From: Chitinophaga sp. 180180018-3
Lineage (GTDB): Bacteria; Bacteroidota; Bacteroidia; Chitinophagales; Chitinophagaceae
NCBI RefSeq assembly: GCF_037893185.1
Contig: NZ_CP140772.1
Span: 1,922,001-1,986,000 of the forward strand
Length of the DNA stretch: 64,000 bases
Direction: 5' to 3'
Part shown: positions 1 through 64,000 of the stretch, piece by piece
Position numbering within the stretch: the stretch's first letter is position 1
How the letters are laid out: each line of letters opens with the position of its first letter
Position numbers and translations under genes: made by a program
Notes under the pieces: model-generated
The model's database searches: none
Told to the model about the DNA's origin: nothing
Seen by the model: only the letters and a program-made list of their open reading frames with translations

Positions 1-219
1 TTAGCTGCCGCTTTTTTTATTTCCTGCATGGTAATAACCCGATTTGGAAATGTTCCAATTCAAATAGAAATGCTTAAATGGACAAAGGATTCATTACCTG
101 GAAACTGGGCAATGTTGCGTGACAAATGGTGGTTATTTCACATTATGCGGACAATTGTGGAGTTGATAGCATTAGTTCTGGTGACGTGGACAACAGTTCA
201 AAATAAGACAAAAGGATGA
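1..219 (+). CDS. C-terminal part of a DUF1772-like membrane protein (5' end outside window)
   Basis: The frame is open from base 1, so only the last 72 residues are present; an internal ATG at 28 is unlikely to be the start because the residues before it continue a hydrophobic helix. The order N-x-P, a short gap, W, then L-R-x-x-W, then H-x-x-R followed by a final membrane segment (about residues 52-66) is the C-terminal pattern of DUF1772 / anthrone-oxygenase-like four-helix membrane proteins. The biological role of bacterial members is mostly unknown. It lies in the AT-rich first 3.3 kb. The family call is by eye. Confidence 0.55.
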   Translation, partial: LAAAFFISCMVITRFGNVPIQIEMLKWTKDSLPGNWAMLRDKWWLFHIMRTIVELIALVLVTWTTVQNKTKG

Positions 220-259
220 TTGTTTCCAAGGTAACAGCAACCAGGCGTTCAGGACGAAG

Positions 260-289
260 AGGCCGCTGGTTCGAATTCAGTCAGTCCCT
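260..289 (+). other. Possible 3' remnant of a tRNA gene
   Basis: Bases 265-281 can fold as a T arm: GCTGG, loop TTCGAAT, TCAGT, pairing with two G-U wobbles. A short variable-loop-like stretch precedes it and seven bases that could be an acceptor strand follow (282-288). No matching 5' acceptor, D arm or anticodon arm is visible upstream, so this is not an intact tRNA. It may be the leftover of a tRNA used as an integration site, or chance. Confidence 0.22.
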
Positions 290-356
290 TTGGACTTGCT
301 GCCGGTTTGCAGCTTACCGACAGGACGACAGAAGACAATTTCCTTCGAATTTAGAA

Positions 357-390
357 GCCTGCAAACTTCAATGTTTGCAAGCCTTTTTTA
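357..390 (+). terminator. Intrinsic terminator hairpin, plus strand
   Basis: A 10-base stem with one mismatch (357-366 with 373-382), a six-base loop and then CTTTTTTA. The T tract is on the plus strand, so it ends transcription coming from the DUF1772-like gene or the tRNA-like stretch. It sits just beyond the stop codon of the convergent LysR gene. Confidence 0.7.
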
Positions 391-394
391 TCAC

Positions 395-1264
395 TTAAGC
401 AGTATCTTGCAGATACATATCAATAAAACTTTGTAGCCCCCTGGAAGGTATCTTATCTTTTCTATAAACCAACAAAGTAGTCATTGTTCCCAGTTGCTTA
501 TTTAGAGGATAAGTGCAAATCTTTCGTCCCTGATAGTATTTTGACACTATCTCTTCTGGTAACAAACTAATACCTAAACCCGCTTCAACAAAATTTATAA
601 TTCCTTCAATAGAGTTGAGTTCAATACTTTTATAGTTATGAATTCCTTTGTGGCTAAACCAAGACTCTAATCTCTCTCTAAAAATACAACCGTTACCAAA
701 AACTATACTTTTCAAAGGCTCCTTTGCTAATAACTTATTTAATCCGGCTTCTTTTGAAGAGGCTAAAATCACCAGCTGTTCTTCTTTTATCTTTATTTTT
801 TCTAATCCATTTATATTTAATGGGGCTGAAACAAAAGCTGCATCAAGTTTGTAATTTAAAACATCTGAAATAAGCAAATCCCTGTCATCAGATTTAAACT
901 CTAATTCCACAGCAGGATATTTTTCTCCAAAAGCCAGTAGTATCCCGGGAGCTTTTAATGCCATTGTAGTCTCCATACATCCTATAGTCAAATGTCCATT
1001 AACTGTATCACTACTTTTAATTTCATGTTTAGCTCCTTCCACTAAATGTTGAATCTGTTTAGCATATCGCATCAGTACTTTCCCTTCTTCTGTTAGCTCT
1101 ACCTTACGGGAAGTACGAGAAAACAATTTTGTATCAAACTCTTCTTCAAGGCTTTTTATCCTTGCTGTAACGTTGGATTGCACAGTAAACATCATATCAG
1201 CAGCTTTGGTAAAGCTACCACTCTCTGCAACTGCTTCAAATATTTTTAAATCATTTGTATTCAT
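395..1264 (-). CDS. LysR-family transcriptional regulator
   Basis: 289 residues, the normal LysR length. The N-terminal 60 residues form the winged HTH (AVAESGSFTKAADMM, then Q-S-N-V-T-A-R-I-K-S-L-E-E-E and R-x-S-R-x-V-x-L-T-x-E-G). The rest is the two-lobed periplasmic-binding-like effector domain. It starts at an ATG at 1264 and is divergent from the hydrolase / oxidoreductase pair, the usual arrangement for a LysR protein controlling its neighbour. A perfect palindrome lies 20 bases upstream of its start. The effector is unknown. Codons are A/T-rich, like the two genes it faces. Confidence 0.9.
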   Translation of the reverse strand: MNTNDLKIFEAVAESGSFTKAADMMFTVQSNVTARIKSLEEEFDTKLFSRTSRKVELTEEGKVLMRYAKQIQHLVEGAKHEIKSSDTVNGHLTIGCMETTMALKAPGILLAFGEKYPAVELEFKSDDRDLLISDVLNYKLDAAFVSAPLNINGLEKIKIKEEQLVILASSKEAGLNKLLAKEPLKSIVFGNGCIFRERLESWFSHKGIHNYKSIELNSIEGIINFVEAGLGISLLPEEIVSKYYQGRKICTYPLNKQLGTMTTLLVYRKDKIPSRGLQSFIDMYLQDTA

Positions 1265-1284
1265 ATTTAAAAATCACTTTTTAT

Positions 1285-1297
1285 GATTTATTAAATC
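1285..1297. promoter_or_regulatory. Candidate LysR operator (palindrome)
   Basis: GATTTA-T-TAAATC is a perfect 6-1-6 inverted repeat between the LysR start (1264) and the plus-strand promoter (1311-1340). Its size and the ATC-like ends fit the T-N11-A type of site bound by LysR proteins. Binding is inferred from position and symmetry only. Confidence 0.4.
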
Positions 1298-1310
1298 GCC
1301 ATTAATCGTT

Positions 1311-1340
1311 TTTGGTAATCAAAGATCCTATTTATTTTTG
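1311..1340 (+). promoter_or_regulatory. Bacteroidota-type promoter for the hydrolase/oxidoreductase unit
   Basis: TTTG at 1311-1314, an 18-base spacer, then TATTTTTG at 1333-1340. This matches the Bacteroidota housekeeping promoter (TTTG, N18-21, TAnnTTTG) exactly. Transcription should start near 1346, about 12 bases before the 31-codon frame and 120 bases before the hydrolase. Confidence 0.65.
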
Positions 1341-1357
1341 ACGATCGAAATAACAAT

Positions 1358-1453
1358 ATGAAAAAAGTAATTAAACAAATCATAGTTGGTCTATCACTTA
1401 CACAATGCATTAATAACATTGCAATGGCACAATCATATCAGAATTTAATTTAA
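1358..1453 (+). CDS. 31-codon frame encoding little more than a signal peptide
   Basis: It begins MKKVIKQIIVGLSL and has a positively charged start, a hydrophobic core and a plausible cleavage site at AMAQ, then stops six residues later. It is the first frame downstream of the strong promoter at 1311-1340 and ends 12 bases before the hydrolase ATG. It may be the stub of a lost exported protein, or a leader that couples translation to the hydrolase. No homology can be claimed at this length. Confidence 0.4.
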   Translation: MKKVIKQIIVGLSLTQCINNIAMAQSYQNLI

Positions 1454-1465
1454 AAAAATCAAAAC

Positions 1466-2335
1466 ATGGAGAATCACTCAATTCACTATCACAACATTAA
1501 AGTAGACGGATTAAATATATTCTATAGAGAAGCAGGAAATGCAAGTAAACCTTTTCTACTGCTATTACATGGATATCCAACATCTTCTCATATGTTTAGA
1601 AACTTAATTCCTATTCTAAGCAAAGACTATCACATTATAGCTCCTGATTTACCAGGATTTGGATTTTCAGATGCCCCGGATCATCAGCGGTTCAGCTATA
1701 CATTTGACAATCTGGCTAAAACGATGCAGGGATTTATTGATCAACTGAAAATGAAACGTTTTGCTATTTATGTATTTGATTATGGCGCTCCTGTTGGCTT
1801 TAGACTTGCTATGAACAATCCTGAAAAGATAACAGGAATTGTCTCTCAAAATGGAAATGCCTATGAGGAAGGGCTTAGTAACGAGTGGAATCTGATACAA
1901 CGCTACTGGAAGGATCCGTCACAAGCAAATCGCATAGCTTTAAAAGGCTTTGTTGCTAAAGAAGCAATATGGTTTCAATATCATCAGGGAGTAACAGATA
2001 CTTCTTTAATAGCACCTGAAGCTTATACCCTTGATCAAAAGTTTTTAGACAGACAAGACAATATTGAAATACAATTAGACCTTGTTAAAGACTATAGCGC
2101 CAATGTTGCCTTATATCCTAAATTTCATGAATACTTTAGAAAATATCAGCCTAAAGTATTGCTCGTCTGGGGTAATAAAGATCCTTATTTCTTACCACAA
2201 GGTGCCGAGGCTTATAAGAAAGATTTGCCTGATGCTAAACTAAAATTCTATGATACAGGACATTTTGCATTGGAAACTCATGTCACTGAAATTGGAGCAG
2301 AAATCCTTGAGTTTATGAGAACCTTATCTAAATAA
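1466..2335 (+). CDS. Alpha/beta hydrolase (haloalkane dehalogenase / epoxide hydrolase type)
   Basis: 289 residues, cytoplasmic (no signal peptide). HGYPTS at 35-40 supplies the oxyanion-hole region. The nucleophile elbow reads V-F-D-Y-G-A-P with Asp105, so the nucleophile is Asp rather than Ser, as in dehalogenases and epoxide hydrolases. Candidate acid is Asp239 (WGNKDPYF) and the catalytic base His266 (DTGHFALE). A cap region lies between about 130 and 210. It is followed after 18 bases by an NADPH-quinone-oxidoreductase-like gene and faces a LysR regulator, suggesting a small inducible unit handling reactive organic compounds. The substrate cannot be told from sequence. Confidence 0.88.
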   Translation: MENHSIHYHNIKVDGLNIFYREAGNASKPFLLLLHGYPTSSHMFRNLIPILSKDYHIIAPDLPGFGFSDAPDHQRFSYTFDNLAKTMQGFIDQLKMKRFAIYVFDYGAPVGFRLAMNNPEKITGIVSQNGNAYEEGLSNEWNLIQRYWKDPSQANRIALKGFVAKEAIWFQYHQGVTDTSLIAPEAYTLDQKFLDRQDNIEIQLDLVKDYSANVALYPKFHEYFRKYQPKVLLVWGNKDPYFLPQGAEAYKKDLPDAKLKFYDTGHFALETHVTEIGAEILEFMRTLSK

Positions 2336-2353
2336 TCTAACTATAGAAAAGAA

Positions 2354-3331
2354 ATGAAAGCAGCAATATTGGAAGAATTCGGTTCTGTTGAAAATTTTAA
2401 AATTGCAGAAGTACCAACACCCAAACCTCAATTTAAAGAAGTTTTAGTAAAAGTTCTTGCTTCTTCTGTTAATCCTTTAGACTACCAGGTTCGTCGTGGA
2501 GATTATAAAAACGAATTAACCCTTCCTGTTATCACTGGACATGATGTCTCTGGTGTGATTGTAGAAATCGGTCCTGGTGTTGAAAATTTCAAAGTTGGTG
2601 ATGAAGTTTATTATTCTCCGGAGATTTTTAACGGACAGGGAAGTTATGCACAATATCACTGTGCTAACGAATCAATAATAGGTTTAAAACCTGAAAATAT
2701 TAGCCATCTTGAAGCTGCAACACTTCCTTTAGCTGCAGGTACCGCGTGGGAGATGCTTGTTACCAGAACACAACTTAAAATCAATCAAACCATTTTAATT
2801 CACGGAGGCGCTGGTGGTGTTGGGATACCAACTATTCAAATTGCTAAAGCTATGGGAGCAACTGTATTTACTACAGCAAGAAAAGTTCACCATCAATTTC
2901 TTCTTGATTTAGGAGCTGATTATGTTATTGATTACGAAAATCAAGACTACATCGAGGCTATTAATCAATTAACTAATAATAAAGGAGTTGATGTAATTAT
3001 TGATACCATAGGCGGTAGCACTCTTTCTGATAGCGGAAAGATCCTTAGTCAATCAGGGCAGGTAGCTACACTTGTTGACATTGAGAAACCTCAAAACCTT
3101 ATTGAGGCCTGGGGGAAAAATGCAACTTATCATTTTGTTTTTACAAGACAAAATAGAAATAAACTAGACGAGCTAAGCAAGTTAGTAAAGAGCCAAAAAC
3201 TAAAACCTGTTTTAGTTAAAGTCTTCTCTTTAGCAGAAATAGGCAAAGCACATAACTTACTTGAGACAAAAGCCGGCGATGAAAATTTCTATGGTAAAAT
3301 TGCAATAGAAGTTAATCATGAAACGCTTTAA
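2354..3331 (+). CDS. Zinc-independent MDR oxidoreductase (NADPH:quinone reductase type)
   Basis: 325 residues. An N-terminal GroES-like domain contains SSVNPLDYQVRRG and GHDVSGVI, followed by a Rossmann domain with HGGAGGVG at 150-157. The structural and catalytic Cys residues of zinc alcohol dehydrogenases are absent, which places it with the quinone reductase / enone reductase branch of the medium-chain family. It would use NAD(P)H to reduce quinones or activated C=C bonds. It is 18 bases downstream of the hydrolase and almost certainly co-transcribed. Codon use is AT-rich like its two neighbours. Confidence 0.9.
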   Translation: MKAAILEEFGSVENFKIAEVPTPKPQFKEVLVKVLASSVNPLDYQVRRGDYKNELTLPVITGHDVSGVIVEIGPGVENFKVGDEVYYSPEIFNGQGSYAQYHCANESIIGLKPENISHLEAATLPLAAGTAWEMLVTRTQLKINQTILIHGGAGGVGIPTIQIAKAMGATVFTTARKVHHQFLLDLGADYVIDYENQDYIEAINQLTNNKGVDVIIDTIGGSTLSDSGKILSQSGQVATLVDIEKPQNLIEAWGKNATYHFVFTRQNRNKLDELSKLVKSQKLKPVLVKVFSLAEIGKAHNLLETKAGDENFYGKIAIEVNHETL

Positions 3332-3406
3332 ATTCCAAGGAAAGGTAACTTATATTATTTAAACTGATCGTTTTGCGTTTATCATTCTGCTATTATAGAT
3401 TTCTGT

Positions 3407-4105
3407 TCAGCAGATCATCAACAACCTGTTCTGCCCGGGGTTTTCCTTTGGTGCACGGTGAAGACAAGGAAGAACCTTACTTTCAGGATGGTCGACCGCC
3501 AACCTCCATAGATTACCAATACCTAAGCTTATCGGACGTGCATCAGGTTTAGCTTCATAGTGCAGATCAAAGAAATGTTCACTTAAGAATGATTCAAAAC
3601 CTTCATCTGGTCCATGATATAGTTTTCTAAGCTGATCACGTATTGCTGGGATAAGCACTTTCTTTTGACCTTGTGAATTTGGCAATATTTCACTGGACTC
3701 GCCATAGTAGGTACATAAAAAGGTGTCGGTTGGTACGGGAGAGCGATCTACATGAAAGGAATAAACATCGGTTGGAAAAAACGGGTAAGTATCATCCCGA
3801 TCATAGTGGGTGATCACATTAAGGACGGGCGATGCGCCATGAGCTTTCAATATCTTCAGGTCATTTAAAAGAATTTCACAGGCAAGTTGCCCTTGTTCAC
3901 TCAACTGAAGTGCACGAAGTTCCTCTTGTTCAATTTCTGTTATATTTCCGCTTAGCGCTATTTTTTTAACAATCTCAGAAAAATCACCTATTAGTTTACG
4001 GGTCCAGCAAATCGCATTAATTTCTCCGTTAAATGGCGCAGAAGCAAGGTCCTGGAAATTCGTGACACGGCGAATATGTTTCTCTGTATGAGATAAATCT
4101 ATCAT
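3407..4105 (-). CDS. DUF1826-like protein
   Basis: 232 residues from the ATG at 4105; an upstream TTG at 4138 is possible but less likely. The conserved core is in the second half: a strand with FHVDRSPV, then T-D-T-F-L-C-T-Y-Y-G, and near the end C-L-H-R-A-P followed by G-Q-x-R-L-L. This is the pattern I associate with DUF1826 proteins, whose function is unknown. His and Asp residues in HVD and the later H-R are suggestive of a metal site, but this is inference. It stands alone between a convergent oxidoreductase and the HTH/DUF2975 pair. Confidence 0.6.
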   Translation of the reverse strand: MIDLSHTEKHIRRVTNFQDLASAPFNGEINAICWTRKLIGDFSEIVKKIALSGNITEIEQEELRALQLSEQGQLACEILLNDLKILKAHGASPVLNVITHYDRDDTYPFFPTDVYSFHVDRSPVPTDTFLCTYYGESSEILPNSQGQKKVLIPAIRDQLRKLYHGPDEGFESFLSEHFFDLHYEAKPDARPISLGIGNLWRLAVDHPESKVLPCLHRAPKENPGQNRLLMIC

Positions 4106-4203
4106 TATAGTTGATATAAATATAAAATCATTCGACAACGAAGTACGGAAATAATAGCCTCAGTTCCCGTTTGGCAGCACCATATATTTTTTTAGAGACG
4201 ATG

Positions 4204-4413
4204 CTATTCTTCCTTCCTATACTCAAGGATATCTCCGGGCTGGCAATCCAGTACTTTACAAATCGACTCCAGGGTATCGAACCTTACCCCTTTGGCCTTC
4301 CCATTCTTTAAAATTGATAAATTGACATTTGTAAGTCCGACTTGACGGGAAAGCTCATTTAATGAAATCTTTCGCTTCGCCATTATTACGTCCAGATTGA
4401 TAATTATTGCCAT
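4204..4413 (-). CDS. Small Cro/XRE-type HTH regulator (YozG-like), partner of DUF2975
   Basis: 69 residues made almost entirely of one HTH: M-A-I-I-I-N-L-D-V then K-R-K-I-S-L-N-E-L-S-R-Q-V-G, the recognition helix N-L-S-I-L-K-N-G-K-A-K, and C-Q-P-G-D-I-L-E-Y at the end. The start at 4413 keeps the conserved N-terminal strand; the ATG at 4383 would remove it. It begins two bases after the stop of the DUF2975 gene, so the two are translationally coupled. This two-gene pair is common in Bacteroidota and Firmicutes. It probably represses its own promoter (palindrome at 4978-5017). Confidence 0.88.
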   Translation of the reverse strand: MAIIINLDVIMAKRKISLNELSRQVGLTNVNLSILKNGKAKGVRFDTLESICKVLDCQPGDILEYRKEE

Positions 4414-4415
4414 AC

Positions 4416-4952
4416 CTATATGAATAGTTCGTTCTCTTTTTTAAGCATCACAGCTTTGCCTATAAATTGTCGTACAGCCCAAAGAATCGTGGCTAAAAGA
4501 AGATACATTGTCTGTGGTTCTTTAAATACCAGCAACCGGGTAAAAGACCGAAACAATAAATTGGATATGCTCCATAGGGAAGTCCACTGCTCTAAATGCA
4601 TTTCATAAAAATTATCGCAAATAGTTTGTATTATTCCCAGCAAGGCCAGACAGAAGCAAGAAATGATCACCCAATCAAATATGCGAAGACTATCCTTTCC
4701 AAAAAAACCAGATTTGCGATATTTCCTGAAAATTTTTAAAAGTAATATCCCCACCGATAAAAATATTACGTTGCTGATAATCTTCCCTACGAACCAAATG
4801 AACGGCATCTTTTCCGGAGGAACAATATAGGAATGCTGACCTGACAGGAAAGGAATGAACCATCTGATATAGTATATCAGCGCTTCTGTTGAGAAGAAAA
4901 TGGCGCCATATATCAAGCCGATCAGAAGACGGGAAGATCTTGTTGTATTCAT
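4416..4952 (-). CDS. DUF2975 integral membrane protein
   Basis: 178 residues with four predicted membrane helices: about 9-35, 52-75, 92-112 and 145-168, separated by short charged loops. The spacing and the F-R-K-Y-x-x-x-G-x-F loop after helix 2 fit DUF2975. It is always found with a small YozG-type HTH protein, as here. The role is unknown; co-occurrence suggests a membrane component that senses or modulates the HTH partner. Transcription probably starts from the AT-rich leader that carries the 14-bp inverted repeat. Confidence 0.85.
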   Translation of the reverse strand: MNTTRSSRLLIGLIYGAIFFSTEALIYYIRWFIPFLSGQHSYIVPPEKMPFIWFVGKIISNVIFLSVGILLLKIFRKYRKSGFFGKDSLRIFDWVIISCFCLALLGIIQTICDNFYEMHLEQWTSLWSISNLLFRSFTRLLVFKEPQTMYLLLATILWAVRQFIGKAVMLKKENELFI

Positions 4953-4977
4953 GTTTTTTTTTGCTAAAATACAATTA

Positions 4978-5017
4978 TTTAAAATAAAACAAAAAATATT
5001 TATTGTTTTATTTTAAA
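4978..5017. promoter_or_regulatory. 14-bp perfect inverted repeat upstream of DUF2975/HTH operon
   Basis: Arms 4978-4991 (TTTAAAATAAAACA) and 5004-5017 are perfectly complementary with a 12-base AT-only spacer. The inner edge is 26 bases upstream of the DUF2975 start codon, a position suited to an operator for the operon's own HTH protein. A transcription terminator is less likely because no gene on either strand ends here. Confidence 0.5.
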
Positions 5018-5202
5018 AATTTAAAGCTTTGAGCGAAGGTTGCATTACCGGAAGATGAAATAAAATCAAAACATAGCGCTATCCTATGGCCCGTCGATAT
5101 ATTGACTTCCAATCATCTCAACTTACGATGGCAACTACGGTTTTCCGTAAATTGGTTATTCCCAAAAACTTCATTTTGCAGGTCTATATAAATCAAAAAA
5201 TT

Positions 5203-5487
5203 ATGGCCAGATATCAAATTGCCTGCATTAACAAGCGTGGTAGCCACTACGGCGATCATGAGAGGATTTCCCACATAGGTGGACTAAACAACAACGGAAC
5301 GCGCTGGAAATTAACTGAAGAGGAAGCAATCCAATTAATTGAACATGGTAAACATCAATTTTTCGTTAGTGTCAAAGGCCAAAGTGTAGAGGTTATCATT
5401 GCCTTGCATGGCAACCGAAAATATCTCAAAACAACAGCTGATGGATACAGTCCTAATAACCTGCTGAATCTTCCGGAGTGTCAATGA
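5203..5487 (+). CDS. DUF3892 domain protein
   Basis: 94 residues from the ATG at 5203. An in-frame ATG at 5086 exists, but the 39 extra residues do not resemble the family. The frame shows the DUF3892 pattern: Y-x-I-A-C-I-N-K at the start, H-E-R-I-x-x-I-G-G at about residues 18-26, then W-K-L-T-E-E-E-A-I-x-L-I-E and a strand ending F-F-V-S. A C-terminal tail carries N-R-K-Y-L-K-T-x-A-D-G. Members are small cytoplasmic proteins of unknown function. It is monocistronic here. Confidence 0.75.
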   Translation: MARYQIACINKRGSHYGDHERISHIGGLNNNGTRWKLTEEEAIQLIEHGKHQFFVSVKGQSVEVIIALHGNRKYLKTTADGYSPNNLLNLPECQ

Positions 5488-5572
5488 AACTTAAATTTCT
5501 CCAATGGAACTCCCGGCAACAGCCAGGAGTTCCATCTGTTTATGCCAACCTTTGAAAGCCAGGCACAGTGCC

Positions 5573-5983
5573 TCAATCGAGTCTTTCAAATCTTTCCTTC
5601 GCTGCTGAAGTTGTTGGTGTAAAAAAGTTGACAAGGTTACCATCCGGATCCCTGAATAGCAGCGACCGGTTGCCCCAGGGCATAGTAGTTGGTTGTTGTA
5701 TAACAGCTTTATCCAGGAAGGCAGCCAGCACCTCATAACTTTTGTCAACATCATCAACCTTGAACTCAATGATAATTGAACGGTTAGAGGCCGCTTCTGC
5801 CACTTCGTTTCCACCAAATAATTCCAGTGTTCTTGTACTTCCAATAGCAAGAGATGCAAATGCGGTGCGCAGTTCAGCAAATTCATCAGTATACCATGTC
5901 ATGGGCATTCCGGTAATATGCTCATAAAACTGAACGAGGCGCTTAATCTCAGCAGTGATAATCCTGGTCGAAGAAAAATTCAT
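5573..5983 (-). CDS. VOC-superfamily (glyoxalase-like) protein
   Basis: 136 residues from the ATG at 5983; an upstream in-frame ATG at 6079 adds a non-conserved hydrophobic stretch. Two beta-alpha-beta-beta-beta modules are visible: T-R-I-I-T-A-E-I-K-R-L-V-Q-F-Y-E-x-I-T-G and E-F-K-V-D-D-V-D-K-S-Y, ending in L-L-F-R-D-P-D-G-N-L-V-N-F-F. The D-P-D-G-N turn and Glu/Phe-rich last strand are typical of the family. Some members detoxify methylglyoxal or bind antibiotics; nothing here fixes the ligand. Confidence 0.85.
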   Translation of the reverse strand: MNFSSTRIITAEIKRLVQFYEHITGMPMTWYTDEFAELRTAFASLAIGSTRTLELFGGNEVAEAASNRSIIIEFKVDDVDKSYEVLAAFLDKAVIQQPTTMPWGNRSLLFRDPDGNLVNFFTPTTSAAKERFERLD

Positions 5984-6291
5984 GATGAATGTTTTTAGTA
6001 TGGCAAAGAAAAATATCGTTAGTGACAACCCTATGTCAGTAGAGACAATTATGAGCCGGCTGCTGGCTAAACATTTCAAGAAAGAAAATAATTTCGATAT
6101 TTGTAGTGGCAGGTCAACTTGAAAAATGCAACTGTTCAGCTTGTTGTATTGGCAGGAAATTCCACGGATAATTTCACCTGGTTACTACATGCAAACCTGG
6201 CTGCAACATTTGTCAATGAGGTGATGTATTGTCAGGCAAGATGCAGGGATTTAGCAGAAAGAAAATTAATTTTCAAACAAAATTGTAGCAT
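5984..6291. other. 308-base divergent intergenic region
   Basis: Separates the VOC gene from the exported protein at 6292. The plus strand holds a 46-codon frame at 5982-6122 (with inner ATGs at 6000 and 6033) whose product is Lys/Asn-rich and unrecognised; it overlaps the VOC start and is probably not a gene. I find no perfect TAnnTTTG box or hairpin. Confidence 0.4.
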
Positions 6292-6876
6292 ATGACATTC
6301 GTTAAAATCGCAACAGTAGTTGGAATTGCTATATCTGTATATCTGATAGGCCAACAAAATTTACACAGCAAGAATGCTGAACGCATTTCGGAAAGCGTTG
6401 CAGCAAATGCTGCCGGGACAACTGAGCGTTTAAGTAATCTGAATGCTATAGATCCCAGGAAATTGTTTACTAAAGCGGATGCGGATAAAATAATGGGCCA
6501 ATCTACTCATCTGACTGATAGCTCTTCTAAAATTGAAGCGCTTTCATCTTCTTACTTATGTGGTTACAAAGCGGATGTCAAAGACGGTAACACTGAAAAA
6601 GTAGGAGCAATCTATTTTCTGTTTGAACAATACCAGCAAATTTCAGACGCTAAAAAGAACTACACAGGTATTATGCAGGCAAATAAACCACATGGCATAG
6701 AAGAGATAAGTAATTTGGGCGATGAGGCGTATTTCCACACAGATGGAATAAACTTTTATTTTATTATGGTCAGGAAGGGCAAAAATGTGTTCAATATAAA
6801 AGTGAACAAAATAACAAAAACTACCTCTCTGAATCAGTTTAAAATAACAGCGAATAAAATAACAGCATCGATTTAA
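6292..6876 (+). CDS. Exported or membrane-anchored protein of unknown function
   Basis: 194 residues. A single hydrophobic stretch at about 4-20 (I-A-T-V-V-G-I-A-I-S-V-Y-L-I-G) is either a signal anchor or an uncleaved signal peptide. After a linker, L-F-T-K-A-D-A-D-K-I-M-G-Q opens a compact domain containing a single Cys (LCGYKA) and F-L-F-E-Q-Y-Q-Q, then a strand-rich end (INFYFIMVRKG). This resembles the general layout of small envelope sensor domains, but I do not recognise the family. Monocistronic, with a large upstream gap. Confidence 0.65.
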   Translation: MTFVKIATVVGIAISVYLIGQQNLHSKNAERISESVAANAAGTTERLSNLNAIDPRKLFTKADADKIMGQSTHLTDSSSKIEALSSSYLCGYKADVKDGNTEKVGAIYFLFEQYQQISDAKKNYTGIMQANKPHGIEEISNLGDEAYFHTDGINFYFIMVRKGKNVFNIKVNKITKTTSLNQFKITANKITASI

Positions 6877-7051
6877 AAGTCGGCCTGCCAGCTTTTTTTG
6901 ATGTCTCAACCAGACCGGGCCTGGCGATGGTCATACTGCCTGCTGCCTGCCTGGTCTGACTGAGAGAATTGTTTGTCATGTGCCGATATGTCTCCTGTTA
7001 TTATGCCAATCTTTAATAGCAGGATAACTCCGGTCGATCAGAAAAAGGATG

Positions 7052-7654
7052 TTAATCAATCTTTATACTGTCAATTGCCTTATCCCAGGCATGTTCCTTC
7101 ACTCCCGGCACTTTTAGCCCTTCTGCGCGGAATACTGTCAGATCTGTCATGCCTAAAAAACCGAGGAAAGCCTTCAGATAAGGAGCAACGAAATCGTTGG
7201 CGTTACCCGGGCCTTCTGAATAAACTCCGCCGGAAGACATAGCTACATAAATTTTTTTCCCGGCTACCTTTCCAACGGGGCCACTTTCAGTGTATCCAAA
7301 AGTAATACCGGGCCTGGTGATATGATCTATCCAGGCCTTTAATGCCGAATGGATGGTGAAGTTAATGAGCGGCGCACCAATAACAATGATGTCTGCAGCG
7401 AATAGTTGCTTAACCAGTTTGTCGGAAAGATGAATGGATTCCCTTTCTTCTGCAGTCAGCTGATCTCCGGGAGTAACCATAGCGCGAAGAACAGCAGGGC
7501 TAAGATGTGGGATATCGATATCCACCAGATTTAATTCTTCAAGGGTACTGTTTGGATACCTGTCTTGAATTTTTTCGATGATGGCATGGCCCAGTTTAAT
7601 GCTATATGATGATGCACCTTGCAGGCTTGACTTTAAATGAAGAATGTGTTTCAT
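7052..7654 (-). CDS. azoR: FMN-dependent NADH-azoreductase
   Basis: 200 residues, the usual AzoR length, starting at the ATG at 7654 (MKHILHLKSSLQG); upstream in-frame ATGs would add unrelated residues. Flavodoxin-like fold: the phosphate-binding S-S-L-Q-G-A-S-S-Y-S-I-K-L, then D-I-I-V-I-G-A-P-L-I-N-F-T-I-H-S-A-L-K-A-W-I-D-H and the MSSGGVYSEGP loop. It reduces azo dyes and quinones with NAD(P)H. It is divergent from an HxlR regulator, a pairing known from quinone- and diamide-responsive systems such as B. subtilis YodB/AzoR1. A consensus -7 box lies at 7757-7764. Confidence 0.92.
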   Translation of the reverse strand: MKHILHLKSSLQGASSYSIKLGHAIIEKIQDRYPNSTLEELNLVDIDIPHLSPAVLRAMVTPGDQLTAEERESIHLSDKLVKQLFAADIIVIGAPLINFTIHSALKAWIDHITRPGITFGYTESGPVGKVAGKKIYVAMSSGGVYSEGPGNANDFVAPYLKAFLGFLGMTDLTVFRAEGLKVPGVKEHAWDKAIDSIKID

Positions 7655-7756
7655 AAAAAATGCTTGTCTGATAATATGATCAATTTTAAATTCCGGGATC
7701 ATCAGAATCCTTTTCGTGTTAATGTTGAAGGTTTCTTTAGTCCGGATTATCAGCAG

Positions 7757-7764
7757 CAAATGTA
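7757..7764 (-). promoter_or_regulatory. Candidate -7 element for azoR
   Basis: Minus strand reads TACATTTG, a perfect TAnnTTTG box about 100 bases upstream of the azoR ATG. A clear TTTG at -33 is not seen at normal spacing, so this is a partial promoter match. Confidence 0.4.
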
Positions 7765-7830
7765 TGGTTGCAAAGCGGTGAAATGCTGCTACTTACCCAA
7801 AGGGAAGCGGTTACTTTGAGGTAATGTAAT

Positions 7831-7838
7831 TATCTTTG
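7831..7838 (+). promoter_or_regulatory. Candidate -7 element for the HxlR gene
   Basis: TATCTTTG matches the TAnnTTTG box exactly and lies only five bases before the ATG at 7844. Transcription would begin at or next to that ATG, implying either a leaderless mRNA or use of the next ATG at 7865. Confidence 0.45.
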
Positions 7839-7843
7839 TGTTT

Positions 7844-8221
7844 ATGAAAGATAGCAGAAATGAGATGTGTCAGGGTAAGGAGGAATTAGACGCTTCTCTT
7901 AAAAACGTTCTCGACGCTTTGTCTGTTCTGAATGGAAAATGGAAGCTGGCTTTGATCCTTTCCATTATGCAGTCATCAAAGCGTTTCAATGAAATTCAGC
8001 ATGAGATTACCGGTATATCTTCCAAGGTACTAGCTAAAGAACTCAAAGATTTGGAGCTGAATGATTTTATTAAGAGAAATGTATATGCCACCGCTCCTCC
8101 GAATATTATCTATGAAGCAACTGACTATTGCCGAACCCTGAAGAAAGTTGTTGATGAATTGAGTAGTTGGGGAGAACAACATCGGGAAAAAGTTAAGCAG
8201 GGTATGCGGAAGCGATCCTGA
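7844..8221 (+). CDS. HxlR-family redox-type transcriptional regulator
   Basis: 125 residues from 7844 (118 if it starts at 7865). Winged HTH: L-S-V-L-N-G-K-W-K-L-A-L-I-L-S, then K-R-F-N-E-I-Q-H-E-I-T-G-I-S-S-K-V-L-A-K-E-L-K-D-L-E and a wing ending Y-E-A-T-D-Y-C-R-T-L. N-G-K-W-K is the HxlR signature. A Cys near the N-terminus (M-C-Q-G) matches the position of the redox-active Cys in HypR/YodB-type members, so it may sense quinones or disulfide stress and repress azoR. The sensing role is inference. Start choice is uncertain because the -7 box almost touches the first ATG. Confidence 0.87.
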   Translation: MKDSRNEMCQGKEELDASLKNVLDALSVLNGKWKLALILSIMQSSKRFNEIQHEITGISSKVLAKELKDLELNDFIKRNVYATAPPNIIYEATDYCRTLKKVVDELSSWGEQHREKVKQGMRKRS

Positions 8222-8315
8222 GTTGGTAGCTGCCTCTATCTAATGCCGCCATAGGAGTATCAGTTTTGACGAAAGATCCGTAACTTCATATCTCATCCTA
8301 AAACCCTGTTACATC

Positions 8316-9020
8316 ATGGCCCCTCAACAAAAAGTGAATTACGGTGTCGACGCTCCTAACGTGATCAGAAATCTCCTGGTTATCGGCGTGATTCTCTTCG
8401 CGATACCATTTTTCTTTCCCTATATCTATTTCAGCTGGATGATCTTTCCTGGTATCATCTTTATACTGGAAGCGGTGTTGATGCTCGTATATTCATTATA
8501 TGGTAAATTTGTGCACCGGGATCGTATGCTGAACAAGATTGGTTGGAAAGGCGATGAACAGGTACTGGACGTAGGCACCGGCAAAGGTTTGCTGATGATC
8601 GGCGCTGCAAAAAGGTTGACTACAGGGAAATCTACCGGCATCGACATCTGGAATGCGGAAGACCTTACCGGCAATAATCAGCAGAACGCATTAATGAACG
8701 CAACTGTCGAAGGTGTTGCTAACAGGATTGAAATTAAGAATGAGAATGTTATGAAGATGGACTTTGCCGACAATTCTTTCGATGTGATTCTCTCCAATCT
8801 TTGTCTGCATAATATCTACAACAAGGAAGGCCGAATTGCCGCCTGTAAAGAGATATGCCGGGTGCTGAAACCTGGTGGCATAGGCGTAATCTCTGATTTC
8901 AGACATGGTAAAGAATATAAACATAATTTTGACGCATTGGGTCTGCAAACAACCGCTTACACACCCAATTACTTCAGCACCTTTCCTCCATTGAGGATAT
9001 TGATGATTAAAAAACCGTAA
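8316..9020 (+). CDS. Membrane-anchored SAM-dependent methyltransferase
   Basis: 234 residues. Two membrane helices at about 17-35 and 41-62 precede a class I methyltransferase domain. Motif I is V-L-D-V-G-T-G-K-G (83-91), then the acidic ligand in G-I-D-I-W-N, and D-V-I-L-S-N-L-C-L-H-N with R-V-L-K-P-G-G further on. The substrate is unknown; the membrane anchor hints at a lipid or quinone-like molecule. The gene converges on the HTH/LamG-like gene with only 13 bases between stops. Confidence 0.85.
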   Translation: MAPQQKVNYGVDAPNVIRNLLVIGVILFAIPFFFPYIYFSWMIFPGIIFILEAVLMLVYSLYGKFVHRDRMLNKIGWKGDEQVLDVGTGKGLLMIGAAKRLTTGKSTGIDIWNAEDLTGNNQQNALMNATVEGVANRIEIKNENVMKMDFADNSFDVILSNLCLHNIYNKEGRIAACKEICRVLKPGGIGVISDFRHGKEYKHNFDALGLQTTAYTPNYFSTFPPLRILMIKKP

Positions 9021-9033
9021 TCAATGATTACTT

Positions 9034-10281
9034 TCAAAATACATCAAATACAGATCTACCGGTGGTGCCTAAACGAATATTTTTTACAGCACCCGCACCG
9101 CGAAAAGCAAACTCCAATCCAACTATATTAACTGCTGCTGCCGGTGCGGGGCATTGGTACGCGAATTTGTCATTGATATAAAAGCGGATACTATTGCTAT
9201 CATTTTTGCAGGATACCTTTACCCAATTGCTGAAATCAACACCGAACGCAGAAAGGTCAGTTGTTTTACCAGACGCGATATGATTAACAGCGTATAGCGC
9301 AAGCTCCGATACACAACCCTTTGCCGACAGAGGGATCACAATAGGTGCATCATCCGTTAATAATACAATGTCGCTGAACTGGCAGGCGGCCGCACCTTTA
9401 TTGTATTCATGTTTCAACGTAGCACTAAAGGAAAAATGATTGACAGGAACAGGATCAAAATTGCCAACATTGTAATAGCGTAAAATTGGCGGCACTGTTT
9501 CCATCTGTGGAACGAGCCGTTGTATTTCGGCTACGGATACACGTAATGCGTCGGGTTGAACAAAGCTGGCACTGTCCAGGTAAACGGGCACCGGTTTGTT
9601 TTTTATCAGTCCCAGCCATCCTTTTGTCGAAATCATTAACGGATGTGCTTTTACCGTCTGCTTACCAATAATCAGGAGAGGATGATAAAAAGCCGGTTCA
9701 TAGTAAATGGACGTATGTGTATGACCGTTCTTTTCAACCCTGACCCGCGAGTTCGGGTCCCAATCCTGTTGAATAAATATCGAATCTGTTGTGGCCGCTC
9801 TGGCATCATAAGTAAAAACAACTGTGTTAGGCAGCTCATGCGTTAGCTGTTTATGGCTGAAACTATAGTCGCCAGGTTTGGGCAGTCCCTGCAATAGATT
9901 TTCTTTCCTGAACACCAACAGTGTCAATATACCTGCTACGATAATAGTTAGCGTGAGCAGCAGAACATTCCTGATGGGGGAGCGCCGTTTTCCGGGTATT
10001 GGCACGGGCTCGCTATCATCGGTGTTTAACTTCAAAAAAGCACGCCAGCTTTCAACACCTGCAAAGTTTGCAAGTGCATCCAATGTTGTAGTACTTGGCA
10101 GATGATTGTGTGAAAGCCTCCCCCAGACCCTGCGTAATGTAGCGGTACTTAGGGTCACCCCGGTTTTATCGGTAATCAGATCTCTTAAGTTTTCAAAATC
10201 TCTGATTTGCCAACCATTGCCTTCTCCCCAATCCAGTTTTTTTTCGATGAGGTGTACTAGTTTTTTTATCTCAGATAGCAT
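9034..10281 (-). CDS. Putative membrane-tethered HTH regulator with a LamG-like sensor domain
   Basis: 415 residues in three parts. Residues 1-85 are helical and HTH-like (R-D-F-E-N-L-R-D-L-I-T-D-K-T-G, then S-T-A-T-L-R-R-V-W-G-R and T-T-L-D-A-L-A-N-F-A-G-V-E-S-W). One membrane helix follows at about 104-124, preceded by K-R-R-S-P-I-R, so the N-terminus should be cytoplasmic. The large C-terminal part ends in a beta-sandwich resembling LamG: F-S-A-T-L-K at about 275, then W-V-K-V-S-C-K and R-F-Y-I-N-D-K. This would be a one-component sensor spanning the inner membrane. It is divergent from a lipoprotein / serine hydrolase pair, with a tandem repeat 13 bases from its ATG. DNA binding and LamG fold are inferred. 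Confidence 0.7.
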   Translation of the reverse strand: MLSEIKKLVHLIEKKLDWGEGNGWQIRDFENLRDLITDKTGVTLSTATLRRVWGRLSHNHLPSTTTLDALANFAGVESWRAFLKLNTDDSEPVPIPGKRRSPIRNVLLLTLTIIVAGILTLLVFRKENLLQGLPKPGDYSFSHKQLTHELPNTVVFTYDARAATTDSIFIQQDWDPNSRVRVEKNGHTHTSIYYEPAFYHPLLIIGKQTVKAHPLMISTKGWLGLIKNKPVPVYLDSASFVQPDALRVSVAEIQRLVPQMETVPPILRYYNVGNFDPVPVNHFSFSATLKHEYNKGAAACQFSDIVLLTDDAPIVIPLSAKGCVSELALYAVNHIASGKTTDLSAFGVDFSNWVKVSCKNDSNSIRFYINDKFAYQCPAPAAAVNIVGLEFAFRGAGAVKNIRLGTTGRSVFDVF

Positions 10282-10293
10282 TGATTATCAGCG

Positions 10294-10313
10294 TGACAAA
10301 ACTTGACAAAACT
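10294..10313. repeat. Perfect tandem 10-bp repeat, candidate operator
   Basis: TGACAAAACT occurs twice in direct succession (10294-10303 and 10304-10313). Ten bases is one helical turn, so two protein subunits could bind on the same DNA face. It lies 13 bases upstream of the HTH/LamG-like gene and 39 bases before the -7 box of the divergent operon, a good place to control both. Confidence 0.55.
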
Positions 10314-10351
10314 TGTTTCCTACTTGAACAATCTGCAAAAATGTCAACGTC

Positions 10352-10359
10352 TATTTTTG
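10352..10359 (+). promoter_or_regulatory. Candidate -7 element for the TolB-like lipoprotein gene
   Basis: TATTTTTG, a perfect TAnnTTTG box 40 bases before the ATG at 10399. The nearest TTG upstream is 25 bases away, longer than usual, which would fit a promoter that needs an activator. Confidence 0.45.
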
Positions 10360-10398
10360 CTTTATGCCTTCACTAAAATACATAAAATACTAAACTCA

Positions 10399-11313
10399 AT
10401 GAGCAAGCTTTTACCGGTTATAGTTATCGTGATACTGCTGTTAAACGCATGTACAAATGAACCGAAATCATTTTGGGAGAGCCCGAACGCTTATCTTGGT
10501 CAGATACCGCCCAACGATACGCCAAAGCCATTTGCGCCCGGGCTGCTGGCCGATACCGGCGGTATAGCCCTGGACCGTGTAGCATTTTCTCCGGATGGCC
10601 GGGAATTTTATTACTGTCATAACACATCCTGGTTCAGTTCCACTAACCTGAAGATTAAAGCATTTAAGTTTACCGGAGATCGGTGGCAGGGGCCTGTTTT
10701 AATAAACGAAACATTCAATTCGCCTACTTTCTCAATGGATGGTAATACACTTTATTTTCCGGGAGGTGATAGTACCGGCGCTGTAGTTTGGCAGTCGAAC
10801 AGATCGGATAGCGGGTGGACAAAGCCTTCGGCCTATCTCAAAGCATCCTATTCCCTATATGACTTTATGCCCACCAAAAGTGGTAATATGTATATAGGTA
10901 CAAACGGGAGATGGGGAAGCGCAAAAGATTATTCCTGTTTTGATATCGCCAGGCTAAATGTAAACGGAAAAGATACCGTTCTTCAAAACCTGGGTACTCC
11001 CCTGAACACAACCGGAGCATTCGACGGCGATTTCTTTGTAGCGCCGGACGAATCCTATATCATTATCAGCACAAAAGAAACCAAAGATTTTGAATGTGAG
11101 CTTTATATCAGTTTCAGAACAGCCGACGGTAAATGGAATACCCCCAAGAGCCTGGGCCCCCTGATTAATAATGGGCTGGCGCATAGATGGGGTCAGTATG
11201 TTACACCCGATAAGAAATACTTGTTTTACACACAGGCAACGAGCGAAAAAGATTGTAAAATATATTGGGTCCGTTTTGATAAATTGCTGGAGAAGTTGAG
11301 AGCGCAAAATTAA
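10399..11313 (+). CDS. TolB/WD40-like (PD40) lipoprotein
   Basis: 304 residues from the ATG at 10399; in-frame codons upstream would put 32 odd residues before the signal peptide. A lipobox (L-L-N-A-C, Cys18) predicts a lipoprotein. The body is made of beta-propeller-like repeats with R-V-A-F-S-P-D-G-R-E-F-Y-Y, P-T-F-S-M-D-G-N-T-L-Y-F-P, V-A-P-D-E-S-Y-I-I and V-T-P-D-K-K-Y-L-F-Y, each a PD40-like blade strand. Such proteins bind ligands or partners at the cell surface. It is the first gene of a two-gene unit with the serine hydrolase, divergent from the putative membrane regulator. Confidence 0.8.
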   Translation: MSKLLPVIVIVILLLNACTNEPKSFWESPNAYLGQIPPNDTPKPFAPGLLADTGGIALDRVAFSPDGREFYYCHNTSWFSSTNLKIKAFKFTGDRWQGPVLINETFNSPTFSMDGNTLYFPGGDSTGAVVWQSNRSDSGWTKPSAYLKASYSLYDFMPTKSGNMYIGTNGRWGSAKDYSCFDIARLNVNGKDTVLQNLGTPLNTTGAFDGDFFVAPDESYIIISTKETKDFECELYISFRTADGKWNTPKSLGPLINNGLAHRWGQYVTPDKKYLFYTQATSEKDCKIYWVRFDKLLEKLRAQN

Positions 11314-11400
11314 CTTTCGACTTTCAATCTCACGCTATCTACCTGAGACAGATCTATTACTTTAAAGCGCACAATCCTTTTGCTGGTTAAAGTCAAACAA

Positions 11401-12447
11401 ATGAAGAGAATAATACTGATTGCGTTGTTGTTGCTCAGCATAAGCCTGCAAGCGCAGGACACCAGGGCTAAATTGACAAAACTGATCAATGATTTCAAAG
11501 CAAAATATCCTTCAAATGGACTCAGCATCGGCGTAATCCGCGATGACAGCATCTATTATTTTTCGGTCGGCAACACAGGAAATATTCCGATTACTGAACA
11601 CACTGTTTTTGAAATAGGCTCGCTTACGAAATCATTCACAGGGCTGTTGCTGGGCCTGGAAATTGAAAAGAAACATATTGATAAAAATAGCTTTATCGAC
11701 AGCTATTTACCGCAGGGAGTTCATTTGCGGCCGGGGATAAGGCGGAAGATTAAAATGACAGACTTAGGGTCTCATCAATCCGGGTTACCTAATTTCAATG
11801 ATGACCAGTATATCATGGCGCTGTTCAAAAAAGATCCTGAACAGCCTTTCAGAAGCGCCAGCAAGGCTTATTTGTTCCAGGTACTGGAGAAAACTGATAC
11901 TTTGGTGAATCATGGAACGTACGCTTATAATAATTATGCTGTTGCGTTACTTGGACAACTTTTGGCGATACGTTCTCACCAAACATATGCCGCGCTGCTG
12001 AAACACGCTGTTCTTGAGCCGATGCATCTGAAGAACACAACGTTAAATGACCCGGCCCAGGGAGCGTCGGTAGCCGGGCGTTTTGATGACAAAGGGGACG
12101 TTAAACCCGCGATGATCATCAATGCCATGACACCGGCAGGTGGTCTTCATTCAAACGCGATTGATATGATCAACTTCCTGAGAAAACAGTTATCCCCATC
12201 TAATGATCAGATGGGGAAGGCCATTAAAATGTCGCAGCAAACTTTTTATCGTGATAAGGAGTTGAGTGTAGGGTTGGGATGGGAGATGCAAAACGGAATG
12301 ATTGAAAAAACAGGAGATACATGGGGTAACTCCAGCATGCTGAGCTTTGATCCGGAGAAACATGTGGGTGTTGTTGTACTTTCGGATCATCGGGATGCTC
12401 AGCTGGTGCAGGATATTACTGTTGCTATTTGGAAGGAAATAAAATAA
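11401..12447 (+). CDS. Serine hydrolase of the class C beta-lactamase / PBP family
   Basis: 348 residues from the ATG at 11401. Signal peptide about 1-19 (ending LQAQ), so periplasmic. The SxxK motif is S74-L-T-K77 (E-I-G-S-L-T-K-S-F) and the YxN motif Y176-N-N178 (Y-A-Y-N-N-Y-A). A third basic motif is not obvious; H-R-D-A or H-V-G-V near the end may fill that place. The family includes beta-lactamases, D-peptidases and esterases, so no drug-resistance role is claimed. It follows the lipoprotein by 87 bases and is followed by a good terminator. Confidence 0.88.
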   Translation: MKRIILIALLLLSISLQAQDTRAKLTKLINDFKAKYPSNGLSIGVIRDDSIYYFSVGNTGNIPITEHTVFEIGSLTKSFTGLLLGLEIEKKHIDKNSFIDSYLPQGVHLRPGIRRKIKMTDLGSHQSGLPNFNDDQYIMALFKKDPEQPFRSASKAYLFQVLEKTDTLVNHGTYAYNNYAVALLGQLLAIRSHQTYAALLKHAVLEPMHLKNTTLNDPAQGASVAGRFDDKGDVKPAMIINAMTPAGGLHSNAIDMINFLRKQLSPSNDQMGKAIKMSQQTFYRDKELSVGLGWEMQNGMIEKTGDTWGNSSMLSFDPEKHVGVVVLSDHRDAQLVQDITVAIWKEIK

Positions 12448-12493
12448 CAGGATATGCAACAATACCTCAAATAAGGGTTTTCATAGGTGATGG

Positions 12494-12520
12494 AGGGAGT
12501 GCGTTTACACTCCCTGTTTT
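12494..12520 (+). terminator. Intrinsic terminator after the serine hydrolase gene
   Basis: AGGGAGTG (12494-12501), six-base loop, CACTCCCT (12508-12515), then GTTTT. Eight perfect pairs. Confidence 0.7.
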
Positions 12521-12563
12521 GTATTACCGGAATAGTCAGGTGTCATCAGTTAAGCATAGCAAC

Positions 12564-13931
12564 TTACTGGCCGCTGTCTAACTTTGCTTTCAGCACACTG
12601 GCAATGTTGGCAGGCACATTTGATAAAAGACGATAGCTGGTGGCTGCTTCAATATCATTAATAGTGGTTAAATAAGATTTCCAGTCGGAGCTTACACTAT
12701 TATCATTGGGTGTATTTACCGCTATCACCCGTGTGCTTGTGGTAATACGTGCCAGGTCATTATCTCCCTTCGGCAATACCACTATTACTTTCCATATATT
12801 ACTGGGTACGTTTACACGACCGTTATCAACATTACCGGCGCTGCCATTACTGCCACTGCCACCGGTACCATAGCTGCCCATTATAACATACGTTTCATTA
12901 CCCTCTCTGACGAGGCTGCGGGTATAATTTTCAAGATTGGCCCATACATGACGGTTGTTGTTCGGCGCCTGAGGTATCATATTGGTCATCAGGAATGTAG
13001 TGGAATTAGCGGTAGCGTCAGCAGTTCTGTCGCCGGAAGGGCAATTGTGTCCTCTGTCAAAACCACTGCCACGGTAGCTGGAATTCGACACCTGGTACCA
13101 TCCATCCGGCAGAGTAACATCCGCTCTGAAATCATTTGAACGGGAAATGTCACCAAGATCTGTATCCTGCAGATGCCAGCATACCCAGTTAGGTTCGCCT
13201 TTGTCGCGGCTGTAAGAAAGTTTAAAATAAACTTTATCCATCAGGTAGTTATTAATCAATACAATGGAAGGAGCTGCATCGGAGGGATTACCCAGCAATA
13301 TATTATCATTATCACCGGGAACGGGTCCACCGCCACCTCCGGTGGTGTCGCCATCAGCTGTTATTATAAACGTGTCGAAATTTATTCGATTGACGCCACC
13401 GTCCGTTTTCCTGATATCAAACCGCACAGTACCACTGGCAGTATAGGCAAAGGTTGCCACCTGTAATTCGGTGGAAGAAGAAGTGATGGTTTGCCCAATC
13501 CTGCTATAGGAGGCGCCTCTGTCGGCTGACGCCCATAATTCCCAGTTGCCACTATCGTCTGTACCATACACTGCATGCTTAACTGATATGGTTATTTTGC
13601 CGGTGGTATTCACGTCAAATTTCATACTGACTATACCATTGTTACGAACTCTTACGGATGTTGCTCCTTCTTTGCGGTCATTGTCCAGCGTGCCGAGTAG
13701 TGCATCAGAAAGGTTCCAGGTGCCACTGCCAAGCGCTACATCGCCTGCAGCATAAAAGCGTTTAGTACCCTGTTCAAAATCTTCAGACAAAAGCTGCTTT
13801 GCTGTGATGAGCACACCCATCTTTGCTGTTTTGGGTATCGGTTCGGGTGTCACTATATCTTTCTTGGTACAAGCGGAAAAAATTACTGAAACGATTGTAA
13901 CGTACAGTAGTACACTAGTGATTTTTTTCAT
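12564..13931 (-). CDS. Secreted lipoprotein DNA/RNA non-specific endonuclease (NUC1)
   Basis: 455 residues from the ATG at 13931. Lipobox I-F-S-A-C with Cys21. Residues 50-190 form a beta-sandwich module (L-S-E-D-F-E-Q-G, then W-E-L-W-A-S-A-D-R-G and F-D-T-F-I-I-T), like carbohydrate-binding or adhesion domains. A Gly-rich linker (about 194-207) leads to a NUC1 domain with D-R-G-H at 292-295, where His295 is the general base, and the metal-binding Asn region Q-A-P-N-N-N-R-H-V-W-A-N-L-E. It should degrade DNA and RNA outside the cell or at the surface for nutrients or defence. Monocistronic. Confidence 0.92.
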   Translation of the reverse strand: MKKITSVLLYVTIVSVIFSACTKKDIVTPEPIPKTAKMGVLITAKQLLSEDFEQGTKRFYAAGDVALGSGTWNLSDALLGTLDNDRKEGATSVRVRNNGIVSMKFDVNTTGKITISVKHAVYGTDDSGNWELWASADRGASYSRIGQTITSSSTELQVATFAYTASGTVRFDIRKTDGGVNRINFDTFIITADGDTTGGGGGPVPGDNDNILLGNPSDAAPSIVLINNYLMDKVYFKLSYSRDKGEPNWVCWHLQDTDLGDISRSNDFRADVTLPDGWYQVSNSSYRGSGFDRGHNCPSGDRTADATANSTTFLMTNMIPQAPNNNRHVWANLENYTRSLVREGNETYVIMGSYGTGGSGSNGSAGNVDNGRVNVPSNIWKVIVVLPKGDNDLARITTSTRVIAVNTPNDNSVSSDWKSYLTTINDIEAATSYRLLSNVPANIASVLKAKLDSGQ

Positions 13932-14207
13932 GACATTTGGGTTTTTGGTTAGATAGTTTGTTTTTAGATATTGATTATTTATTTTCAGAAGATGGGTTTC
14001 AACGTAGTTTATCCGGGGATGCAATAAAAAAGATATAGTCTTACGCTACACTAATAAAACGATGATAAACAGGAAACCTCCTACCGGGTAATAATTAAAT
14101 AATATTGGAAAAAAACTGTAGCTTATGATGAGTTTATCTATTCGCTGAAATCAATAATATAGTTGGGATACTTATAACTATTGTAACGAGATAGAAATAA
14201 CTACTTT

Positions 14208-16391
14208 ATGAAGACTGAATTCCTTAATCCCGGAATCTTTAATTTTCGGATCAGACCGTGGATCATTATTTTTATCCTGCTGTCTTTTGTTCTCCGCGCG
14301 CAGGGCCAATCATTCGAATGGACTACTGCATCGCCGGAAACAGAAGGTTTCTCTTCTCAAAAACTCCACGCCATGCGGGACACGCTCGCGGCGCATAAAA
14401 CCACATCGATCCTGGTGATCAGAAATGATAAAATCATCCTGGAATGGTATGCTCCGGGATGGGAATATAAGCAGCATGGAACGGCATCGCTCGCCAAAGC
14501 GTTGGTGGGTGGTATGTCTTTGCTGGTAGCACTGAATGATGAACGAATGCAGCCGGATGATCTGGCCTGTAAATTTATTCCCGAGTGGAAAAATGATTCG
14601 CTGAAGGCGAGGATCACTATCCGCGAATTAGCCACGCATAGTTCGGGCCTTGAAGATGCAGAAGTGACACAACATGATCTGGACATTGCCAAATCACAAG
14701 GCATCGTCATTAAGAATGCACATATGGATATTCCGGGCTGGAAAGGAAAATTCTGGCGAAAAGATCCTGATCCATTTACCATTTCACGTGATCAGGCTCC
14801 CGTTCTGTTTATACCTGGATCGTCTGAAGCATATTCAAATCCGGGTATGGCCATGCTGGCTTATGCTGTCACTGCCAGTTACCGGGGTACACCATATAAA
14901 GATCTGCGTACGCTGCTGCGAGATAAGGTTTATAAACCGATTGGCCTGAAGGATGATGAATGGCATATAGGCTATGACAAAACTTACACTGTGAATGGGC
15001 TTGACCTGGTTGCCAATTGGGGCGGCGCCAGTTTTACACCGCGTGCAGCCGCAAGAATAGGCAGGTTGATGTTGAATAAAGGCAATTGGAACGGACAGCA
15101 ATTGATTAAATCAGGCTGGGTGGAACAGGCGGTGAGATATGCCAATACCCCCGTTCCTGATAGAAGAGAAGATGCCTTTACCCTTGCAAGCGGCCTTGCC
15201 TGGTATACCAATTTTGACGGAGCCTTCCCGAATGCACCAAGGGATCTGTTTATGGGATCAGGAGCTGGAAATCAGACATTGATCGTTATTCCCGGCATGC
15301 AGTTGATTGTGGTTCGCAATGGAGAGGACATGCATGACGAACAGAAGGGGGAACCCTATCACTATGGGGTAGTCAATTATCTGGTAAACCCGCTGATGGC
15401 CGCATACGATACACCGCCTTATCCTAAAAGTGACCTGATCAGTCAGGTGTTGTTTGCACCCGCGTCTTCCGTAGTTCGTAAAGCCTGCGACAGCGACAAC
15501 TGGCCGGTGACCTGGGGCGACGACGACAGCCAGTATACGGCTTATGGCGATGGTGCCGGATTTGATCCGAAAGTGGATGGGAAGCTGAGTCTTGGTGTAG
15601 CAAAAATCTCCGGTGGCCCCGACGATTTCCGGGGAACCAATATTCGTTCCGCTACCATTGAACAGGTTGGCCATGGTCGCGTTGGCAGGAAGGCCAGCGG
15701 AATACTGATGGTAAATGGGGTCTTGTATATGTGGCTTAGAAATGTAAACGGAAACGGAGAGGAATCGCAGCTGGCCTGGTCAGAAGATCATGGTGTTACA
15801 TGGGCGTATAGCGACTGGAAATTTACAACAAGCTTTGGATATCCGACATTTCTGAATTTTGGGAAAAATTATCAGGGCGCCAAAGATGATTTCGTATATG
15901 TTTATTCACATGATGAACGAGATGCCTATAAGCCGGCAGATCACATGGTGATGGCCCGTGTTCCCAGGAATAAAATTTTAGATCAGCGGGCATATGAATT
16001 TTTCCAAAAGCTGGACCTACATGGAAAACCGGTTTGGGAAAAAGACCTGGCCGCCCGTGGGCCTGTTTTTATCCATCCCGCGGGTTGTTGCAGGTCATCT
16101 GTTACTTATGACGCAGGGCTTAAACGCTATCTCTGGTGTCAGATAGATCCCTATAGCAAACATCCGCAGGGGAGCCGGTTTCAGGGAGGATTCGGCATCT
16201 ATGAATCAACGCAGCCGTGGGGACCCTGGCGTACCGTATTTTATACGAGGGACTGGGATATGGGGCCTGGGGAAACAGCTTCACTACCTGCGCGATGGAT
16301 GAGTAAGGATGGAAAGACCTGCTATTTGCTGTTTTCAGGTAATGATTGTTTTTCTGTTAGAAAGCTGGAATTGGTGGTGGAGGAAAAGTAG
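14208..16391 (+). CDS. Two-domain exported protein: serine hydrolase fused to a DUF4185-like propeller
   Basis: 727 residues. Signal peptide about 1-33 (V-L-R-A-Q-G-Q). Residues 40-405 are a class C beta-lactamase-like hydrolase with S94-L-A-K97 and Y209-S-N211; G-S-G-A-G-N-Q near 350 may be the third motif. The second half (about 415-727) is a different domain rich in W and Y, with W-G-D-D-D-S-Q-Y-T-A-Y-G-D-G, repeated L-A-W-S-E-D-H-G-V-T-W-type strands and M-G-P-G-E-T-A-S-L-P at the end. This resembles DUF4185-type beta-propellers found near glycan enzymes. The junction is smooth, without stop or frameshift, so it is a true fusion. Substrate unknown. Confidence 0.78.
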   Translation: MKTEFLNPGIFNFRIRPWIIIFILLSFVLRAQGQSFEWTTASPETEGFSSQKLHAMRDTLAAHKTTSILVIRNDKIILEWYAPGWEYKQHGTASLAKALVGGMSLLVALNDERMQPDDLACKFIPEWKNDSLKARITIRELATHSSGLEDAEVTQHDLDIAKSQGIVIKNAHMDIPGWKGKFWRKDPDPFTISRDQAPVLFIPGSSEAYSNPGMAMLAYAVTASYRGTPYKDLRTLLRDKVYKPIGLKDDEWHIGYDKTYTVNGLDLVANWGGASFTPRAAARIGRLMLNKGNWNGQQLIKSGWVEQAVRYANTPVPDRREDAFTLASGLAWYTNFDGAFPNAPRDLFMGSGAGNQTLIVIPGMQLIVVRNGEDMHDEQKGEPYHYGVVNYLVNPLMAAYDTPPYPKSDLISQVLFAPASSVVRKACDSDNWPVTWGDDDSQYTAYGDGAGFDPKVDGKLSLGVAKISGGPDDFRGTNIRSATIEQVGHGRVGRKASGILMVNGVLYMWLRNVNGNGEESQLAWSEDHGVTWAYSDWKFTTSFGYPTFLNFGKNYQGAKDDFVYVYSHDERDAYKPADHMVMARVPRNKILDQRAYEFFQKLDLHGKPVWEKDLAARGPVFIHPAGCCRSSVTYDAGLKRYLWCQIDPYSKHPQGSRFQGGFGIYESTQPWGPWRTVFYTRDWDMGPGETASLPARWMSKDGKTCYLLFSGNDCFSVRKLELVVEEK

Positions 16392-16487
16392 AAAAGGTGT
16401 ATGCTGCGGATACTATTCAATATACCTGGTATAACTATCCCCCGCATTTTTTAATATTCCCATAACATTCATCCCCAAACCCTTTTA

Positions 16488-16495
16488 TATTTTTG
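16488..16495 (+). promoter_or_regulatory. Candidate -7 element for the first FecI-type sigma gene
   Basis: TATTTTTG, perfect TAnnTTTG, 33 bases before the GTG start. No good TTTG at -33. Confidence 0.4.
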
Positions 16496-16527
16496 CTCCC
16501 AATCATCTTAATCCTTAATTACTCATC

Positions 16528-17067
16528 GTGCACACCGTATTGGCCATACAACAAGGCAAGGAAAAAGCCTTCCGGCAGTTATACAGCCAATACCATGACA
16601 AGCTGTACTACTGGCTGCTTGGCAAAATGAAATCTGAATATTGGGCGCAGGAACTGGTGCAGCAAACCTTTGTGAAATTATGGATATCCCGGGAGAATCT
16701 TTCAACAACAATCAACATCGATATACAGCTGTTCCGTATTGCCCGCTCCCTGATGATTGACCAGTTGCGCAAGCTGGCTAATGAAAGAAAGGTATTGCAT
16801 CAGCTTCCCCCGGTGCAGGAGTCGGAAGATGTAGTATGGAATAATTACAGCGCCAAAGTTACCCGGCAAACTATAGAACAAATTATCAGTGAGCTGCCTG
16901 AAACCGCCCGGCAGGCTTTTCGCCTGAGCAGGGAACGTGGACTGACCTACCATGAAATTGCCAGCGAACTTTCCATCTCCCCAAAAACTGTAGAATACCA
17001 TATTTCAAGGGTGCTAAGCCTTCTCCGCAAGTCGCTGACCGTTATTTTACTGGCGCTTTTCCACTAA
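16528..17067 (+). CDS. ECF sigma factor, FecI type (locus 1)
   Basis: 179 residues. It starts with GTG at 16528: a stop codon lies 12 bases upstream in frame and no ATG precedes the conserved sigma-2 region, so GTG is the only reasonable start. Region 2 is A-F-R-Q-L-Y-S-Q-Y-H-D-K-L-Y-Y, then E-L-V-Q-Q-T-F-V-K-L-W; region 4 is L-P-E-T-A-R-Q-A-F-R-L-S-R-E-R-G-L-T-Y and I-A-x-x-L-S-I-S-P-K-T-V-E-Y-H-I. It would direct transcription of the downstream SusC/SusD genes under control of the next gene, an anti-sigma. Confidence 0.93.
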   Translation: MHTVLAIQQGKEKAFRQLYSQYHDKLYYWLLGKMKSEYWAQELVQQTFVKLWISRENLSTTINIDIQLFRIARSLMIDQLRKLANERKVLHQLPPVQESEDVVWNNYSAKVTRQTIEQIISELPETARQAFRLSRERGLTYHEIASELSISPKTVEYHISRVLSLLRKSLTVILLALFH

Positions 17068-17148
17068 TTCACAGCTGCCAATGTTACCAAATTGTTATGC
17101 GCCAGGGTATTTTCATTTTTAAACGAACTTATATCAGAACACCGGCCA

Positions 17149-18192
17149 ATGAATATATCGCAGCAATTAATAGACAAATTTCTGAGTAACCAATGTAGTG
17201 CGGAGGAAGCAGATTTTGTAGTACATTATTTTGAAGAGCATCCGGAGGCATTGGAAGAATATATAAACGAAGAGGAGTGGCAGCATTTTAAAAATACTGC
17301 GCAATTACCCGTGGATACTGAACAGGAAATGTGGCGCGAAGTAAAACGACGAGCCTTCCCGGCTTCCGGTATACGCAGGATGGGGTGGGTGCGTGCCGCA
17401 GCAGCGGTAATGTTATTGCTGGCTGCAGGCAGCACCTGGTGGATATTAAAACAGACACAGCACAACTCCCTGCCGGTAGTAGCTTTACAACAACCGGCAG
17501 CATTGCCTTTAATACATACCATTACCAATACCACACATAAAAGCAGGCTATTGCAACTGGAAGATGGTTCAGAAGTAACGCTGTTGCCCAATAGTATCCT
17601 GCAATATCAGCAGCCTTTTGGAGCCGCTCAAAGACAGCTGCAACTAACCGGGAAGGCGTTTTTCAAAGTTGCGCAAGACCAGCAAAAACCTTTTGTAGTA
17701 ACGGCCGGCGGCCTCACCACTACCGTGCTTGGCACCTCTTTCTGGATCACTGCTTATGACAGTACTGCACAGGTGCAGGTGCAATTGATCAGTGGACGGG
17801 TGGTCGTAAAAAAAGATACCGCCAATGCAGGGCATTCGTTTAGCCCTGTTTACCTGTCGGCAGGACAACAACTGGTATTCAATCAGCAAAATGAAAAAGC
17901 TATAGTGTCTGCAATATCTGTTCATAACAATAGAGTCGGCAACAGACAGTCCAATCAGGCAGATGGCCCATCCAAACTGGTGTTCAGCCAAACGCCTTTA
18001 ATTGCGGTCATACGGCAATTACAGGAAAAATATCATGTTACCATTGCGTTTGATAGCGCGCAAATCCATCATATAAAATTCTCCGGCGCTTATACTACCG
18101 GGGAAGATGTAGGAGATATCCTTAAAACAATTGTACTGGTAAATGATCTTAAATTAACAAAAACAGCTTCCGGCTACCGTATAAACCAATAA
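17149..18192 (+). CDS. FecR-family anti-sigma factor (locus 1)
   Basis: 347 residues from the ATG at 17149. Cytoplasmic anti-sigma region 1-75, one membrane helix at 81-100 (V-R-A-A-A-A-V-M-L-L-L-A-A-G), then the periplasmic FecR domain (L-E-D-G-S-E-V-T-L-L-P-N-S, G-K-A-F-F-K-V, V-L-G-T-S-F-W-I) and a C-terminal DUF4974 region with F-S-Q-T-P-L-I-A-V-I-R-Q-L. In well-studied systems the periplasmic part receives a signal from the STN domain of the partner TonB receptor. Here the next gene has no STN domain, so the signal route is unclear. Confidence 0.93.
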   Translation: MNISQQLIDKFLSNQCSAEEADFVVHYFEEHPEALEEYINEEEWQHFKNTAQLPVDTEQEMWREVKRRAFPASGIRRMGWVRAAAAVMLLLAAGSTWWILKQTQHNSLPVVALQQPAALPLIHTITNTTHKSRLLQLEDGSEVTLLPNSILQYQQPFGAAQRQLQLTGKAFFKVAQDQQKPFVVTAGGLTTTVLGTSFWITAYDSTAQVQVQLISGRVVVKKDTANAGHSFSPVYLSAGQQLVFNQQNEKAIVSAISVHNNRVGNRQSNQADGPSKLVFSQTPLIAVIRQLQEKYHVTIAFDSAQIHHIKFSGAYTTGEDVGDILKTIVLVNDLKLTKTASGYRINQ

Positions 18193-18269
18193 CCACCTGA
18201 TTATTACAATCTGGTACCTGTAGGTACAAACAGCCCTGGTGGCTGAAGGGGAGATATTTTTTAAAAAAT

Positions 18270-21266
18270 ATGGAAATGACATCAAAATTGACACAGCAAT
18301 TTTTACGAACAGGCAGCATCCTTATCTGCTTTCTGCTAGGCCTGCAACTGGCTGCGCTTGCGCAGGGTAGCATCAAAGGCATTATAAAAAATGAGCTGGG
18401 AGAACCTTTGCCAGGCGCCAATGTAATGCTGGCCAATACGACTACCAATTTCAAAACTTATGTACTCACCGATTCGCTGGGGCTGTTTCGCTTTACTCAC
18501 ATAGCTACCGGTAGCGGCTATACGATTGCTGTATCATATGTAGGGTATGAACCGCAAACATTTAACAACTATGTTTTGAAAGATGGAGAACAACTGGCAG
18601 TTGATATAAAACTACGCGCCAAAAATAATGGCCTCACAGAGGTGGTGGTAGTGGGTTATGGAAAACAATCCCGCAAGGCGTTGAGTACATCCATCAGTAC
18701 CATTACACAGGAATCGTTTAACCGCGGCGGATTCAGCAATCCTGCACAACTGATGCAGGGGAAGGTAGCAGGCCTGAATATCACCCGCTCCGGCGACCCG
18801 AATGCGCTGCCTTCCATCAGTTTGCGCGGTCCTTCTACGTTACGTACCGACAATGGAGCCATGGAACCTTTTTATGTAATTGATGGGGTGCCGGGGGCGG
18901 ACTTTCGCCTGGTGGCGCCGGATGACATTACAGATATCAGTGTGCTGAAAGATGCAGCCGCTACCGCTATATATGGTACCCGCGCTGCTAATGGTGTAAT
19001 TATGGTAACTACCAAAGCCGGACAGCAGGAGGGCAGTACGGTTGCCTATAACGGTTATGTAGGCGTAGAACATGTGGCACGTCGCATACATATGATGAAT
19101 GCAGGTCAGCTCACAGACTATCTGAAAAAAAATAACCTGAGCCTGGATCCCTCTGATGCACTCGGTGCTGATACAGATTGGCAAAAGGCAATCAGCCGCA
19201 CTGGCATGCTGCAGAATCATAACCTGTCACTGAATGGTGGCAGCAAAAATACCCGCTACAGTGCAGGGGTTAACTACTTTGATAACAAAGGTATCCTCCA
19301 GGATAGCCGCCTGCAAAGGCTCATAGCCCGTGCCAACCTTTCGCAGCGAGCCCTGAACGATCATTTAAAGCTGGGCCTCAACATCACCACCTCTTCCAGC
19401 ACGCAGGATATGATTCCCAACCAGGATATCGTATTATACAACTCACTGCGTTATCTGCCTACCGTGCCGGTACAACAGAATGGTGTTTATACAGAGAACC
19501 TGCAACGTGTACAATATTACAATCCGGTGGCATTACAGAACAATGCCAGTTACCAACTGAAAACAAACATCACGTTGATCAATGCTACCGCGCAGGTACA
19601 GTTACCGCTGGGGTTGCAATATAATCTGAGCCTGAGCTACCAGAAAGAGTTGGATAACAGCGGCAGCTACGCCGCCAGCAAATACGCTCTGAAGCTGGGG
19701 CTGGGCGGAGAGGCCTATCGCTCTTCCTACGAAAGTAATAAGAAAGTAGCCGAAAGCTATTTCACCTATGATAAAACAGCAGGTCGTCATAACATTAACC
19801 TTGTGGCAGGTTATAGCTGGCAGGAAGATGTGAACAATGACGGTTTTCAGGCTAATAATCGCAATTATCCTACAGATGACCTGGGATATAGCAATATTGG
19901 ATTGGGGAGTCCCACTGGTAACTTCAGAACAGACTGGGGCAGCAACAATTACCAGAAACTGCGTCTGATCTCATTTTATGGACGTGCCAATTATAACTAT
20001 GCCAATAAATATTTAGCCCAGGTATCTGTACGCCGTGATGGTTCTTCTGCATTTGGTATCAATAACCGCTGGGGTACCTTCCCTGCTTTTGCAGTGGCCT
20101 GGCGCATCAGCCAGGAAGGCTTTATGCGAGGGCAGCACCTCTTTACAGACCTGAAGCTGCGCGCTGGTTACGGTGTTACCGGTAACTCCATTGGCTTTAA
20201 CCCACTCATCTCTAAAATCCGCTACGGCGCTGCCGGTACGTTCTATAATAACGGCAGTTTTGTAAACAGCATATTTGCTACCCAAAACGCCAACCCTGAT
20301 TTGAAATGGGAGAAAACTGCCATGACCAATCTGGGTATCGATGCCTCGTTGCTGAAAGGGATGTTGAATATTACAGCGGAGTATTATGATAAAAAAACGA
20401 GCGATCTTATCTGGGCTTACCCGGTATCTACCACTCAGTATTATGTAAGCGCCTATACCGCTAACGTGGGTGCTATGCGCAACAAGGGCGTGGAAATCAC
20501 CATCAGCGCTACTCCGGTGCGAACCCGGAATTTCCGCTGGCAATCTGATTTTAATCTGTCTCATAATAAAAACCTGTTGACCTCTCTTTCCAATAATATC
20601 TTCAAACTGGATTCCATTCCTCAGGCAGAACCAGGCGGACAAGGCCAAACCGGTACCATGGTACAACTGTTAAAGCCCGGCTATCCCATCGGCCAGTTCT
20701 TTACGTTTAAATATGCCGGCAAAAACGACAATGGCGTTTCTCAATATTACGATCATAACGGAAAGCTAACCACTTCCCCGCAAAACTTCACCGACTACTA
20801 TTACGCTGGCAGTGCCCAACCCAAGCTGCTGCTGGGATGGAGTAATACGTTTAACTACAGGCATTTCGATCTAAATATATTTATCCGCAGCGCTCTTGGA
20901 GGAAAATTGATGAATGCTACCCTGGCAGATCTGAACCGCCCTGCAGACGCCAGGAGCTATAACCTGCCCGTATTCTCTGCAAACGAATCGCCTGCGGATA
21001 TCAATGCCTACCGCTACTCCGACCGGTACATTGAAAACGCCTCTTATGTGCGGATAGACAATCTCACACTGGGCTATACCTTTCCTTATATCAAAGGCAT
21101 TAAATCATTACGTGTATACGTTACCGGTAATAACCTGGCGGTAATTACCAACTACCGTGGTATAGACCCTGAAGTGGGCCTGGGTGGCCTTACACCGGGT
21201 ATTGATAACAAAAACTATTACCCCCGTACCCGCTCTTTCCTGCTGGGCCTGAATGCATCTTTCTAA
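18270..21266 (+). CDS. SusC/RagA-type TonB-dependent outer-membrane transporter, no STN domain (locus 1)
   Basis: 998 residues. ATG at 18270 (a second at 18276 is equally possible). Signal peptide to about residue 32 (A-A-L-A-Q). A carboxypeptidase-like regulatory domain begins at once (G-S-I-K-G-I-I-K, G-E-P-L-P-G-A-N-V), then V-V-V-V-G-Y-G-K-Q and a plug (F-Y-V-I-D-G-V-P-G, V-L-K-D-A-A-A-T-A-I-Y-G-T-R-A-A-N-G). The 22-strand barrel fills the rest, ending S-F-L-L-G-L-N-A-S-F. Unlike the SusC of locus 2 there is no STN (Secretin/TonB short N-terminal) domain before the regulatory domain. It works with the SusD lipoprotein that follows after 26 bases. Confidence 0.94.
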   Translation: MEMTSKLTQQFLRTGSILICFLLGLQLAALAQGSIKGIIKNELGEPLPGANVMLANTTTNFKTYVLTDSLGLFRFTHIATGSGYTIAVSYVGYEPQTFNNYVLKDGEQLAVDIKLRAKNNGLTEVVVVGYGKQSRKALSTSISTITQESFNRGGFSNPAQLMQGKVAGLNITRSGDPNALPSISLRGPSTLRTDNGAMEPFYVIDGVPGADFRLVAPDDITDISVLKDAAATAIYGTRAANGVIMVTTKAGQQEGSTVAYNGYVGVEHVARRIHMMNAGQLTDYLKKNNLSLDPSDALGADTDWQKAISRTGMLQNHNLSLNGGSKNTRYSAGVNYFDNKGILQDSRLQRLIARANLSQRALNDHLKLGLNITTSSSTQDMIPNQDIVLYNSLRYLPTVPVQQNGVYTENLQRVQYYNPVALQNNASYQLKTNITLINATAQVQLPLGLQYNLSLSYQKELDNSGSYAASKYALKLGLGGEAYRSSYESNKKVAESYFTYDKTAGRHNINLVAGYSWQEDVNNDGFQANNRNYPTDDLGYSNIGLGSPTGNFRTDWGSNNYQKLRLISFYGRANYNYANKYLAQVSVRRDGSSAFGINNRWGTFPAFAVAWRISQEGFMRGQHLFTDLKLRAGYGVTGNSIGFNPLISKIRYGAAGTFYNNGSFVNSIFATQNANPDLKWEKTAMTNLGIDASLLKGMLNITAEYYDKKTSDLIWAYPVSTTQYYVSAYTANVGAMRNKGVEITISATPVRTRNFRWQSDFNLSHNKNLLTSLSNNIFKLDSIPQAEPGGQGQTGTMVQLLKPGYPIGQFFTFKYAGKNDNGVSQYYDHNGKLTTSPQNFTDYYYAGSAQPKLLLGWSNTFNYRHFDLNIFIRSALGGKLMNATLADLNRPADARSYNLPVFSANESPADINAYRYSDRYIENASYVRIDNLTLGYTFPYIKGIKSLRVYVTGNNLAVITNYRGIDPEVGLGGLTPGIDNKNYYPRTRSFLLGLNASF

Positions 21267-21292
21267 ATCATCTGTTGTAAAAAAATATAAAA

Positions 21293-22876
21293 ATGAAAGC
21301 TTCTTTTAAATATATCATTCGTGTAGTACTCGCTGCCGCGCTGTTCAGTGCCTGTACGAAACTGGATGTGCCTGTAGAAAATGAACTGACTCCTGAAACT
21401 TTTCCTAAAACAGCAGAGCAATATGTGCTGGCCTCAGGCGCCGTATATAGTAAATTCAGGGAAGCATATGCCATCTCTTACTGGCAATTACAGTCATTAA
21501 GCACCGATGAAGCAATACTGCCCACCCGCGGCAGTAACTGGTACGACGGCGGCCGCTATCAGCAACTCCACTATCATAACTGGACGCCTGATCATCCCCT
21601 GGTAGCAGGTACCTGGAGCTGGGGCTTCGGAACTATCAGCGTTTGCAATCAGGTACTTTCATTATTTGATCAATCACCGGATACAGACGCTAAGCTGAAT
21701 ATCGCAGCAGAAGTGCGCACGATGCGCGCGCTGTCTTTGTATCTGATGATGGACCTGTACGGTAATATACCCGTGAGCACTACTTTCGGTGATAAGCAGT
21801 TGCCCTCTACTAAAAACCGGAAGGAAGTATTTGCTTTTATTGAACAGGAAATAAAGGCGGTGTTGCCACGCCTGAGCACTACTACAGGCGGCGCCACTTA
21901 CGGCCGCCCTACAAAATATACCGCATTTGCCCTGCTGGCAAAAATGTATCTCAATTCCGGAGTCTATACAGGTACAGACCGTTCCAGTGACGCAGTAAGT
22001 ATGTGCGATAGTATCATTCAATCAGGCAAATTTTCATTGGCAGATGATTATGCCGGCATGTTCCGCGCAGATAATGGCCCTGCTACCAAAGAATTTATTT
22101 TTGCTATACCCTATGATCAGGCACAAGCCACTGGGCAGCGTTTTACCTGGTACGGTCTTCACTATGCGTTACAAACTAAATATGGACTATCTTTTCGTAT
22201 AAGCGGTCCTGTTAGTACCCTGCCGGAGTACTACGCCAACTTCGACAATACATCAGCAGATGTACGCAATAAGGTATGGCTCACCGGAAAGCAGTACGAC
22301 AACAGCGGCAATCCTGTACTCATCAATACCACCAAAAAAGGCCTGGACGCTACTTATGCCGGTGCGGACGGATCTGCCCCGGTAACATATCAATTGGAAT
22401 TTACGCCCAATGTAACCATCATTAACACCGCCAACTTTGATGCAGGCAGCGATGTGCTGGCTAGTGCCAAAGGTATCCGCAATATTAAATATGCGCCTGA
22501 TGTTGCCGCTACTACCCGTGATGCCAGTAATGATGTGCCGGTATTCCGCTATGCCGATATACTGCTGATGAAAGCAGAAGCTATACTCAGAGGCGCTAAT
22601 GTAACCAACGGAGAAACCGCTCTGGTACTGGTAAATCAGCTGCGCGCCAAAAGGAATTCCACGAGCTTTACGTCCATTAATCTGGATGAACTGCTGAGAG
22701 AGCGCGCCCGCGAGCTGAATTGGGAATCATGGCGCCGTAATGACCTGATCCGGTTTGGTAAGTTTGAAAACAGCTGGGGATATAAAACAGATGCCGACCC
22801 CAACAAACGTTTGTACCCCGTGCCTTCAGGAGAACGTATTCTGAACCCTAACCTGGTGCAGAATACGGGTTACTAG
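21293..22876 (+). CDS. SusD/RagB-family surface lipoprotein (locus 1)
   Basis: 527 residues. Lipobox L-F-S-A-C with Cys21. SusD features: V-E-N-E-L-T-P near the N-terminus, TPR-like helical region with A-E-V-R-T-M-R-A-L-S-L-Y-L-M-M-D-L-Y-G-N-I-P, T-K-Y-T-A-F-A-L-L-A-K-M-Y-L-N-S, and the conserved end A-D-I-L-L-M-K-A-E-A, R-E-R-A-R-E-L-N-W-E-S-W-R-R-N-D-L-I-R-F and L-Y-P-V-P. It caps the SusC barrel and binds the substrate at the cell surface. The substrate is not identifiable; no glycoside hydrolase is in this locus. Confidence 0.94.
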   Translation: MKASFKYIIRVVLAAALFSACTKLDVPVENELTPETFPKTAEQYVLASGAVYSKFREAYAISYWQLQSLSTDEAILPTRGSNWYDGGRYQQLHYHNWTPDHPLVAGTWSWGFGTISVCNQVLSLFDQSPDTDAKLNIAAEVRTMRALSLYLMMDLYGNIPVSTTFGDKQLPSTKNRKEVFAFIEQEIKAVLPRLSTTTGGATYGRPTKYTAFALLAKMYLNSGVYTGTDRSSDAVSMCDSIIQSGKFSLADDYAGMFRADNGPATKEFIFAIPYDQAQATGQRFTWYGLHYALQTKYGLSFRISGPVSTLPEYYANFDNTSADVRNKVWLTGKQYDNSGNPVLINTTKKGLDATYAGADGSAPVTYQLEFTPNVTIINTANFDAGSDVLASAKGIRNIKYAPDVAATTRDASNDVPVFRYADILLMKAEAILRGANVTNGETALVLVNQLRAKRNSTSFTSINLDELLRERARELNWESWRRNDLIRFGKFENSWGYKTDADPNKRLYPVPSGERILNPNLVQNTGY

Positions 22877-22909
22877 TCATCCATCAATTTCCTATAAAAT
22901 CCAACAAAC

Positions 22910-23833
22910 ATGAAAAAAGTAACATTGCTTTTACTGAGCTGCAGCAGCCTGCTATTGTTTACGCAGTGCCGTAAATCTGCAGGAACTTCCATCCAGTCTT
23001 TATCTGCTAAAACAAAGGCTGTATCTGTAGCCGCAGCTGCCACCGCCAGCTGTGCCTGCGCCGAAAGCGCCACCAAAGTAACCGGCGCCCAGGCTGAAGC
23101 CTGGGCCAAACAGTTTGCTCCGCTGGCTAAGTTCGATCGTTCTGCACCGGACTATCCTACCACAGTGGAAGACATCTGGGCTAATACAGATCCGGCCAGT
23201 ATCGTTTGCGGTGGTAAATTAGTGCTGCTTAATGATGATCCTCCCCGTAGCCTGAACTTTCCTACCTATTATGATGTACTGGCGCATCCCAACGATGCTA
23301 ACAAGGTGTTTATTGACTACTGGATGCTTTACAAGCGGCAGTCTAACTGTATCGGCTCTACGGGCGGCCATGATTATGACCTGGAGCATATGGTGGTACA
23401 GTTCAATAAAGTTACTCAGCGCGTACTTACCGTTACCTACTTCCAGCATAAAGGCTGGTATACCAAAGACTGGCGCAACGTGGATCCTGCCACCCGCATT
23501 GAGGTATATGTAGGAAAAAAAGCACATGGCATGTATCACTTTGGCCGTTCCTCCAGTTTCCCGGGTGTTGAATGTACCTATTGGGGCGATTACCGGAATC
23601 CGGCCGGTCCACAGGACTATGCCTCTACCTGGAACAACCTGGTGCAGATGTCGTGCAGCATACCGCAGTTTAATTACGACGGCGACTGGGGCAATCCTGG
23701 TAAAGGCCCCATGCACAGAGATCGTAACTACTGGGACTTACCTTCCTGTAAAGGCACAGATGGCGCAACAGGCACAGATGGTTGCAGCCAGTGTGATTTC
23801 GATCAGAGTGTGCTGATCGGTAGCATCAATTAA
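22910..23833 (+). CDS. Lipoprotein with NLP (NPP1) / Vps62-like heptapeptide motif
   Basis: 307 residues. Lipoprotein signal (L-L-L-F-T-Q-C, Cys20; Gln before Cys is unusual, Cys11 is an alternative). G-H-D-Y-D-L-E at 153-159 aligns with the GHRHDWE metal-binding heptapeptide of necrosis- and ethylene-inducing-like proteins, with Tyr for His and Leu for Trp; the following H-M-V-V-Q-F strand and later K-A-H-G-M-Y-H-F-G also fit the NLP / Vps62 fold. The Cys-rich end (S-C-K-G-T-D-G-A-T-G-T-D-G-C-S-Q-C) may form disulfides. It is the last gene of the SusC/SusD locus, 33 bases after SusD, suggesting a surface role tied to that transporter. The assignment rests on motif likeness only. Confidence 0.6.
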   Translation: MKKVTLLLLSCSSLLLFTQCRKSAGTSIQSLSAKTKAVSVAAAATASCACAESATKVTGAQAEAWAKQFAPLAKFDRSAPDYPTTVEDIWANTDPASIVCGGKLVLLNDDPPRSLNFPTYYDVLAHPNDANKVFIDYWMLYKRQSNCIGSTGGHDYDLEHMVVQFNKVTQRVLTVTYFQHKGWYTKDWRNVDPATRIEVYVGKKAHGMYHFGRSSSFPGVECTYWGDYRNPAGPQDYASTWNNLVQMSCSIPQFNYDGDWGNPGKGPMHRDRNYWDLPSCKGTDGATGTDGCSQCDFDQSVLIGSIN

Positions 23834-23843
23834 AAGAGTGAGA

Positions 23844-23895
23844 GGTAAAAAGTGAATGGTCAGTGATCGTTACTGGACTAAATTCACTTTTTACC
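23844..23895. terminator. Long intergenic hairpin closing locus 1
   Basis: Arms 23844-23856 and 23883-23895 are 13 perfectly paired bases, with an inner stem (CAGT/ACTG) in the loop. The T-rich part is inside the stem rather than after it. It lies 11 bases after the lipoprotein stop and probably ends the operon. Confidence 0.55.
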
Positions 23896-24111
23896 TTTCC
23901 TTATTGCTGTCCCAACCAAAATATAAACGAAGAGGCTGCTGTTCCAAACCCAGGCGCCCGTGCCTAATGCAAAAAAGATCTGCCCATTTTGAATTATTGG
24001 CAACAATGTTGTGGCTTATATATATAGAAGTTACGGTTAAATAGGAGTGATGTAAAACACTGTAGATAATGACGATCCCGCTTGTATTTCATTGTATTAA
24101 AATTTACAGGT

Positions 24112-24381
24112 ATGAAAAAGAATATTTTTCTTTTAGTGCTTTCGGGAGCATTGCTGTCGCCCATTTTACGGGCAACCGGTGAAGATGCACTGCCAGTGAG
24201 AGAAACCTGGGTTCCAGAAAATGTATTTAAGACAATTAAAGATATGTACATGTCGCAAGGATTGTATGATATTACAACGATAAAACTCCCAAGTGGTAAT
24301 GAAGGCTATGTTATCCGCCTGATCAAAGGTAGTCAGGAAAGCACTATGGCAGTAGATGCAGCTGGTAAGCCTGTTCAGTGA
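24112..24381 (+). CDS. Small exported protein of unknown function
   Basis: 89 residues from the ATG at 24112 (an upstream TTG is unlikely). Signal peptide about 1-20 (F-L-L-V-L-S-G-A-L-L-S-P-I-L-R-A). The mature part, about 65 residues, has one helix (V-P-E-N-V-F-K-T-I-K-D-M-Y) and two strands (Y-D-I-T-T-I-K-L, E-G-Y-V-I-R-L-I-K-G), similar in size and layout to PepSY-like or DUF-type periplasmic modules. I do not recognise it. Monocistronic. Confidence 0.6.
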   Translation: MKKNIFLLVLSGALLSPILRATGEDALPVRETWVPENVFKTIKDMYMSQGLYDITTIKLPSGNEGYVIRLIKGSQESTMAVDAAGKPVQ

Positions 24382-24443
24382 TTGGCGCCAGGTTATTGTA
24401 ATGTATAGTTTCTGATGTTTGCTCATTTTAAATAGATGACTTT

Positions 24444-24464
24444 GAAGTGATCAACCGTCACTTC
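24444..24464 (+). terminator. Hairpin after the small exported protein gene
   Basis: GAAGTGA, seven-base loop, TCACTTC, then GTTGTTATT. Seven perfect pairs, weak T tract, so a poor or partial terminator. Confidence 0.35.
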
Positions 24465-24572
24465 GTTGTTATTAGAAAAGTTGTCTGGTTAGGATGGGCT
24501 TTCTTTCATCCGTTGTTTTCCCACCAGTAACATTATGGCATCTTCCTCCGTTTAACTCATTAAACGTTATAC

Positions 24573-25097
24573 ATGAAAGCCAAAATTTACCTTTATTTCC
24601 TGTTACTGGCAGGCATCCTGTTTATATCCTGTAAAAAAAGCAACCTCGCTTATCAAAATGATTTTAATAAGAGCTATCAATCCTGGATGAACTTTAAATC
24701 GTCATCTGGTAATTCCTATCGTTTTGCGCTTGCTACTTATTCCTGGGTAGGTTCCAGTTCACAAACTATCATTACAGTTAAAGACGGAAAGGTAGTGCAG
24801 CGTGCTTATACAGCTAAAATGAGGGCGAATGATACATCGAATCAGATCAGGGTATATGAAGAATGGATTGAAGATGAAAGCAAGTTAGGGTCGCATTCAA
24901 CGGGGTTGGCCTTCCGTACTTTAGATGACATATACCAGGAAGCAAAAGATCAATGGTTGTTAAAGAGAGATAATGCTGATATTTTTTTTGAAACAAAGAA
25001 TAATGGGATGATATCCAGTTGTGGATATACTGAAAAGGGTTGTCAGGATGATTGTTTCCGGGGTATCCATATAGATTTTATTGAGAAGATACAATGA
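24573..25097 (+). CDS. Lipoprotein, possibly DUF6174-like
   Basis: 174 residues. Lipobox L-F-I-S-C, Cys20. The first strand pattern W-M-N-F-K-S-S-S-G-N-S-Y-R-F-A-L then I-I-T-V-K-D-G-K-V-V-Q-R and a middle T-L-D-D-I-Y-Q-E-A resembles DUF6174, a small envelope family. Three Cys in the last 35 residues (S-C-G-Y, K-G-C-Q-D-D-C) could make disulfides. Function unknown; monocistronic. Confidence 0.6.
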   Translation: MKAKIYLYFLLLAGILFISCKKSNLAYQNDFNKSYQSWMNFKSSSGNSYRFALATYSWVGSSSQTIITVKDGKVVQRAYTAKMRANDTSNQIRVYEEWIEDESKLGSHSTGLAFRTLDDIYQEAKDQWLLKRDNADIFFETKNNGMISSCGYTEKGCQDDCFRGIHIDFIEKIQ

Positions 25098-25261
25098 TCG
25101 CTGTTTTTCCAATTCTGTTACCTGAGTGAGATGGAATATTGAATGTGTCAGGGAACCCGGCTAAGGCCCGCAATGTGGCGCAATTGTCCCCTTCTTTGTC
25201 GCTAACGCCCCGGTGTCGTTATCCGGGAAGGGCTTAATTTGGAGAAACAAATCTTTAAGTT

Positions 25262-25846
25262 ATGCGAAAGTTAATCATGAAAATGTCGATGTCACTCGAC
25301 GGTTTCGTATGTGATGCCAATGGCCGGAAAGATTGGGTCTTCAAGACCGGGGACGAGGAGTCGTTGGCCTGGAGTGTCGGGATAATCAGGGAGGCCGGGC
25401 TTATTATCATGGGCCGGAAGTCGTTCGAGGAAATGGCGCCTTACTGGCCAACAGCGACCGGGCCGTTTGCTGCACCGATGAACAATATTCCCAAGGCTGT
25501 CTTTACAAAAAGAGGATTTGATCCTGTGCATACGACAACAGGGGAACAGTTAGCCGCTGCAGCTTCCTGGACCGGGGCGCAGGTTTTTGATGGCGATCTT
25601 GCCGAAGGAGTCAGGGAGCTTAAAACCGGGTCCGGGAAACCGATTGTAGCCATTGGTGGCGCGGAATTTATGCAGCATCTCATAACAACGGGGCTCATCG
25701 ATGAATATCATCTGGCCATTCATCCGGTTGTACTAGGTTCGGGACTGCCCATCTTCAATGCGCTTACAACTCAGCTCGACCTGAAACTGTTAGCTGTGAG
25801 GGAATTTCCCCGTGGAATCGTTGTTCATACTTATCAGTCTGCATAG
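25262..25846 (+). CDS. Dihydrofolate-reductase-family protein (RibD C-terminal type)
   Basis: 194 residues, cytoplasmic. The pattern is R-K-L-I-M-K-M-S-M-S-L-D-G-F-V, then I-M-G-R-K-S-F-E-E-M-A-P-Y-W, K-P-I-V-A-I-G-G-A-E-F-M-Q-H-L and G-L-I-D-E-Y-H-L-A-I-H-P-V-V-L-G-S-G-L-P-I-F. This is the RibD_C/DHFR-like NADPH-binding fold. These single-domain proteins are not the essential folate enzyme; reductase activity on pterin-like or unknown substrates is likely. Monocistronic. Confidence 0.87.
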   Translation: MRKLIMKMSMSLDGFVCDANGRKDWVFKTGDEESLAWSVGIIREAGLIIMGRKSFEEMAPYWPTATGPFAAPMNNIPKAVFTKRGFDPVHTTTGEQLAAAASWTGAQVFDGDLAEGVRELKTGSGKPIVAIGGAEFMQHLITTGLIDEYHLAIHPVVLGSGLPIFNALTTQLDLKLLAVREFPRGIVVHTYQSA

Positions 25847-25953
25847 GGGCTTTCGGGCCTCTATATAATAGAGGGTTTGAGATCTGAAGAGTTTATCGAT
25901 TATTTTATTACCGATCAGGGCATGAGGGTACAAACAGGGCTGCCGGGAAATAA

Positions 25954-26253
25954 TTACAGCATAATAACAGCGTCAATCTCTGAAACTTCTTTATAGTACC
26001 CGATTATTTCTTCTTCATCCTGCACATATATTCTTACTGTAAAGGATTTATATTTTCCTGTGGAAGAACTGGTTTCAGAAATCTTAGCATCGGTATTGGC
26101 AAAGATCTGTTTCAATTCTGTTGTTTTATCTTTATCTGATTTAACAATGAATTTATAGATATATTCTGTCGGAAATACTAAAGACTGGCGTAACAATAAA
26201 CGGAATTTATCATATGGGTCAGTTCCGGAATCTGTGTTTGAATGCTTGCTCAT
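25954..26253 (-). CDS. DUF493 (YbeD-like) protein
   Basis: 99 residues from the ATG at 26253. The fold marker is P-T-E-Y-I-Y-K-F-I-V-K-S, followed by a helix and S-S-S-T-G-K-Y-K-S-F-T-V-R-I-Y-V-Q-D-E-E-E-I-I-G-Y-Y-K, the ferredoxin-like DUF493 arrangement. YbeD-type proteins are small cytoplasmic alpha-beta proteins, suggested regulators of allosteric type. The gene is divergent from the GlxA regulator, with 157 bases between starts. Confidence 0.85.
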   Translation of the reverse strand: MSKHSNTDSGTDPYDKFRLLLRQSLVFPTEYIYKFIVKSDKDKTTELKQIFANTDAKISETSSSTGKYKSFTVRIYVQDEEEIIGYYKEVSEIDAVIML

Positions 26254-26410
26254 GGAAATATTATATGCTATTGCTTTGTGAGTATAAACCTGCAAGATAG
26301 CGTCTTTTTGGAAACTTCCACTGCATTACCTGTCTCCCGAAATTCATTCGATTAAAAACGGCTGAATTTCCCGCTCTCCAAATTCCATATACCTTTGGTA
26401 ACTTAGTACT

Positions 26411-27343
26411 ATGGAAAGAAAGCGGGTAGTATTTTTCTTATTTGATAGCGTTCATCTGCTGGACCTGGCTGGTGCGGTCACGGTTTTTTATGAAGCCGGA
26501 TGTTGTGGCCATCCATACGAATTACGTTATGTATCGCCTTATACTACACCGGGTACATCCTCGGGATTGACCTTTACACAGGTGGAGCCGCTGGATGCTG
26601 TTGCCATTCAACCGGATGATATGGTGATAGTGGCAGGCATGGACCTATCGAAGTGGAATCGTGCAGACGATAACGCCTGGATGCCCTGGTTGCAACATGC
26701 CGCCGCAGTAGGCGCTACAGTATGTTCTGTTTGCACGGCTGCATTTGCATTGGCTGCAGCAGGTTTGCTCGATGGCCGTAACTGCACTACGCATTGGGCA
26801 TATACGGACACGTTGCAGCAGCGCTTTCCGAAGCTGCACGTAATAGAAAACAGGTTATTCGTAAAAAGCGATAATATTTATACCAGTGCAGGCATCTCAA
26901 CGGGTATCGACCTGGCGCTATTCCTGGTGGAAGAGCATTACGGACCTACGTTTGCGTATACCGTAGCAAAGGACATGGTGGTATATATCCGTCGTGATGG
27001 CGCTGCCACCCAGCATAGCATCCACCTGCAACACCGGCAGCATATCAATCATCAGATCCACAAAGTGCAGGATTATATCACCCATCATCTTCATGTAAAA
27101 TTAACCATAACAGACCTGGCAGCGATGGTGTATATGTCGTCCAGAAACCTCACCCGCTTGTTTAAATCCACTACAGGTATTACCATCGGAGAATACATTC
27201 ATGACCTGAGGGAGGAAAAAGCAGTGCAATTGCTGAAAGAGGGACAGAAGCTCTCGTGGGTAGCCAACGCCTGTGGAATCAGTAGCACCCGGCAACTAAG
27301 CCGGTTGGCCAGGAAGGCGGGTATGCCGGCAAAAATGGCCTGA
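26411..27343 (+). CDS. GlxA-type AraC-family regulator with DJ-1/PfpI domain
   Basis: 310 residues. Residues 5-185 are a DJ-1/PfpI domain, with the nucleophile-elbow Cys108 in S-V-C-T-A-A-F-A-L-A and C-T-T-H-W-A-Y after it. Residues 210-308 carry two AraC HTH motifs: L-T-I-T-D-L-A-A-M-V-Y-M-S-S-R-N-L-T-R-L-F-K and S-W-V-A-N-A-C-G-I-S-S-T-R-Q-L-S-R. DJ-1/AraC proteins respond to small metabolites. The gene is followed after 66 bases, on the same strand, by a second DJ-1 protein that is exported. Confidence 0.92.
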   Translation: MERKRVVFFLFDSVHLLDLAGAVTVFYEAGCCGHPYELRYVSPYTTPGTSSGLTFTQVEPLDAVAIQPDDMVIVAGMDLSKWNRADDNAWMPWLQHAAAVGATVCSVCTAAFALAAAGLLDGRNCTTHWAYTDTLQQRFPKLHVIENRLFVKSDNIYTSAGISTGIDLALFLVEEHYGPTFAYTVAKDMVVYIRRDGAATQHSIHLQHRQHINHQIHKVQDYITHHLHVKLTITDLAAMVYMSSRNLTRLFKSTTGITIGEYIHDLREEKAVQLLKEGQKLSWVANACGISSTRQLSRLARKAGMPAKMA

Positions 27344-27409
27344 TTTGCAGGGCGATTGTCCTTTTGAGTACAAAGCGGCTGATTTAACTTGTGCGCATAA
27401 ATAGGTTAT

Positions 27410-28180
27410 ATGAGATCTCTGATCATCTTGTTGTGGCTTTTTCCACTATGGGGAATGGCGCAGCAAAAAAAAACGGATTATGTTTGTCCTCCCTGCGGGG
27501 ATTGTGACACCGTGATATATCATCAGCCGGGAGTATGCCCCGCCTGTGGCATGACGCTGATACTTAAAGATACCAACGCTAAATCGCAGCAGCAGCCCTA
27601 CAGTATCTGCTTTTACCTTTATGATGGCACAGAAGTGCTGGACTTTGCGGGGCCATTGGAAGTATTTTCCTATGCCGGGTTTAAAATATTTACAGTCACC
27701 AAAACCAAAGCGCCTGTAACGGTGCAGCGTACACTAAAAGTTATTCCCGACTATAGCATTCAGGATGCACCGCCAGCTGATTTTTTCGCAATATTCGGAG
27801 GCGATGACGAAGTTGCAGCTAACGATCCGGAAGTCATCAGCTGGATAAAGAAACGGGATGCAGCAACAAAAGGATACTTTTCAGTTTGTACAGGTGCCTT
27901 TGTATTGGGCCGTGCTGGTCTGCTTAACAACCTCACCGTAACTACATTTCATAACAGCATCCAATCACTACAAAAGGCAGTACCATCTGCTAAAGTACTG
28001 TCTGATGTACGCTATGTAGATAATGGGCGTATCATTACCACCGCAGGAATTTCCGCTGGTATAGATGGCGCACTGCACCTGGTGGCCAGGTTGAGGGGCG
28101 AAGCAGAAGCCATGCGTATTGCCAGGCATATGGAATATGATAAGTATGTACCGGAACAAGGGCTGGTAGTAAAGCATTAG
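27410..28180 (+). CDS. Exported DJ-1/PfpI protein with an N-terminal Cys-rich metal-binding-like module
   Basis: 256 residues. Signal peptide about 1-18 (L-W-G-M-A-Q). Residues 24-50 hold five Cys (C26, C29, C32, C43, C46) in a pattern like the heavy-metal-binding module Y-V-C-P-M-H-x-x-x-x-x-x-P-G-x-C-P-x-C-G-M of copper exporters, here with an extra Cys and without the Met-His pair. The DJ-1 domain covers about 64-250, with Cys160 in S-V-C-T-G-A-F-V-L-G-R. Likely periplasmic, perhaps redox- or metal-linked. It sits directly behind a GlxA regulator that carries a related domain, so the two may form one system. Confidence 0.82.
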   Translation: MRSLIILLWLFPLWGMAQQKKTDYVCPPCGDCDTVIYHQPGVCPACGMTLILKDTNAKSQQQPYSICFYLYDGTEVLDFAGPLEVFSYAGFKIFTVTKTKAPVTVQRTLKVIPDYSIQDAPPADFFAIFGGDDEVAANDPEVISWIKKRDAATKGYFSVCTGAFVLGRAGLLNNLTVTTFHNSIQSLQKAVPSAKVLSDVRYVDNGRIITTAGISAGIDGALHLVARLRGEAEAMRIARHMEYDKYVPEQGLVVKH

Positions 28181-28201
28181 GTAATGTTACCAGTGTTTTT
28201 G

Positions 28202-29020
28202 TTACCGGTTATAAACAGGACATCTTTTCAGTATAAACAGTAATGCATCCTTATACGACGATTCATTGTCGAGAAGAGCAGTGCGGCGGGTACCAAATAT
28301 CTTACTGTTTTGCCAGTTGTAAATAAGTATCGTCACTTCGTTCTGGTATGTTTTCTCTACTACCGTGTTACTGGCTTTGTTTTGATTAATACGGTCGTCG
28401 TCTTTTTTGATCGTCTTGGTTTCTGCGCTGGATATATTGTCTTTGCTGCTGCGCGACAGGCTTCCCTGTACTATATACTCCGTACCCAGGATTTTACAAA
28501 GCTCATCAAAAGTATAAGCTTTGATGTTGTTTTCGTCAATACCATTTCTCATCAGCAGTGCGTTGGTAGTTTGCGGATCCTGGTATTTGTACTGGCCGTT
28601 GTGCCGGCTCAGGTACGTATAAGCATCGTCCTGTAATTTTTCTTTAGTGGCGCCGATATCTTCCCAGGCTTCTCCCACGCTGCGGTATTTAAAGGGCAAA
28701 ATGGCTATCAGATTGCGTTCCATGGGAGGGTAGTTGTCAAATTTTATAGCTGTAGGTACAGTAATGACTTCCGTTCTGCCACTGGCAAACACAATTTTTT
28801 GGATATCTGTTTTTTTCAGGGAGTACTCCAGGCTTTCGTTGCTATGTACAAAAGAGATGGCGTCTGTGCTTACGGCGGTTACCCTGCCGTGTTTGATTTC
28901 ACCGGTTAACATGATTACGCTGTCTTCTTTTGCGGGAGTGTTTTTCTGTGCTGTCAGGGGGTGATAGCAGGTGATGAGAAGGCAGAGTAACAGTACTGGT
29001 AAGCTGATATGCTTTTTCAT
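28202..29020 (-). CDS. Exported protein with CsgG/TolB-N-like domain
   Basis: 272 residues. Signal peptide about 1-24 (H-P-L-T-A-Q). A first small module at 35-95 (G-E-I-K-H-G-R-V-T-A-V-S-T-D-A-I-S-F) precedes N-L-I-A-I-L-P-F-K-Y at about 107, then L-L-M-R-N-G-I, L-C-K-I-L-G-T-E-Y-I-V-Q-G-S-L and T-I-L-I-Y-N-W-Q-N-S-K-I. This order resembles CsgG / LpoB / TolB-N type periplasmic domains. It converges on the DJ-1 gene. Function is unknown. Confidence 0.7.
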   Translation of the reverse strand: MKKHISLPVLLLCLLITCYHPLTAQKNTPAKEDSVIMLTGEIKHGRVTAVSTDAISFVHSNESLEYSLKKTDIQKIVFASGRTEVITVPTAIKFDNYPPMERNLIAILPFKYRSVGEAWEDIGATKEKLQDDAYTYLSRHNGQYKYQDPQTTNALLMRNGIDENNIKAYTFDELCKILGTEYIVQGSLSRSSKDNISSAETKTIKKDDDRINQNKASNTVVEKTYQNEVTILIYNWQNSKIFGTRRTALLDNESSYKDALLFILKRCPVYNR

Positions 29021-29328
29021 ATATGGGTGAAGGTTGGTGGTTACAGTATAATTACGTGTGTGGCATGGGGGGACCCCTATGGATGGGGGAGGAATTTTTG
29101 CATGAGAAGTTGGGGGGAATTAGCGCTTCGCGGTTTGTACATTGATTGGTAAAATTCCTACTTCAGGCGCTCAAAATTTCCTCCCTTCCCTCCCAAATTT
29201 TCCCTATCTTGTCTTACATGGCCCCCGCTTGAATCACGTGAAACCCGCCTTCGGCCATCATCAAAAAACAATTCCACGCTACAGCACTTCCCTCCTCCAC
29301 AGGTCCGGAAGCTTAAAACCATCATCTT
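29021..29328. other. 308-base divergent promoter region
   Basis: Lies between the CsgG-like gene and the glycan operon. It holds three G runs (29067-29072, 29085-29089, 29112-29117) on the plus strand and a C/T-rich stretch at about 29172-29206. TATCTTGT near 29205 is a poor match to the -7 box. No gene or repeat is seen. Confidence 0.4.
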
Positions 29329-31719
29329 ATGAATCAATCTGTCACCAAACCTGATTCACAAGGCGCCTACTCCCGGCGAAAATTCATCCGGCATTGCTCC
29401 ACAGCCGCTATCGCCCTCGCCGGTACCCCGCTGCTCAACAGCCCGATCTTCAAAAACAAACCCGGCCGGATCATCTCACTGAACCAAAACTGGCTCTTCG
29501 GTGGAAAATTCAACCCCGCCATGCTGAACGCAAACGACTCCGCTTTCTCGCCGGTTACGTTACCACATTGCGTTGTAAACCTCCCCTGGAGGGAATGGAA
29601 TGCTGCCGACTGGCAGGATCTCTGGATCTATCGCAAACATTTTATACTCCCCGCCAACATGGCCGGGATGCGTGTCTTCCTTCATTTCGATGGCGTCATG
29701 GTGGGCGCTACCCCCATCATCAACGGGCATAGCCTGCCCCCACATCTTGGAGGCTATCTGCCATTCAGCTATGAGGTCACAGATTGGATAAGCACCGAAA
29801 ATACGCTAAACGTCATCGTAGATGCACGCTGGAGCAATGTGCCCCCTCAGGGCGCTCCCGTAGGCGCAAAGCGTATCGATTACCTGGAACCGGGAGGTAT
29901 TCACCGCTCTGTAAAACTAGCCGCTGTGCCAAAGACCTTTATCAGCGATGTTTTCGCAAAGCCGGTCAGGGTGCTCGACCCCGGCCGATTTATAGAAGTA
30001 GCCTGCACGGTTGATACGGCGGCTTTACCGCAGGGCCCCGTACAATTAAAGGCGGAGATGAAAACAGCACAACACATCGTTGCGTCAGCCAGTAAATCAC
30101 TGCTGCTGAAAGAACCCGGTAAAACTACCACTACACTGGTGCTTTCAGATCTGAAAGAAGCGACCCTGTGGGATATCGATAACCCTTTTCTTTACGATAT
30201 AACGGTTACGCTGCTGGTAAACGGACAAGCACCACATGAATACCAGACCAGGATCGGACTGCGGGAAGCCCGGTTTACGAACGACGGCTTCTGCCTGAAT
30301 GGCCGCCGGCTCCAGCTTTTTGGACTCAATCGCCATGAAATCTTTCCGTATGCCGGCTTCGCACTGCCCGACAGGGTCATGCGCCATGATGCGGAAATGT
30401 TGAAGGAAGAATTCAATTGCAACATCGTACGTTGTTCTCACTACCCGCAAACCGAGGCTTTCCTGGATGCCTGTGATGAGCTGGGACTGCTGGTATGGGA
30501 AGAAATCCCCGGCTGGAATTATATCGGAAATGAGGCCTGGAAGGAATTAATGGTCCGCGATGTAACAGATATGATTACGAGAGACCGGAATCATCCTTCC
30601 ATCATTGTCTGGGGCACTCGCGTCAACGAATCTCCCAACGAGGTAGAGCTTTATAAGCGAACGAGGGCCCTTGCCCGGAACCTCGACGATTCGCGGCCCA
30701 GCTCCGGATCTATGACTTCCCATTCCACAAAAGATTGGGCGGAAGATGTATTTGCTTTCGATGATTATCATGCTGAGCCGGATGGCAGCGTGGGTATTCT
30801 TGACCCGCTGGAAGGTGTTCCTTATATGCTTGCGGAGGCAGTCGGACAATTTAATTATGTCGAAAGAAAGGGATTCAATAGCACGTACCGCCGGGATGCG
30901 GCCCCGGCGATACAGCAGCTGCAGGCATTGTACCACGCGCAGGCGCACAATAGGGCTGCAGGTAATCCGCGTAATTGCGGCGTCATCGGCTGGTGCGCGT
31001 TTGAGTATGCCAGTCTTGTTAATTCGTACAAGGGAATCAAAAACCCTGGCGTGGCCGATGTTTTCCGCATTCCCAAAATAGGTGCTTCCTTTTATCAGTC
31101 ACAGGTAGATCCGGGCTTGAAGCCGGTGATCCATCCCAACTTCTATTGGGATTTCGGGCCGCAGTCGCCAACCGGCCCCGGAAAGCATGCCGCTATTTTT
31201 TCCAACTGCGAGCGACTCGAGATATTTGTCGGCCGCCATCATGTTGATACGCTGCGTCCCGACCATATCAATTATCCTAATCTGAAATACCCGCCTTTCG
31301 TTACGGATCTTGAAATAGATGACAGCGGGCATCCGGAATTGCGGATCGAAGGCTTTATCGGCGCTAAGCTGCTATTGTCACGGAGTTTTAGTGCAGATCC
31401 CGAACAGGACCAATTACTGCTGGCCGCAGACGATAAAGAACTGCTCGCTGATGGGGCCGATGCTACCAGGGTCATGTTTTTCGTGGCAGATAAATACGGC
31501 GCTCACCGGCCCTTCGCCGGAGGAAAGGTCGATTTTACAATCGAGGGTCCGGGAGAGATGATCGGAACTAATTCCTTTAATCTGGAAGAAAACGGTGGGG
31601 CAGGGGCTGTCTGGGTAAAAACACAACCCGGCCAATCCGGGCGTATCACGCTAAAAGCATCTCATGCTCGTTTCGGAGCCAGCACTGTTGAGATAATGGT
31701 CCGGAAAAACAATTCATAA
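29329..31719 (+). CDS. Glycoside hydrolase family 2 enzyme, Tat-exported
   Basis: 796 residues. A twin-arginine signal S-R-R-K-F-I at 15-20 leads into a hydrophobic stretch, so it is exported folded. GH2 layout: jelly-roll sugar-binding domain about 50-200, immunoglobulin-like domain to about 315, TIM barrel with F-G-L-N-R-H-E (331-337), acid/base Glu434 in R-V-N-E-S and likely nucleophile Glu503 in L-A-E-A, then C-terminal Ig-like domains. The usual W-S-x-G-N-E is altered to W-G-T-R-V-N-E. Beta-galactosidase, beta-glucuronidase or beta-mannosidase activity are all possible. First gene of a three-gene operon (19-base gap). Confidence 0.92.
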   Translation: MNQSVTKPDSQGAYSRRKFIRHCSTAAIALAGTPLLNSPIFKNKPGRIISLNQNWLFGGKFNPAMLNANDSAFSPVTLPHCVVNLPWREWNAADWQDLWIYRKHFILPANMAGMRVFLHFDGVMVGATPIINGHSLPPHLGGYLPFSYEVTDWISTENTLNVIVDARWSNVPPQGAPVGAKRIDYLEPGGIHRSVKLAAVPKTFISDVFAKPVRVLDPGRFIEVACTVDTAALPQGPVQLKAEMKTAQHIVASASKSLLLKEPGKTTTTLVLSDLKEATLWDIDNPFLYDITVTLLVNGQAPHEYQTRIGLREARFTNDGFCLNGRRLQLFGLNRHEIFPYAGFALPDRVMRHDAEMLKEEFNCNIVRCSHYPQTEAFLDACDELGLLVWEEIPGWNYIGNEAWKELMVRDVTDMITRDRNHPSIIVWGTRVNESPNEVELYKRTRALARNLDDSRPSSGSMTSHSTKDWAEDVFAFDDYHAEPDGSVGILDPLEGVPYMLAEAVGQFNYVERKGFNSTYRRDAAPAIQQLQALYHAQAHNRAAGNPRNCGVIGWCAFEYASLVNSYKGIKNPGVADVFRIPKIGASFYQSQVDPGLKPVIHPNFYWDFGPQSPTGPGKHAAIFSNCERLEIFVGRHHVDTLRPDHINYPNLKYPPFVTDLEIDDSGHPELRIEGFIGAKLLLSRSFSADPEQDQLLLAADDKELLADGADATRVMFFVADKYGAHRPFAGGKVDFTIEGPGEMIGTNSFNLEENGGAGAVWVKTQPGQSGRITLKASHARFGASTVEIMVRKNNS

Positions 31720-31738
31720 AACTATTTGCAATACTTCA

Positions 31739-33763
31739 ATGCGCACATTTAATAGCTATAGTCATTACAGTTGGAGCCTCTTATTTTTTCTCTGTCTTAT
31801 ATCGCTTATTTCGTATGGTCAGCACCGTGAGACAGGAAAAATGGTTTGGCCGGAGAACAACGCCCTGCCATATTTCGCCCAACCGGATACCGTAATTGAC
31901 CTGCTGGATATGGGTGAACTATCCTTATCCCCGCTGGAGAAATTAGCCGTCACGGCGCTGCAGGGATTAGTTAACAGCATTAAACCACGTATTTATCTGA
32001 TGGATAAAAAACGGGAAGAAGGGAAAGACTGGTGGTCGGCGACGTTGAATTTACAAACAAGAAAAATAGCGTCGCCATTGAAATTAATAGATAAGTATAA
32101 AGATGAAGTATCAGGGGTTATCCTGTTTAGCAGTAAACAAAACGTACATTTTATTAACCTGGCCACTACCATTGGAGGTATTAAAAACGCCCTGCCAATA
32201 ACAGACTCTTTAAATGATGTGCTTAAGAGCAATGGGATTGTACTTCCGGTACTGGCGGATTTGAGAAACCTGCAACTGAATACGCCGTTAGAAGTATACA
32301 GATATCTTTACGACCACTACTGGCAGCAATGCAATAAGAGATTATATGTGAGCCTGGCGCCGGGCTTTTCCAACTACATCCGCGATATCGCCGTTGCTAC
32401 TAAATCGGCCGTCATATGGCTGGATCCCCGCAAGAAGGAAGACTCCCTGCTGGCAAACCGTTTCCTGAACGACATGCCCCAGGGGCGCAGCTGCATACTG
32501 GGATGGTGGCCGGAGGAACGCTCCGGTGTTGGCCTCGGCACTAAACACGGTATTCCTACCATTGCGGCCGACTTTTTCGAGAACGCTACTGTTTTCGCCG
32601 GTCAGTCACATACCATACATCTTCCGGCAGTTCCTAAAATGCCGGTGCTAAAGAATAAGATCTATCTGGCTATCTATATGAGCGATGGCGATAATATCCA
32701 GTATTGCCAGCACTCACTCGTGAAACTATGGCAGGATAAGAAAAGAGGAACTATCCCGATTAACTGGACGATAAGCCCCGCACTGTATGACATAGCGCCA
32801 CAAATGCTGAACTACTATTACCAGACTGCTACTGCCAATGACTGCTTCGCGTCGGGCCCGTCAGGACTCGGATATGCCCTGATCTACGACGCTTTGGGAA
32901 AAAAGCTTAACATGCCCGACAACACATTGCTGGATACTTATACCCGTTTTTCCGCTAAGTACCTGGAACAATGCGGCCTGAGAATTATTACCATCTGGGA
33001 TGAAGTCAGTCCCGCGCAAATGAAGATCTATGCCGATAATTGCCCATACCTGTATGGCAATACGAGGGAAGACTGGGGCAGGGGAGCAGCATTAAAGCCC
33101 TGCATCATCGACGAACGCATGCCATTCGTCCCCAACCGGCCCGGTTATGCAGGTAATATCGAACAGATCTTTCATTCCTGGAGCGACACTATAAAGAAAT
33201 TCGATGGAAAACAACCGCTGTTTTTATCCGCCCAGGGCGTTTCCTGGAAAATGACCCCGGAAAATATCCAGGCACTGGAGGAGCAATTGCAGGCGTTGTC
33301 TCCCGGAAATATTACCGTTTGCCGGGGAGATCATTTCTTCAATCTCTACCTGCAGGCAAACCACGGCAATTTTAATCTCTGCATGCTGCCCGATATGCTC
33401 ATCACATCAGATAGCCCCGCTGCAGATATCAGCAGTATCGCCGATGGAAGCCGCTCTACCACCAGTCGATGGACGGGCGAACAATGGATCAGATTCGATT
33501 TCCGGAAAAACTATCTCATCAGCAGGCTTGCCTTGCTTTATCCCCGGGAGCCGAACGGTAAGATGATTGATGGAAGATCATTACAGGTAGAAGTAAGCCA
33601 GGATAACCGCAAATGGACTACTGCAACCATCCGTGTGAATCCTGCCACGTTAAGTATCAACATCAGCATACCAGCAGTAAAGGCAAGGTATGTTCGTATA
33701 CGGGTAAATAAAGGAATGAAAGAAACGTTGGGAGATATAGAAATCTATGGCAAAGAATTATAA
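31739..33763 (+). CDS. GxGYxYP-domain putative glycoside hydrolase with C-terminal F5/8 domain
   Basis: 674 residues. Signal peptide about 1-27 (L-I-S-Y-G-Q). The N-terminal half contains I-D-L-L-D-M-G-E and P-R-I-Y-L-M; the family-naming region is the G-P-S-G-L-G-Y-A-L-I variant of GxGYxYP at about 378-387, with Y-M-S-D-G-D-N just before it. From about 545 to the end is an F5/8 type C (discoidin) carbohydrate-binding domain: S-I-A-D-G-S-R-S-T-T-S-R-W, I-R-F-D-F, A-R-Y-V-R-I-R-V. The catalytic function of GxGYxYP proteins is not firmly established. Middle gene of the operon. Confidence 0.85.
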   Translation: MRTFNSYSHYSWSLLFFLCLISLISYGQHRETGKMVWPENNALPYFAQPDTVIDLLDMGELSLSPLEKLAVTALQGLVNSIKPRIYLMDKKREEGKDWWSATLNLQTRKIASPLKLIDKYKDEVSGVILFSSKQNVHFINLATTIGGIKNALPITDSLNDVLKSNGIVLPVLADLRNLQLNTPLEVYRYLYDHYWQQCNKRLYVSLAPGFSNYIRDIAVATKSAVIWLDPRKKEDSLLANRFLNDMPQGRSCILGWWPEERSGVGLGTKHGIPTIAADFFENATVFAGQSHTIHLPAVPKMPVLKNKIYLAIYMSDGDNIQYCQHSLVKLWQDKKRGTIPINWTISPALYDIAPQMLNYYYQTATANDCFASGPSGLGYALIYDALGKKLNMPDNTLLDTYTRFSAKYLEQCGLRIITIWDEVSPAQMKIYADNCPYLYGNTREDWGRGAALKPCIIDERMPFVPNRPGYAGNIEQIFHSWSDTIKKFDGKQPLFLSAQGVSWKMTPENIQALEEQLQALSPGNITVCRGDHFFNLYLQANHGNFNLCMLPDMLITSDSPAADISSIADGSRSTTSRWTGEQWIRFDFRKNYLISRLALLYPREPNGKMIDGRSLQVEVSQDNRKWTTATIRVNPATLSINISIPAVKARYVRIRVNKGMKETLGDIEIYGKEL

Positions 33764-33797
33764 CAGGCCTTTGTAAATGATTAAAAACGTTATGTAA

Positions 33798-35945
33798 ATG
33801 AAAAAAGATGCACAAAAAAAGTGGCTGACGGCATTGATGATGTTTTTACTGGTATTGCAAACAGGGATGTCGATGGCGGCTGATATTGAGCTGAGCGACA
33901 AAAAACTCAGGATCATTTTCAACAGGGAAACCGGCGCCATCGTGCGGCTGGAGAACCTGGAAACGGGATGGGTGATCGACCGGAGAGCCGCGCTGGGCAT
34001 TTCTTTCAGGATGCACGCCCCGCTGCCGGACCGGCGTTATAATTTCATTGATGGCCGTCAACAGCGCGCCGTGGTGAGAAAAGTTTCAGAACAGGAAATC
34101 CGTTTTGAATGGAAGAATTTAAAAAGTGAACATGGGGGCACACTGCCCATCACGTTCAACGCCACCGTTACTTTAACGGATGGAAAATTAACCTTCGCAG
34201 GTAAGTTGATTAATAATACGGATCTGACAATAGAAACAGTTGAATACCCATACCTCGCCGATTTAAATCCACCTGCTAAGAATACTTTTCTAAATGCCCG
34301 CACCATGTGGTATGGTAACCTGGATTCGGAAGAAATTTATCCCAACTTCGATAACAGAAAAGGCTATTGGGGCGTCTTCAATCCCGTTAAAACCAAAGAG
34401 TCTCACCACAGTTTATATTGCCTGTTGCAATCTGCCGGGCAGGGGCTTTATGTAGGTATACAGGATCCTACGCTGCGTTACCTGGTGGAATATACATTTG
34501 AACAACATCCGGCGAATATCAATTCCGTGAATGCGCTCGTACCGCAAACAGACAGTATTTCAGGCATCACCGTGAATACAGACTTCCGCCTGTGTCATTT
34601 TTTATTTGCGGCACCTGGTTCAACAACGGAGCTGATCCCCATTATGTTTACGGGTTATAAGGGAGACTGGCAGGCTGGTGTGGACGTTTATAAAGTCTGG
34701 CGGAAAACATGGTTCCACCCGCCACATCTGCCAGACTGGATACAGGACGTACACTCCTGGATGCAGTTACAGATCAATTCTCCGGAAGACGACCGGAGAG
34801 TATCATTTAAAGATTTGTATCAATACGGAAAAGAATGTGCAGATAATGGTGTGGCCGCTATTCAGTTGGTAGGCTGGAATAAATTAGGGCAGGATGGGAA
34901 CGATCCGCTGCAGGACTTTGACCCACACTTGGGTACATTCGATGATCTGCATGCGGTAATCCGGAAAATTGAAAGCCTGGGCGTTAAGATCATCCTGTTT
35001 GGAAAAATAAACTGGGCCGATAAAACAACGCAGGCCTACAAGGACGAATTGTATAAATACGAAGCCAAAGATCCTTACGGAATAGCCTATGAAGCCGGCG
35101 GCTACAGCTATTTTACGCCTACTCAGCTGGCAGGTATCAATAATCACCGTCGTTCGATCATGGATTTCAATAGTCCCGGATATCAGCAGCTGGCGGCAAG
35201 GGAGTTTCAAAAAATACTGGATCTGGAACCTTCCGGTTGGTTGTTCGATGAAAATTGCCACCACGGTCCTGTCTTGTATAACTTTGCTCCCGATCATGGG
35301 TATACGGCGCCGAAGTTTATATACGGTGGGGATATGCCCATGGGAGCAGTGTTGAATGATATGGCGCATAAAAAGAATGCTGATTTTCTTTTCGCCGGTG
35401 AAGGGCACCAGGACTGGCTGATGCAGTATTATCCCTGTTCTTATTTCAGGATGAACCTGGCTTCAACGCCTATCTGCAGATATATTGATCCCCATGCGCC
35501 GCTGGTAGTTGCCGTTACAGGGGTCGACGACCGGGAAAAACTCAACCTGATTTTACTGGATCGTTATATCATTAGTTATGAGCCCTATTTCTTTAAAGGG
35601 CATGTCAATGATTTTCCGTTAACATTAGCATATGGTAAGAAGATAGATGCGCTCAGACGCCGCTATAAACAATGGCTCTGGGACGCTGACTTTAAAGATG
35701 TAACAGGTGCTCAGGTGAGCGCCAACGGATTTCACCGCTACACTGTTTTCCAGACAGCCGAAGGGAAGAAAGCAGTGGTGATTGCCAATATGGAAAAAGA
35801 AAAAAGCATCCGGGCAAAAGTGACATTAGCCGGGCACGAGGCCGTTGGTTTTAACCTGGCAACGCCGGAAAACCCGGATGCAGTGGATAATACAGGCATA
35901 GTGGATATACCTGCCCGTTCGGTAGCGGTGTTGATGGAAAAGTAA
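33798..35945 (+). CDS. Exported glycoside hydrolase, DUF6259-like (alpha-galactosidase-type barrel)
   Basis: 715 residues. Signal peptide about 1-26 (G-M-S-M-A-A-D). An N-terminal beta-sandwich (about 27-280) precedes a TIM-barrel region starting W-M-Q-L-Q-I-N, with A-A-I-Q-L-V-G-W-N, I-I-L-F-G-K-I-N-W and W-L-F-D-E-N-C-H-H-G as candidate active-site strands, and a C-terminal Ig-like domain. The layout is that of GH36/DUF6259-type enzymes. Glu in F-D-E-N and a nearby Asp are the likely catalytic pair, which is inference. Third gene of the operon, starting 34 bases after the second. Confidence 0.82.
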   Translation: MKKDAQKKWLTALMMFLLVLQTGMSMAADIELSDKKLRIIFNRETGAIVRLENLETGWVIDRRAALGISFRMHAPLPDRRYNFIDGRQQRAVVRKVSEQEIRFEWKNLKSEHGGTLPITFNATVTLTDGKLTFAGKLINNTDLTIETVEYPYLADLNPPAKNTFLNARTMWYGNLDSEEIYPNFDNRKGYWGVFNPVKTKESHHSLYCLLQSAGQGLYVGIQDPTLRYLVEYTFEQHPANINSVNALVPQTDSISGITVNTDFRLCHFLFAAPGSTTELIPIMFTGYKGDWQAGVDVYKVWRKTWFHPPHLPDWIQDVHSWMQLQINSPEDDRRVSFKDLYQYGKECADNGVAAIQLVGWNKLGQDGNDPLQDFDPHLGTFDDLHAVIRKIESLGVKIILFGKINWADKTTQAYKDELYKYEAKDPYGIAYEAGGYSYFTPTQLAGINNHRRSIMDFNSPGYQQLAAREFQKILDLEPSGWLFDENCHHGPVLYNFAPDHGYTAPKFIYGGDMPMGAVLNDMAHKKNADFLFAGEGHQDWLMQYYPCSYFRMNLASTPICRYIDPHAPLVVAVTGVDDREKLNLILLDRYIISYEPYFFKGHVNDFPLTLAYGKKIDALRRRYKQWLWDADFKDVTGAQVSANGFHRYTVFQTAEGKKAVVIANMEKEKSIRAKVTLAGHEAVGFNLATPENPDAVDNTGIVDIPARSVAVLMEK

Positions 35946-35964
35946 TCGTTGTTCCATGAGCAAA

Positions 35965-35995
35965 GGTGTATCAGGTACCGGTTGCCTGGTACACC
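35965..35995. terminator. Hairpin between convergent operons
   Basis: Arms 35965-35975 and 35985-35995 pair over 11 bases with one G-U, nine-base loop, no T tract. It lies between the glycan operon and the AHSA1 gene, whose stops face each other. Confidence 0.5.
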
Positions 35996-36012
35996 AGCTG
36001 CCATAGCCCCGT

Positions 36013-36489
36013 TCACTTGAAAATAGCCTCCATCTTTTCCACGCTCTGCTCCAGCCCAATCTGCGCAAACTGGCTCATAGAGCCAAATTCGGCGTATTCT
36101 GTAACCGTCATGGTGGTTTTGCCATCTCCGGTTTCGTTGAAGGTTACCACTGTTCTGATATCTAACGGGAAATCCGCAGGCATGCCCAGTTTCACGGGAT
36201 CAGTTTTATTCCCGTCCTTATCCGCCAGGTTCTGAATAAACTCAATTGTTTGCTGTGGAATAATTTTTTGATATTCCCAGATAGAATAAAATTCCTGTCC
36301 ACCCATTTCCTGGGGAGCCTTCATGCTAACAAGAGATCTGCCTCCTTCCCTGAAGTCGATGATGGCCACCGGCGATATGAAATGTTTCGGACCCCACCAG
36401 CGCTTAACCAGTTCCGGATCTGTCCATATTTTCCAGACCAGGTGAACGGGTGCATTAAATGTTCTGGTAACTTCAATTTGTTTTGCCAT
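36013..36489 (-). CDS. SRPBCC (AHSA1-type) protein
   Basis: 158 residues from the ATG at 36489; a GTG six bases upstream is possible. Typical AHSA1 start I-E-V-T-R-T-F-N-A-P-V-H-L-V-W-K-I-W-T-D-P, then W-W-G-P-K-H-F, and L-E-Q-S-V-E-K-M at the end. The fold forms a hydrophobic cavity for lipids or other small ligands. It is the third gene of the ArsR / PhnB-like / AHSA1 operon, only 11 bases after the second. Confidence 0.9.
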   Translation of the reverse strand: MAKQIEVTRTFNAPVHLVWKIWTDPELVKRWWGPKHFISPVAIIDFREGGRSLVSMKAPQEMGGQEFYSIWEYQKIIPQQTIEFIQNLADKDGNKTDPVKLGMPADFPLDIRTVVTFNETGDGKTTMTVTEYAEFGSMSQFAQIGLEQSVEKMEAIFK

Positions 36490-36500
36490 AATCACGCTGA

Positions 36501-36926
36501 TTAAGCATTTTCCAATTCCGCAATATCGAATTTCTTCATCTTCAGGAAAGCCTGCACTACCCGCTGCGCTCTTTGCGGGTCAGACATTAACTCATTCAGC
36601 CTCGTCGGAACTACCTGCCACGAAAATCCGAATTTGTCTTTACACCAGCCGCATTGGCCTTCCGAACCGCCATCGGCCGTCAGCTTATGCCAGTAATGAT
36701 CAATTTCATCCTGATTTTCGCAGGGAATAACAAATGAACAGGCTTCGTTAAACTGGAACTGATCTCCACCATTTAACCCCATGAAGTATCGCCCGTTCAG
36801 TTCAAAATTTACCACCATTCCTGAGTCGTTGATGATCCTGGAATTCGGAAAAATGGTACAGTAAAATTCTGCTGCAGCGCTGGCCTGATGGTTAAACCAA
36901 AGGCAGGGGTACATTGACTTTGCCAT
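36501..36926 (-). CDS. PhnB-like VOC protein (3-demethylubiquinone methyltransferase-like domain)
   Basis: 141 residues. Y-P-C-L-W-F-N-H-Q-A-S-A-A-A-E-F-Y at the start, F-M-G-L-N-G-G and E-A-C-S-F-V-I-P-C-E-N-Q-D-E-I-D in the middle, G-x-C-G-W-C-K-D-K-F-G-F-S-W-Q-V-V-P in the second half. These are the hallmarks of the PhnB/DUF899-adjacent VOC family often named after an old methyltransferase annotation; enzyme activity is unproven. It lies between ArsR (6-base gap) and AHSA1. Confidence 0.9.
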   Translation of the reverse strand: MAKSMYPCLWFNHQASAAAEFYCTIFPNSRIINDSGMVVNFELNGRYFMGLNGGDQFQFNEACSFVIPCENQDEIDHYWHKLTADGGSEGQCGWCKDKFGFSWQVVPTRLNELMSDPQRAQRVVQAFLKMKKFDIAELENA

Positions 36927-36932
36927 GTTATT

Positions 36933-37271
36933 TTATTTTTTGGGTTTATGTTTTCCTTTTTGCATTTCATCCAGCAATCCTTCAATTTCGTCGAACCTGC
37001 TTTCCCACATTTTGCGGTATGGATCCAGCCAGTCGGCTACTTCTTTCAGCTTTACCGGGTTGAGGTGATAATAGATCTCCCGGCCCGATTGAGATTGATT
37101 CAGCAACTCACATTCAATTAAAATCTGAATGTGTTTTGAAATGGTTTGTCGCGATGAATCGAAACTCTCCGCTATGGCCCCGGGTGTCATTGCCTGCACG
37201 GCTACCAGACTCAGTATGATCCTGCGGGTAGGGTCGGCCAGGGCTTGAAAGACATCTCTACGAATCTTCAT
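36933..37271 (-). CDS. ArsR-family repressor
   Basis: 112 residues. Winged HTH: F-Q-A-L-A-D-P-T-R-R-I-I-L-S-L, then D-S-S-R-Q-T-I-S-K-H-I-Q-I-L and a wing with G-R-E-I-Y-Y-H-L-N. There is no Cys pair of the metal-sensing kind, so the inducer is not a thiophilic metal; these operons usually carry AHSA1 and VOC genes. First gene of the operon. Two direct copies of a 16-base site flank the -7 box just upstream, consistent with autorepression. Confidence 0.92.
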   Translation of the reverse strand: MKIRRDVFQALADPTRRIILSLVAVQAMTPGAIAESFDSSRQTISKHIQILIECELLNQSQSGREIYYHLNPVKLKEVADWLDPYRKMWESRFDEIEGLLDEMQKGKHKPKK

Positions 37272-37275
37272 TTAT

Positions 37276-37316
37276 GCAGTTATTTAGTTGCAAATGTAAC
37301 GCAGCTATTTGACTGC
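37276..37316. promoter_or_regulatory. Two tandem ArsR operator-like sites
   Basis: GCAGTTATTTAGTTGC (37276-37291) and GCAGCTATTTGACTGC (37301-37316) agree at 12 of 16 bases; each is an imperfect inverted repeat with GCAG at one end and TGC at the other. Their centres are 25 bases apart and they bracket the -7 box of the ArsR promoter. Confidence 0.55.
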
Positions 37317-37321
37317 ACAAA
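37291..37321 (-). promoter_or_regulatory. Bacteroidota-type promoter of the ArsR operon
   Basis: Minus strand: TTTG (37321-37318), 19-base spacer, TACATTTG (37298-37291). Both boxes match the consensus. Transcription would start near 37284, about 13 bases before the ATG. Confidence 0.7.
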
Positions 37322-37479
37322 ATTTATTTATGGTATACTAGAATATTTTAATAGATTATTTCCTGGGTATTAGTTCCAGGCCAATACAAAACTTTCGCGG
37401 AACTTATGCACCTTTGCGCAGTGATCGCAGTGATGTTGGGATTATTATTCGTATAATATCTCCGGAAATAATGTAATAA

Positions 37480-37779
37480 ATGAAGAAATCCAAATTAATA
37501 GCCCTGACTTCTGTACTCGGACTCGCCATTACAGCATGCAGGAATACCCCACGTACCTATAATGATGAATGGATATCGGGCAATGAGCAGAAAGACACTA
37601 TCGTCAACAATAATCATTACAGATATTATGGCGGCTATTGGTATCCCGTTTATTATAACAGGATAAACCCTGGCAGATACAATGGCGCCTCATTCCAGGA
37701 AATAAGCACCTCTTCTTTCCGGCCTTCTGTAAGATCAGCAGGTTTTGGATCATCTGCCCACTCCTCCGCGGGCGAATAA
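37480..37779 (+). CDS. Small lipoprotein upstream of a glutathionylspermidine-synthase-like gene (YgiB-like role)
   Basis: 99 residues. Lipobox A-I-T-A-C, Cys20. The mature part is short, Tyr- and Gly-rich (R-Y-Y-G-G-Y-W-Y-P) with a Ser/Ala/Gly tail ending F-G-S-S-A-H-S-S. It is 23 bases before an ATP-grasp gene of the YgiC type, matching the E. coli order ygiB-ygiC, where YgiB is also a small exported protein. Sequence likeness to YgiB is limited to size and composition, so the analogy is by context. Confidence 0.7.
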   Translation: MKKSKLIALTSVLGLAITACRNTPRTYNDEWISGNEQKDTIVNNNHYRYYGGYWYPVYYNRINPGRYNGASFQEISTSSFRPSVRSAGFGSSAHSSAGE

Positions 37780-37802
37780 GTACACTTATCAATTGCAGGT
37801 AA

Positions 37803-38933
37803 ATGAAAAGGATAAATATTACCCAGAGAAATAATTGGGAAGATAAGATCAAACAGCAAGGCTTTGTTTATTACAAAGACTACTATAACGAAGATGCTGC
37901 CTATGAGTTTACAGCAGCTCAGGTCGATGATATAGAAACTGCTACCAACGAAATATTTGATATGTGTCTGAAGGTAGTGGAGCATGTGATTGACAACAAT
38001 CTCTGGAAAGAGTTTTTTATTCCGGAGCAATATGCGGAGCTGATCAAATGGTCGTGGAACGAAGACATGATGTCGTTCTACGGCAGGATGGACCTCGCCT
38101 ATGACGGCCGGAACATCAAACTTCTGGAGTTTAATGCCGATACCCCTACCGGCCTGCTGGAAGCCAGTGTGATTCAATGGTACTGGCTGGAAGATTATAA
38201 CAAATCGCTGGATCAGTTTAATTCGATCCATGAGAAATTGTTAGCGCATATGCAGGTCTGCAAGCCTTATTTTCTGGGCGATAAAATGTTTTTCTCCAGC
38301 GTTTCCAATAGTGAGGAAGATTATATCACCGTAAAGTATTTGCAGGATATTGCCGACCAGGCAGGTATTAAAAACGACTTCCTGTATATAGAAGATATCA
38401 GCATTAACGACGCCGGCCACTTTTGCACAAAAGACGGACAGCCGATAGAGAATATTTTTAAGCTGTATCCCTACGAGTGGATGTTTCATGAAGAGTTCGG
38501 CACTTATTTAACCAGCACTAAAGAGAATTGTTACTGGGTAGAACCCGCTTATAAAGCATTACTGAGTAATAAGATGTTATTGAAGTGGCTGTATAAATTA
38601 TTCCCCGACTCTCCTTACATATTGCCCTGCGAATATGGCAAACCCCTTATTGGCGATTATGTGCGTAAGCCAGTGTTCAGCCGGGAAGGCGCTAATATAC
38701 AGGTGGTGAAGAACGGGATAATATTGGAAGAAACAACCGGTGATTATGGAGAAGAAGGATATTTATATCAGCAGTACTTTGATATCCCGCGATTTAATGG
38801 ATTCACTCCTGTGATCGGCAGCTGGCTGATAGGTGGTGTGGCAGCTGGCATGGGCATTCGCGAGTCGCAACGATTGATCACTGATAACATGAGTAAGTTT
38901 GCACCACACTATTTTGCAAAAATCAGGGATTAG
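37803..38933 (+). CDS. Glutathionylspermidine-synthase-family ATP-grasp protein (YgiC-like)
   Basis: 376 residues, close to E. coli YgiC (386). Motifs of the family: M-D-L-A-Y-D, L-L-E-F-N-A-D-T-P-T-G-L-L-E-A-S, C-K-P-Y-F-L, L-Y-P-Y-E-W-M, P-C-E-Y-G-K-P, V-R-K-P-V-F-S-R-E-G-A-N-I and the closing I-G-S-W-L-I-G-G-V. It keeps the ATP-grasp synthetase domain but lacks the amidase domain of true glutathionylspermidine synthase, so it ligates an unknown amine or peptide. Its last 11 bases overlap the convergent glycosyltransferase gene. Confidence 0.92.
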   Translation: MKRINITQRNNWEDKIKQQGFVYYKDYYNEDAAYEFTAAQVDDIETATNEIFDMCLKVVEHVIDNNLWKEFFIPEQYAELIKWSWNEDMMSFYGRMDLAYDGRNIKLLEFNADTPTGLLEASVIQWYWLEDYNKSLDQFNSIHEKLLAHMQVCKPYFLGDKMFFSSVSNSEEDYITVKYLQDIADQAGIKNDFLYIEDISINDAGHFCTKDGQPIENIFKLYPYEWMFHEEFGTYLTSTKENCYWVEPAYKALLSNKMLLKWLYKLFPDSPYILPCEYGKPLIGDYVRKPVFSREGANIQVVKNGIILEETTGDYGEEGYLYQQYFDIPRFNGFTPVIGSWLIGGVAAGMGIRESQRLITDNMSKFAPHYFAKIRD

Positions 38934-40122
38934 CGTGAACATCTGAGTGATGCACATCTAATGCAGCGTCTAATTTTTTATAGATAACAGGAGCAGAGAA
39001 ATTTTTCAGAAACGATGCTTTACTGAGAGTACATTGTTGTTGATAAAAATCGGGTTCGCTCAGCAATTTTTTTATGAAGCCGGCAAATTCCACCGGGTTC
39101 TCGGTTACAAGGCATCCGTTGTCGCTTTTATCAGGTAAGCCATCCTGTCCGTGACTATTGCATACAATAGGCAACCCGTAAGACATGGCCTCCAGCACTT
39201 TTACCTTCACACCTGTGCCGGACAGCATAGGGCAGAGGGCCACCTTTGATTTGTAATAATATTCCCCCAGATCTTCTGCAAATGGAATGAGCGTCACATT
39301 CTTCAGTCCCTGCGGTATATGTGAAGCTATTTTACCAATAACACAGAATTTGTAATCGGCTGGCAGCAATGGATATACTTTTTCAAAGAACCATTTAGAC
39401 GCAGTCAGATTGTGCGGATTATGGGAGCCTACGTATATCAGGTCGAATTCCTTCGCCACTCCCGTATTTGGGGTGGCCGGCGGTTCCGCCATCGTAGCAA
39501 TATACCTTACGTCGTTATTCATAAACTGATGGAAGAAGTATTGTTCTTCCGGCGAACAGGTCCATACCTGGTCGAACAGCGACAACCGCCGTATCTCATC
39601 TTCCAGCGAATTGGCCAGGTTAAATTGACGGTCGTGCTGATGTTGCGACGTCAGCAGATCATGTGTATCCGCAATGGTCACTGCCTTCCCGATTTTGGGA
39701 TTGTCTTTTATCAGGTACGCCCATGAAGCATAGCTGACAATAATATAATCGTAAGAGTGCGCGTCCAGTATTTCGTTGAATCGCTCGCGCACATGCAGCG
39801 TAATAAGATCAGGGATAGCACCTTTTACTGCTCCCATTTTCTTTCTGAAAAGAAGATGCCTTAATTTATAACCGATGAAATACGCAATGGGATTCTTTTT
39901 GGTCGGCTTGCGCGGAATAAACCAGGCGTTTTCTACCAGCCCGCTTTGCTCAAATGCAGCTATCCCTTCTGGTGTGGTTTTCGTCCAGATATCCTGCAGC
40001 GAGAAGAAATCAACCTTCATTCCACGCTCCCTGAAATAGTGCAGCAGCGTAATGGCCCGTGTCTGGCTTCCACTGAACTTTTCAATAGGATTCAGCGGAA
40101 AGGTGTAAAGGATGCGTTTCAT
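38923..40122 (-). CDS. Glycosyltransferase, GT4/GT-B type
   Basis: 399 residues from the ATG at 40122 (M-K-R-I-L-Y-T-F-P). N-terminal domain: F-S-G-S-Q-T-R-A-I-T-L-L-H-Y-F, Y-D-Y-I-I-V-S-Y-A-S-W-A; C-terminal domain: D-L-I-Y-V-G-S-H-N, then G-T-G-V-K-V-K-V-L-E-A-M-S-Y-G-L-P-I-V, the donor-sugar motif with its Glu. It would add a sugar from a nucleotide donor to a cell-envelope glycan. Divergent from a GT2 gene across 127 bases; the two may serve one glycan. Confidence 0.9.
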   Translation of the reverse strand: MKRILYTFPLNPIEKFSGSQTRAITLLHYFRERGMKVDFFSLQDIWTKTTPEGIAAFEQSGLVENAWFIPRKPTKKNPIAYFIGYKLRHLLFRKKMGAVKGAIPDLITLHVRERFNEILDAHSYDYIIVSYASWAYLIKDNPKIGKAVTIADTHDLLTSQHQHDRQFNLANSLEDEIRRLSLFDQVWTCSPEEQYFFHQFMNNDVRYIATMAEPPATPNTGVAKEFDLIYVGSHNPHNLTASKWFFEKVYPLLPADYKFCVIGKIASHIPQGLKNVTLIPFAEDLGEYYYKSKVALCPMLSGTGVKVKVLEAMSYGLPIVCNSHGQDGLPDKSDNGCLVTENPVEFAGFIKKLLSEPDFYQQQCTLSKASFLKNFSAPVIYKKLDAALDVHHSDVHANP

Positions 40123-40249
40123 GCAGGTCGTCTGTTGATAAAGCGGCAAAACTATAGAAAATAGCGCAGAAAAAGTTACTTTACCTATCTTTGGCAGCTG
40201 CCTGCCCTATGGCAGCAAAGGAATTGATATCAGAAATAACAGTGGAGAA

Positions 40250-41005
40250 ATGACCAGTTCATTAGCAACAACGGATATTGTCATCAGTATAATCATAGCT
40301 ACCTACAATGCAGGCAGTGAAATAAAAGATTGTTTGCAATCGATCAACGACCAGGTATTCCGGAAAATGGAGATCGTGGTAGTAGATGGAGGCAGTAAGG
40401 ATGATACGGTTGCCAGCCTCCAATCTTATAATGGTCGCCTCCCGCTTACCTGGATCAGTGAGCCGGATCAGGGCATCTATGATGCGCTGAATAAAGGCGC
40501 CCGCTTAGCCAGGGGCAAATGGATTTACTTCCTCGGTGCTGACGACCGGCTGCTGCCCGGATTCAGTGAACTGGCAGCCACTTTAAAAGAAGAACATACG
40601 GTGTATTACGGAATCAGTAAAGCCTGGTACCGGAACGGGGAAACAGGCCCCGGGCTGTATACCGGCAGGTTCTCCGCCTACCGGATGGCGAAAAACTGTC
40701 TTAATCACCAGGCCATACTATATCCCGCCGCCGTTTTTTCTAAATATTCCTACGAACTTCAATACCGCATCTCTGCTGATTATGCCCTCAATATCCGCGT
40801 ATGGGGTGATAAAAATTTTCCCAAACAATATCTTCCGGTAACAATTGTTAACTATAACATGGAAGGATATTCCTCAGATAAAAAAGATGAATTATTCCGG
40901 CAGAACCGGTCGCAGCTCGTACGGGATTACATGGGCTATTATGTCTATTGCCTGTTCCTTTTCAGGCAGTTCAGGAAAAAAATGAAGGGCCAGCCTGACC
41001 TTTGA
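40250..41005 (+). CDS. Glycosyltransferase family 2
   Basis: 251 residues. GT-A fold: I-S-I-I-I-A-T-Y-N-A-G-S-E-I at 13-26, V-V-D-G-G-S-K-D-D-T at about 44-53, W-I-S-E-P-D-Q-G-I-Y-D-A-L-N-K-G and the metal-binding G-A-D-D-R. L-N-H-Q-A-I-L-Y follows as in WcaA-like enzymes. No membrane helix. The stop directly touches the end of the convergent AraC gene. Confidence 0.92.
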   Translation: MTSSLATTDIVISIIIATYNAGSEIKDCLQSINDQVFRKMEIVVVDGGSKDDTVASLQSYNGRLPLTWISEPDQGIYDALNKGARLARGKWIYFLGADDRLLPGFSELAATLKEEHTVYYGISKAWYRNGETGPGLYTGRFSAYRMAKNCLNHQAILYPAAVFSKYSYELQYRISADYALNIRVWGDKNFPKQYLPVTIVNYNMEGYSSDKKDELFRQNRSQLVRDYMGYYVYCLFLFRQFRKKMKGQPDL

Positions 41006-41809
41006 TCATACTTCCGACGTCGTAAGCCCGAATTTTTGTTTAAACGAGAAGTAAAAATGTGACAGGTTTTCAAACCCAAGATCCAGGTAGATATCTGCTG
41101 GTTTCTGTTGCTTGTACCTGATCAGGTAATAAGCTTCATCGAGTCGTTTTTCCCTCAGCCATTGCCTGGGGGTAGTACCGAATATTTTAGCAAAATCCCG
41201 CTTAAATCCCGAAAGACTACGTCCCGTAAGCTTCGCAAATGCCTCTACGGAAACATTGAACATATAGTGCTGCTGCATGAATTCTTCCAGGTTTATTTTA
41301 TATGGTTCGGAAAAATCAAATAACAGGTGTTTGAAATCAGGATTGCTTTGCAGCAGCAACTCTATGGCCTCTCTGATCTTCAGATCCGCGAGTTTGGGCG
41401 TAGCCGTTTTTTTCTTGTTGGCGTATGGCAAAAGTGAAATAAAATAACTCCGGAGAAATTCGTCGGGCTCAAAAAACAATTTCTGTTTGCCTTCATACCG
41501 TGCCTGCGCCTGGATTTTATTCTCAAGGGCATATTGCTGCAATGTTTCCTGGTCGAGGGTAATAGAAAGGAACTGGTACTTTCCTTCTTTCGACGGATAT
41601 TTGATAGTGCGTACCAGCTGATTCTTCCTAACCACCACAACAGTATTTTCCGGCACTATGGTATTGCCCCGGGCATGGAACGTATGAGTTTCTCCTGATA
41701 ATTGAAATCCCAGAAAATGCTCCGGTATAAATTCTTCATCCCCTCTGTGTTTCTCAAAGGCACAGGAGTATACGAACTTATCAAATATTATTTCACTCTT
41801 TTCTTCCAT
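41006..41809 (-). CDS. AraC-family transcriptional regulator
   Basis: 267 residues. An N-terminal cupin-like region (F-L-G-F-Q-L-S-G-E-T-H-T-F) is followed by two HTH motifs in the last 90 residues: S-V-E-A-F-A-K-L-T-G-R-S-L-S-G-F-K-R-D-F, and P-A-D-I-Y-L-D-L-G-F-E-N-L-S-H-F-Y-F-S-F-K. It is the last gene of the minus-strand run SDR, HbpS-like, AraC, with 20 bases to the previous gene, so it may control that unit. Confidence 0.92.
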   Translation of the reverse strand: MEEKSEIIFDKFVYSCAFEKHRGDEEFIPEHFLGFQLSGETHTFHARGNTIVPENTVVVVRKNQLVRTIKYPSKEGKYQFLSITLDQETLQQYALENKIQAQARYEGKQKLFFEPDEFLRSYFISLLPYANKKKTATPKLADLKIREAIELLLQSNPDFKHLLFDFSEPYKINLEEFMQQHYMFNVSVEAFAKLTGRSLSGFKRDFAKIFGTTPRQWLREKRLDEAYYLIRYKQQKPADIYLDLGFENLSHFYFSFKQKFGLTTSEV

Positions 41810-41829
41810 TGTATAAATATCCTGAATTT

Positions 41830-42231
41830 TTAGGAAAGCGCATCGGCGCCGGCTGTTGCAATTGCTTTATCCTGTTCCTGTGTGCCTCCCGACGAAGCAA
41901 TAGCCCCTATTATGCGCCCTTCCCTGTTTCTGATAACAACGCCGCCTGCTATGGTTAGCAGTCCTTCATTGGAACTAATCATCCCGTATCCATGCATACC
42001 GGCGCCTGCCACGATACTGCCCATTACATCACTGTCGACCCCAAACATCACCGCTGTTCTCGCTTTTTTTATGGCAAAGTCAACGACCCCATAAACGCTG
42101 TCGAGCCGCGCGAGGGAAACCAGATGCCCGCCTGCATCCACCACTACGATGCTGACGGGTATATTTAGCTGCTTTGCTTTTTCTATGGCGGCATTCAGCG
42201 CACCTGATGCTTCACTGTATGTTATGTTCAT
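41830..42231 (-). CDS. HbpS/GlcG-like protein
   Basis: 133 residues from the ATG at 42231. A-L-N-A-A-I-E-K-A-K, S-I-V-V-V-D-A-G-G-H-L-V-S-L-A-R-L-D, and G-A-I-A-S-S-G-G-T-Q-E-Q-D-K-A-I-A are the standard GlcG/HbpS motifs. The family forms octameric heme- or ligand-binding assemblies; the function in Bacteroidota is not known. No signal peptide. It lies between the SDR and AraC genes on the minus strand. Confidence 0.9.
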   Translation of the reverse strand: MNITYSEASGALNAAIEKAKQLNIPVSIVVVDAGGHLVSLARLDSVYGVVDFAIKKARTAVMFGVDSDVMGSIVAGAGMHGYGMISSNEGLLTIAGGVVIRNREGRIIGAIASSGGTQEQDKAIATAGADALS

Positions 42232-42259
42232 TGCGTTATTTTTTTTTGTAGGGAGATAG

Positions 42260-42287
42260 GAATGCACAGGTTACCACCTGTGCATTC
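42260..42287 (-). terminator. Intergenic hairpin after the SDR gene
   Basis: Arms 42260-42271 and 42276-42287 are 12 perfect pairs around a TACC loop (plus-strand reading). On the minus strand no T tract follows, so it may slow, process or stabilise the transcript rather than end it. Confidence 0.45.
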
Positions 42288-42301
42288 GCTCATGGATGAC
42301 A

Positions 42302-43090
42302 TCAGCTTTTTGCTGCCCAGGCTTCTGCCTGTAGTTGTTTTACGAATGTTTCTGTTTCTTTGGGATGTACATTTCTGAAATTGGCCGTATCATCCAATGC
42401 TACGTTCACAATCACTTCGGCCATTGACTGAGGATCCAGTTGGTGGGCAAGTGATTCGGCTGCCCCGTCGAATGCAGCAGCAGGAGTGAAGTTAGTGGCC
42501 GGATCATACCAGCGGAAAATCGAATCAACGCCGCGATCATTGAATCCCGTGCCGAATACACCAGGATTACAGGTGGCGATTTTTATATTGAACGGAGCCA
42601 GCTCTGTTTTCAATCCTTCCGCAATCGCCTCCAGCGCATGTTTGGACGCGCAATAGGCAGCCACATAAGGCACGGTCCATAAGCCGCCCATAGAAGACGT
42701 AAATATGATTTTTCCCTGCTTCTTTGCTGCAAATTTTCTGATGAATCCCTGTGCCAGTTCCAATGCGCCGAATACATTTACATCAAACATCGAGCGGATC
42801 AGCTCCAGCGGCTGCTCGGCAATCGGACCGCCTTCCATAATACCGGCATTACTGATCAATACATCGATGTCGTATTTTTTGTGCGCGTAGGCAATGTCAC
42901 GATGATTGGTGACGTCGAGCTTATCAACGGTGAGTTGGATATGCTTTTCCTCCGCTTCTCTTTTTAAGTCGCTCATCTGAGGATAAACCTGTGTGGTGGC
43001 AATCACATGATGTCCTTTCCTGGCTAGTTCAAATGCAGCGATTTTTCCAAAACCGCTGGCAGCCCCGGTAATTAAAATTGTTTTGCTCAT
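42302..43090 (-). CDS. Short-chain dehydrogenase/reductase
   Basis: 262 residues. T-G-A-A-S-G-F-G (8-15) is the cofactor site, N-A-G at 81-83, Ser132 / Ser133 and Y146-x-x-x-K150 (Y-C-A-S-K) the catalytic set. Classical SDR, cytoplasmic, substrate unknown. First gene of the minus-strand run that continues to HbpS-like and AraC. A broken TetR-like stretch lies divergently upstream, as is usual for this kind of SDR. Confidence 0.93.
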   Translation of the reverse strand: MSKTILITGAASGFGKIAAFELARKGHHVIATTQVYPQMSDLKREAEEKHIQLTVDKLDVTNHRDIAYAHKKYDIDVLISNAGIMEGGPIAEQPLELIRSMFDVNVFGALELAQGFIRKFAAKKQGKIIFTSSMGGLWTVPYVAAYCASKHALEAIAEGLKTELAPFNIKIATCNPGVFGTGFNDRGVDSIFRWYDPATNFTPAAAFDGAAESLAHQLDPQSMAEVIVNVALDDTANFRNVHPKETETFVKQLQAEAWAAKS

Positions 43091-43109
43091 TTGTTCGTGT
43101 TTTTATTTG

Positions 43110-43323
43110 AATACAAATTTGAACAAATGAGTGATAAACGATGTTGCTGGCAGGTTCAAAGTTATATTGGTGGAAAGTTCACCGGCTTGGTAGAGAAGCA
43201 GGAGCGTTTTAAATTCAGCAACCACTGCTGCACAGGAAGGAGCAAGTGTACTACTGAACAAATTGAAGAATCAGTACGGACATCGCCCGTGAGGTCTGGA
43301 ACATACTTTATCCGGTCCGGAGG
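43110..43323 (+). pseudogene. Probable decayed TetR-family regulator
   Basis: The stretch divergent from the SDR gene begins like a TetR gene (M-S-D-K-R at 43127). In another frame it reads S-A-T-T-A-A-Q-E-G-A-S-V-L-L-N-K, close to the TetR helix-turn-helix with single residues missing. A third stretch (D-I-A-R-E-V-W-N-I-L-Y) resembles a TetR C-terminus. Several frameshifts and a large internal deletion would be needed. It ends against the DUF1569 stop. Confidence 0.33.
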
Positions 43324-43773
43324 CTAGCAACCGAATTGCCGGAGGTGATGATCGGCATGTTTGTAAGAAAGCAATACGATCTGCCCGGGCGACATTTCCC
43401 CAAAGAATGGATGCATGATGCCAGTGGTGTTTGGACTATCGTGTTCTGCAATCAGCGCTATCCATCGTTCTTTCGTTTGCTCAAAATCGCTGTTTACTTC
43501 GGTGGTAATCTTTAACTCGGGGCTCGTTGGTGTATTTTTCCGCAATGGAGCATCGCTTTTAGTCAGATCGCGAAGCGCCACTCTGCCGAAAATCCGGCCT
43601 ATGAACGAGCGTTTAACGGGCATTCTTCCCAATGCCATTTCTTCCCATAAAACACAATGCTGCAGCATTTGACGGACATTCATCTTACCCCATTGCGCCA
43701 CGTTGTGTTCACTGAGCTGGTGGATGCGGCGGGTGAGCTCTTCCCGGGCAGTTGTATCAAGTACTGTTTTCAT
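43324..43773 (-). CDS. DUF1569 (DinB-like) protein
   Basis: 149 residues from the ATG at 43773. E-L-T-R-R-I-H-Q-L, Q-W-G-K-M-N-V-R-Q-M-L-Q-H-C, L-G-R-M-P-V-K-R-S, and the end Y-K-H-A-D-H-H-L-R-Q-F-G, with His residues typical of a DinB-like metal site. Function unknown. It is the third of three minus-strand genes (AraC, VOC, DUF1569; 25 bases after VOC). Confidence 0.87.
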   Translation of the reverse strand: MKTVLDTTAREELTRRIHQLSEHNVAQWGKMNVRQMLQHCVLWEEMALGRMPVKRSFIGRIFGRVALRDLTKSDAPLRKNTPTSPELKITTEVNSDFEQTKERWIALIAEHDSPNTTGIMHPFFGEMSPGQIVLLSYKHADHHLRQFGC

Positions 43774-43798
43774 AAAAGAAGATTTAAGTAAGTAGTCT

Positions 43799-44212
43799 TT
43801 ATTGTTGCCTGGGCTGAAGTGAAAACCAATTGCCTGAATCATCTTTAAATAGTGCTTCAGTACCGTAGAACTCTTTTGTTGGCGCTTTAATAAATTCAAC
43901 ACCTTTTGTTTTCAGTTCTTCATAAGTCGCATAAATATCATTGCACTCAAATACGCCACAGCCAAATACGCCGTTTTTCACGAAGCCGGTAATGGTATCG
44001 GCCACTTCCTGGGGCAGCATTTTGCCGGCACCTACCGGAAACAGTACAATCTCAAGATCAGGTTGATCCGGCGGACTAACCGTTAGCCAGCGATTGTCGT
44101 TGCCCATTGGAAGGTCGAGTTTTAATTTAAACCCCAGTTTGTTGGTATAAAAATCAAGGGCGCTGTCCTGGTTGAGCACAAAGATGCTCATGTGACTCAT
44201 TTTTGTAATCAT
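43799..44212 (-). CDS. VOC-superfamily protein
   Basis: 137 residues. M-S-H-M-S-I-F-V-L-N-Q-D-S-A-L-D-F-Y and D-I-Y-A-T-Y-E-E-L-K-T-K-G-V-E-F mark the two modules; F-K-D-D-S-G-N-W-F-S-L ends the second. This is the common glyoxalase / bleomycin-resistance-like form. Lies 45 bases after an AraC gene and before DUF1569, so probably one transcript. Confidence 0.9.
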   Translation of the reverse strand: MITKMSHMSIFVLNQDSALDFYTNKLGFKLKLDLPMGNDNRWLTVSPPDQPDLEIVLFPVGAGKMLPQEVADTITGFVKNGVFGCGVFECNDIYATYEELKTKGVEFIKAPTKEFYGTEALFKDDSGNWFSLQPRQQ

Positions 44213-44257
44213 ATATATCTGTTAAGTAAGTTTATAACAAAGTTCCGGTATCGTTGG

Positions 44258-44707
44258 TTAAACTGTTTCTCCAAAATTGCTATTTTCAGTGAGGTTATAT
44301 TGATAGATAAAACAGCCGGGAACAAAATTTAACGGCGCCCGGGAAATCTGTTTTTTTATTTGTTGTTGGGCTTCCTGGAAAGTGGAAGGAGAAACGCCTG
44401 TTGTACGTTTGAACAATGCACTGAATGACCCCACGCTTTCGAACCCTACTGCATAGCAGGCCTCAGACACGGTGCTGCCATACTTCAATAATTCCATCGC
44501 TTTCTCCAGTCGTACCCATATCAGGTACTGATGTGGCGTTTTGCCGTAAATCTTTTTAAATAACCGGATAAAATGAAACTTGGAAAAATAAGCTTCGTCT
44601 GAAATGTTGTTAAGGTCGATATCATCAGCAAAATGATGATCGATGAAAAGTTTTGCCTGCACAACCCTTCTATACAGATAAACTTTGGGATATGAATGAG
44701 ACGCCAT
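44258..44707 (-). CDS. AraC-family regulator, DNA-binding domain only
   Basis: 149 residues. The whole N-terminal 110 residues are the double HTH (I-S-D-E-A-Y-F-S-K-F-H-F-I-R-L-F-K-K, then V-S-E-A-C-Y-A-V-G-F-E-S-V-G-S-F-S-A-L-F-K-R). There is no sensor domain; the tail (to 149) has a Cys in P-G-C-F. Such short AraC proteins resemble SoxS/MarA and are often controlled by their own level. First gene of the unit with VOC and DUF1569. Confidence 0.92.
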   Translation of the reverse strand: MASHSYPKVYLYRRVVQAKLFIDHHFADDIDLNNISDEAYFSKFHFIRLFKKIYGKTPHQYLIWVRLEKAMELLKYGSTVSEACYAVGFESVGSFSALFKRTTGVSPSTFQEAQQQIKKQISRAPLNFVPGCFIYQYNLTENSNFGETV

Positions 44708-44898
44708 TTTATGATCGTTGCCAGTGAACGGGCTGCTGTAAAGTTAGTGAACAGGCGGGTAAAGCACAGGGGCAAACGCGACTTTTAAATGGGCAAACGC
44801 GACTTGTTGAAAGGGCGGCCTGTTTGAAAAACACAGCAGGTTCTCGACAGTATAAAATACCTTGCAGGTAAAAGGCAGGAAGAGGGATAAAATTCCAG

Positions 44899-45501
44899 TT
44901 ACGAAATTAAATCATTGTTTTTAACCTGCTGAAGCTGTGCATGTCTTATCCGGCTCAGTGTTTCCCTGGATACACCAAGAAAGGAAGCCACCATATGCAA
45001 GGGCACCCGCTGGAAAATATCCGGGCAGGATTCAACAAACGCCTGATATTTTTCTTCAGAAGTGTAGCTGATATTCATCAGTATGCGTTCCATGTTGGCT
45101 TCGTTGCTGTTATTGATAAGCGTTTCTGAAAAGGATTTCAATGAGGGAATGGTCGCTAATAATTCTTCGAAATCAGCTCGCTGCCATTGTATGATGTCAG
45201 TATCTTCGAGTGCATCGATATTGTATTTGGAAGGGAGTTGTTTATGGTAGCTGGGGGGATCTACTACCCAGGAATTTTCCGGCGAAAATTTCATAATATA
45301 TTCTGTGCCGTCGTCTTTCCTCATATAAGACTTCAGCAGGCCTTTACAAATAAAGGTTTTATGCCGGCAAACATCTCCTTCCTGCAAGATAAACTGCCTT
45401 TTACGTATTTTCTTCGTTACTGACAGTGCACGTATCATTTTCAGCTCGCTGCTGGTAAAATCTCCCTTGTCCGTAATATATGCTTCAAAAACGCTGAACA
45501 T
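44899..45501 (-). CDS. Crp/Fnr-family transcriptional regulator
   Basis: 200 residues. A cNMP-binding-type beta-roll at about 30-115 (R-Q-F-I-L-Q-E-G-D-V-C, I-C-K-G-L-L-K-S-Y) is followed by a long helix and a C-terminal HTH (V-P-L-H-M-V-A-S-F-L-G-V-S-R-E-T-L-S-R-I-R). The phosphate-binding R-S/T of CRP is not present, so cAMP is an unlikely ligand. It is divergent from an SDR epimerase gene, with two inverted repeats between them. Confidence 0.91.
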   Translation of the reverse strand: MFSVFEAYITDKGDFTSSELKMIRALSVTKKIRKRQFILQEGDVCRHKTFICKGLLKSYMRKDDGTEYIMKFSPENSWVVDPPSYHKQLPSKYNIDALEDTDIIQWQRADFEELLATIPSLKSFSETLINNSNEANMERILMNISYTSEEKYQAFVESCPDIFQRVPLHMVASFLGVSRETLSRIRHAQLQQVKNNDLIS

Positions 45502-45514
45502 AGTAAACCTGAAT

Positions 45515-45550
45515 GCTATTGAAAAATAGCAAAATTAGGTCAAATGACCT
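45515..45550. promoter_or_regulatory. Two inverted repeats in the Crp/SDR divergent region
   Basis: GCTATT-GAAA-AATAGC (45515-45530, flanked by a further T/A pair) and AGGTCA-AA-TGACCT (45537-45550), both perfect. They are good candidates for operators of the Crp/Fnr protein or of a partner. Confidence 0.45.
45530..45537 (-). promoter_or_regulatory. Candidate -7 element for the Crp/Fnr gene
   Basis: Minus strand TAATTTTG, a perfect TAnnTTTG box, about 30 bases before the ATG at 45501; it sits between the two inverted repeats. A TTTG at normal distance is not clear. Confidence 0.45.
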
Positions 45551-45684
45551 CAAAAAAATGTGTCAAATCTCCTTGTTTCCGGGGCGCCTTCCGGCTGAAA
45601 TTTGTGTTGTTCTTTTAATAAGTACCTGGCGGTTGTGCCTGCAGGCTTGTTTTACAGACGTATTGTTTAACCAAAGATTCAGAT

Positions 45685-46581
45685 ATGCGTATTTTTCTTA
45701 CAGGCGCCACGGGCTTTATAGGCTCCGCCATCGTTAAAGAGTTAATCGGCGCAGGCCACCAGGTATTGGGCCTTGCGCGCACAGAGGAGGCCGAAAGGTC
45801 GCTCATTGCTGCTGGAGCGCAGGTGCATCGCGGCAACCTTGAAAATCTGGAGAGCCTGCGCAGCGGTGCTGCTATGTCCGACGGCGTCATCCACACCGGC
45901 TTTATCCATGATTTTTCGAAATATAAGGAGAACTGCGAAATCGACCGTCGTGCCATCGAAACATTGGGCGAGGGACTGGCTGGCACCGGGCGCCCCCTCG
46001 TTGTTACATCTGGTACTGCTGTAGGGCAAACCGGCGAATTAATTACAGAAGATCAGCAGCCGGTTTCCGGGAGCGATGAGATGCCCCGCGCGGCTTCGGA
46101 AGAGGCGGCTGCGGCAGTAGCTGCCCGTGGTGTGAGGGTGGCCGTAGTACGGTTGCCCCTGTCGGTGCACGGAGAGGGTGATCATGGCTTCGTACCGATA
46201 TTGATTGGGCTTGCGCGGGAAAAGGGGATGGCGGCCTATATGGGCGACGGCCTCAACCGCTGGCCAGCTGTACATCGCCTGGATGCTGCCCGCGCCTTCC
46301 GCCTGGTGGTGGAGAACAATGCGGCCGCCGGCAATTTCCATGTAGTGGGCGAAGAAGGCATCGCATTCAAAGACATCACCAATATCATCGGTCGGCGTTT
46401 GAATGTACCAGTAGCCAATATTACTGCTTCAGCAGCAGCCGGTTATTTCGGATGGTTCACACATTTCGCAGCTATCAATAATCCCACAGGTAGCCGGCAT
46501 ACACGGGAGCTGTTGGGATGGGAACCTGTACAACCCGGGCTCTTGTCTGATATCGACAGTGCACATTATTTCAATCAATAA
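45685..46581 (+). CDS. NAD-dependent epimerase/dehydratase-family SDR
   Basis: 298 residues. Extended SDR with the N-terminal G7-A-T-G-F-I-G13, R-G-N-L-E-N-L and later A-V-V-R-L-P and V-H-R-L-D-A-A-R-A-F. It lacks the usual Y-x-x-x-K in its normal place, so it may be an atypical SDR used in NAD(P) binding or redox sensing. Common in Bacteroidota, substrate unknown. Divergent from Crp/Fnr. Confidence 0.9.
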   Translation: MRIFLTGATGFIGSAIVKELIGAGHQVLGLARTEEAERSLIAAGAQVHRGNLENLESLRSGAAMSDGVIHTGFIHDFSKYKENCEIDRRAIETLGEGLAGTGRPLVVTSGTAVGQTGELITEDQQPVSGSDEMPRAASEEAAAAVAARGVRVAVVRLPLSVHGEGDHGFVPILIGLAREKGMAAYMGDGLNRWPAVHRLDAARAFRLVVENNAAAGNFHVVGEEGIAFKDITNIIGRRLNVPVANITASAAAGYFGWFTHFAAINNPTGSRHTRELLGWEPVQPGLLSDIDSAHYFNQ

Positions 46582-46590
46582 CCGCAGCAA

Positions 46591-46639
46591 TGCACAGGCA
46601 ATAGCCTCCTTACAGCCTAAGGAGGCGGCTGCCTGTGCA
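46591..46639 (+). terminator. Large hairpin after the SDR gene that covers the next start codon
   Basis: Outer stem TGCACAGGCA (46591-46600) with 46630-46639, ten perfect pairs; inner stem GCCTCCTTA (46604-46612) with 46618-46626, nine pairs; five-base loop. It is ten bases past the SDR stop and has no T tract. The GTG start of the next gene (46635) is in its 3' arm. Confidence 0.5.
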
Positions 46640-46919
46640 ATACCTGGAAAAAACTATCTTATTTATCAGAGATACGCTGGCCGCCCAACCAGCGAAATAT
46701 AAAATAAAGGATACGGAGTATGCTTATCTGAAATCTGATGTAGCAGACTTCCCGCTCAGCAGCCCGGAGTTTACATTTTACAGCTATTCAGATGAATGGG
46801 TAATTGTTTTCGCCGAAGGAAAATTTAAAATCTGTGATCCGTATGGCATTGCGGTCACTTATCGTGTAACCGAACCCGTGAGTGTAGAAAACATGCAGGA
46901 TAGTGAGCCCTTCGGCTAA
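46635..46919 (+). CDS. Small protein of unknown function, GTG start
   Basis: 94 residues. There is no ATG before residue 86 and an in-frame stop at 46602, so GTG at 46635 is the best start. The protein looks genuine: Y-L-E-K-T-I-L-F-I-R-D-T-L, a strand pair (Y-K-I-K-D-T-E-Y-A-Y-L, F-T-F-Y-S-Y-S-D-E-W-V-I-V-F), and an acidic tail. I do not recognise a family. Its start codon lies in the hairpin after the SDR gene. Confidence 0.5.
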   Translation: MQYLEKTILFIRDTLAAQPAKYKIKDTEYAYLKSDVADFPLSSPEFTFYSYSDEWVIVFAEGKFKICDPYGIAVTYRVTEPVSVENMQDSEPFG

Positions 46920-46936
46920 CTACAACTGATAAAAGT

Positions 46937-47506
46937 TTAATCAGCTGTTCGCAGGAAAACATATTCTATACCATCAGTTTCATCGATTTCTTCACCGATT
47001 TTATGGAACCCGAACCTGGCTATCAATTGAAGGGAAGGCGTGTTCTCCGGTGACACCGAAGCAACGAAATGGTGAATCCCATGTGCCCTTTGCGCCCAGG
47101 TCATCACCGCTTCCAATGTTTCAGTGGCGTAGTGCTGTCGCTGCCAGGCCGGGAATACCTCATACCCGAATTCAACTGCGTCCCTGACATAACGCTGCAG
47201 ATATTCAGGATTCGGACTGCTGTGAAACCGTATCAGGCCTATCATTTGCCTGGTTTCTGGCAGAATGATGGCTCTTGCTGACCAGGGTGCATACAGTGGG
47301 TCGTTTGCCAGTTGCCGGAGACTGTAAATCAAACTACCGGGATGTTCCATCAACTCCGCCGGAATGGCCGCACCCAGTTCCCTGGTAGCCACATCCAGCT
47401 TGCCGTTGAGGCAGGCTTCCATAATATCTTTGTTTATCAGGCGCAGTATCAGGCGCGGGGTAATAATATCTTCAGGGAGTGTTGTCATGGTTAAATGCCG
47501 GATCAT
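46937..47506 (-). CDS. GNAT-family N-acetyltransferase (RimJ/RimL type)
   Basis: 189 residues from 47506 (ATG at 47488 also possible). I-I-T-P-R-L-I-L-R, M-I-G-L-I-R-F-H, F-G-Y-E-V-F-P-A-W-Q-R-Q-H-Y-A-T-E and the end P-S-L-Q-L-I-A-R-F-G-F. The acetyl-CoA pyrophosphate loop normally has Q/R-x-x-G-x-A; here it reads Q-R-Q-H-Y-A, with His in place of Gly, which may change cofactor binding. The acceptor is unknown. Converges on the unknown 94-residue gene. Confidence 0.88.
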   Translation of the reverse strand: MIRHLTMTTLPEDIITPRLILRLINKDIMEACLNGKLDVATRELGAAIPAELMEHPGSLIYSLRQLANDPLYAPWSARAIILPETRQMIGLIRFHSSPNPEYLQRYVRDAVEFGYEVFPAWQRQHYATETLEAVMTWAQRAHGIHHFVASVSPENTPSLQLIARFGFHKIGEEIDETDGIEYVFLRTAD

Positions 47507-47559
47507 CGTACTCGTTTTCTTTCATCGTCTGTTTTGCTATAACTCACAAAAATAGGTAA

Positions 47560-47760
47560 TCAGCCTTTCCGCATTTTTTTTATCCACAGGTATACAGTCC
47601 ATGTAACAGTGATACCGAACAATATAAGTAGCGGAATATAATAATGCCGGAAGAAATCATGAAAATAGGAGCCTGCTGCAATGTATATGCTGGCAATACA
47701 GAGCTTGAAGGGTATAAATTCGGCATTGCTCCAGGTGGTTTTGGCTTTAAGCAGGTTCAT
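47560..47760 (-). CDS. Small membrane protein
   Basis: 66 residues. Two membrane helices (about 17-33 and 41-59), K-K-M-R-K-G at the C-terminus; ATG at 47760. A-K-T-T-W-S-N-A-E-F-I-P near the start looks conserved. Function unknown. 53 bases from the GNAT gene, which is oriented the same way and downstream of it. Confidence 0.6.
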   Translation of the reverse strand: MNLLKAKTTWSNAEFIPFKLCIASIYIAAGSYFHDFFRHYYIPLLILFGITVTWTVYLWIKKMRKG

Positions 47761-47858
47761 AAGACATGATATTTTGAAAGTAAATAAAAATCAGCTGTGG
47801 TGGCTTAACGTCAACATACATCAACAAAAGTTCACTTATTTTGAGACACGGAAACCTG

Positions 47859-48515
47859 CTAATACAACTGATTCCTCAATATCCTCTTAATCATCTGAAT
47901 TGTACCTCTGCTAATATGACCGCTATATTTCAAAAGTATACTACTCTCGCTTTCACCATCGCTAAGCTCCTTGACAACACGCATCCATTTGCCCAGGAAT
48001 TCCGAATTGGGGGTACGGTATTTCAACAATCTCCTTACAGTTTCAATAACAGATTTATTAACCGTGCCTTCATGCAGTTCAAATACTTCATCGTTATTCA
48101 ATCCCAGCCGGATATCATCTGCAATGCGGGAGTAATCCTGCAGGTATTTCTCATTCGCTTCCATCACCTGTAACAGCGGATTGTCGGTGAAACTGATATC
48201 TGAATATCTCCTCGCCTGCTTCTGCAGCGACTGCAGGGCATAGCTCCGGGCGATGTTGTCGCAGATGACCAGGTCGCTCTTGCTGAGCTCAAACCATTCG
48301 CCTTTTACACGTTTATGCTGGAAAACGATATGCAGACTTTCCTCCAGCTCACTCATATTTTCCGCCGCATACTGGCGTACCACGCGGAACAGCACAGGGA
48401 GGTGCGTATGGTAAGCCGCCAGGCGCTTATGAAGATCCTGCGTTTTGCCAATCTTATACAGGTTTCGGCCTGTATTCAGAATATATACACATTTACCTAT
48501 TTGTACCTGCTCCAT
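47859..48515 (-). CDS. GIY-YIG-fold protein, T5orf172/Mug113-like
   Basis: 218 residues. The N-terminal 95 residues have the T5orf172 pattern: Y-I-L-N-T-G-R-N-L-Y-K-I-G-K-T-Q-D-L-H-K-R-L-A-A-Y, and later E-L-E-E-S-L-H-I-V-F-Q and K-G-E-W-F-E-L. The second half is helical with no recognised domain. The Tyr, Lys, Arg and Glu residues expected at a GIY-YIG active site appear present, so it could be a DNA-cutting enzyme. No phage or IS context is seen nearby. Monocistronic. Confidence 0.8.
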   Translation of the reverse strand: MEQVQIGKCVYILNTGRNLYKIGKTQDLHKRLAAYHTHLPVLFRVVRQYAAENMSELEESLHIVFQHKRVKGEWFELSKSDLVICDNIARSYALQSLQKQARRYSDISFTDNPLLQVMEANEKYLQDYSRIADDIRLGLNNDEVFELHEGTVNKSVIETVRRLLKYRTPNSEFLGKWMRVVKELSDGESESSILLKYSGHISRGTIQMIKRILRNQLY

Positions 48516-48651
48516 GAGGTGATTTCACGATAGTATCTGACAATTATGTTGTCAATTTACAACTATGCTTATTATATACAAAATTGAATATTGTATTTGG
48601 TTTTAATGTGTTGGCGGGATGGTAGTAAGGCAGGGGGTATAGGAAGATGAG

Positions 48652-48685
48652 ATAATAAAAAGACCAGCCCGTTAATACGGGCCGG
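48652..48685 (-). terminator. Intrinsic terminator for the Gly/Tyr-rich protein gene
   Basis: On the minus strand a nine-pair stem (one G-U, CCGGCCCGT with ACGGGCTGG), ATTA loop, then TCTTTTTATT. It starts 15 bases past the stop. Confidence 0.72.
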
Positions 48686-48699
48686 CGGGTGGTTACTCA

Positions 48700-49077
48700 C
48701 TATGACTTATAATAATTCCTTTGTGCGTTCATTACATCGTAATTACGCTGTTGTTTAAGACTTTTTATGTTTGCCCGTTTCTCCTGCCGGGTTAAGCTGT
48801 GATCCAGCTTAACAGAGCGGATTTTATCGGCGTAGTCGTTTCGTATATCGGCGATCTGCATGTCCAGTTTGGTGGGCATTGCAGGCATGCCGTAATATGG
48901 ATAACCATAATAGTATCCAAAAGGAGCATAGAACGGATCATAGAAACCATATCCACCTCGAACTATGATAGTACTGTGCCCGTAACCACCGCCCCTGAAA
49001 TGCCCGCCAGGTACACCAGCTGAAGCGCCGGTGACCATTGCTGCCATGAGCAATACTACTAATAATGTCCGTTTCAT
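48700..49077 (-). CDS. Small exported Gly/Tyr-rich protein
   Basis: 125 residues. Signal peptide about 1-20 (V-T-G-A-S-A). The mature protein starts with a Gly/Tyr/Phe/Pro-rich part (R-G-G-Y-G-F-Y-D-P-F-Y-A-P) and ends in a charged helix (R-N-D-Y-A-D-K-I-R-S-V-K and R-Q-E-K-R-A-N-I-K-S-L-K). Similar exported proteins occur widely in Bacteroidota; the function is unknown. Own terminator. Confidence 0.72.
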   Translation of the reverse strand: MKRTLLVVLLMAAMVTGASAGVPGGHFRGGGYGHSTIIVRGGYGFYDPFYAPFGYYYGYPYYGMPAMPTKLDMQIADIRNDYADKIRSVKLDHSLTRQEKRANIKSLKQQRNYDVMNAQRNYYKS

Positions 49078-49176
49078 AACTCTTGGTTTAAGTACACTTC
49101 TTAGACTGACCGTAAATAGTAAAAATTAATCTGGTGTAAAGCTTTAACAGTTTCACAACTATTGGAGGAGAAATAC

Positions 49177-49233
49177 ATGGGTACGCATATTGATTGCGTT
49201 GCGGAGCTGTTACTTCATGGAAATTATTGTTAA
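49177..49233 (+). other. Possible 18-residue leader peptide with strong Shine-Dalgarno
   Basis: GGAGGAG at 49164-49170 precedes an ATG at 49177 by six bases, an unusually good Shine-Dalgarno for this phylum. The frame gives MGTHIDCVAELLLHGNYC and ends at 49233, just before the beta-helix gene. It may be a leader or a relic of a frameshifted start. Confidence 0.22.
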
Positions 49234-49252
49234 CCTCAAAATTGATAACGCA

Positions 49253-51322
49253 ATGACAGTAAATTCAATTGCAGCCCTGCGAGTGACAAATGGTACTACG
49301 GCGGATAATGTATGTACGCTCTTAGGGTATTATGCTCCCGGCGATGGCGGAGGCGGAAGTTTCTATTGGGATGATACTTCGGGCGACCAGGATAACGGCG
49401 TTACCATCATCAAAGCTCAGGCTGCCACTGGCCGGTGGAAGCGGATTCACGACAAAGTGATGGATGTCAGATGGCTGGGCGCCAAAGGAGATGGAACATC
49501 AGATGATCTCGCTATGGTACAGCAGGGGATCGACTTTTGCAGCACCAATGGCTATACGCTGAAGCTTTCTGCAGGTACTTACCTGTGTAACGGTACCCTC
49601 TGGCTGAAGGACTATACGGTTATAACCGGGGAAGGGAATAACAGCGTATTGAAAATAGGCGCAAGTGGACAAATCAGAGGCGAAAAAGGTGGCGTAAGAG
49701 GATATGGATTCAATGACAACTATGCCACAGAAGTGATACCTCCGAATACGCAGGATTATGGCAATTTAACATTGACAGCCAATGTGGCGGTTGGGGCTAC
49801 GGAGTTACCGGTAGGCGATACCACGAAAGTAAGTGTCGGAGACCTGTTGTATACATTTAACGGAGTAACCAATGCCTGGCAGATCCTGAGTCCCCAAAAC
49901 GGCATTCCCGCAGAATGGAATAACTATGATAATCCACTTGGGCAGATGGAAATTTTCAGGGTAAAAGCAAAAACTGCTACGACTATAACGATCAACCGGC
50001 CTACGGCATTTGCCTGTCCACAAGGCACGGCTGTCAGTAAGTTAATAGGGGTAAAAGAAGTAGCATTATCAAACTTTAAAATAGACTTTGTAATACAAGT
50101 CAGTGATGCTATGCTGCTCGAGCAGACCAGTAATTGCAGGATCAGCGGCCTGGTGCTTAACAATGGCGGAATTTCGCTGTATAAGTGCGCCTGGAATACA
50201 ATTAATAACTGCATTATTACTACTACCGTTGGCCGCTGCATTATGGTCACATCTTTCGGTACTGGTAACAGAATTTCCAATAATACCTGCTATTATACAA
50301 CAGGAGGTGATGCTGCTATTCTTGTAATGATGGCAAATAACAATAGTGTATGCAATAACACGGTAGAAGGTAGCGGAGTTGCCGGGAAGGATGAAATAGG
50401 CGTCTGCTGCCACGCCCGTAGCTATAATAATGTAATTGCCAATAATCTTGTAAGAAACATGTCGGCCGGATACGGACTCTATTATGGCTGTTGGGCTAAT
50501 ACCTTCGATAGTAATTCTTCCTCCAAATGTTTTGTCGACTACAGTTGCTATTATGCAGGAAAGGCGTCCATTTCCGGTGCCAACAGCTACGGTAGTTCCG
50601 AAGAAAGAGAAAGACAAGACACGACACGGTTGAAACGCTCAGTAGCCATTTTTTATTGCCGGGAGGTAACTGTCACAAACGGAATATTGGAAAAAAATTT
50701 GCAAATAGAGGGTTCAAAGAACATCGAAATTTCTGGTAACACGCTCGTGGGGGACATATTACTTATCGTGACCAGTGTAGGTGCCAATATCCAAATCAGG
50801 AATAACCGGGTTACCTCACCTGGAAGATGTATCACTGTAACATCCGCTACATACAACATCGCGCCTCCCTACCAGCCTGTTCTGATAGAAGGCAATATAT
50901 TAGAGGGTAACTATGATAAACTGATCTATCTCGAAAGAGTGGTGCATGTATATATCCGCCAGAATATCATAAAAAACAATAATCTAATTGGCATCGGATT
51001 TAATGATATAGCCAGTTTTACATCCATCACCGGCAATCACTTTATGAACTGCTCGATAGCAGTGGATTTCTCTGCCTATGCCAACAACGTAAGCACCTCA
51101 TACGCCTGTGTTAAAGACAACCGGTTTTTCAATTGCACGGCGTTGTACCAGTCGTGGTTATCGCCGGTGACCAATAATTTTGTCAAAAGCGGCGGCGTGA
51201 ATGGCTTTGAAATCATGAACCTCGGTAGCGTGGTGCCAACAGTACCTGATAAAAAATGGGTATATATCGGGGCTGCTGACGGGTTAACAGGTCCGGCTAA
51301 CTGGAAGGAGGTTGCCCAATAA
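49253..51322 (+). CDS. Right-handed parallel beta-helix protein (pectate-lyase-3 / tailspike type)
   Basis: 689 residues from the ATG at 49253; in-frame ATG 49217 and TTG 49190 would extend it. There is no signal peptide. The N-terminal G-Y-Y-A-P-G-D-G-G-G-G-S-F-Y-W-D module is seen in phage tail-spike and capsule-depolymerase-like proteins. Then V-R-W-L-G-A-K-G-D-G-T-S-D-D starts the beta-helix, with repeated N-N-T / I-S-G-N-type coils (I-S-N-N-T-C-Y-Y-T, I-E-I-S-G-N-T-L, I-Q-I-R-N-N-R-V). It probably binds or cleaves a polysaccharide. How it leaves the cell is not clear. Single gene with its own terminator. Confidence 0.82.
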   Translation: MTVNSIAALRVTNGTTADNVCTLLGYYAPGDGGGGSFYWDDTSGDQDNGVTIIKAQAATGRWKRIHDKVMDVRWLGAKGDGTSDDLAMVQQGIDFCSTNGYTLKLSAGTYLCNGTLWLKDYTVITGEGNNSVLKIGASGQIRGEKGGVRGYGFNDNYATEVIPPNTQDYGNLTLTANVAVGATELPVGDTTKVSVGDLLYTFNGVTNAWQILSPQNGIPAEWNNYDNPLGQMEIFRVKAKTATTITINRPTAFACPQGTAVSKLIGVKEVALSNFKIDFVIQVSDAMLLEQTSNCRISGLVLNNGGISLYKCAWNTINNCIITTTVGRCIMVTSFGTGNRISNNTCYYTTGGDAAILVMMANNNSVCNNTVEGSGVAGKDEIGVCCHARSYNNVIANNLVRNMSAGYGLYYGCWANTFDSNSSSKCFVDYSCYYAGKASISGANSYGSSEERERQDTTRLKRSVAIFYCREVTVTNGILEKNLQIEGSKNIEISGNTLVGDILLIVTSVGANIQIRNNRVTSPGRCITVTSATYNIAPPYQPVLIEGNILEGNYDKLIYLERVVHVYIRQNIIKNNNLIGIGFNDIASFTSITGNHFMNCSIAVDFSAYANNVSTSYACVKDNRFFNCTALYQSWLSPVTNNFVKSGGVNGFEIMNLGSVVPTVPDKKWVYIGAADGLTGPANWKEVAQ

Positions 51323-51354
51323 TGTCAATTTTATAACAGTATATTTACAGGTAT

Positions 51355-51402
51355 AAAAGAGACCGGATGAGGAACAATGAATTCACTCATCCGGTTTCTT
51401 TA
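51355..51402 (+). terminator. Terminator of the beta-helix gene
   Basis: A long stem, arms about 51356-51371 and 51386-51401 (core GACCGGATGAG), with a 14-base loop. The 3' arm ends in TTTCTTT. It overlaps the first possible ATG (51367) of the next frame. Confidence 0.7.
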
Positions 51403-51408
51403 AGGGAA

Positions 51409-51714
51409 ATGCTGTTCTCTATGAACCTGCTTAACCGCTTTAACAAATCACTACGCTTCCTCGACCTCGGTCGAACCGAACAGGCCATCGAAATCCTGGA
51501 AACCCTGGTCCTGGACGCCGCTGCGCAGGCGGATCAACGCTGCTTCATTCAGGCCAGCTGCGTACTGGGCGAAGTTTTCTTTGCTCAGGGAAAATATGAT
51601 GAGGCAAAACCACATCTGCTGAATGTAGCCAATGCTTCCTTTGAAGATGATCTGTTGGATTATGAGAAAACAAAAGCCGCCAGCCTGCTCAGAGATAATA
51701 GTTTCAAAATTTAA
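51409..51714 (+). CDS. TPR-like small protein
   Basis: 101 residues from the ATG at 51409 (51421 also possible; the ATG at 51367 is inside the upstream terminator). Helical throughout: A-L-R-F-L-D-L-G-R-T-E-Q-A-I-E-I-L-E-like first pair (starting S-L-R-F-L) and V-L-G-E-V-F-F-A-Q-G-K-Y-D-E-A-K-P-H-L-L as a TPR second helix. Binding partner unknown. No signal peptide. Confidence 0.65.
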   Translation: MLFSMNLLNRFNKSLRFLDLGRTEQAIEILETLVLDAAAQADQRCFIQASCVLGEVFFAQGKYDEAKPHLLNVANASFEDDLLDYEKTKAASLLRDNSFKI

Positions 51715-51882
51715 TCTCCTTAACAGCACTGGGTAAATTGACTACCCCCTAAAACACCACCCCCGGAAAATAACAATCCCCCTGAATGCCCGCCGGAACA
51801 GCATTATAATCCTCGATAAATTCATCCGCAACACTACATGTCACTTCGTTCGTTATATTAGAATTCACCTAACATCAACTGA

Positions 51883-52671
51883 ATGAAATCCTCATTACTG
51901 GATAATAATTTCAATGTGATCGCTTACAGAGGTGGCACCACCCTGTATCCCGAAAACTCACCGGCTGCCATCAGGCATAGTGTAAATATCAACCCGCAAT
52001 GTATCATCGAAATAGACTTACAGCTGACGAAAGACAATGAGATCATCGCTTTTCACGATTTCCAACTGAACCATCTCACCAATGGCAACGGCCTCGTGAT
52101 CGATCACAACATCGCTGATCTGAGAAAAATAAAGCTGCGCAACCCCGATGGCACCCTGAACGATACCGCACATATCTCTACGCTCCATGAAATATTCGAT
52201 ACCTTCCCTCAACAACGATTTATACTCGACCTGCATGTAATGGACCCGGTATTGATCAACAGCGTGGCGGAGATAGTAACAGACCACCATAGGGAAGGCA
52301 GCATTGCTATACAGAGTGTGAACGACAACATCATAGAGGAATTTCAGGCACTGCGGCCCGGATGGACTTTCGTTGCAGCTGCCAATGCTACCAGGAAATT
52401 TGCATTTGCTTCGAAACTACGCCTGGAGAAATGGGTGAAAACTACAGCCGATATTATGTTCCTGCCGGAGAAACTGGGCGGAATAAGCATCCTGGGCAAT
52501 CGGGCACTGAACGTACTGCATCAGTGTAAGGTAAAAGTATGGAGCTGCGTGAACTTCAAACCATATACCAATGTGAATTCCTTTGCCGACATGCAACGGC
52601 TCCGGCAAAAGGGAGTGGATGGGGTTTTTACGGATGATCCCGGTTCTCTTATGGCTGCCGGTCGCAAATGA
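51883..52671 (+). CDS. GDPD-family protein with a changed catalytic His
   Basis: 262 residues, no signal peptide. The GDPD fold is clear: I-A-Y-R-G-G (13-18), Y-P-E-N-S (22-26), E43-I-D45, F-H58-D59, and G-V-D-G-V-F-T-D-D at the end. In active enzymes the first motif is H-R; here Tyr15 replaces the His. The second His (H58) and the Glu/Asp metal ligands are kept. The Tyr codon TAC differs from a His codon by one base. It may therefore bind but not cut glycerophosphodiesters, or use another residue. Confidence 0.85.
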   Translation: MKSSLLDNNFNVIAYRGGTTLYPENSPAAIRHSVNINPQCIIEIDLQLTKDNEIIAFHDFQLNHLTNGNGLVIDHNIADLRKIKLRNPDGTLNDTAHISTLHEIFDTFPQQRFILDLHVMDPVLINSVAEIVTDHHREGSIAIQSVNDNIIEEFQALRPGWTFVAAANATRKFAFASKLRLEKWVKTTADIMFLPEKLGGISILGNRALNVLHQCKVKVWSCVNFKPYTNVNSFADMQRLRQKGVDGVFTDDPGSLMAAGRK

Positions 52672-52812
52672 CTAACCAGTTGATGTTTACGGAAAAAAAC
52701 CGTTAACCGGACCTGTTTCCCAAAAGATTAAAACAAGATAAGGAGGAGATTATAACCGTCTTAGAAAGTGGTTATATTTTTCTAATCTATGTTAACGGAT
52801 GCTGAATCCCTC

Positions 52813-52820
52813 TAGTTTTG
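52813..52820 (+). promoter_or_regulatory. Candidate -7 element for the response regulator gene
   Basis: TAGTTTTG, matching TAnnTTTG, 16 bases before the ATG at 52836. Confidence 0.4.
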
Positions 52821-52835
52821 CAGCAAATTCATATT

Positions 52836-53501
52836 ATGAATATTTTGCTGGTGGAAAATAAACTGAACCTTGCAGAATTTATCATCCAGGAACTAGAAGA
52901 ACAAAACTATTATGTCGACTTTGCACGGGAAGGTGTTACCGGCAAGCGTCTTGCCCTGAATAAAAAATACGACCTCATCATACTGGATACCGTGTTGCCC
53001 GGTGTGAGCGGTCTTGAAATTTATAAGAGTATCCGCAGGCTGAAGATGAATATCCCGGTATTGATATTAACCAACCGGAGCACCGAACAACTCAGGGTAC
53101 TTGGTTATATGAGCGGGGCCGACGACTACCTCGTTAAGCCCTTTCACATAGAGGATCTGCTGGCGCGCATTAAAATGATCAGCAGACAGCCATTGCTGGA
53201 AGATGACAACAGAAGCGCCCATCTCGAAATTAACCGGCAAAACAGAACGGTCATAAGATCCGGCATCGAAATAGCCCTTACTAATACCGAACTGGCTTTG
53301 TTGAAATGTTTTCTGGCGCACCGGAACCAGGTACTTTCCCATGCGGAAATAGCCCGGGAGGTATGGGGGCCCGACTTCGACAACAGTACCAATAGGGTAG
53401 GCGTATACGTAAAATATCTGAGAGATAAAATCGACAAAGGATTTACCCCGCACTTTATATACACCGTGGTTGGAATGGGTTACATGTTGAGAGACGACTG
53501 A
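52836..53501 (+). CDS. OmpR-type response regulator, orphan
   Basis: 221 residues from the ATG at 52836. Receiver domain 1-115: Asp51 phosphorylation site in L-I-I-L-D-T-V-L-P-G, Thr79, Lys101 (D-Y-L-V-K-P-F). The first acidic pair is E7-N8, where most members have two acids, so metal binding may be weaker. Winged-helix DNA-binding domain about 125-221 (A-L-L-K-C-F-L-A-H-R-N-Q-V, N-R-V-G-V-Y-V-K-Y-L-R-D-K-I-D-K-G). No histidine kinase gene is next to it; a terminator follows. Confidence 0.93.
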   Translation: MNILLVENKLNLAEFIIQELEEQNYYVDFAREGVTGKRLALNKKYDLIILDTVLPGVSGLEIYKSIRRLKMNIPVLILTNRSTEQLRVLGYMSGADDYLVKPFHIEDLLARIKMISRQPLLEDDNRSAHLEINRQNRTVIRSGIEIALTNTELALLKCFLAHRNQVLSHAEIAREVWGPDFDNSTNRVGVYVKYLRDKIDKGFTPHFIYTVVGMGYMLRDD

Positions 53502-53525
53502 CCCCGAACCAGCTGCAAAGTCACA

Positions 53526-53554
53526 GGGCCGGCCATTTTGGGCGGCCCTTTTTT
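53526..53554 (+). terminator. Strong intrinsic terminator after the response regulator gene
   Basis: GGGCCG (53526-53531) with CGGCCC (53543-53548), 11-base loop, then TTTTTT. It ends 25-53 bases after the stop. Confidence 0.85.
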
Positions 53555-53643
53555 ATTGGAGTGCTACCCGCATCCGGCCAATTTTTATTACATTAGTGGC
53601 GATACCACCAACCATTATTTTCCCGGGAACTGACTAAACCATC

Positions 53644-54228
53644 ATGTACGAGCGCATCTATATCGACAAAGCATTATTTCAACGCATATCAGAAGGCGAT
53701 GAAGCAGCATTTGGTATCCTGTTTCGTTCTTCGCTGATGTTACTGGAACCATTTGTCAGGAAGATGGTAAGAACGCCGGATGATACCAAAGAGGTGATAC
53801 AGGCCACTTTCCTGAGGGTTTGGCTGAGCCGGGATAAACTAACGGACGTAGAACAGCCACAGGCATGGCTATACAAGGTGGCCGCCAATGAATGCTATAC
53901 CTGGCTGCGGAAGGAGGCTACGGAATATCGCCTCAGGGAGGCCGTTGCTGCAGAACCGGAATCCGATACGGCAGTGAAGCAACTGAGCCTGAAGGAACTG
54001 CATGCTATTATAGAAGAAGCTGTAATGTTATTATCCCCACAACGCCGCCGCATATATCAAATGAGCCGTAATCAGGGTATGAAAATTCCGGAAATAGCTA
54101 CTGCACTGGATCTTTCTCCCAACTCAGTGAAAAATGCGCTGGTCTTTTCCCTCAAAGCCATCCGCGAACACCTGCGCCGCTACGGGCATACCATTCCGCT
54201 CGTTTTTCTTATTTATATCAGCAGATAA
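53644..54228 (+). CDS. ECF sigma factor, FecI type (locus 2)
   Basis: 194 residues. Region 2: D-E-A-A-F-G-I-L-F-R-S, E-V-I-Q-A-T-F-L-R-V-W-L-S-R and region 4: L-S-P-Q-R-R-R-I-Y-Q-M-S-R-N-Q-G-M-K-I, with A-L-D-L-S-P-N-S-V-K-N-A-L. The C-terminus is hydrophobic (I-P-L-V-F-L-I-Y-I), as in many FecI-like proteins here. First gene of the second locus; FecR follows 70 bases on. Confidence 0.93.
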   Translation: MYERIYIDKALFQRISEGDEAAFGILFRSSLMLLEPFVRKMVRTPDDTKEVIQATFLRVWLSRDKLTDVEQPQAWLYKVAANECYTWLRKEATEYRLREAVAAEPESDTAVKQLSLKELHAIIEEAVMLLSPQRRRIYQMSRNQGMKIPEIATALDLSPNSVKNALVFSLKAIREHLRRYGHTIPLVFLIYISR

Positions 54229-54298
54229 AAAATTTTTAAGGCAATAGGTCCTTAATGCTTTTTGCTCATTCTTATTAGTAGGTATATACTTAACAAGC

Positions 54299-55492
54299 AT
54301 GCAGGAACAAAGGATAACGTATTTATTGCAGCAGCGTTTGGCCGGCGCCGACACCACTGCCGAAAAGGCGGAACTTTACCGGTTGCTGGAAAACGATGAT
54401 AACAGGGAGCCATTTATGGCAGCACTGACGGAGCTGTTATGGCAGGCGCCCGTGGGAGATGCGGGATCCGTTGATATGGCGGAATATACAAATCTGCTGA
54501 AAAGTATTACTACCACTGATATAGTGTTACCATTTACAGGTGCTGTTGCATCGGGAGGCTACCGTAATTGGTGGTGGAAGGCCGCTGCTGCTGCCGTAGT
54601 ACTGGTGCTGGTAACTGCAGGCATCTTCTTCTTCCGCCGGGGGGACGCCCCACTGCAGCCCGGGCCGGAACTGGCGCAACGTTATAAAAACGATGTGGCG
54701 CCCGGTGGTAATAAAGCAGTGCTTACGCTGGCTGATGGCTCGCATATTGTTCTCACCGATGCAAAAAATGATACCCTGGGCCGGCAGGGCAATACCAGTA
54801 TCATTAAACTGCACGACGGCCAGGTGCTCTATAAAGGAGGCAAAGCTCCTGCAACAATTGCCTATAACACACTCACCACCCCCAGGGGAGGCCAGTATCA
54901 GCTTACATTGCCTGATGGTACACGGGTATGGCTAAACGCGGCCAGCTCCCTGCGCTTTCCCGTTGCTTTCACCGGGAATAACCGCCTCGTGGAGCTCACC
55001 GGGGAAGGCTATTTTGAAGTAGCATCTCAGCCGGGCAAGCCCTTCCTGGTGAAAAGCAATGGCGCGGAAGTGGCTGTGCTGGGCACTCATTTCAATATCA
55101 TGGCCTATACCAACGAACACGCTATCGAAGTAACCTTGCTGGAAGGAGCCGTGAATGTAAGCCGCAGCGGTGCTGTGAAAAAACTGCTGCCAGGCCAGCA
55201 GGCCAGCATCCGGCAGGATAACAGCATCACCGTTGCCAACACCACCGCTCAGGAAGCGGTGGCTTGGAAAAATGGCTTCTTCATCTTTGAACATGCTGAT
55301 ATCACTGCTGTCATGCGGCAGGTGGAACGCTGGTACGATGTGGAAGTAGTGTATGAAGGCGATCCGCCGAAAATGCTGTTTGGCGGCGGTATGCAGCGTA
55401 GCCTGCCCCTATCCGGGATATTAAAGCTGCTGGAAAAGAATCACGTATTATTTAAAGTGGACGGAAGAAAAATAACGGTATTAAGAGGATGA
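54299..55492 (+). CDS. FecR-family anti-sigma factor (locus 2)
   Basis: 397 residues. Cytoplasmic anti-sigma region 1-75, membrane helix about 93-112, then FecR domain with [28 protein letters not shown], and L-G-T-H-F-N-I-M. The C-terminal DUF4974 part has [14 protein letters not shown]. Expected to receive the signal from the STN domain of the next SusC protein. Confidence 0.94.
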
Positions 55493-55569
55493 GCCCCTCA
55501 TATTGTCTAACATTAAAAATCAACCAACCATTGAGCTGACAAAAACCAAATTAAATCCCTGCCATTAAA

Positions 55570-55599
55570 AAACCAGTGATGGGCAAACATCACTGGTTT
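55570..55599. terminator. Intergenic hairpin between FecR and SusC (locus 2)
   Basis: AAACCAGTGATG (55570-55581), six-base loop, CATCACTGGTTT (55588-55599): 12 perfect pairs. On the plus strand there is no T tract after it; on the minus strand TTTTTT follows. Placed between regulator and transporter genes, it may lower read-through from the sigma/anti-sigma pair. Confidence 0.55.
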
Positions 55600-55792
55600 G
55601 AGGCAATAAGAATCGTGTAAACTCTTTTTTATCACCGAAATCAAATGTATGATTTTAACTGCTTTGTTCCAAAACAAGGGAGAGGCCTCATATGCCTGTG
55701 CCCTTGATTACCCTTCCGGAAGGCATCACCACCAATGCAGATCTGCTGGCACAACGAGGAAGAAACAGCCGCCAACCAAAATTTGGAAGATC

Positions 55793-58700
55793 ATGAAGTT
55801 ATCTGCTTTACTACTAATGGCCGGAGCGCTGCAGATCAGCGCAAAAAGTATGGCGCAGCGAATAACCATGTCGGTCACAAACACACCGCTGTCCGCCGTA
55901 TTTAACAACATCAACCGGCAAACAGGGTACATCGTTTTCTACAACTACGATGCCCTCCAGAACACCAGACCCGTTACACTGGACATCAGGAATGCCACCA
56001 TTCAGGAACTGTTACATGCTTCGCTGATGGGGCAACACCTGGAGTATACTATTGAAGACAAAACCATCACCGTTACGCGTATCATAGAGCGTACGCCGGA
56101 ACAACCTGCTCCTGCGGCACAGATCCCGGTGAGAGGGCGCATTACCGACGATAAAGGCGTACCACTGCCAGGAGTGTCTGTGGTAGTGAAAGGCACCACC
56201 AAAGGCACCCAAACCAACGCCAACGGCGAATACACGGTAGTTGTAAAAGACGAATCCGCCGTATTGTCTTTTTCCTATGTAGGGTACGAAACACAGGAAG
56301 TGGTGGTGGGGAAAAGCGGGGTTATCAGCATCCGGCTCCGACCCTCCAATAACAAACTGACGATGGTAGATGTGATCAATACCGGCTATCAGACCATTTC
56401 CCGCGAAAGGGCCACTGGCTCCTTTTCTGTGATTGAACCATACCGGCTCCGCGCCAAACTGAAACCCGACCTGAAATCGGCCCTGGAAGGACAAGCCACC
56501 GGGGTGGTGCTCACCAAGGAAGGAAACGTGGAAATAAGAGGGGTGTCCACTCTGCTGGGGGCCGCTGCCAGCGCCCCTTTGCTGGTGATCGACGGGTATC
56601 CTGTTACAGCCGGACTCGAATCCGTGAACATCGATAACATCGAATCCATCACCGTACTCAAAGATGCGGTTGCTGCTTCCATTTACGGCGCCCGTTCTTC
56701 CAACGGCGTTATTGTGATCGCCACAAGGCAGGCCAGAAAAGGTGCGCTGCTGGTGGAGTATAAAGGCTCTACCGGTATCACCCTGAAACCGGATCTGAAA
56801 TACCTCAACCGCTCTTCTTCTGCCGATTATGTTGATGCTGAAATAGAACTCTATAACCAGGCCCCTAATGACTATCTGACTACTTACAACAACTACGGAT
56901 CCACTTCACAGGTTAACTACCTGCTCATCGCAAAATCGCAGGGATGGATGAGTGCAAAAGACGCAGATGCACAGCTGGAAGCCCTGAAAAAGAACGATGG
57001 CCTGGCCCAGATGCAGCGGTATTATTTCAGGAACCAGTTCACCCAGCAGCATAATATCTCCCTGACCGGCGGCGGGGAAAAAAGTCAGCTCAATGCTGCC
57101 GTGCGGTATATCTCCAATCAGAACAACACTATTCAAAACTCCGATAACCGCCTGATCTTTGATGTGAAGAACGACTGGCAACCACGCAAGGGAGTGAATA
57201 TCCGGTTGTTTTCCAACGTCAACTACAACACGGCTGCTGCTCCGGTACGCGGCTGGCAGGATATGCTCGCGTATACCAATACGTCTCTGATACAACCGTA
57301 TACACTGCTCACAGATCCGGCCACCGGCCTGCTTCAGAACGTGTTTACCAAAAACCAGAAGAAAGACGACCGATATGCTGCCATCACCGGACTGAAACCG
57401 CTTTATTACAACCCCCTGCAAGACCTCGGCCTCGAATCCTCCACCAGTAAAGCACTGCAGCTGCGCCTGGGAGGCAGCATCAATATACGCCTGCTGGAAG
57501 GGTTGAACGTGGAAGCCGGTGGTACCTGGAGCCGGGGCGATCAGCTGGCCCGGACACTGTATGATAAAACCGCTTATCGTGTGCGGCTCTGGTACGACGA
57601 TAATACCTCCATTTCCAATCCGTCTAAACACTACCTGCCCGATGGGGCCGTGGTCAATGAATCGCGCAACTTCAACCAGAGCTATATGTTCCGTACCCAG
57701 CTGAACTTTAACCGCACGCTTACACCACGGCACCGGGTATCTGCCATCGCCGGAAATGAAATCAGCAGAAATACTTTTGACAACAACAGCCTGCCCACCC
57801 GCTTCGGATACAACGACCTGGCCGGTACTTTTTCTACTTTTAATTATGCGGATTACAACGCCGGCTCCTACAATGCAGATATGCTCGGCACCAACAGAGC
57901 TAATGCCAGCATTGGCAGTTACGGGTATCAGGACAACCGCTTCGTTTCCTGGTATGCCAACGGTTCCTATGAATATGATAACCGTTTCATCGTAAGTGGT
58001 AGTATCCGCCTGGATCAGACCAACTTCTTTGGCACCGATCCGCGCTATCGCTATAAGCCCCTCTGGTCTGTAGGAGGTACCTATAAACTGGCAGAAGAAA
58101 AATTCTTCCACCTGCCGCTGATCGATCGCCTCGATCTGCGCGCTTCATATGGCATCAACGGAAATATCTCGCTGAACTCAGGCCCCTTCCTGATCATCAC
58201 ACCCGGATCTTATTCTAACTTAACCGGCGATGTGTCCTACAGCATCACGTCGCCTCCCAACAACTCCCTGCGCTGGGAAAAAACCAAGAGCACCAACCTG
58301 GGCGCGGATTTGTCGATGTTGAACAGGCGCTTAAACCTGACGGTCGACTATTACCTCCGCAACAGCAGCGACCTCCTGGCGGCGGATGCCATTGATCCTA
58401 CCAGGGGATTCAGCTCTCTTACCAAAAACATCGGCGCCGTGAGGAATCAGGGCTACGAAATTTCCGTGAATGCCGATGTGATACGCAGCGCCAACCTCGT
58501 ATGGAATACCTTCTTCAATTTCAGCTATAACAACAACAAAGTGCTTACCTACAATGTCACCTATCAGTATGCATCTTCCGTAACCAATGGCGCTATAAAA
58601 AAAGCCGGCGACCCACTGGATGCGCTCTACAGTTACCGTTTTGCGGGGCTCGATAACAATGGTATTTCACAGTTTTATACAGACAAAGGAGAAAAAGTAA

Positions 58701-59254
58701 ACGGTGGAAACGTGAAAGTAGGTGACCTGGTATACAGCGGCACACTGCGCCCGAAGTATGCCCTGAGCTGGACTAACTCCTTTCGCATAAAAGGATTTGA
58801 CCTTTCATTTATGCTCATCGCTAAAATGGGGAACGTACTGCGGAGAGATGCTTTCAGCGGTTCCAACATCCTGAACAAACATGTAGCGGAAAGATGGCGG
58901 CAGCCCGGCGATGAAGCCAAAACCATCTATCCTAAACTCAGCAGCTGGAATATGGATATGTTCTATTTCCCATATTCAGATATCCTGATCGAAAGTGCCA
59001 GTTACATGAAACTAAGGGATATCACCCTTACCTACGATATCAATCCCCGCCTGCTGAAACGCATCGGTGTTAATAATACAAGGCTCTACTTCCAGACAAG
59101 GAACCTGTTTATGCTCACTGCCAACAGCGATCACCGCGATCCGGAAGTGTCGGAGCTGAACCTCACCGGAGGTACAGGAGCCTTTACGGAACAGGGTTTC
59201 ACCTCCCTGCCACTCCGGCCGGAATTTTATGTCGGATTATCATTCAGTCTTTAA
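55793..59254 (+). CDS. SusC/RagA-type TonB-dependent transporter with STN domain (locus 2)
   Basis: 1153 residues from the ATG at 55793 (M-K-L-S-A-L-L-L-M-A-G); an in-frame ATG at 55649 would add 48 residues before the signal peptide. Order: signal peptide about 1-22 (K-S-M-A-Q), STN domain about 23-95 (P-L-S-A-V-F-N-N-I-N-R-Q-T-G-Y, A-T-I-Q-E-L-L), carboxypeptidase-like domain about 110-185 (G-V-P-L-P-G-V-S-V-V), plug (V-I-D-G-Y-P, V-L-K-D-A-V-A-A-S-I-Y-G-A-R-S-S-N-G), then the barrel to the C-terminal F-Y-V-G-L-S-F-S-L. The STN domain is the expected contact for the FecR anti-sigma upstream. Confidence 0.94.
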   Translation: MKLSALLLMAGALQISAKSMAQRITMSVTNTPLSAVFNNINRQTGYIVFYNYDALQNTRPVTLDIRNATIQELLHASLMGQHLEYTIEDKTITVTRIIERTPEQPAPAAQIPVRGRITDDKGVPLPGVSVVVKGTTKGTQTNANGEYTVVVKDESAVLSFSYVGYETQEVVVGKSGVISIRLRPSNNKLTMVDVINTGYQTISRERATGSFSVIEPYRLRAKLKPDLKSALEGQATGVVLTKEGNVEIRGVSTLLGAAASAPLLVIDGYPVTAGLESVNIDNIESITVLKDAVAASIYGARSSNGVIVIATRQARKGALLVEYKGSTGITLKPDLKYLNRSSSADYVDAEIELYNQAPNDYLTTYNNYGSTSQVNYLLIAKSQGWMSAKDADAQLEALKKNDGLAQMQRYYFRNQFTQQHNISLTGGGEKSQLNAAVRYISNQNNTIQNSDNRLIFDVKNDWQPRKGVNIRLFSNVNYNTAAAPVRGWQDMLAYTNTSLIQPYTLLTDPATGLLQNVFTKNQKKDDRYAAITGLKPLYYNPLQDLGLESSTSKALQLRLGGSINIRLLEGLNVEAGGTWSRGDQLARTLYDKTAYRVRLWYDDNTSISNPSKHYLPDGAVVNESRNFNQSYMFRTQLNFNRTLTPRHRVSAIAGNEISRNTFDNNSLPTRFGYNDLAGTFSTFNYADYNAGSYNADMLGTNRANASIGSYGYQDNRFVSWYANGSYEYDNRFIVSGSIRLDQTNFFGTDPRYRYKPLWSVGGTYKLAEEKFFHLPLIDRLDLRASYGINGNISLNSGPFLIITPGSYSNLTGDVSYSITSPPNNSLRWEKTKSTNLGADLSMLNRRLNLTVDYYLRNSSDLLAADAIDPTRGFSSLTKNIGAVRNQGYEISVNADVIRSANLVWNTFFNFSYNNNKVLTYNVTYQYASSVTNGAIKKAGDPLDALYSYRFAGLDNNGISQFYTDKGEKVNGGNVKVGDLVYSGTLRPKYALSWTNSFRIKGFDLSFMLIAKMGNVLRRDAFSGSNILNKHVAERWRQPGDEAKTIYPKLSSWNMDMFYFPYSDILIESASYMKLRDITLTYDINPRLLKRIGVNNTRLYFQTRNLFMLTANSDHRDPEVSELNLTGGTGAFTEQGFTSLPLRPEFYVGLSFSL

Positions 59255-59271
59255 TACTAATTGCAGCGATC

Positions 59272-60789
59272 ATGAAACAATGCGTACATATTCTCTTTTG
59301 CGTTATCCTGGCCGTGGGAGCCGGTTCCTGCAACAAGTTCCTGGATGTAAAACCCAAAGGAAAGCTGATTCCGTCGGAAGTGGCGGATTTCGATCATCTC
59401 CTTGATAATACCAATATTGCACAATGGGTTTTCCTGGATAACAATACCGGTTGCAACCTGGGATACCTGACGGATAACCTGTACCTGTCAGACGGTATCG
59501 GCAATATTAACTACAAAGCCAACAATCACCCCAACATCGACCGCTACTGGGCGTATATTTTCCGGCAGCCATACAAAAATCCTGCTACGTCGGATTATTT
59601 CTGGGATTGGGGAACTTATCGCTCCATGGCTTATTTCAACAATGTGATCGATGGAATACGTGGGATACCCAACCTCAGCCCGGAAAACCAGCAATATGCG
59701 AAAAGGGTGGTGGCACAGGCGCTGGTAGACAGGGCCTGGTCTTATTTCATCACCACCCTGGTATATGGACCGGTGTATAAACCAGGCGCCGCCAACGATA
59801 CCAAAACAATTCCTTACGTCATATCTTCGGATGTAGGCGCACCTATGCCCGACCTTTCTACGCAGGCAGAGGCATTCCGTAAAGTAGCGGCAGATGTATA
59901 CATCGCATTGCCCGACATACCGGATGTGACCAACTGGCCATCGCGGCCCAATAAAACGGCTGCTCAGGCACTGATGGCGTATTATCATCTGTTCACACAG
60001 CGGTACGACAGCGTGGTGTATTACGCCAACCTGGCGTGGACGGCAGCCAGCGCAGGAGGGGTCGACAAACTGATCTACGACTACAACACGTTTTCCTGGA
60101 CCGATCCGACCAACCTGGTGAACAGCACCATTAAAGCCCCGGATAATTTCCTGAGTGCCGCCAATAGCCGGGAAACACTGCTGTACAGGAATATCGATGC
60201 AGGCGCCGGAAGATCTTCTTCTTCCTATCCTTCAGATGAAATCATTGCCCTGTATGATCAGGCAAACGACCTGCGGTTTAAATATTTCTTCCTGACAGCA
60301 CCGGGTTACAAAACCACTTATAACGGTACTACCTACGATGATGGCAATCGTACACAATACTACCGTGGCTCCAAAACCACCATGACGGCAGGGTTTACCT
60401 ATCCTGAACTACTGCTGATGAGAGCTGAGGGCTATGCACGTACCAACCGCCTGGCCGAAGCAGTGAATGATCTGAATACACTGCGGAGATATCGCTACAA
60501 AACAGGTATACCTTTATTGTCGGGCGGATCGCAGGATGAAGTGATACAAATGGTGCTCGATGAACGAAGAAGAGAACTGCCGCTGGGATCTTTCAAGCGA
60601 TTCCTGGACCTCAAGCGGTTTTGCCTCGAAGCCGGCAAGCCCTGGGCCAAAGCGAAAATAAAACACCAGATAGGCACCGCTGCCTATGAAGGAACCGTTG
60701 ACTCAAAAGATTTCATATTAACCATCTCCAATCCCGTGTTGAAATTTAACCCGCAATGGAACATTCCACTGGATGGACGACCTTTTTAA
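59272..60789 (+). CDS. SusD/RagB-family surface lipoprotein (locus 2)
   Basis: 505 residues. Lipobox G-A-G-S-C with Cys20. K-F-L-D-V-K-P-K-G-K opens the SusD domain, followed by TPR-like helices and the C-terminal F-T-Y-P-E-L-L-L-M-R-A-E-G-Y-A and L-D-E-R-R-R-E-L-P-L-G-S-F-K-R-F-L-D-L-K-R. It starts 17 bases after SusC. Partner of the SusC barrel; substrate unknown. Confidence 0.94.
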   Translation: MKQCVHILFCVILAVGAGSCNKFLDVKPKGKLIPSEVADFDHLLDNTNIAQWVFLDNNTGCNLGYLTDNLYLSDGIGNINYKANNHPNIDRYWAYIFRQPYKNPATSDYFWDWGTYRSMAYFNNVIDGIRGIPNLSPENQQYAKRVVAQALVDRAWSYFITTLVYGPVYKPGAANDTKTIPYVISSDVGAPMPDLSTQAEAFRKVAADVYIALPDIPDVTNWPSRPNKTAAQALMAYYHLFTQRYDSVVYYANLAWTAASAGGVDKLIYDYNTFSWTDPTNLVNSTIKAPDNFLSAANSRETLLYRNIDAGAGRSSSSYPSDEIIALYDQANDLRFKYFFLTAPGYKTTYNGTTYDDGNRTQYYRGSKTTMTAGFTYPELLLMRAEGYARTNRLAEAVNDLNTLRRYRYKTGIPLLSGGSQDEVIQMVLDERRRELPLGSFKRFLDLKRFCLEAGKPWAKAKIKHQIGTAAYEGTVDSKDFILTISNPVLKFNPQWNIPLDGRPF

Positions 60790-60807
60790 TCTTATAAACA
60801 AAACCAC

Positions 60808-61941
60808 ATGAAACACATGTTAGTTGCAGCACTGGCATTGCTGCCCGCCGCTGGTGTTGCCCAAACGGGTACGTATATACTGAAAGGGAAAATCGGTACG
60901 CTGAATGCACCTGCAAAACTATTTCTGAACTACCGCGCCAATGGCGAATCTGTACGGGATTCGGCCGAGTTGCAGCATGGCGTATTTGAATTTAAAGGCA
61001 AAATAGACGAACCGGTAAAAGCCTCGCTGATGCTGCGCCATGAGGCACCAACGCGGATGATGTCTTTCAAATACGATATGCTGGCAGTATACCTGGAAAA
61101 AGGTACCATCACACTTACGAGCAAAGATTCCCTGAATCATGCCGTGCTGAAAGGATCGGCCCTGAACAACGATCAGCAGCGGTTGCAGGCACAGTTGAAA
61201 AAGACCTCCGACCAGCGCGATCAGCTGGTGAATGAATACATTGCTGCTTCCGAAGAAACCCGTAAATCAGAAGAGTTTAAAAAATCTTATGACGAGAGAA
61301 CTAAAGCGATCCGGGAGGAGGAAAGAAAAATCTTCCGGGCATTTGTAGTGGCTAATCCCCGCACACTCGTAAGCCTGGATGCACTGCAAAGTTTTGCCGG
61401 TTCCATTCCGGAAAATGTAGATGAAGTCACCACTGTTTTCAACGGACTGTCGCCGGCAGTGAAAAACAGCAAGCATGGAAAGGAAGTGGCGAAAATAATC
61501 GATGGCTGGAAGAAAACAGCTATCGGTGTGGTGGCGCCGGAATTTACACAGAACGACACTTTAGGCAAACCGGTGAGCCTGGCCGATTTCCGCGGCAAAT
61601 ATGTGCTGGTCGATTTCTGGGCCAGCTGGTGCGGCCCCTGTCGCGCTGAGAACCCGCACGTGGTGGCAGCCTACAATAAATATAAGAGCAAGCCTTTCAC
61701 CATCCTGGGTGTGTCGCTGGATCAGGCCAACGGACACGATGCGTGGCTGAAAGCCATCCACGCGGATCAGCTCACCTGGACGCATGTATCGGACCTGAAA
61801 TTCTGGGACAATGCGGTAGCAAAGCTATACGGTGTGCGTGCCGTACCGCAGAACTTCCTGCTCGATCCCGAGGGCAGAATTATTGCTAAGAACCTGCGGG
61901 GCGAGGCTTTGGAAAAGAAGCTGGCAGAAATACTGAAATAG
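60808..61941 (+). CDS. TlpA-family disulfide reductase with DUF4369 domain
   Basis: 377 residues. Signal peptide about 1-18. N-terminal DUF4369-like beta domain to about 120, coiled-coil helix at 120-180 (Q-R-L-Q-A-Q-L-K-K-T-S-D-Q-R-D), and a thioredoxin domain at 240-377 with C275-G-P-C278 in F-W-A-S-W-C-G-P-C-R-A-E-N and a cis-Pro in R-A-V-P-Q-N-F. Periplasmic thiol reductase. It is 18 bases after SusD, so part of locus 2, where such enzymes are often found; the link to the transported substrate is not known. Confidence 0.92.
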   Translation: MKHMLVAALALLPAAGVAQTGTYILKGKIGTLNAPAKLFLNYRANGESVRDSAELQHGVFEFKGKIDEPVKASLMLRHEAPTRMMSFKYDMLAVYLEKGTITLTSKDSLNHAVLKGSALNNDQQRLQAQLKKTSDQRDQLVNEYIAASEETRKSEEFKKSYDERTKAIREEERKIFRAFVVANPRTLVSLDALQSFAGSIPENVDEVTTVFNGLSPAVKNSKHGKEVAKIIDGWKKTAIGVVAPEFTQNDTLGKPVSLADFRGKYVLVDFWASWCGPCRAENPHVVAAYNKYKSKPFTILGVSLDQANGHDAWLKAIHADQLTWTHVSDLKFWDNAVAKLYGVRAVPQNFLLDPEGRIIAKNLRGEALEKKLAEILK

Positions 61942-61948
61942 GTGTAAA

Positions 61949-61978
61949 TTGCTACTGGCAGCCAGCTGCCAGTAGCAA
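61949..61978 (+). terminator. Intergenic hairpin ending locus 2
   Basis: A stem of 13 pairs, 61949-61961 with 61966-61978 (core GCTACTGGCAG), four-base loop. It begins eight bases after the TlpA stop. The T tract is missing. Confidence 0.5.
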
Positions 61979-61990
61979 AAACACTGTCTT

Positions 61991-62362
61991 ATGAACATTT
62001 ATTTTGAAATACATGTAGATGATACTACCCGCGCAGTGGCTTTTTATAGGGCGGTATTCAACTGGAAATTTACCGAAGTGCCCGGATTACCCATCGCTTA
62101 CTGGTCTATCGAGGCCGACGGCAGTTGGGGTGGTTTGTTAAAAAGACCGGCACATGCACCTGCACCGGAACAGGGTGCTAACGCTTTCGTGTGTTCATTG
62201 GAGGTAGCCGATTTTGATCAGACGGCTGAACTGATTATGAAGAACGGCGGAATGGTAGCCCTGCCAAAATTTGCCGTTCCCAATAAATGCTGGCAGGGCT
62301 ATTTCCTGGATACAGAAGGAAATGTTTTCGGACTTTTCCAGGTAGATCCAAATGCGAAATAG
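61991..62362 (+). CDS. VOC-superfamily protein
   Basis: 123 residues. M-N-I-Y-F-E-I-H-V-D-D-T-T-R-A-V-A-F-Y-R at the start, a metal-site-like His and F-N-W-K-F, and Y-F-L-D-T-E-G-N-V-F-G-L-F at the end, as in PhnB-like / glyoxalase family members that act on small toxic molecules. It lies 50 bases after the TlpA gene and may be read through or expressed alone. Converges with the next gene. Confidence 0.9.
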   Translation: MNIYFEIHVDDTTRAVAFYRAVFNWKFTEVPGLPIAYWSIEADGSWGGLLKRPAHAPAPEQGANAFVCSLEVADFDQTAELIMKNGGMVALPKFAVPNKCWQGYFLDTEGNVFGLFQVDPNAK

Positions 62363-62366
62363 CGGC

Positions 62367-62912
62367 TTACTTCAGCAGCCACTCCAGCTTGTACATATGA
62401 TGGAATGCATCATAGGCCATCAGGCTCTCATCGTTTTTAAATGTAGCATCCAGCTGATCCGCCAGTGTCCCGTTTTCCGTAAACGCCTGTTTAATATTCC
62501 AGGCAGTCAGTGCTTTCAGTTGTCCACCGGCTGCGGAGAAATAATAGCAGTATAGATTGTCAGGAAACACTTTCGGAGAAACCGGTATTTTCCGGCGGTA
62601 AAGCAACAACCGGGGATTGCTGTTAAGGATTTCGTAACTACTGCTTTTTGTTAACCGCCAGCTGGTTCCATTGGCCAGCTTCAGGGCAAAGAATTTGTTT
62701 TTATCCAGCCTGACGTGCCTGTTGGCTTCCTGTATAGTAATATAATTCCCGGGAATCAGGCTATGCAAATTCACCGTTGCATGGCTATACGCCGGATGGT
62801 TGTTCAGATAATCTGCTTCAGTAAGATATACGCCGGCCAGTTTCCTTTGCGCCCCTGCTGTTATACCAAGTGTCAGCAGAACGAGGGTAATCATTCCTTT
62901 TATCCTTTTCAT
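62367..62912 (-). CDS. Exported protein of unknown function
   Basis: 181 residues from the ATG at 62912. Signal peptide about 1-22 (T-L-G-I-T-A-G-A-Q). The mature protein starts R-K-L-A-G-V-Y-L-T-E-A-D-Y-L-N-N-H-P and is strand-rich in the middle (W-R-L-T-K-S-S-S-Y-E-I-L, Y-C-Y-Y-F-S-A-A-G-G). The end has A-Y-D-A-F-H-H-M-Y-K-L-E-W-L. I do not recognise a family. Its stop is five bases from that of the VOC gene. Confidence 0.65.
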   Translation of the reverse strand: MKRIKGMITLVLLTLGITAGAQRKLAGVYLTEADYLNNHPAYSHATVNLHSLIPGNYITIQEANRHVRLDKNKFFALKLANGTSWRLTKSSSYEILNSNPRLLLYRRKIPVSPKVFPDNLYCYYFSAAGGQLKALTAWNIKQAFTENGTLADQLDATFKNDESLMAYDAFHHMYKLEWLLK

Positions 62913-63245
62913 GATTTTGTTGTTTTGCCTGTACCTGTACAAGTAGGGTGCCCGCATGCCGGTTTTATTACGGAAGACAGCACCGCAGCGGGTAATACCT
63001 GAAAACAGTCTGTGGATGCGGGTATACCGGAATGAGAAAGTATCTCAATAAAATAAACCAAACGCCTGGTCTCCGGAAAACAGGGTCATTTTGACAAGGT
63101 TTACCATTTTGAAAGAGGATATTCTAATATGAAATGAGAATTTTTAATCCGGAAACTGCATTCCACAGCGGTTTTTGAAGGATACGCACTTGGCAGGGCA
63201 TGTGTTTTGGCTAATGATAGGGAAATGTATAAACTATACGCAAGC
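62913..63245. other. 333-base divergent intergenic region
   Basis: Separates the exported protein gene (minus) and the beta-barrel gene (plus). I see no perfect promoter box, hairpin or frame that looks like a gene. Confidence 0.35.
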
Positions 63246-64000
63246 ATGAAAAAAGGATTAATTATTTCGCTTGTCCTGCTGATGTCCCTGTCTTATGGAT
63301 ATGCACAACAGGAATCAACCATCAGGAAACAAAAAGTAGCCATCGACACCTCAAATGGCAGGAGCCTGCCGTCGCCGATCGCTTCGCCGCCTTTCCCCAG
63401 CGGCGAATGGGTGGGATCACCGCTGATAGGGATCCCTTCAGATGCACCGGATTACCCCCTGACGCATATGCTTGGGCTGGCGAACAACCGCAGCCGGATC
63501 AAAGTATACGGCTGGGTAGATATCGGAGGGAATTTCAGCTCGTCCAGAAATTCGAACGCGCCTACGTCTTACAACCTGCTGCCCAATGCCGTAGTGCTGG
63601 ATCAACTGATTCTCCGGGTGGAAAGGCAACCCAACACCGTGCAGAAAGAGCATACCGACTGGGGCTTTGTGATCGATAACATATTTGGTACCGACTATCG
63701 CTATACGCTCGCGAAAGGTATTTTCAGCGATCAGCTGTTAAAGTACAACCGTCTTTACGGCTATGATCCTACACAGGTATATGGTATGCTGTATTTCCCC
63801 AAAGTGGCAGACGGGCTGCTGCTAAAGATTGGCCGGTTTATATCTCCGGCTGATATTGAAGCGCAGTGGGCGCCCGACAACTATCTCTATTCCCACTCCC
63901 TCATGTTCACCGTGGATCCTTACACGTTCACCGGTGTGAATGCCACGTTCCGCCTGAATGAACACTGGCAGGTGGAGGCGGGCATACACGCAGGGAACGA
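63246..64000 (+). CDS. Outer-membrane beta-barrel protein (BBP2/porin-like), 3' end outside window
   Basis: The frame from the ATG at 63246 is open to the last base, giving the first 251 residues. Signal peptide about 1-21 (S-Y-G-Y-A-Q). R-I-K-V-Y-G-W-V-D-I-G-G-N-F at about 90 starts an antiparallel barrel with alternating strands (L-D-Q-L-I-L-R-V-E-R, W-G-F-V-I-D-N-I-F-G, L-L-L-K-I-G-R-F-I-S) as in putative beta-barrel porin-2 proteins. It would sit in the outer membrane and pass small solutes. The family match is by pattern only. Confidence 0.75.
   Translation, partial: MKKGLIISLVLLMSLSYGYAQQESTIRKQKVAIDTSNGRSLPSPIASPPFPSGEWVGSPLIGIPSDAPDYPLTHMLGLANNRSRIKVYGWVDIGGNFSSSRNSNAPTSYNLLPNAVVLDQLILRVERQPNTVQKEHTDWGFVIDNIFGTDYRYTLAKGIFSDQLLKYNRLYGYDPTQVYGMLYFPKVADGLLLKIGRFISPADIEAQWAPDNYLYSHSLMFTVDPYTFTGVNATFRLNEHWQVEAGIHAGN

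Follow-up and report, generated by a model that had tools for sequence, protein, structure and literature searches.

A candidate membrane-anchored regulator in Chitinophaga, its divergent exported partner and the conserved predicted operator between them

In Bacteroidota, hybrid two-component systems and FecI/FecR regulate exported or surface proteins from the membrane. In ToxR and CadC, an N-terminal DNA-binding domain is followed by one helix and a periplasmic sensor, the sites are repeated upstream, and the group is marked by an OmpR-type winged helix (Trans_reg_C, PF00486). XRE or lambda-repressor-like helix-turn-helix (HTH) domains, represented in Pfam by HTH_3, have a characteristic order of five helices. 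The DNA-binding domain of ToxR is reported to be a winged helix (PMC6733452). A census of transmembrane transcription regulators (TTRs), which located them via Pfam DNA-binding models, reports that these are enriched in Bacteroidota and that hybrids make up about 72% of the TTRs in the genus Bacteroides (PMC10269533). An initial annotation of the locus described here had called a protein that senses a ligand outside and binds DNA directly unusual in this phylum, a view that the enrichment reported in the census contradicts.

The window, a stretch of 64,000 nucleotides from Chitinophaga sp. 180180018-3, contains a gene whose product resembles the TTRs in having an inner part that is proposed here to bind DNA, a membrane helix and an outer sensor on one chain.

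9034..10281, minus strand: gene of the candidate transmembrane regulator, 415 aa, no Pfam match above cut-off and no NCBIfam match
10021..10278, minus strand: residues 2-87, five-helix domain, predicted cytoplasmic and proposed to be an XRE-like HTH (helices in the full-length model; weak HTH_3 profile similarity)
Residues about 46-52, minus strand: recognition helix of the proposed XRE-like HTH
9892..9975, minus strand: membrane helix, residues 103-130 (prediction)
9577..9870, minus strand: first outer beta domain, residues ~138-235
9055..9624, minus strand: LamG/ConA-like domain, residues ~220-409

The 415-residue open reading frame, the membrane helix and the LamG-like outer domain had all been proposed in the initial annotation, and all three are real. 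The full-length model contains five confident N-terminal helices and a C-terminal ConA-like beta sandwich, in which C300 and C323 are invariant over 58 alignment rows. The predicted membrane helix sits between the N-terminal and outer domains; among 114 homologues, the charge rule used for topology prediction is unmet in 28, and at least one further hydrophobic window occurs beyond residue 160 in 21. For the first outer beta domain, “PKD domain-containing” is the name that some relatives carry. The sole Pfam match of the regulator at E<=1 was DUF4088, below the cut-off, with no match to HisKA, HATPase_c or a receiver domain at this threshold. No FecR match was found in the regulator, and no sigma factor was present among the five neighbouring genes scanned (7838-13937). 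The likeness to hybrid two-component systems and FecI/FecR is that the regulator would control an exported protein from the membrane. As the census relied on Pfam DNA-binding models and the regulator has no such match, this family was probably left uncounted.

The N-terminal domain may be an HTH, as had been suggested: the order of the helices and a weak profile similarity to XRE proteins speak for this fold, but no useful fold match was obtained for the domain alone. ToxR has a winged helix, whereas the regulator combines a strandless bundle of five helices with a LamG-like sensor; in the model no strand of at least three residues occurs before residue 140, which does not fit an OmpR-type winged helix. 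The likeness to XRE/HTH_3 proteins lies in a similar order of five helices and in a segment resembling “PSxxTLxxLAxxxG”, and the difference lies in the missing Pfam HTH_3 match and in a profile similarity of 17 columns only. Helix 2 is also longer than in XRE/HTH_3 proteins. Comparison of the domain with a profile of 15 HTH_3 sequences scored 22.1 over those columns, and none of 60 column shuffles exceeded 14.2. No Pfam HTH model matches this domain in the window protein; the regulator does not score above the HTH_3 cut-off, its gene is absent from the 22 HTH_3 matches of the genome (E<=0.001), and over 58 members the HTH-type model that came closest, of the 25 families shown, was HTH_32 in a single member (E 0.11). 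Residues 1-90 folded alone from a single sequence gave a low-confidence model (pLDDT 56) whose fold search yielded no match at E<=0.001. A PDB sequence search with the full-length regulator gave a best E of 0.21, and the VIA-align list for the full model, which the LamG domain fills, held no helical DNA-binding fold among the matches listed. An XRE-like HTH is thus a plausible assignment with which the modelled fold is consistent. In a PDB sequence search with the N-terminal domain, the best match, rat RAP (E 0.031), was taken as chance. One relative (P0079) is called “helix-turn-helix domain-containing” by NCBI.

By sequence comparison, the candidate regulator belongs to a large family in Bacteroidota for which neither Pfam nor NCBIfam gives a match above cut-off. 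Of 7999 candidates scored, 878 are homologues at E<=1e-3, and the 119 besides the regulator itself among the matches listed share 46-67% identity over 97-100% of the query. Dyadobacter fermentans, which is amenable to laboratory work, also carries the family (locus L028). No paper on the family was found among the literature matches listed, which were judged by title and start of abstract and came mostly from outside the subscription literature. The first upstream neighbour is divergent in 109 of 115 non-redundant loci, compared with 234 of 825 (28%) other genes of at least 100 aa in the same loci, and this neighbour mostly carries an export signal. As the loci share descent, such counts are not independent trials. 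The genes on the divergent side in the window, together with the sites preceding them, are as follows.

10294..10316, plus strand: candidate operator core TGACAAAACTTGACAAAACTTGT, read on the divergent strand, containing a tandem 10-bp repeat
10323..10328, plus strand: promoter-proximal half-site CTTGAA, a further 11 bp along and adjoining the -33 region (sequence)
10352..10359, plus strand: TATTTTTG, the sigma-A -7 box predicted for the divergent gene, at a distance of 35 nt from the core (sequence and family-wide spacing)
10399..11313, plus strand: divergent gene and putative target, encoding a PD40/TolB-like lipoprotein of 304 aa that starts at the ATG at 10399
11401..12447, plus strand: beta-lactamase-family serine hydrolase, possibly co-transcribed, place not conserved

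The tandem 10-bp repeat and the divergent lipoprotein gene had both been described before and are present as described. The repeat is part of a conserved candidate operator of CTTG half-sites spaced 10-11 bp apart, which in the window span 10302-10326, and the promoter-proximal half-site is conserved as TTCA on the opposite strand. Two more exact copies of the 10-mer occur in the window (11474 and 14975), each single and inside coding sequence. In 68 of 115 loci, including 27 of the 67 that were unread when the core was written, the 400 nt upstream of the regulator hold a core that mismatches at no more than 3 of 17 positions. Controls gave 2 matches in 3313 stretches, one of them the operator of L040 itself, and none in 345 shuffles. 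A chance duplication was rejected as the origin of the repeat, and the conservation of gene order and repeat in relatives that the initial annotation had named as a check is borne out by these counts. The best core in 20 of the 115 loci has 6-8 mismatches, the level of the control stretches; four of these are loci in which an inserted gene places the core farther away. Five relatives of another class retain the divergent pair without a clear core (5-7 mismatches).

Spacing to the promoter of the partner is fixed. Using the published definition of the sigma-A -7 box (TAnnTTTG; PMC9723704), a box TANNTTTG matching at least 5 of 6 positions lies 35 or 36 nt from the core in 77 of 93 core-bearing loci, leaving 16 without one, and a perfect 6/6 box lies there in 37 of the 93, with none at the other 118 offsets. 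The 5/6 box recurs at this distance in 63 of 78 loci without near-duplicates and in 36 of 51 loci unread beforehand. For the window, transcription of the divergent gene is predicted to begin near 10364. In four loci, an acetyltransferase gene (PF13302) stands between regulator and partner, and here the candidate operator is 35 nt from the predicted -7 box of the partner and 581-630 nt from the regulator; it stays with the promoter of the partner.

The partner itself varies. A secreted LamG-like family (PF06439-like) occurs in the divergent operon of 74 of 115 loci; other partners are PD40, beta-helix, aspartyl protease/PDZ and DUF2911 proteins. Of 80 related loci, 13 hold a relative of the lipoprotein, including one contig-end fragment. 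The serine hydrolase, previously listed as a second partner, is not conserved as one: the flanks examined at the 13 other lipoprotein loci contained no hydrolase match, and it was dropped as part of the module. Weak matches to it (20-26% identity) occur at 8 other loci of the 80.

The explanation that we favour, and consider fairly probable on the basis of model and sequence, is a transmembrane one-component transcription regulator: the protein would bind the repeats and, most likely, switch on the divergent operon. Its N-terminal helical domain would remain cytoplasmic and bind the CTTG half-sites, which are in phase at intervals of about one helical turn and lie directly upstream of the divergent promoter's -33 region. 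The C-terminal LamG-like domain, of a sugar-binding type, would face the periplasm and sense a ligand, which is probably either a saccharide or something that the exported partner produces. Once the ligand is sensed, copies bound along one face of the DNA may help sigma-A polymerase start the divergent exported-protein operon. Binding at the core may also repress the regulator itself, because the core in the window is only 13-35 nt before its start codon. We infer DNA binding, activation over repression, autorepression and the ligand as parts of this best explanation. With a proposed N-terminal DNA-binding domain, one helix, a periplasmic sensor and repeated sites upstream of the target promoter, such a regulator would resemble ToxR and CadC.

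A membrane-bound repressor, which would occupy the operator, hinder polymerase at the divergent promoter and be freed by ligand, seems unlikely. Divergent regulators of many families are repressors, and the promoter-proximal half-site abuts the -33 region, but the half-sites are upstream of -33, outside the core promoter, and a fixed 35-36 nt to the -7 box would be typical of activators touching polymerase. A lower probability still is given to the operator belonging to another regulator, with the membrane protein working with the exported partner in some other way, for instance in surface assembly or as a chaperone. Operator binding by the membrane protein is a step that we infer, and a STAND-type NTPase with matches in 60 of 60 genomes of the genus begins with a related N-terminal domain, so that the domain could have a role other than that of a transcription factor. 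However, the candidate operator follows the gene pair over several genera, neither L052 nor L027, two loci that lack the usual partner, has a core with at most 3 mismatches anywhere, and the composite promoter recurs ahead of two genes of the main partner family that are unlinked (L164 and L198). The genes downstream of the regulator differ between loci, and thus no other regulator is seen conserved there. That the site mainly autoregulates the regulator gene, with the divergent promoter as a passenger, is very improbable: in many loci the core starts precisely 35 nt ahead of the regulator start codon, but it is 97-164 nt away in five Mucilaginibacter loci and two MAGs (L036 and L046), and in the four inserted-gene loci it keeps its spacing to the -7 box of the partner instead.

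Extending the favoured activator reading, we tentatively propose as a possibility that these proteins form an unrecognised membrane-anchored activator family in more than one Bacteroidota class, in which an undescribed DNA-binding domain on three to four in-phase half-sites replaces the sigma-A -33 contact and sensor and product form a loop. The loop is suggested by the LamG-like sensor and the commonest exported LamG-like target, which appear to share a fold and may recognise the same ligand or each other. Profile comparison of the two domains gave an E of 0.0011 but a probability of 20% over 61 columns, and homology in sequence is not claimed. The regulator family would add to the known Bacteroidota routes for carrying an outside signal to DNA. 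A predicted operator, an exact promoter-relative position and a conserved target are rarely available for an uncharacterised regulator, and they make binding, activation and ligand directly testable. Names could be given to hundreds of proteins now labelled “hypothetical” or “PKD domain-containing”, and as the related domain heads the NTPase in every genome of the genus searched, identifying it would inform the NTPase too.

Finally, the composite pattern was searched in 133 genomes (99 plus 34 chosen for holding the family), yielding 28 matches, of which 20 were family pairs. The 8 sites away from family pairs are fewer than the 18 matches of the backward pattern, so the numbers alone show no regulon, and a wider regulon was not accepted by count. 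Three of the 8 look like chance (L158, L159 and L161). The other five precede genes with starts that, by eye, resemble export signals (L165, L203 and L207, together with the two unlinked partner-family genes L164 and L198).

The regulator, its operator and its divergent target form a real and well-conserved unit. A protein search in which 7999 candidates were scored yielded at least 878 homologues of the 415-residue regulator at E ≤ 1e-3, a lower bound, and the 119 homologues listed besides the regulator itself are 46–67% identical to it over 97–100% of the query. Named homologues include proteins of Mucilaginibacter, Dyadobacter, Spirosoma and Chitinophaga, annotated mostly as hypothetical, in some cases as “PKD domain-containing” and in one as “helix-turn-helix domain-containing”. 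Matches at E ≤ 1e-95 were found in 38 of 60 Chitinophaga genomes, and matches at E ≤ 1e-40 in 8 of 296 genomes sampled across the phylum, including the window's own genome and five from another class. The window's genome additionally encodes a full-length paralogue (40% identical) and one more distant paralogue.

A scan of named species genomes gave 310 stretches encoding a regulator relative, and the best 80 of these were retained for locus comparison; together with 39 of 40 further stretches and the window, after removal of duplicates and exclusion of L154 (a stretch with a STAND-type gene), they made a set of 115 loci. The gene order described in the initial annotation is conserved, with a divergent first upstream gene in 109/115 loci compared to 234/825 (28%) of the other genes of at least 100 amino acids in the same loci, window excluded. 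By a home-made rule, an export signal was called in 86/109 divergent partners versus 383/1071 other genes. The partners belong to few families: secreted LamG-like, beta-helix, PD40 lipoprotein, aspartyl protease with PDZ, and DUF2911. The LamG-like family (close to PF06439) occurs in the divergent operon of 74/115 loci, and the window's PD40 lipoprotein has relatives in 13/80. All five pairs from the other class are divergent, four with a LamG-like partner. In L012 and L024 (about 2881–5755) the LamG-like gene stands in three tandem copies within the divergent operon, preceded in L012 by a PD40 lipoprotein gene. Four Mucilaginibacter loci (L073, L079, L083 and L085) have a beta-lactamase-family hydrolase gene in second place in the divergent operon, its product ~25% identical to the window's hydrolase; this is possibly a recurring theme. 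The endonuclease gene adjoining the module has no relative among the 80 related loci.

Window 12564–13937, minus strand: DNA/RNA non-specific endonuclease (PF01223, E 2.3e-46)

Reading the window's 48 closest loci revealed an element common to the upstream regions, TCAAGTTnnnTCAAGTTnnnTCA on the regulator strand, often with a further TTCA 11 bp upstream; the window's tandem repeat, TGACAAAACT, is the reverse complement of this element. The repeat is part of a conserved operator: the 17-position core occurs at ≤3 mismatches within 400 nt in 68/115 loci, compared to 2/3313 further 400-nt stretches taken from these loci and 0/345 shuffles, although these counts are not independent trials because the loci are related by descent. 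One of the two matching control stretches is the L040 operator itself, displaced by an inserted gene. Since the 48 loci already read served to define the core, the fair count is that of the other 67, of which 27 contain it. In 20/115 loci the best match has 6–8 mismatches, a level that control stretches reach as well.

Autoregulation is a possibility to weigh, since many loci also have the core 35 nt before the regulator start codon. Elsewhere the core and the regulator start lie apart: the distance is 97–164 nt in five Mucilaginibacter loci and in two MAGs. Four loci carry an acetyltransferase gene (PF13302) between regulator and partner (L013, L020, L040 and L077, with 3, 2, 1 and 1 core mismatches), and there the core is 581–630 nt from the regulator, yet 35 nt from the partner's -7 box. 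Two loci without the usual partners, L052 and L027, have no core at ≤3 mismatches over the full length of the locus.

The Bacteroidota sigma-A -7 box is given as TAnnTTTG at -12 to -5 in PMC9723704 and PMC7366714. The element is present within 200 nt and with ≤5 mismatches in 93 loci; on the divergent strand, 61 of them carry a box scoring at least 5/6 at exactly 35 nt and 16 carry one at 36 nt, without overlap. One of these two spacings was found in 36/51 loci not read beforehand and in 63/78 with near-duplicates dropped. Perfect boxes occur in 26 loci at 35 nt and 11 at 36 nt; the remaining 118 offsets have none.

Window 10352–10359, divergent strand: predicted -7 box TATTTTTG, offset 35

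If transcription of the window's operon starts near 10364, the half-sites extend from about -36 to -70, and the closest of them adjoins the -33 region. Both the constant spacing from the -7 box and a location upstream of -33 favour an activator, which would contact polymerase. Spaced at 10–11 bp, the half-sites would share one DNA face, compatible with identical domains lined up side by side. The signal may be a saccharide, judging by the LamG-like fold.

The 8.13-Mb genome has two matches to a composite pattern of two CTTG, a fixed gap and a -7 box, one in the window and one at L156.

G000:C1:4959948–4960005 (window's own genome, L156/L165): second composite site, three half-sites (CTTG/TTTG) spaced exactly 10 bp apart

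This second site precedes a gene for an apparently exported protein without a Pfam match, and the divergent neighbour there is no member of the regulator family. Across 133 genomes there were 28 matches, 20 of them at family pairs; with 18 matches to backward-pattern controls, the match count by itself proves nothing. The telling point is the identity of the genes at two of the remaining eight matches, L164 (Chitinophaga) and L198 (Spirosoma), where the site precedes a LamG-like partner-family gene with no family regulator as divergent neighbour. At L207 (G407:C18:44220, Spirosoma), a composite promoter precedes a lipoprotein-like, apparently hydrolase-related gene, also without a family regulator as divergent neighbour.

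By anatomy the regulator is a transmembrane transcription regulator, for which we infer DNA binding. It is not a member of ToxR/CadC by domain, nor is it a hybrid two-component or FecR system. The census PMC10269533 reports such regulators as widespread, with an enrichment in Bacteroidota, so “unusual in this phylum” in the initial annotation was too strong. That census found regulators through Pfam DNA-binding models; these do not match the regulator, and its family was therefore probably not counted. The unit very likely represents a new family within a kind of system already known. What the initial annotation observed is confirmed, and its central interpretation is supported; the hydrolase and rarity claims are set aside.

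The N-terminal domain shows weak profile similarity to XRE proteins (score 22.1 over 17 columns only; 60 column shuffles reached at most 14.2 and the reversed profile 9.3). Together with a helix order that we take to be like that of XRE proteins, this match points to an XRE likeness and is not proof of it. A related N-terminal domain (L005, G000:C1:7721782–7722066) also heads a ~860–910 amino acid protein. In the copy encoded by the window's genome, matches to NACHT and nSTAND3 stay below cut-off, and all 60 Chitinophaga genomes searched contain such a related domain match at E ≤ 1e-5.
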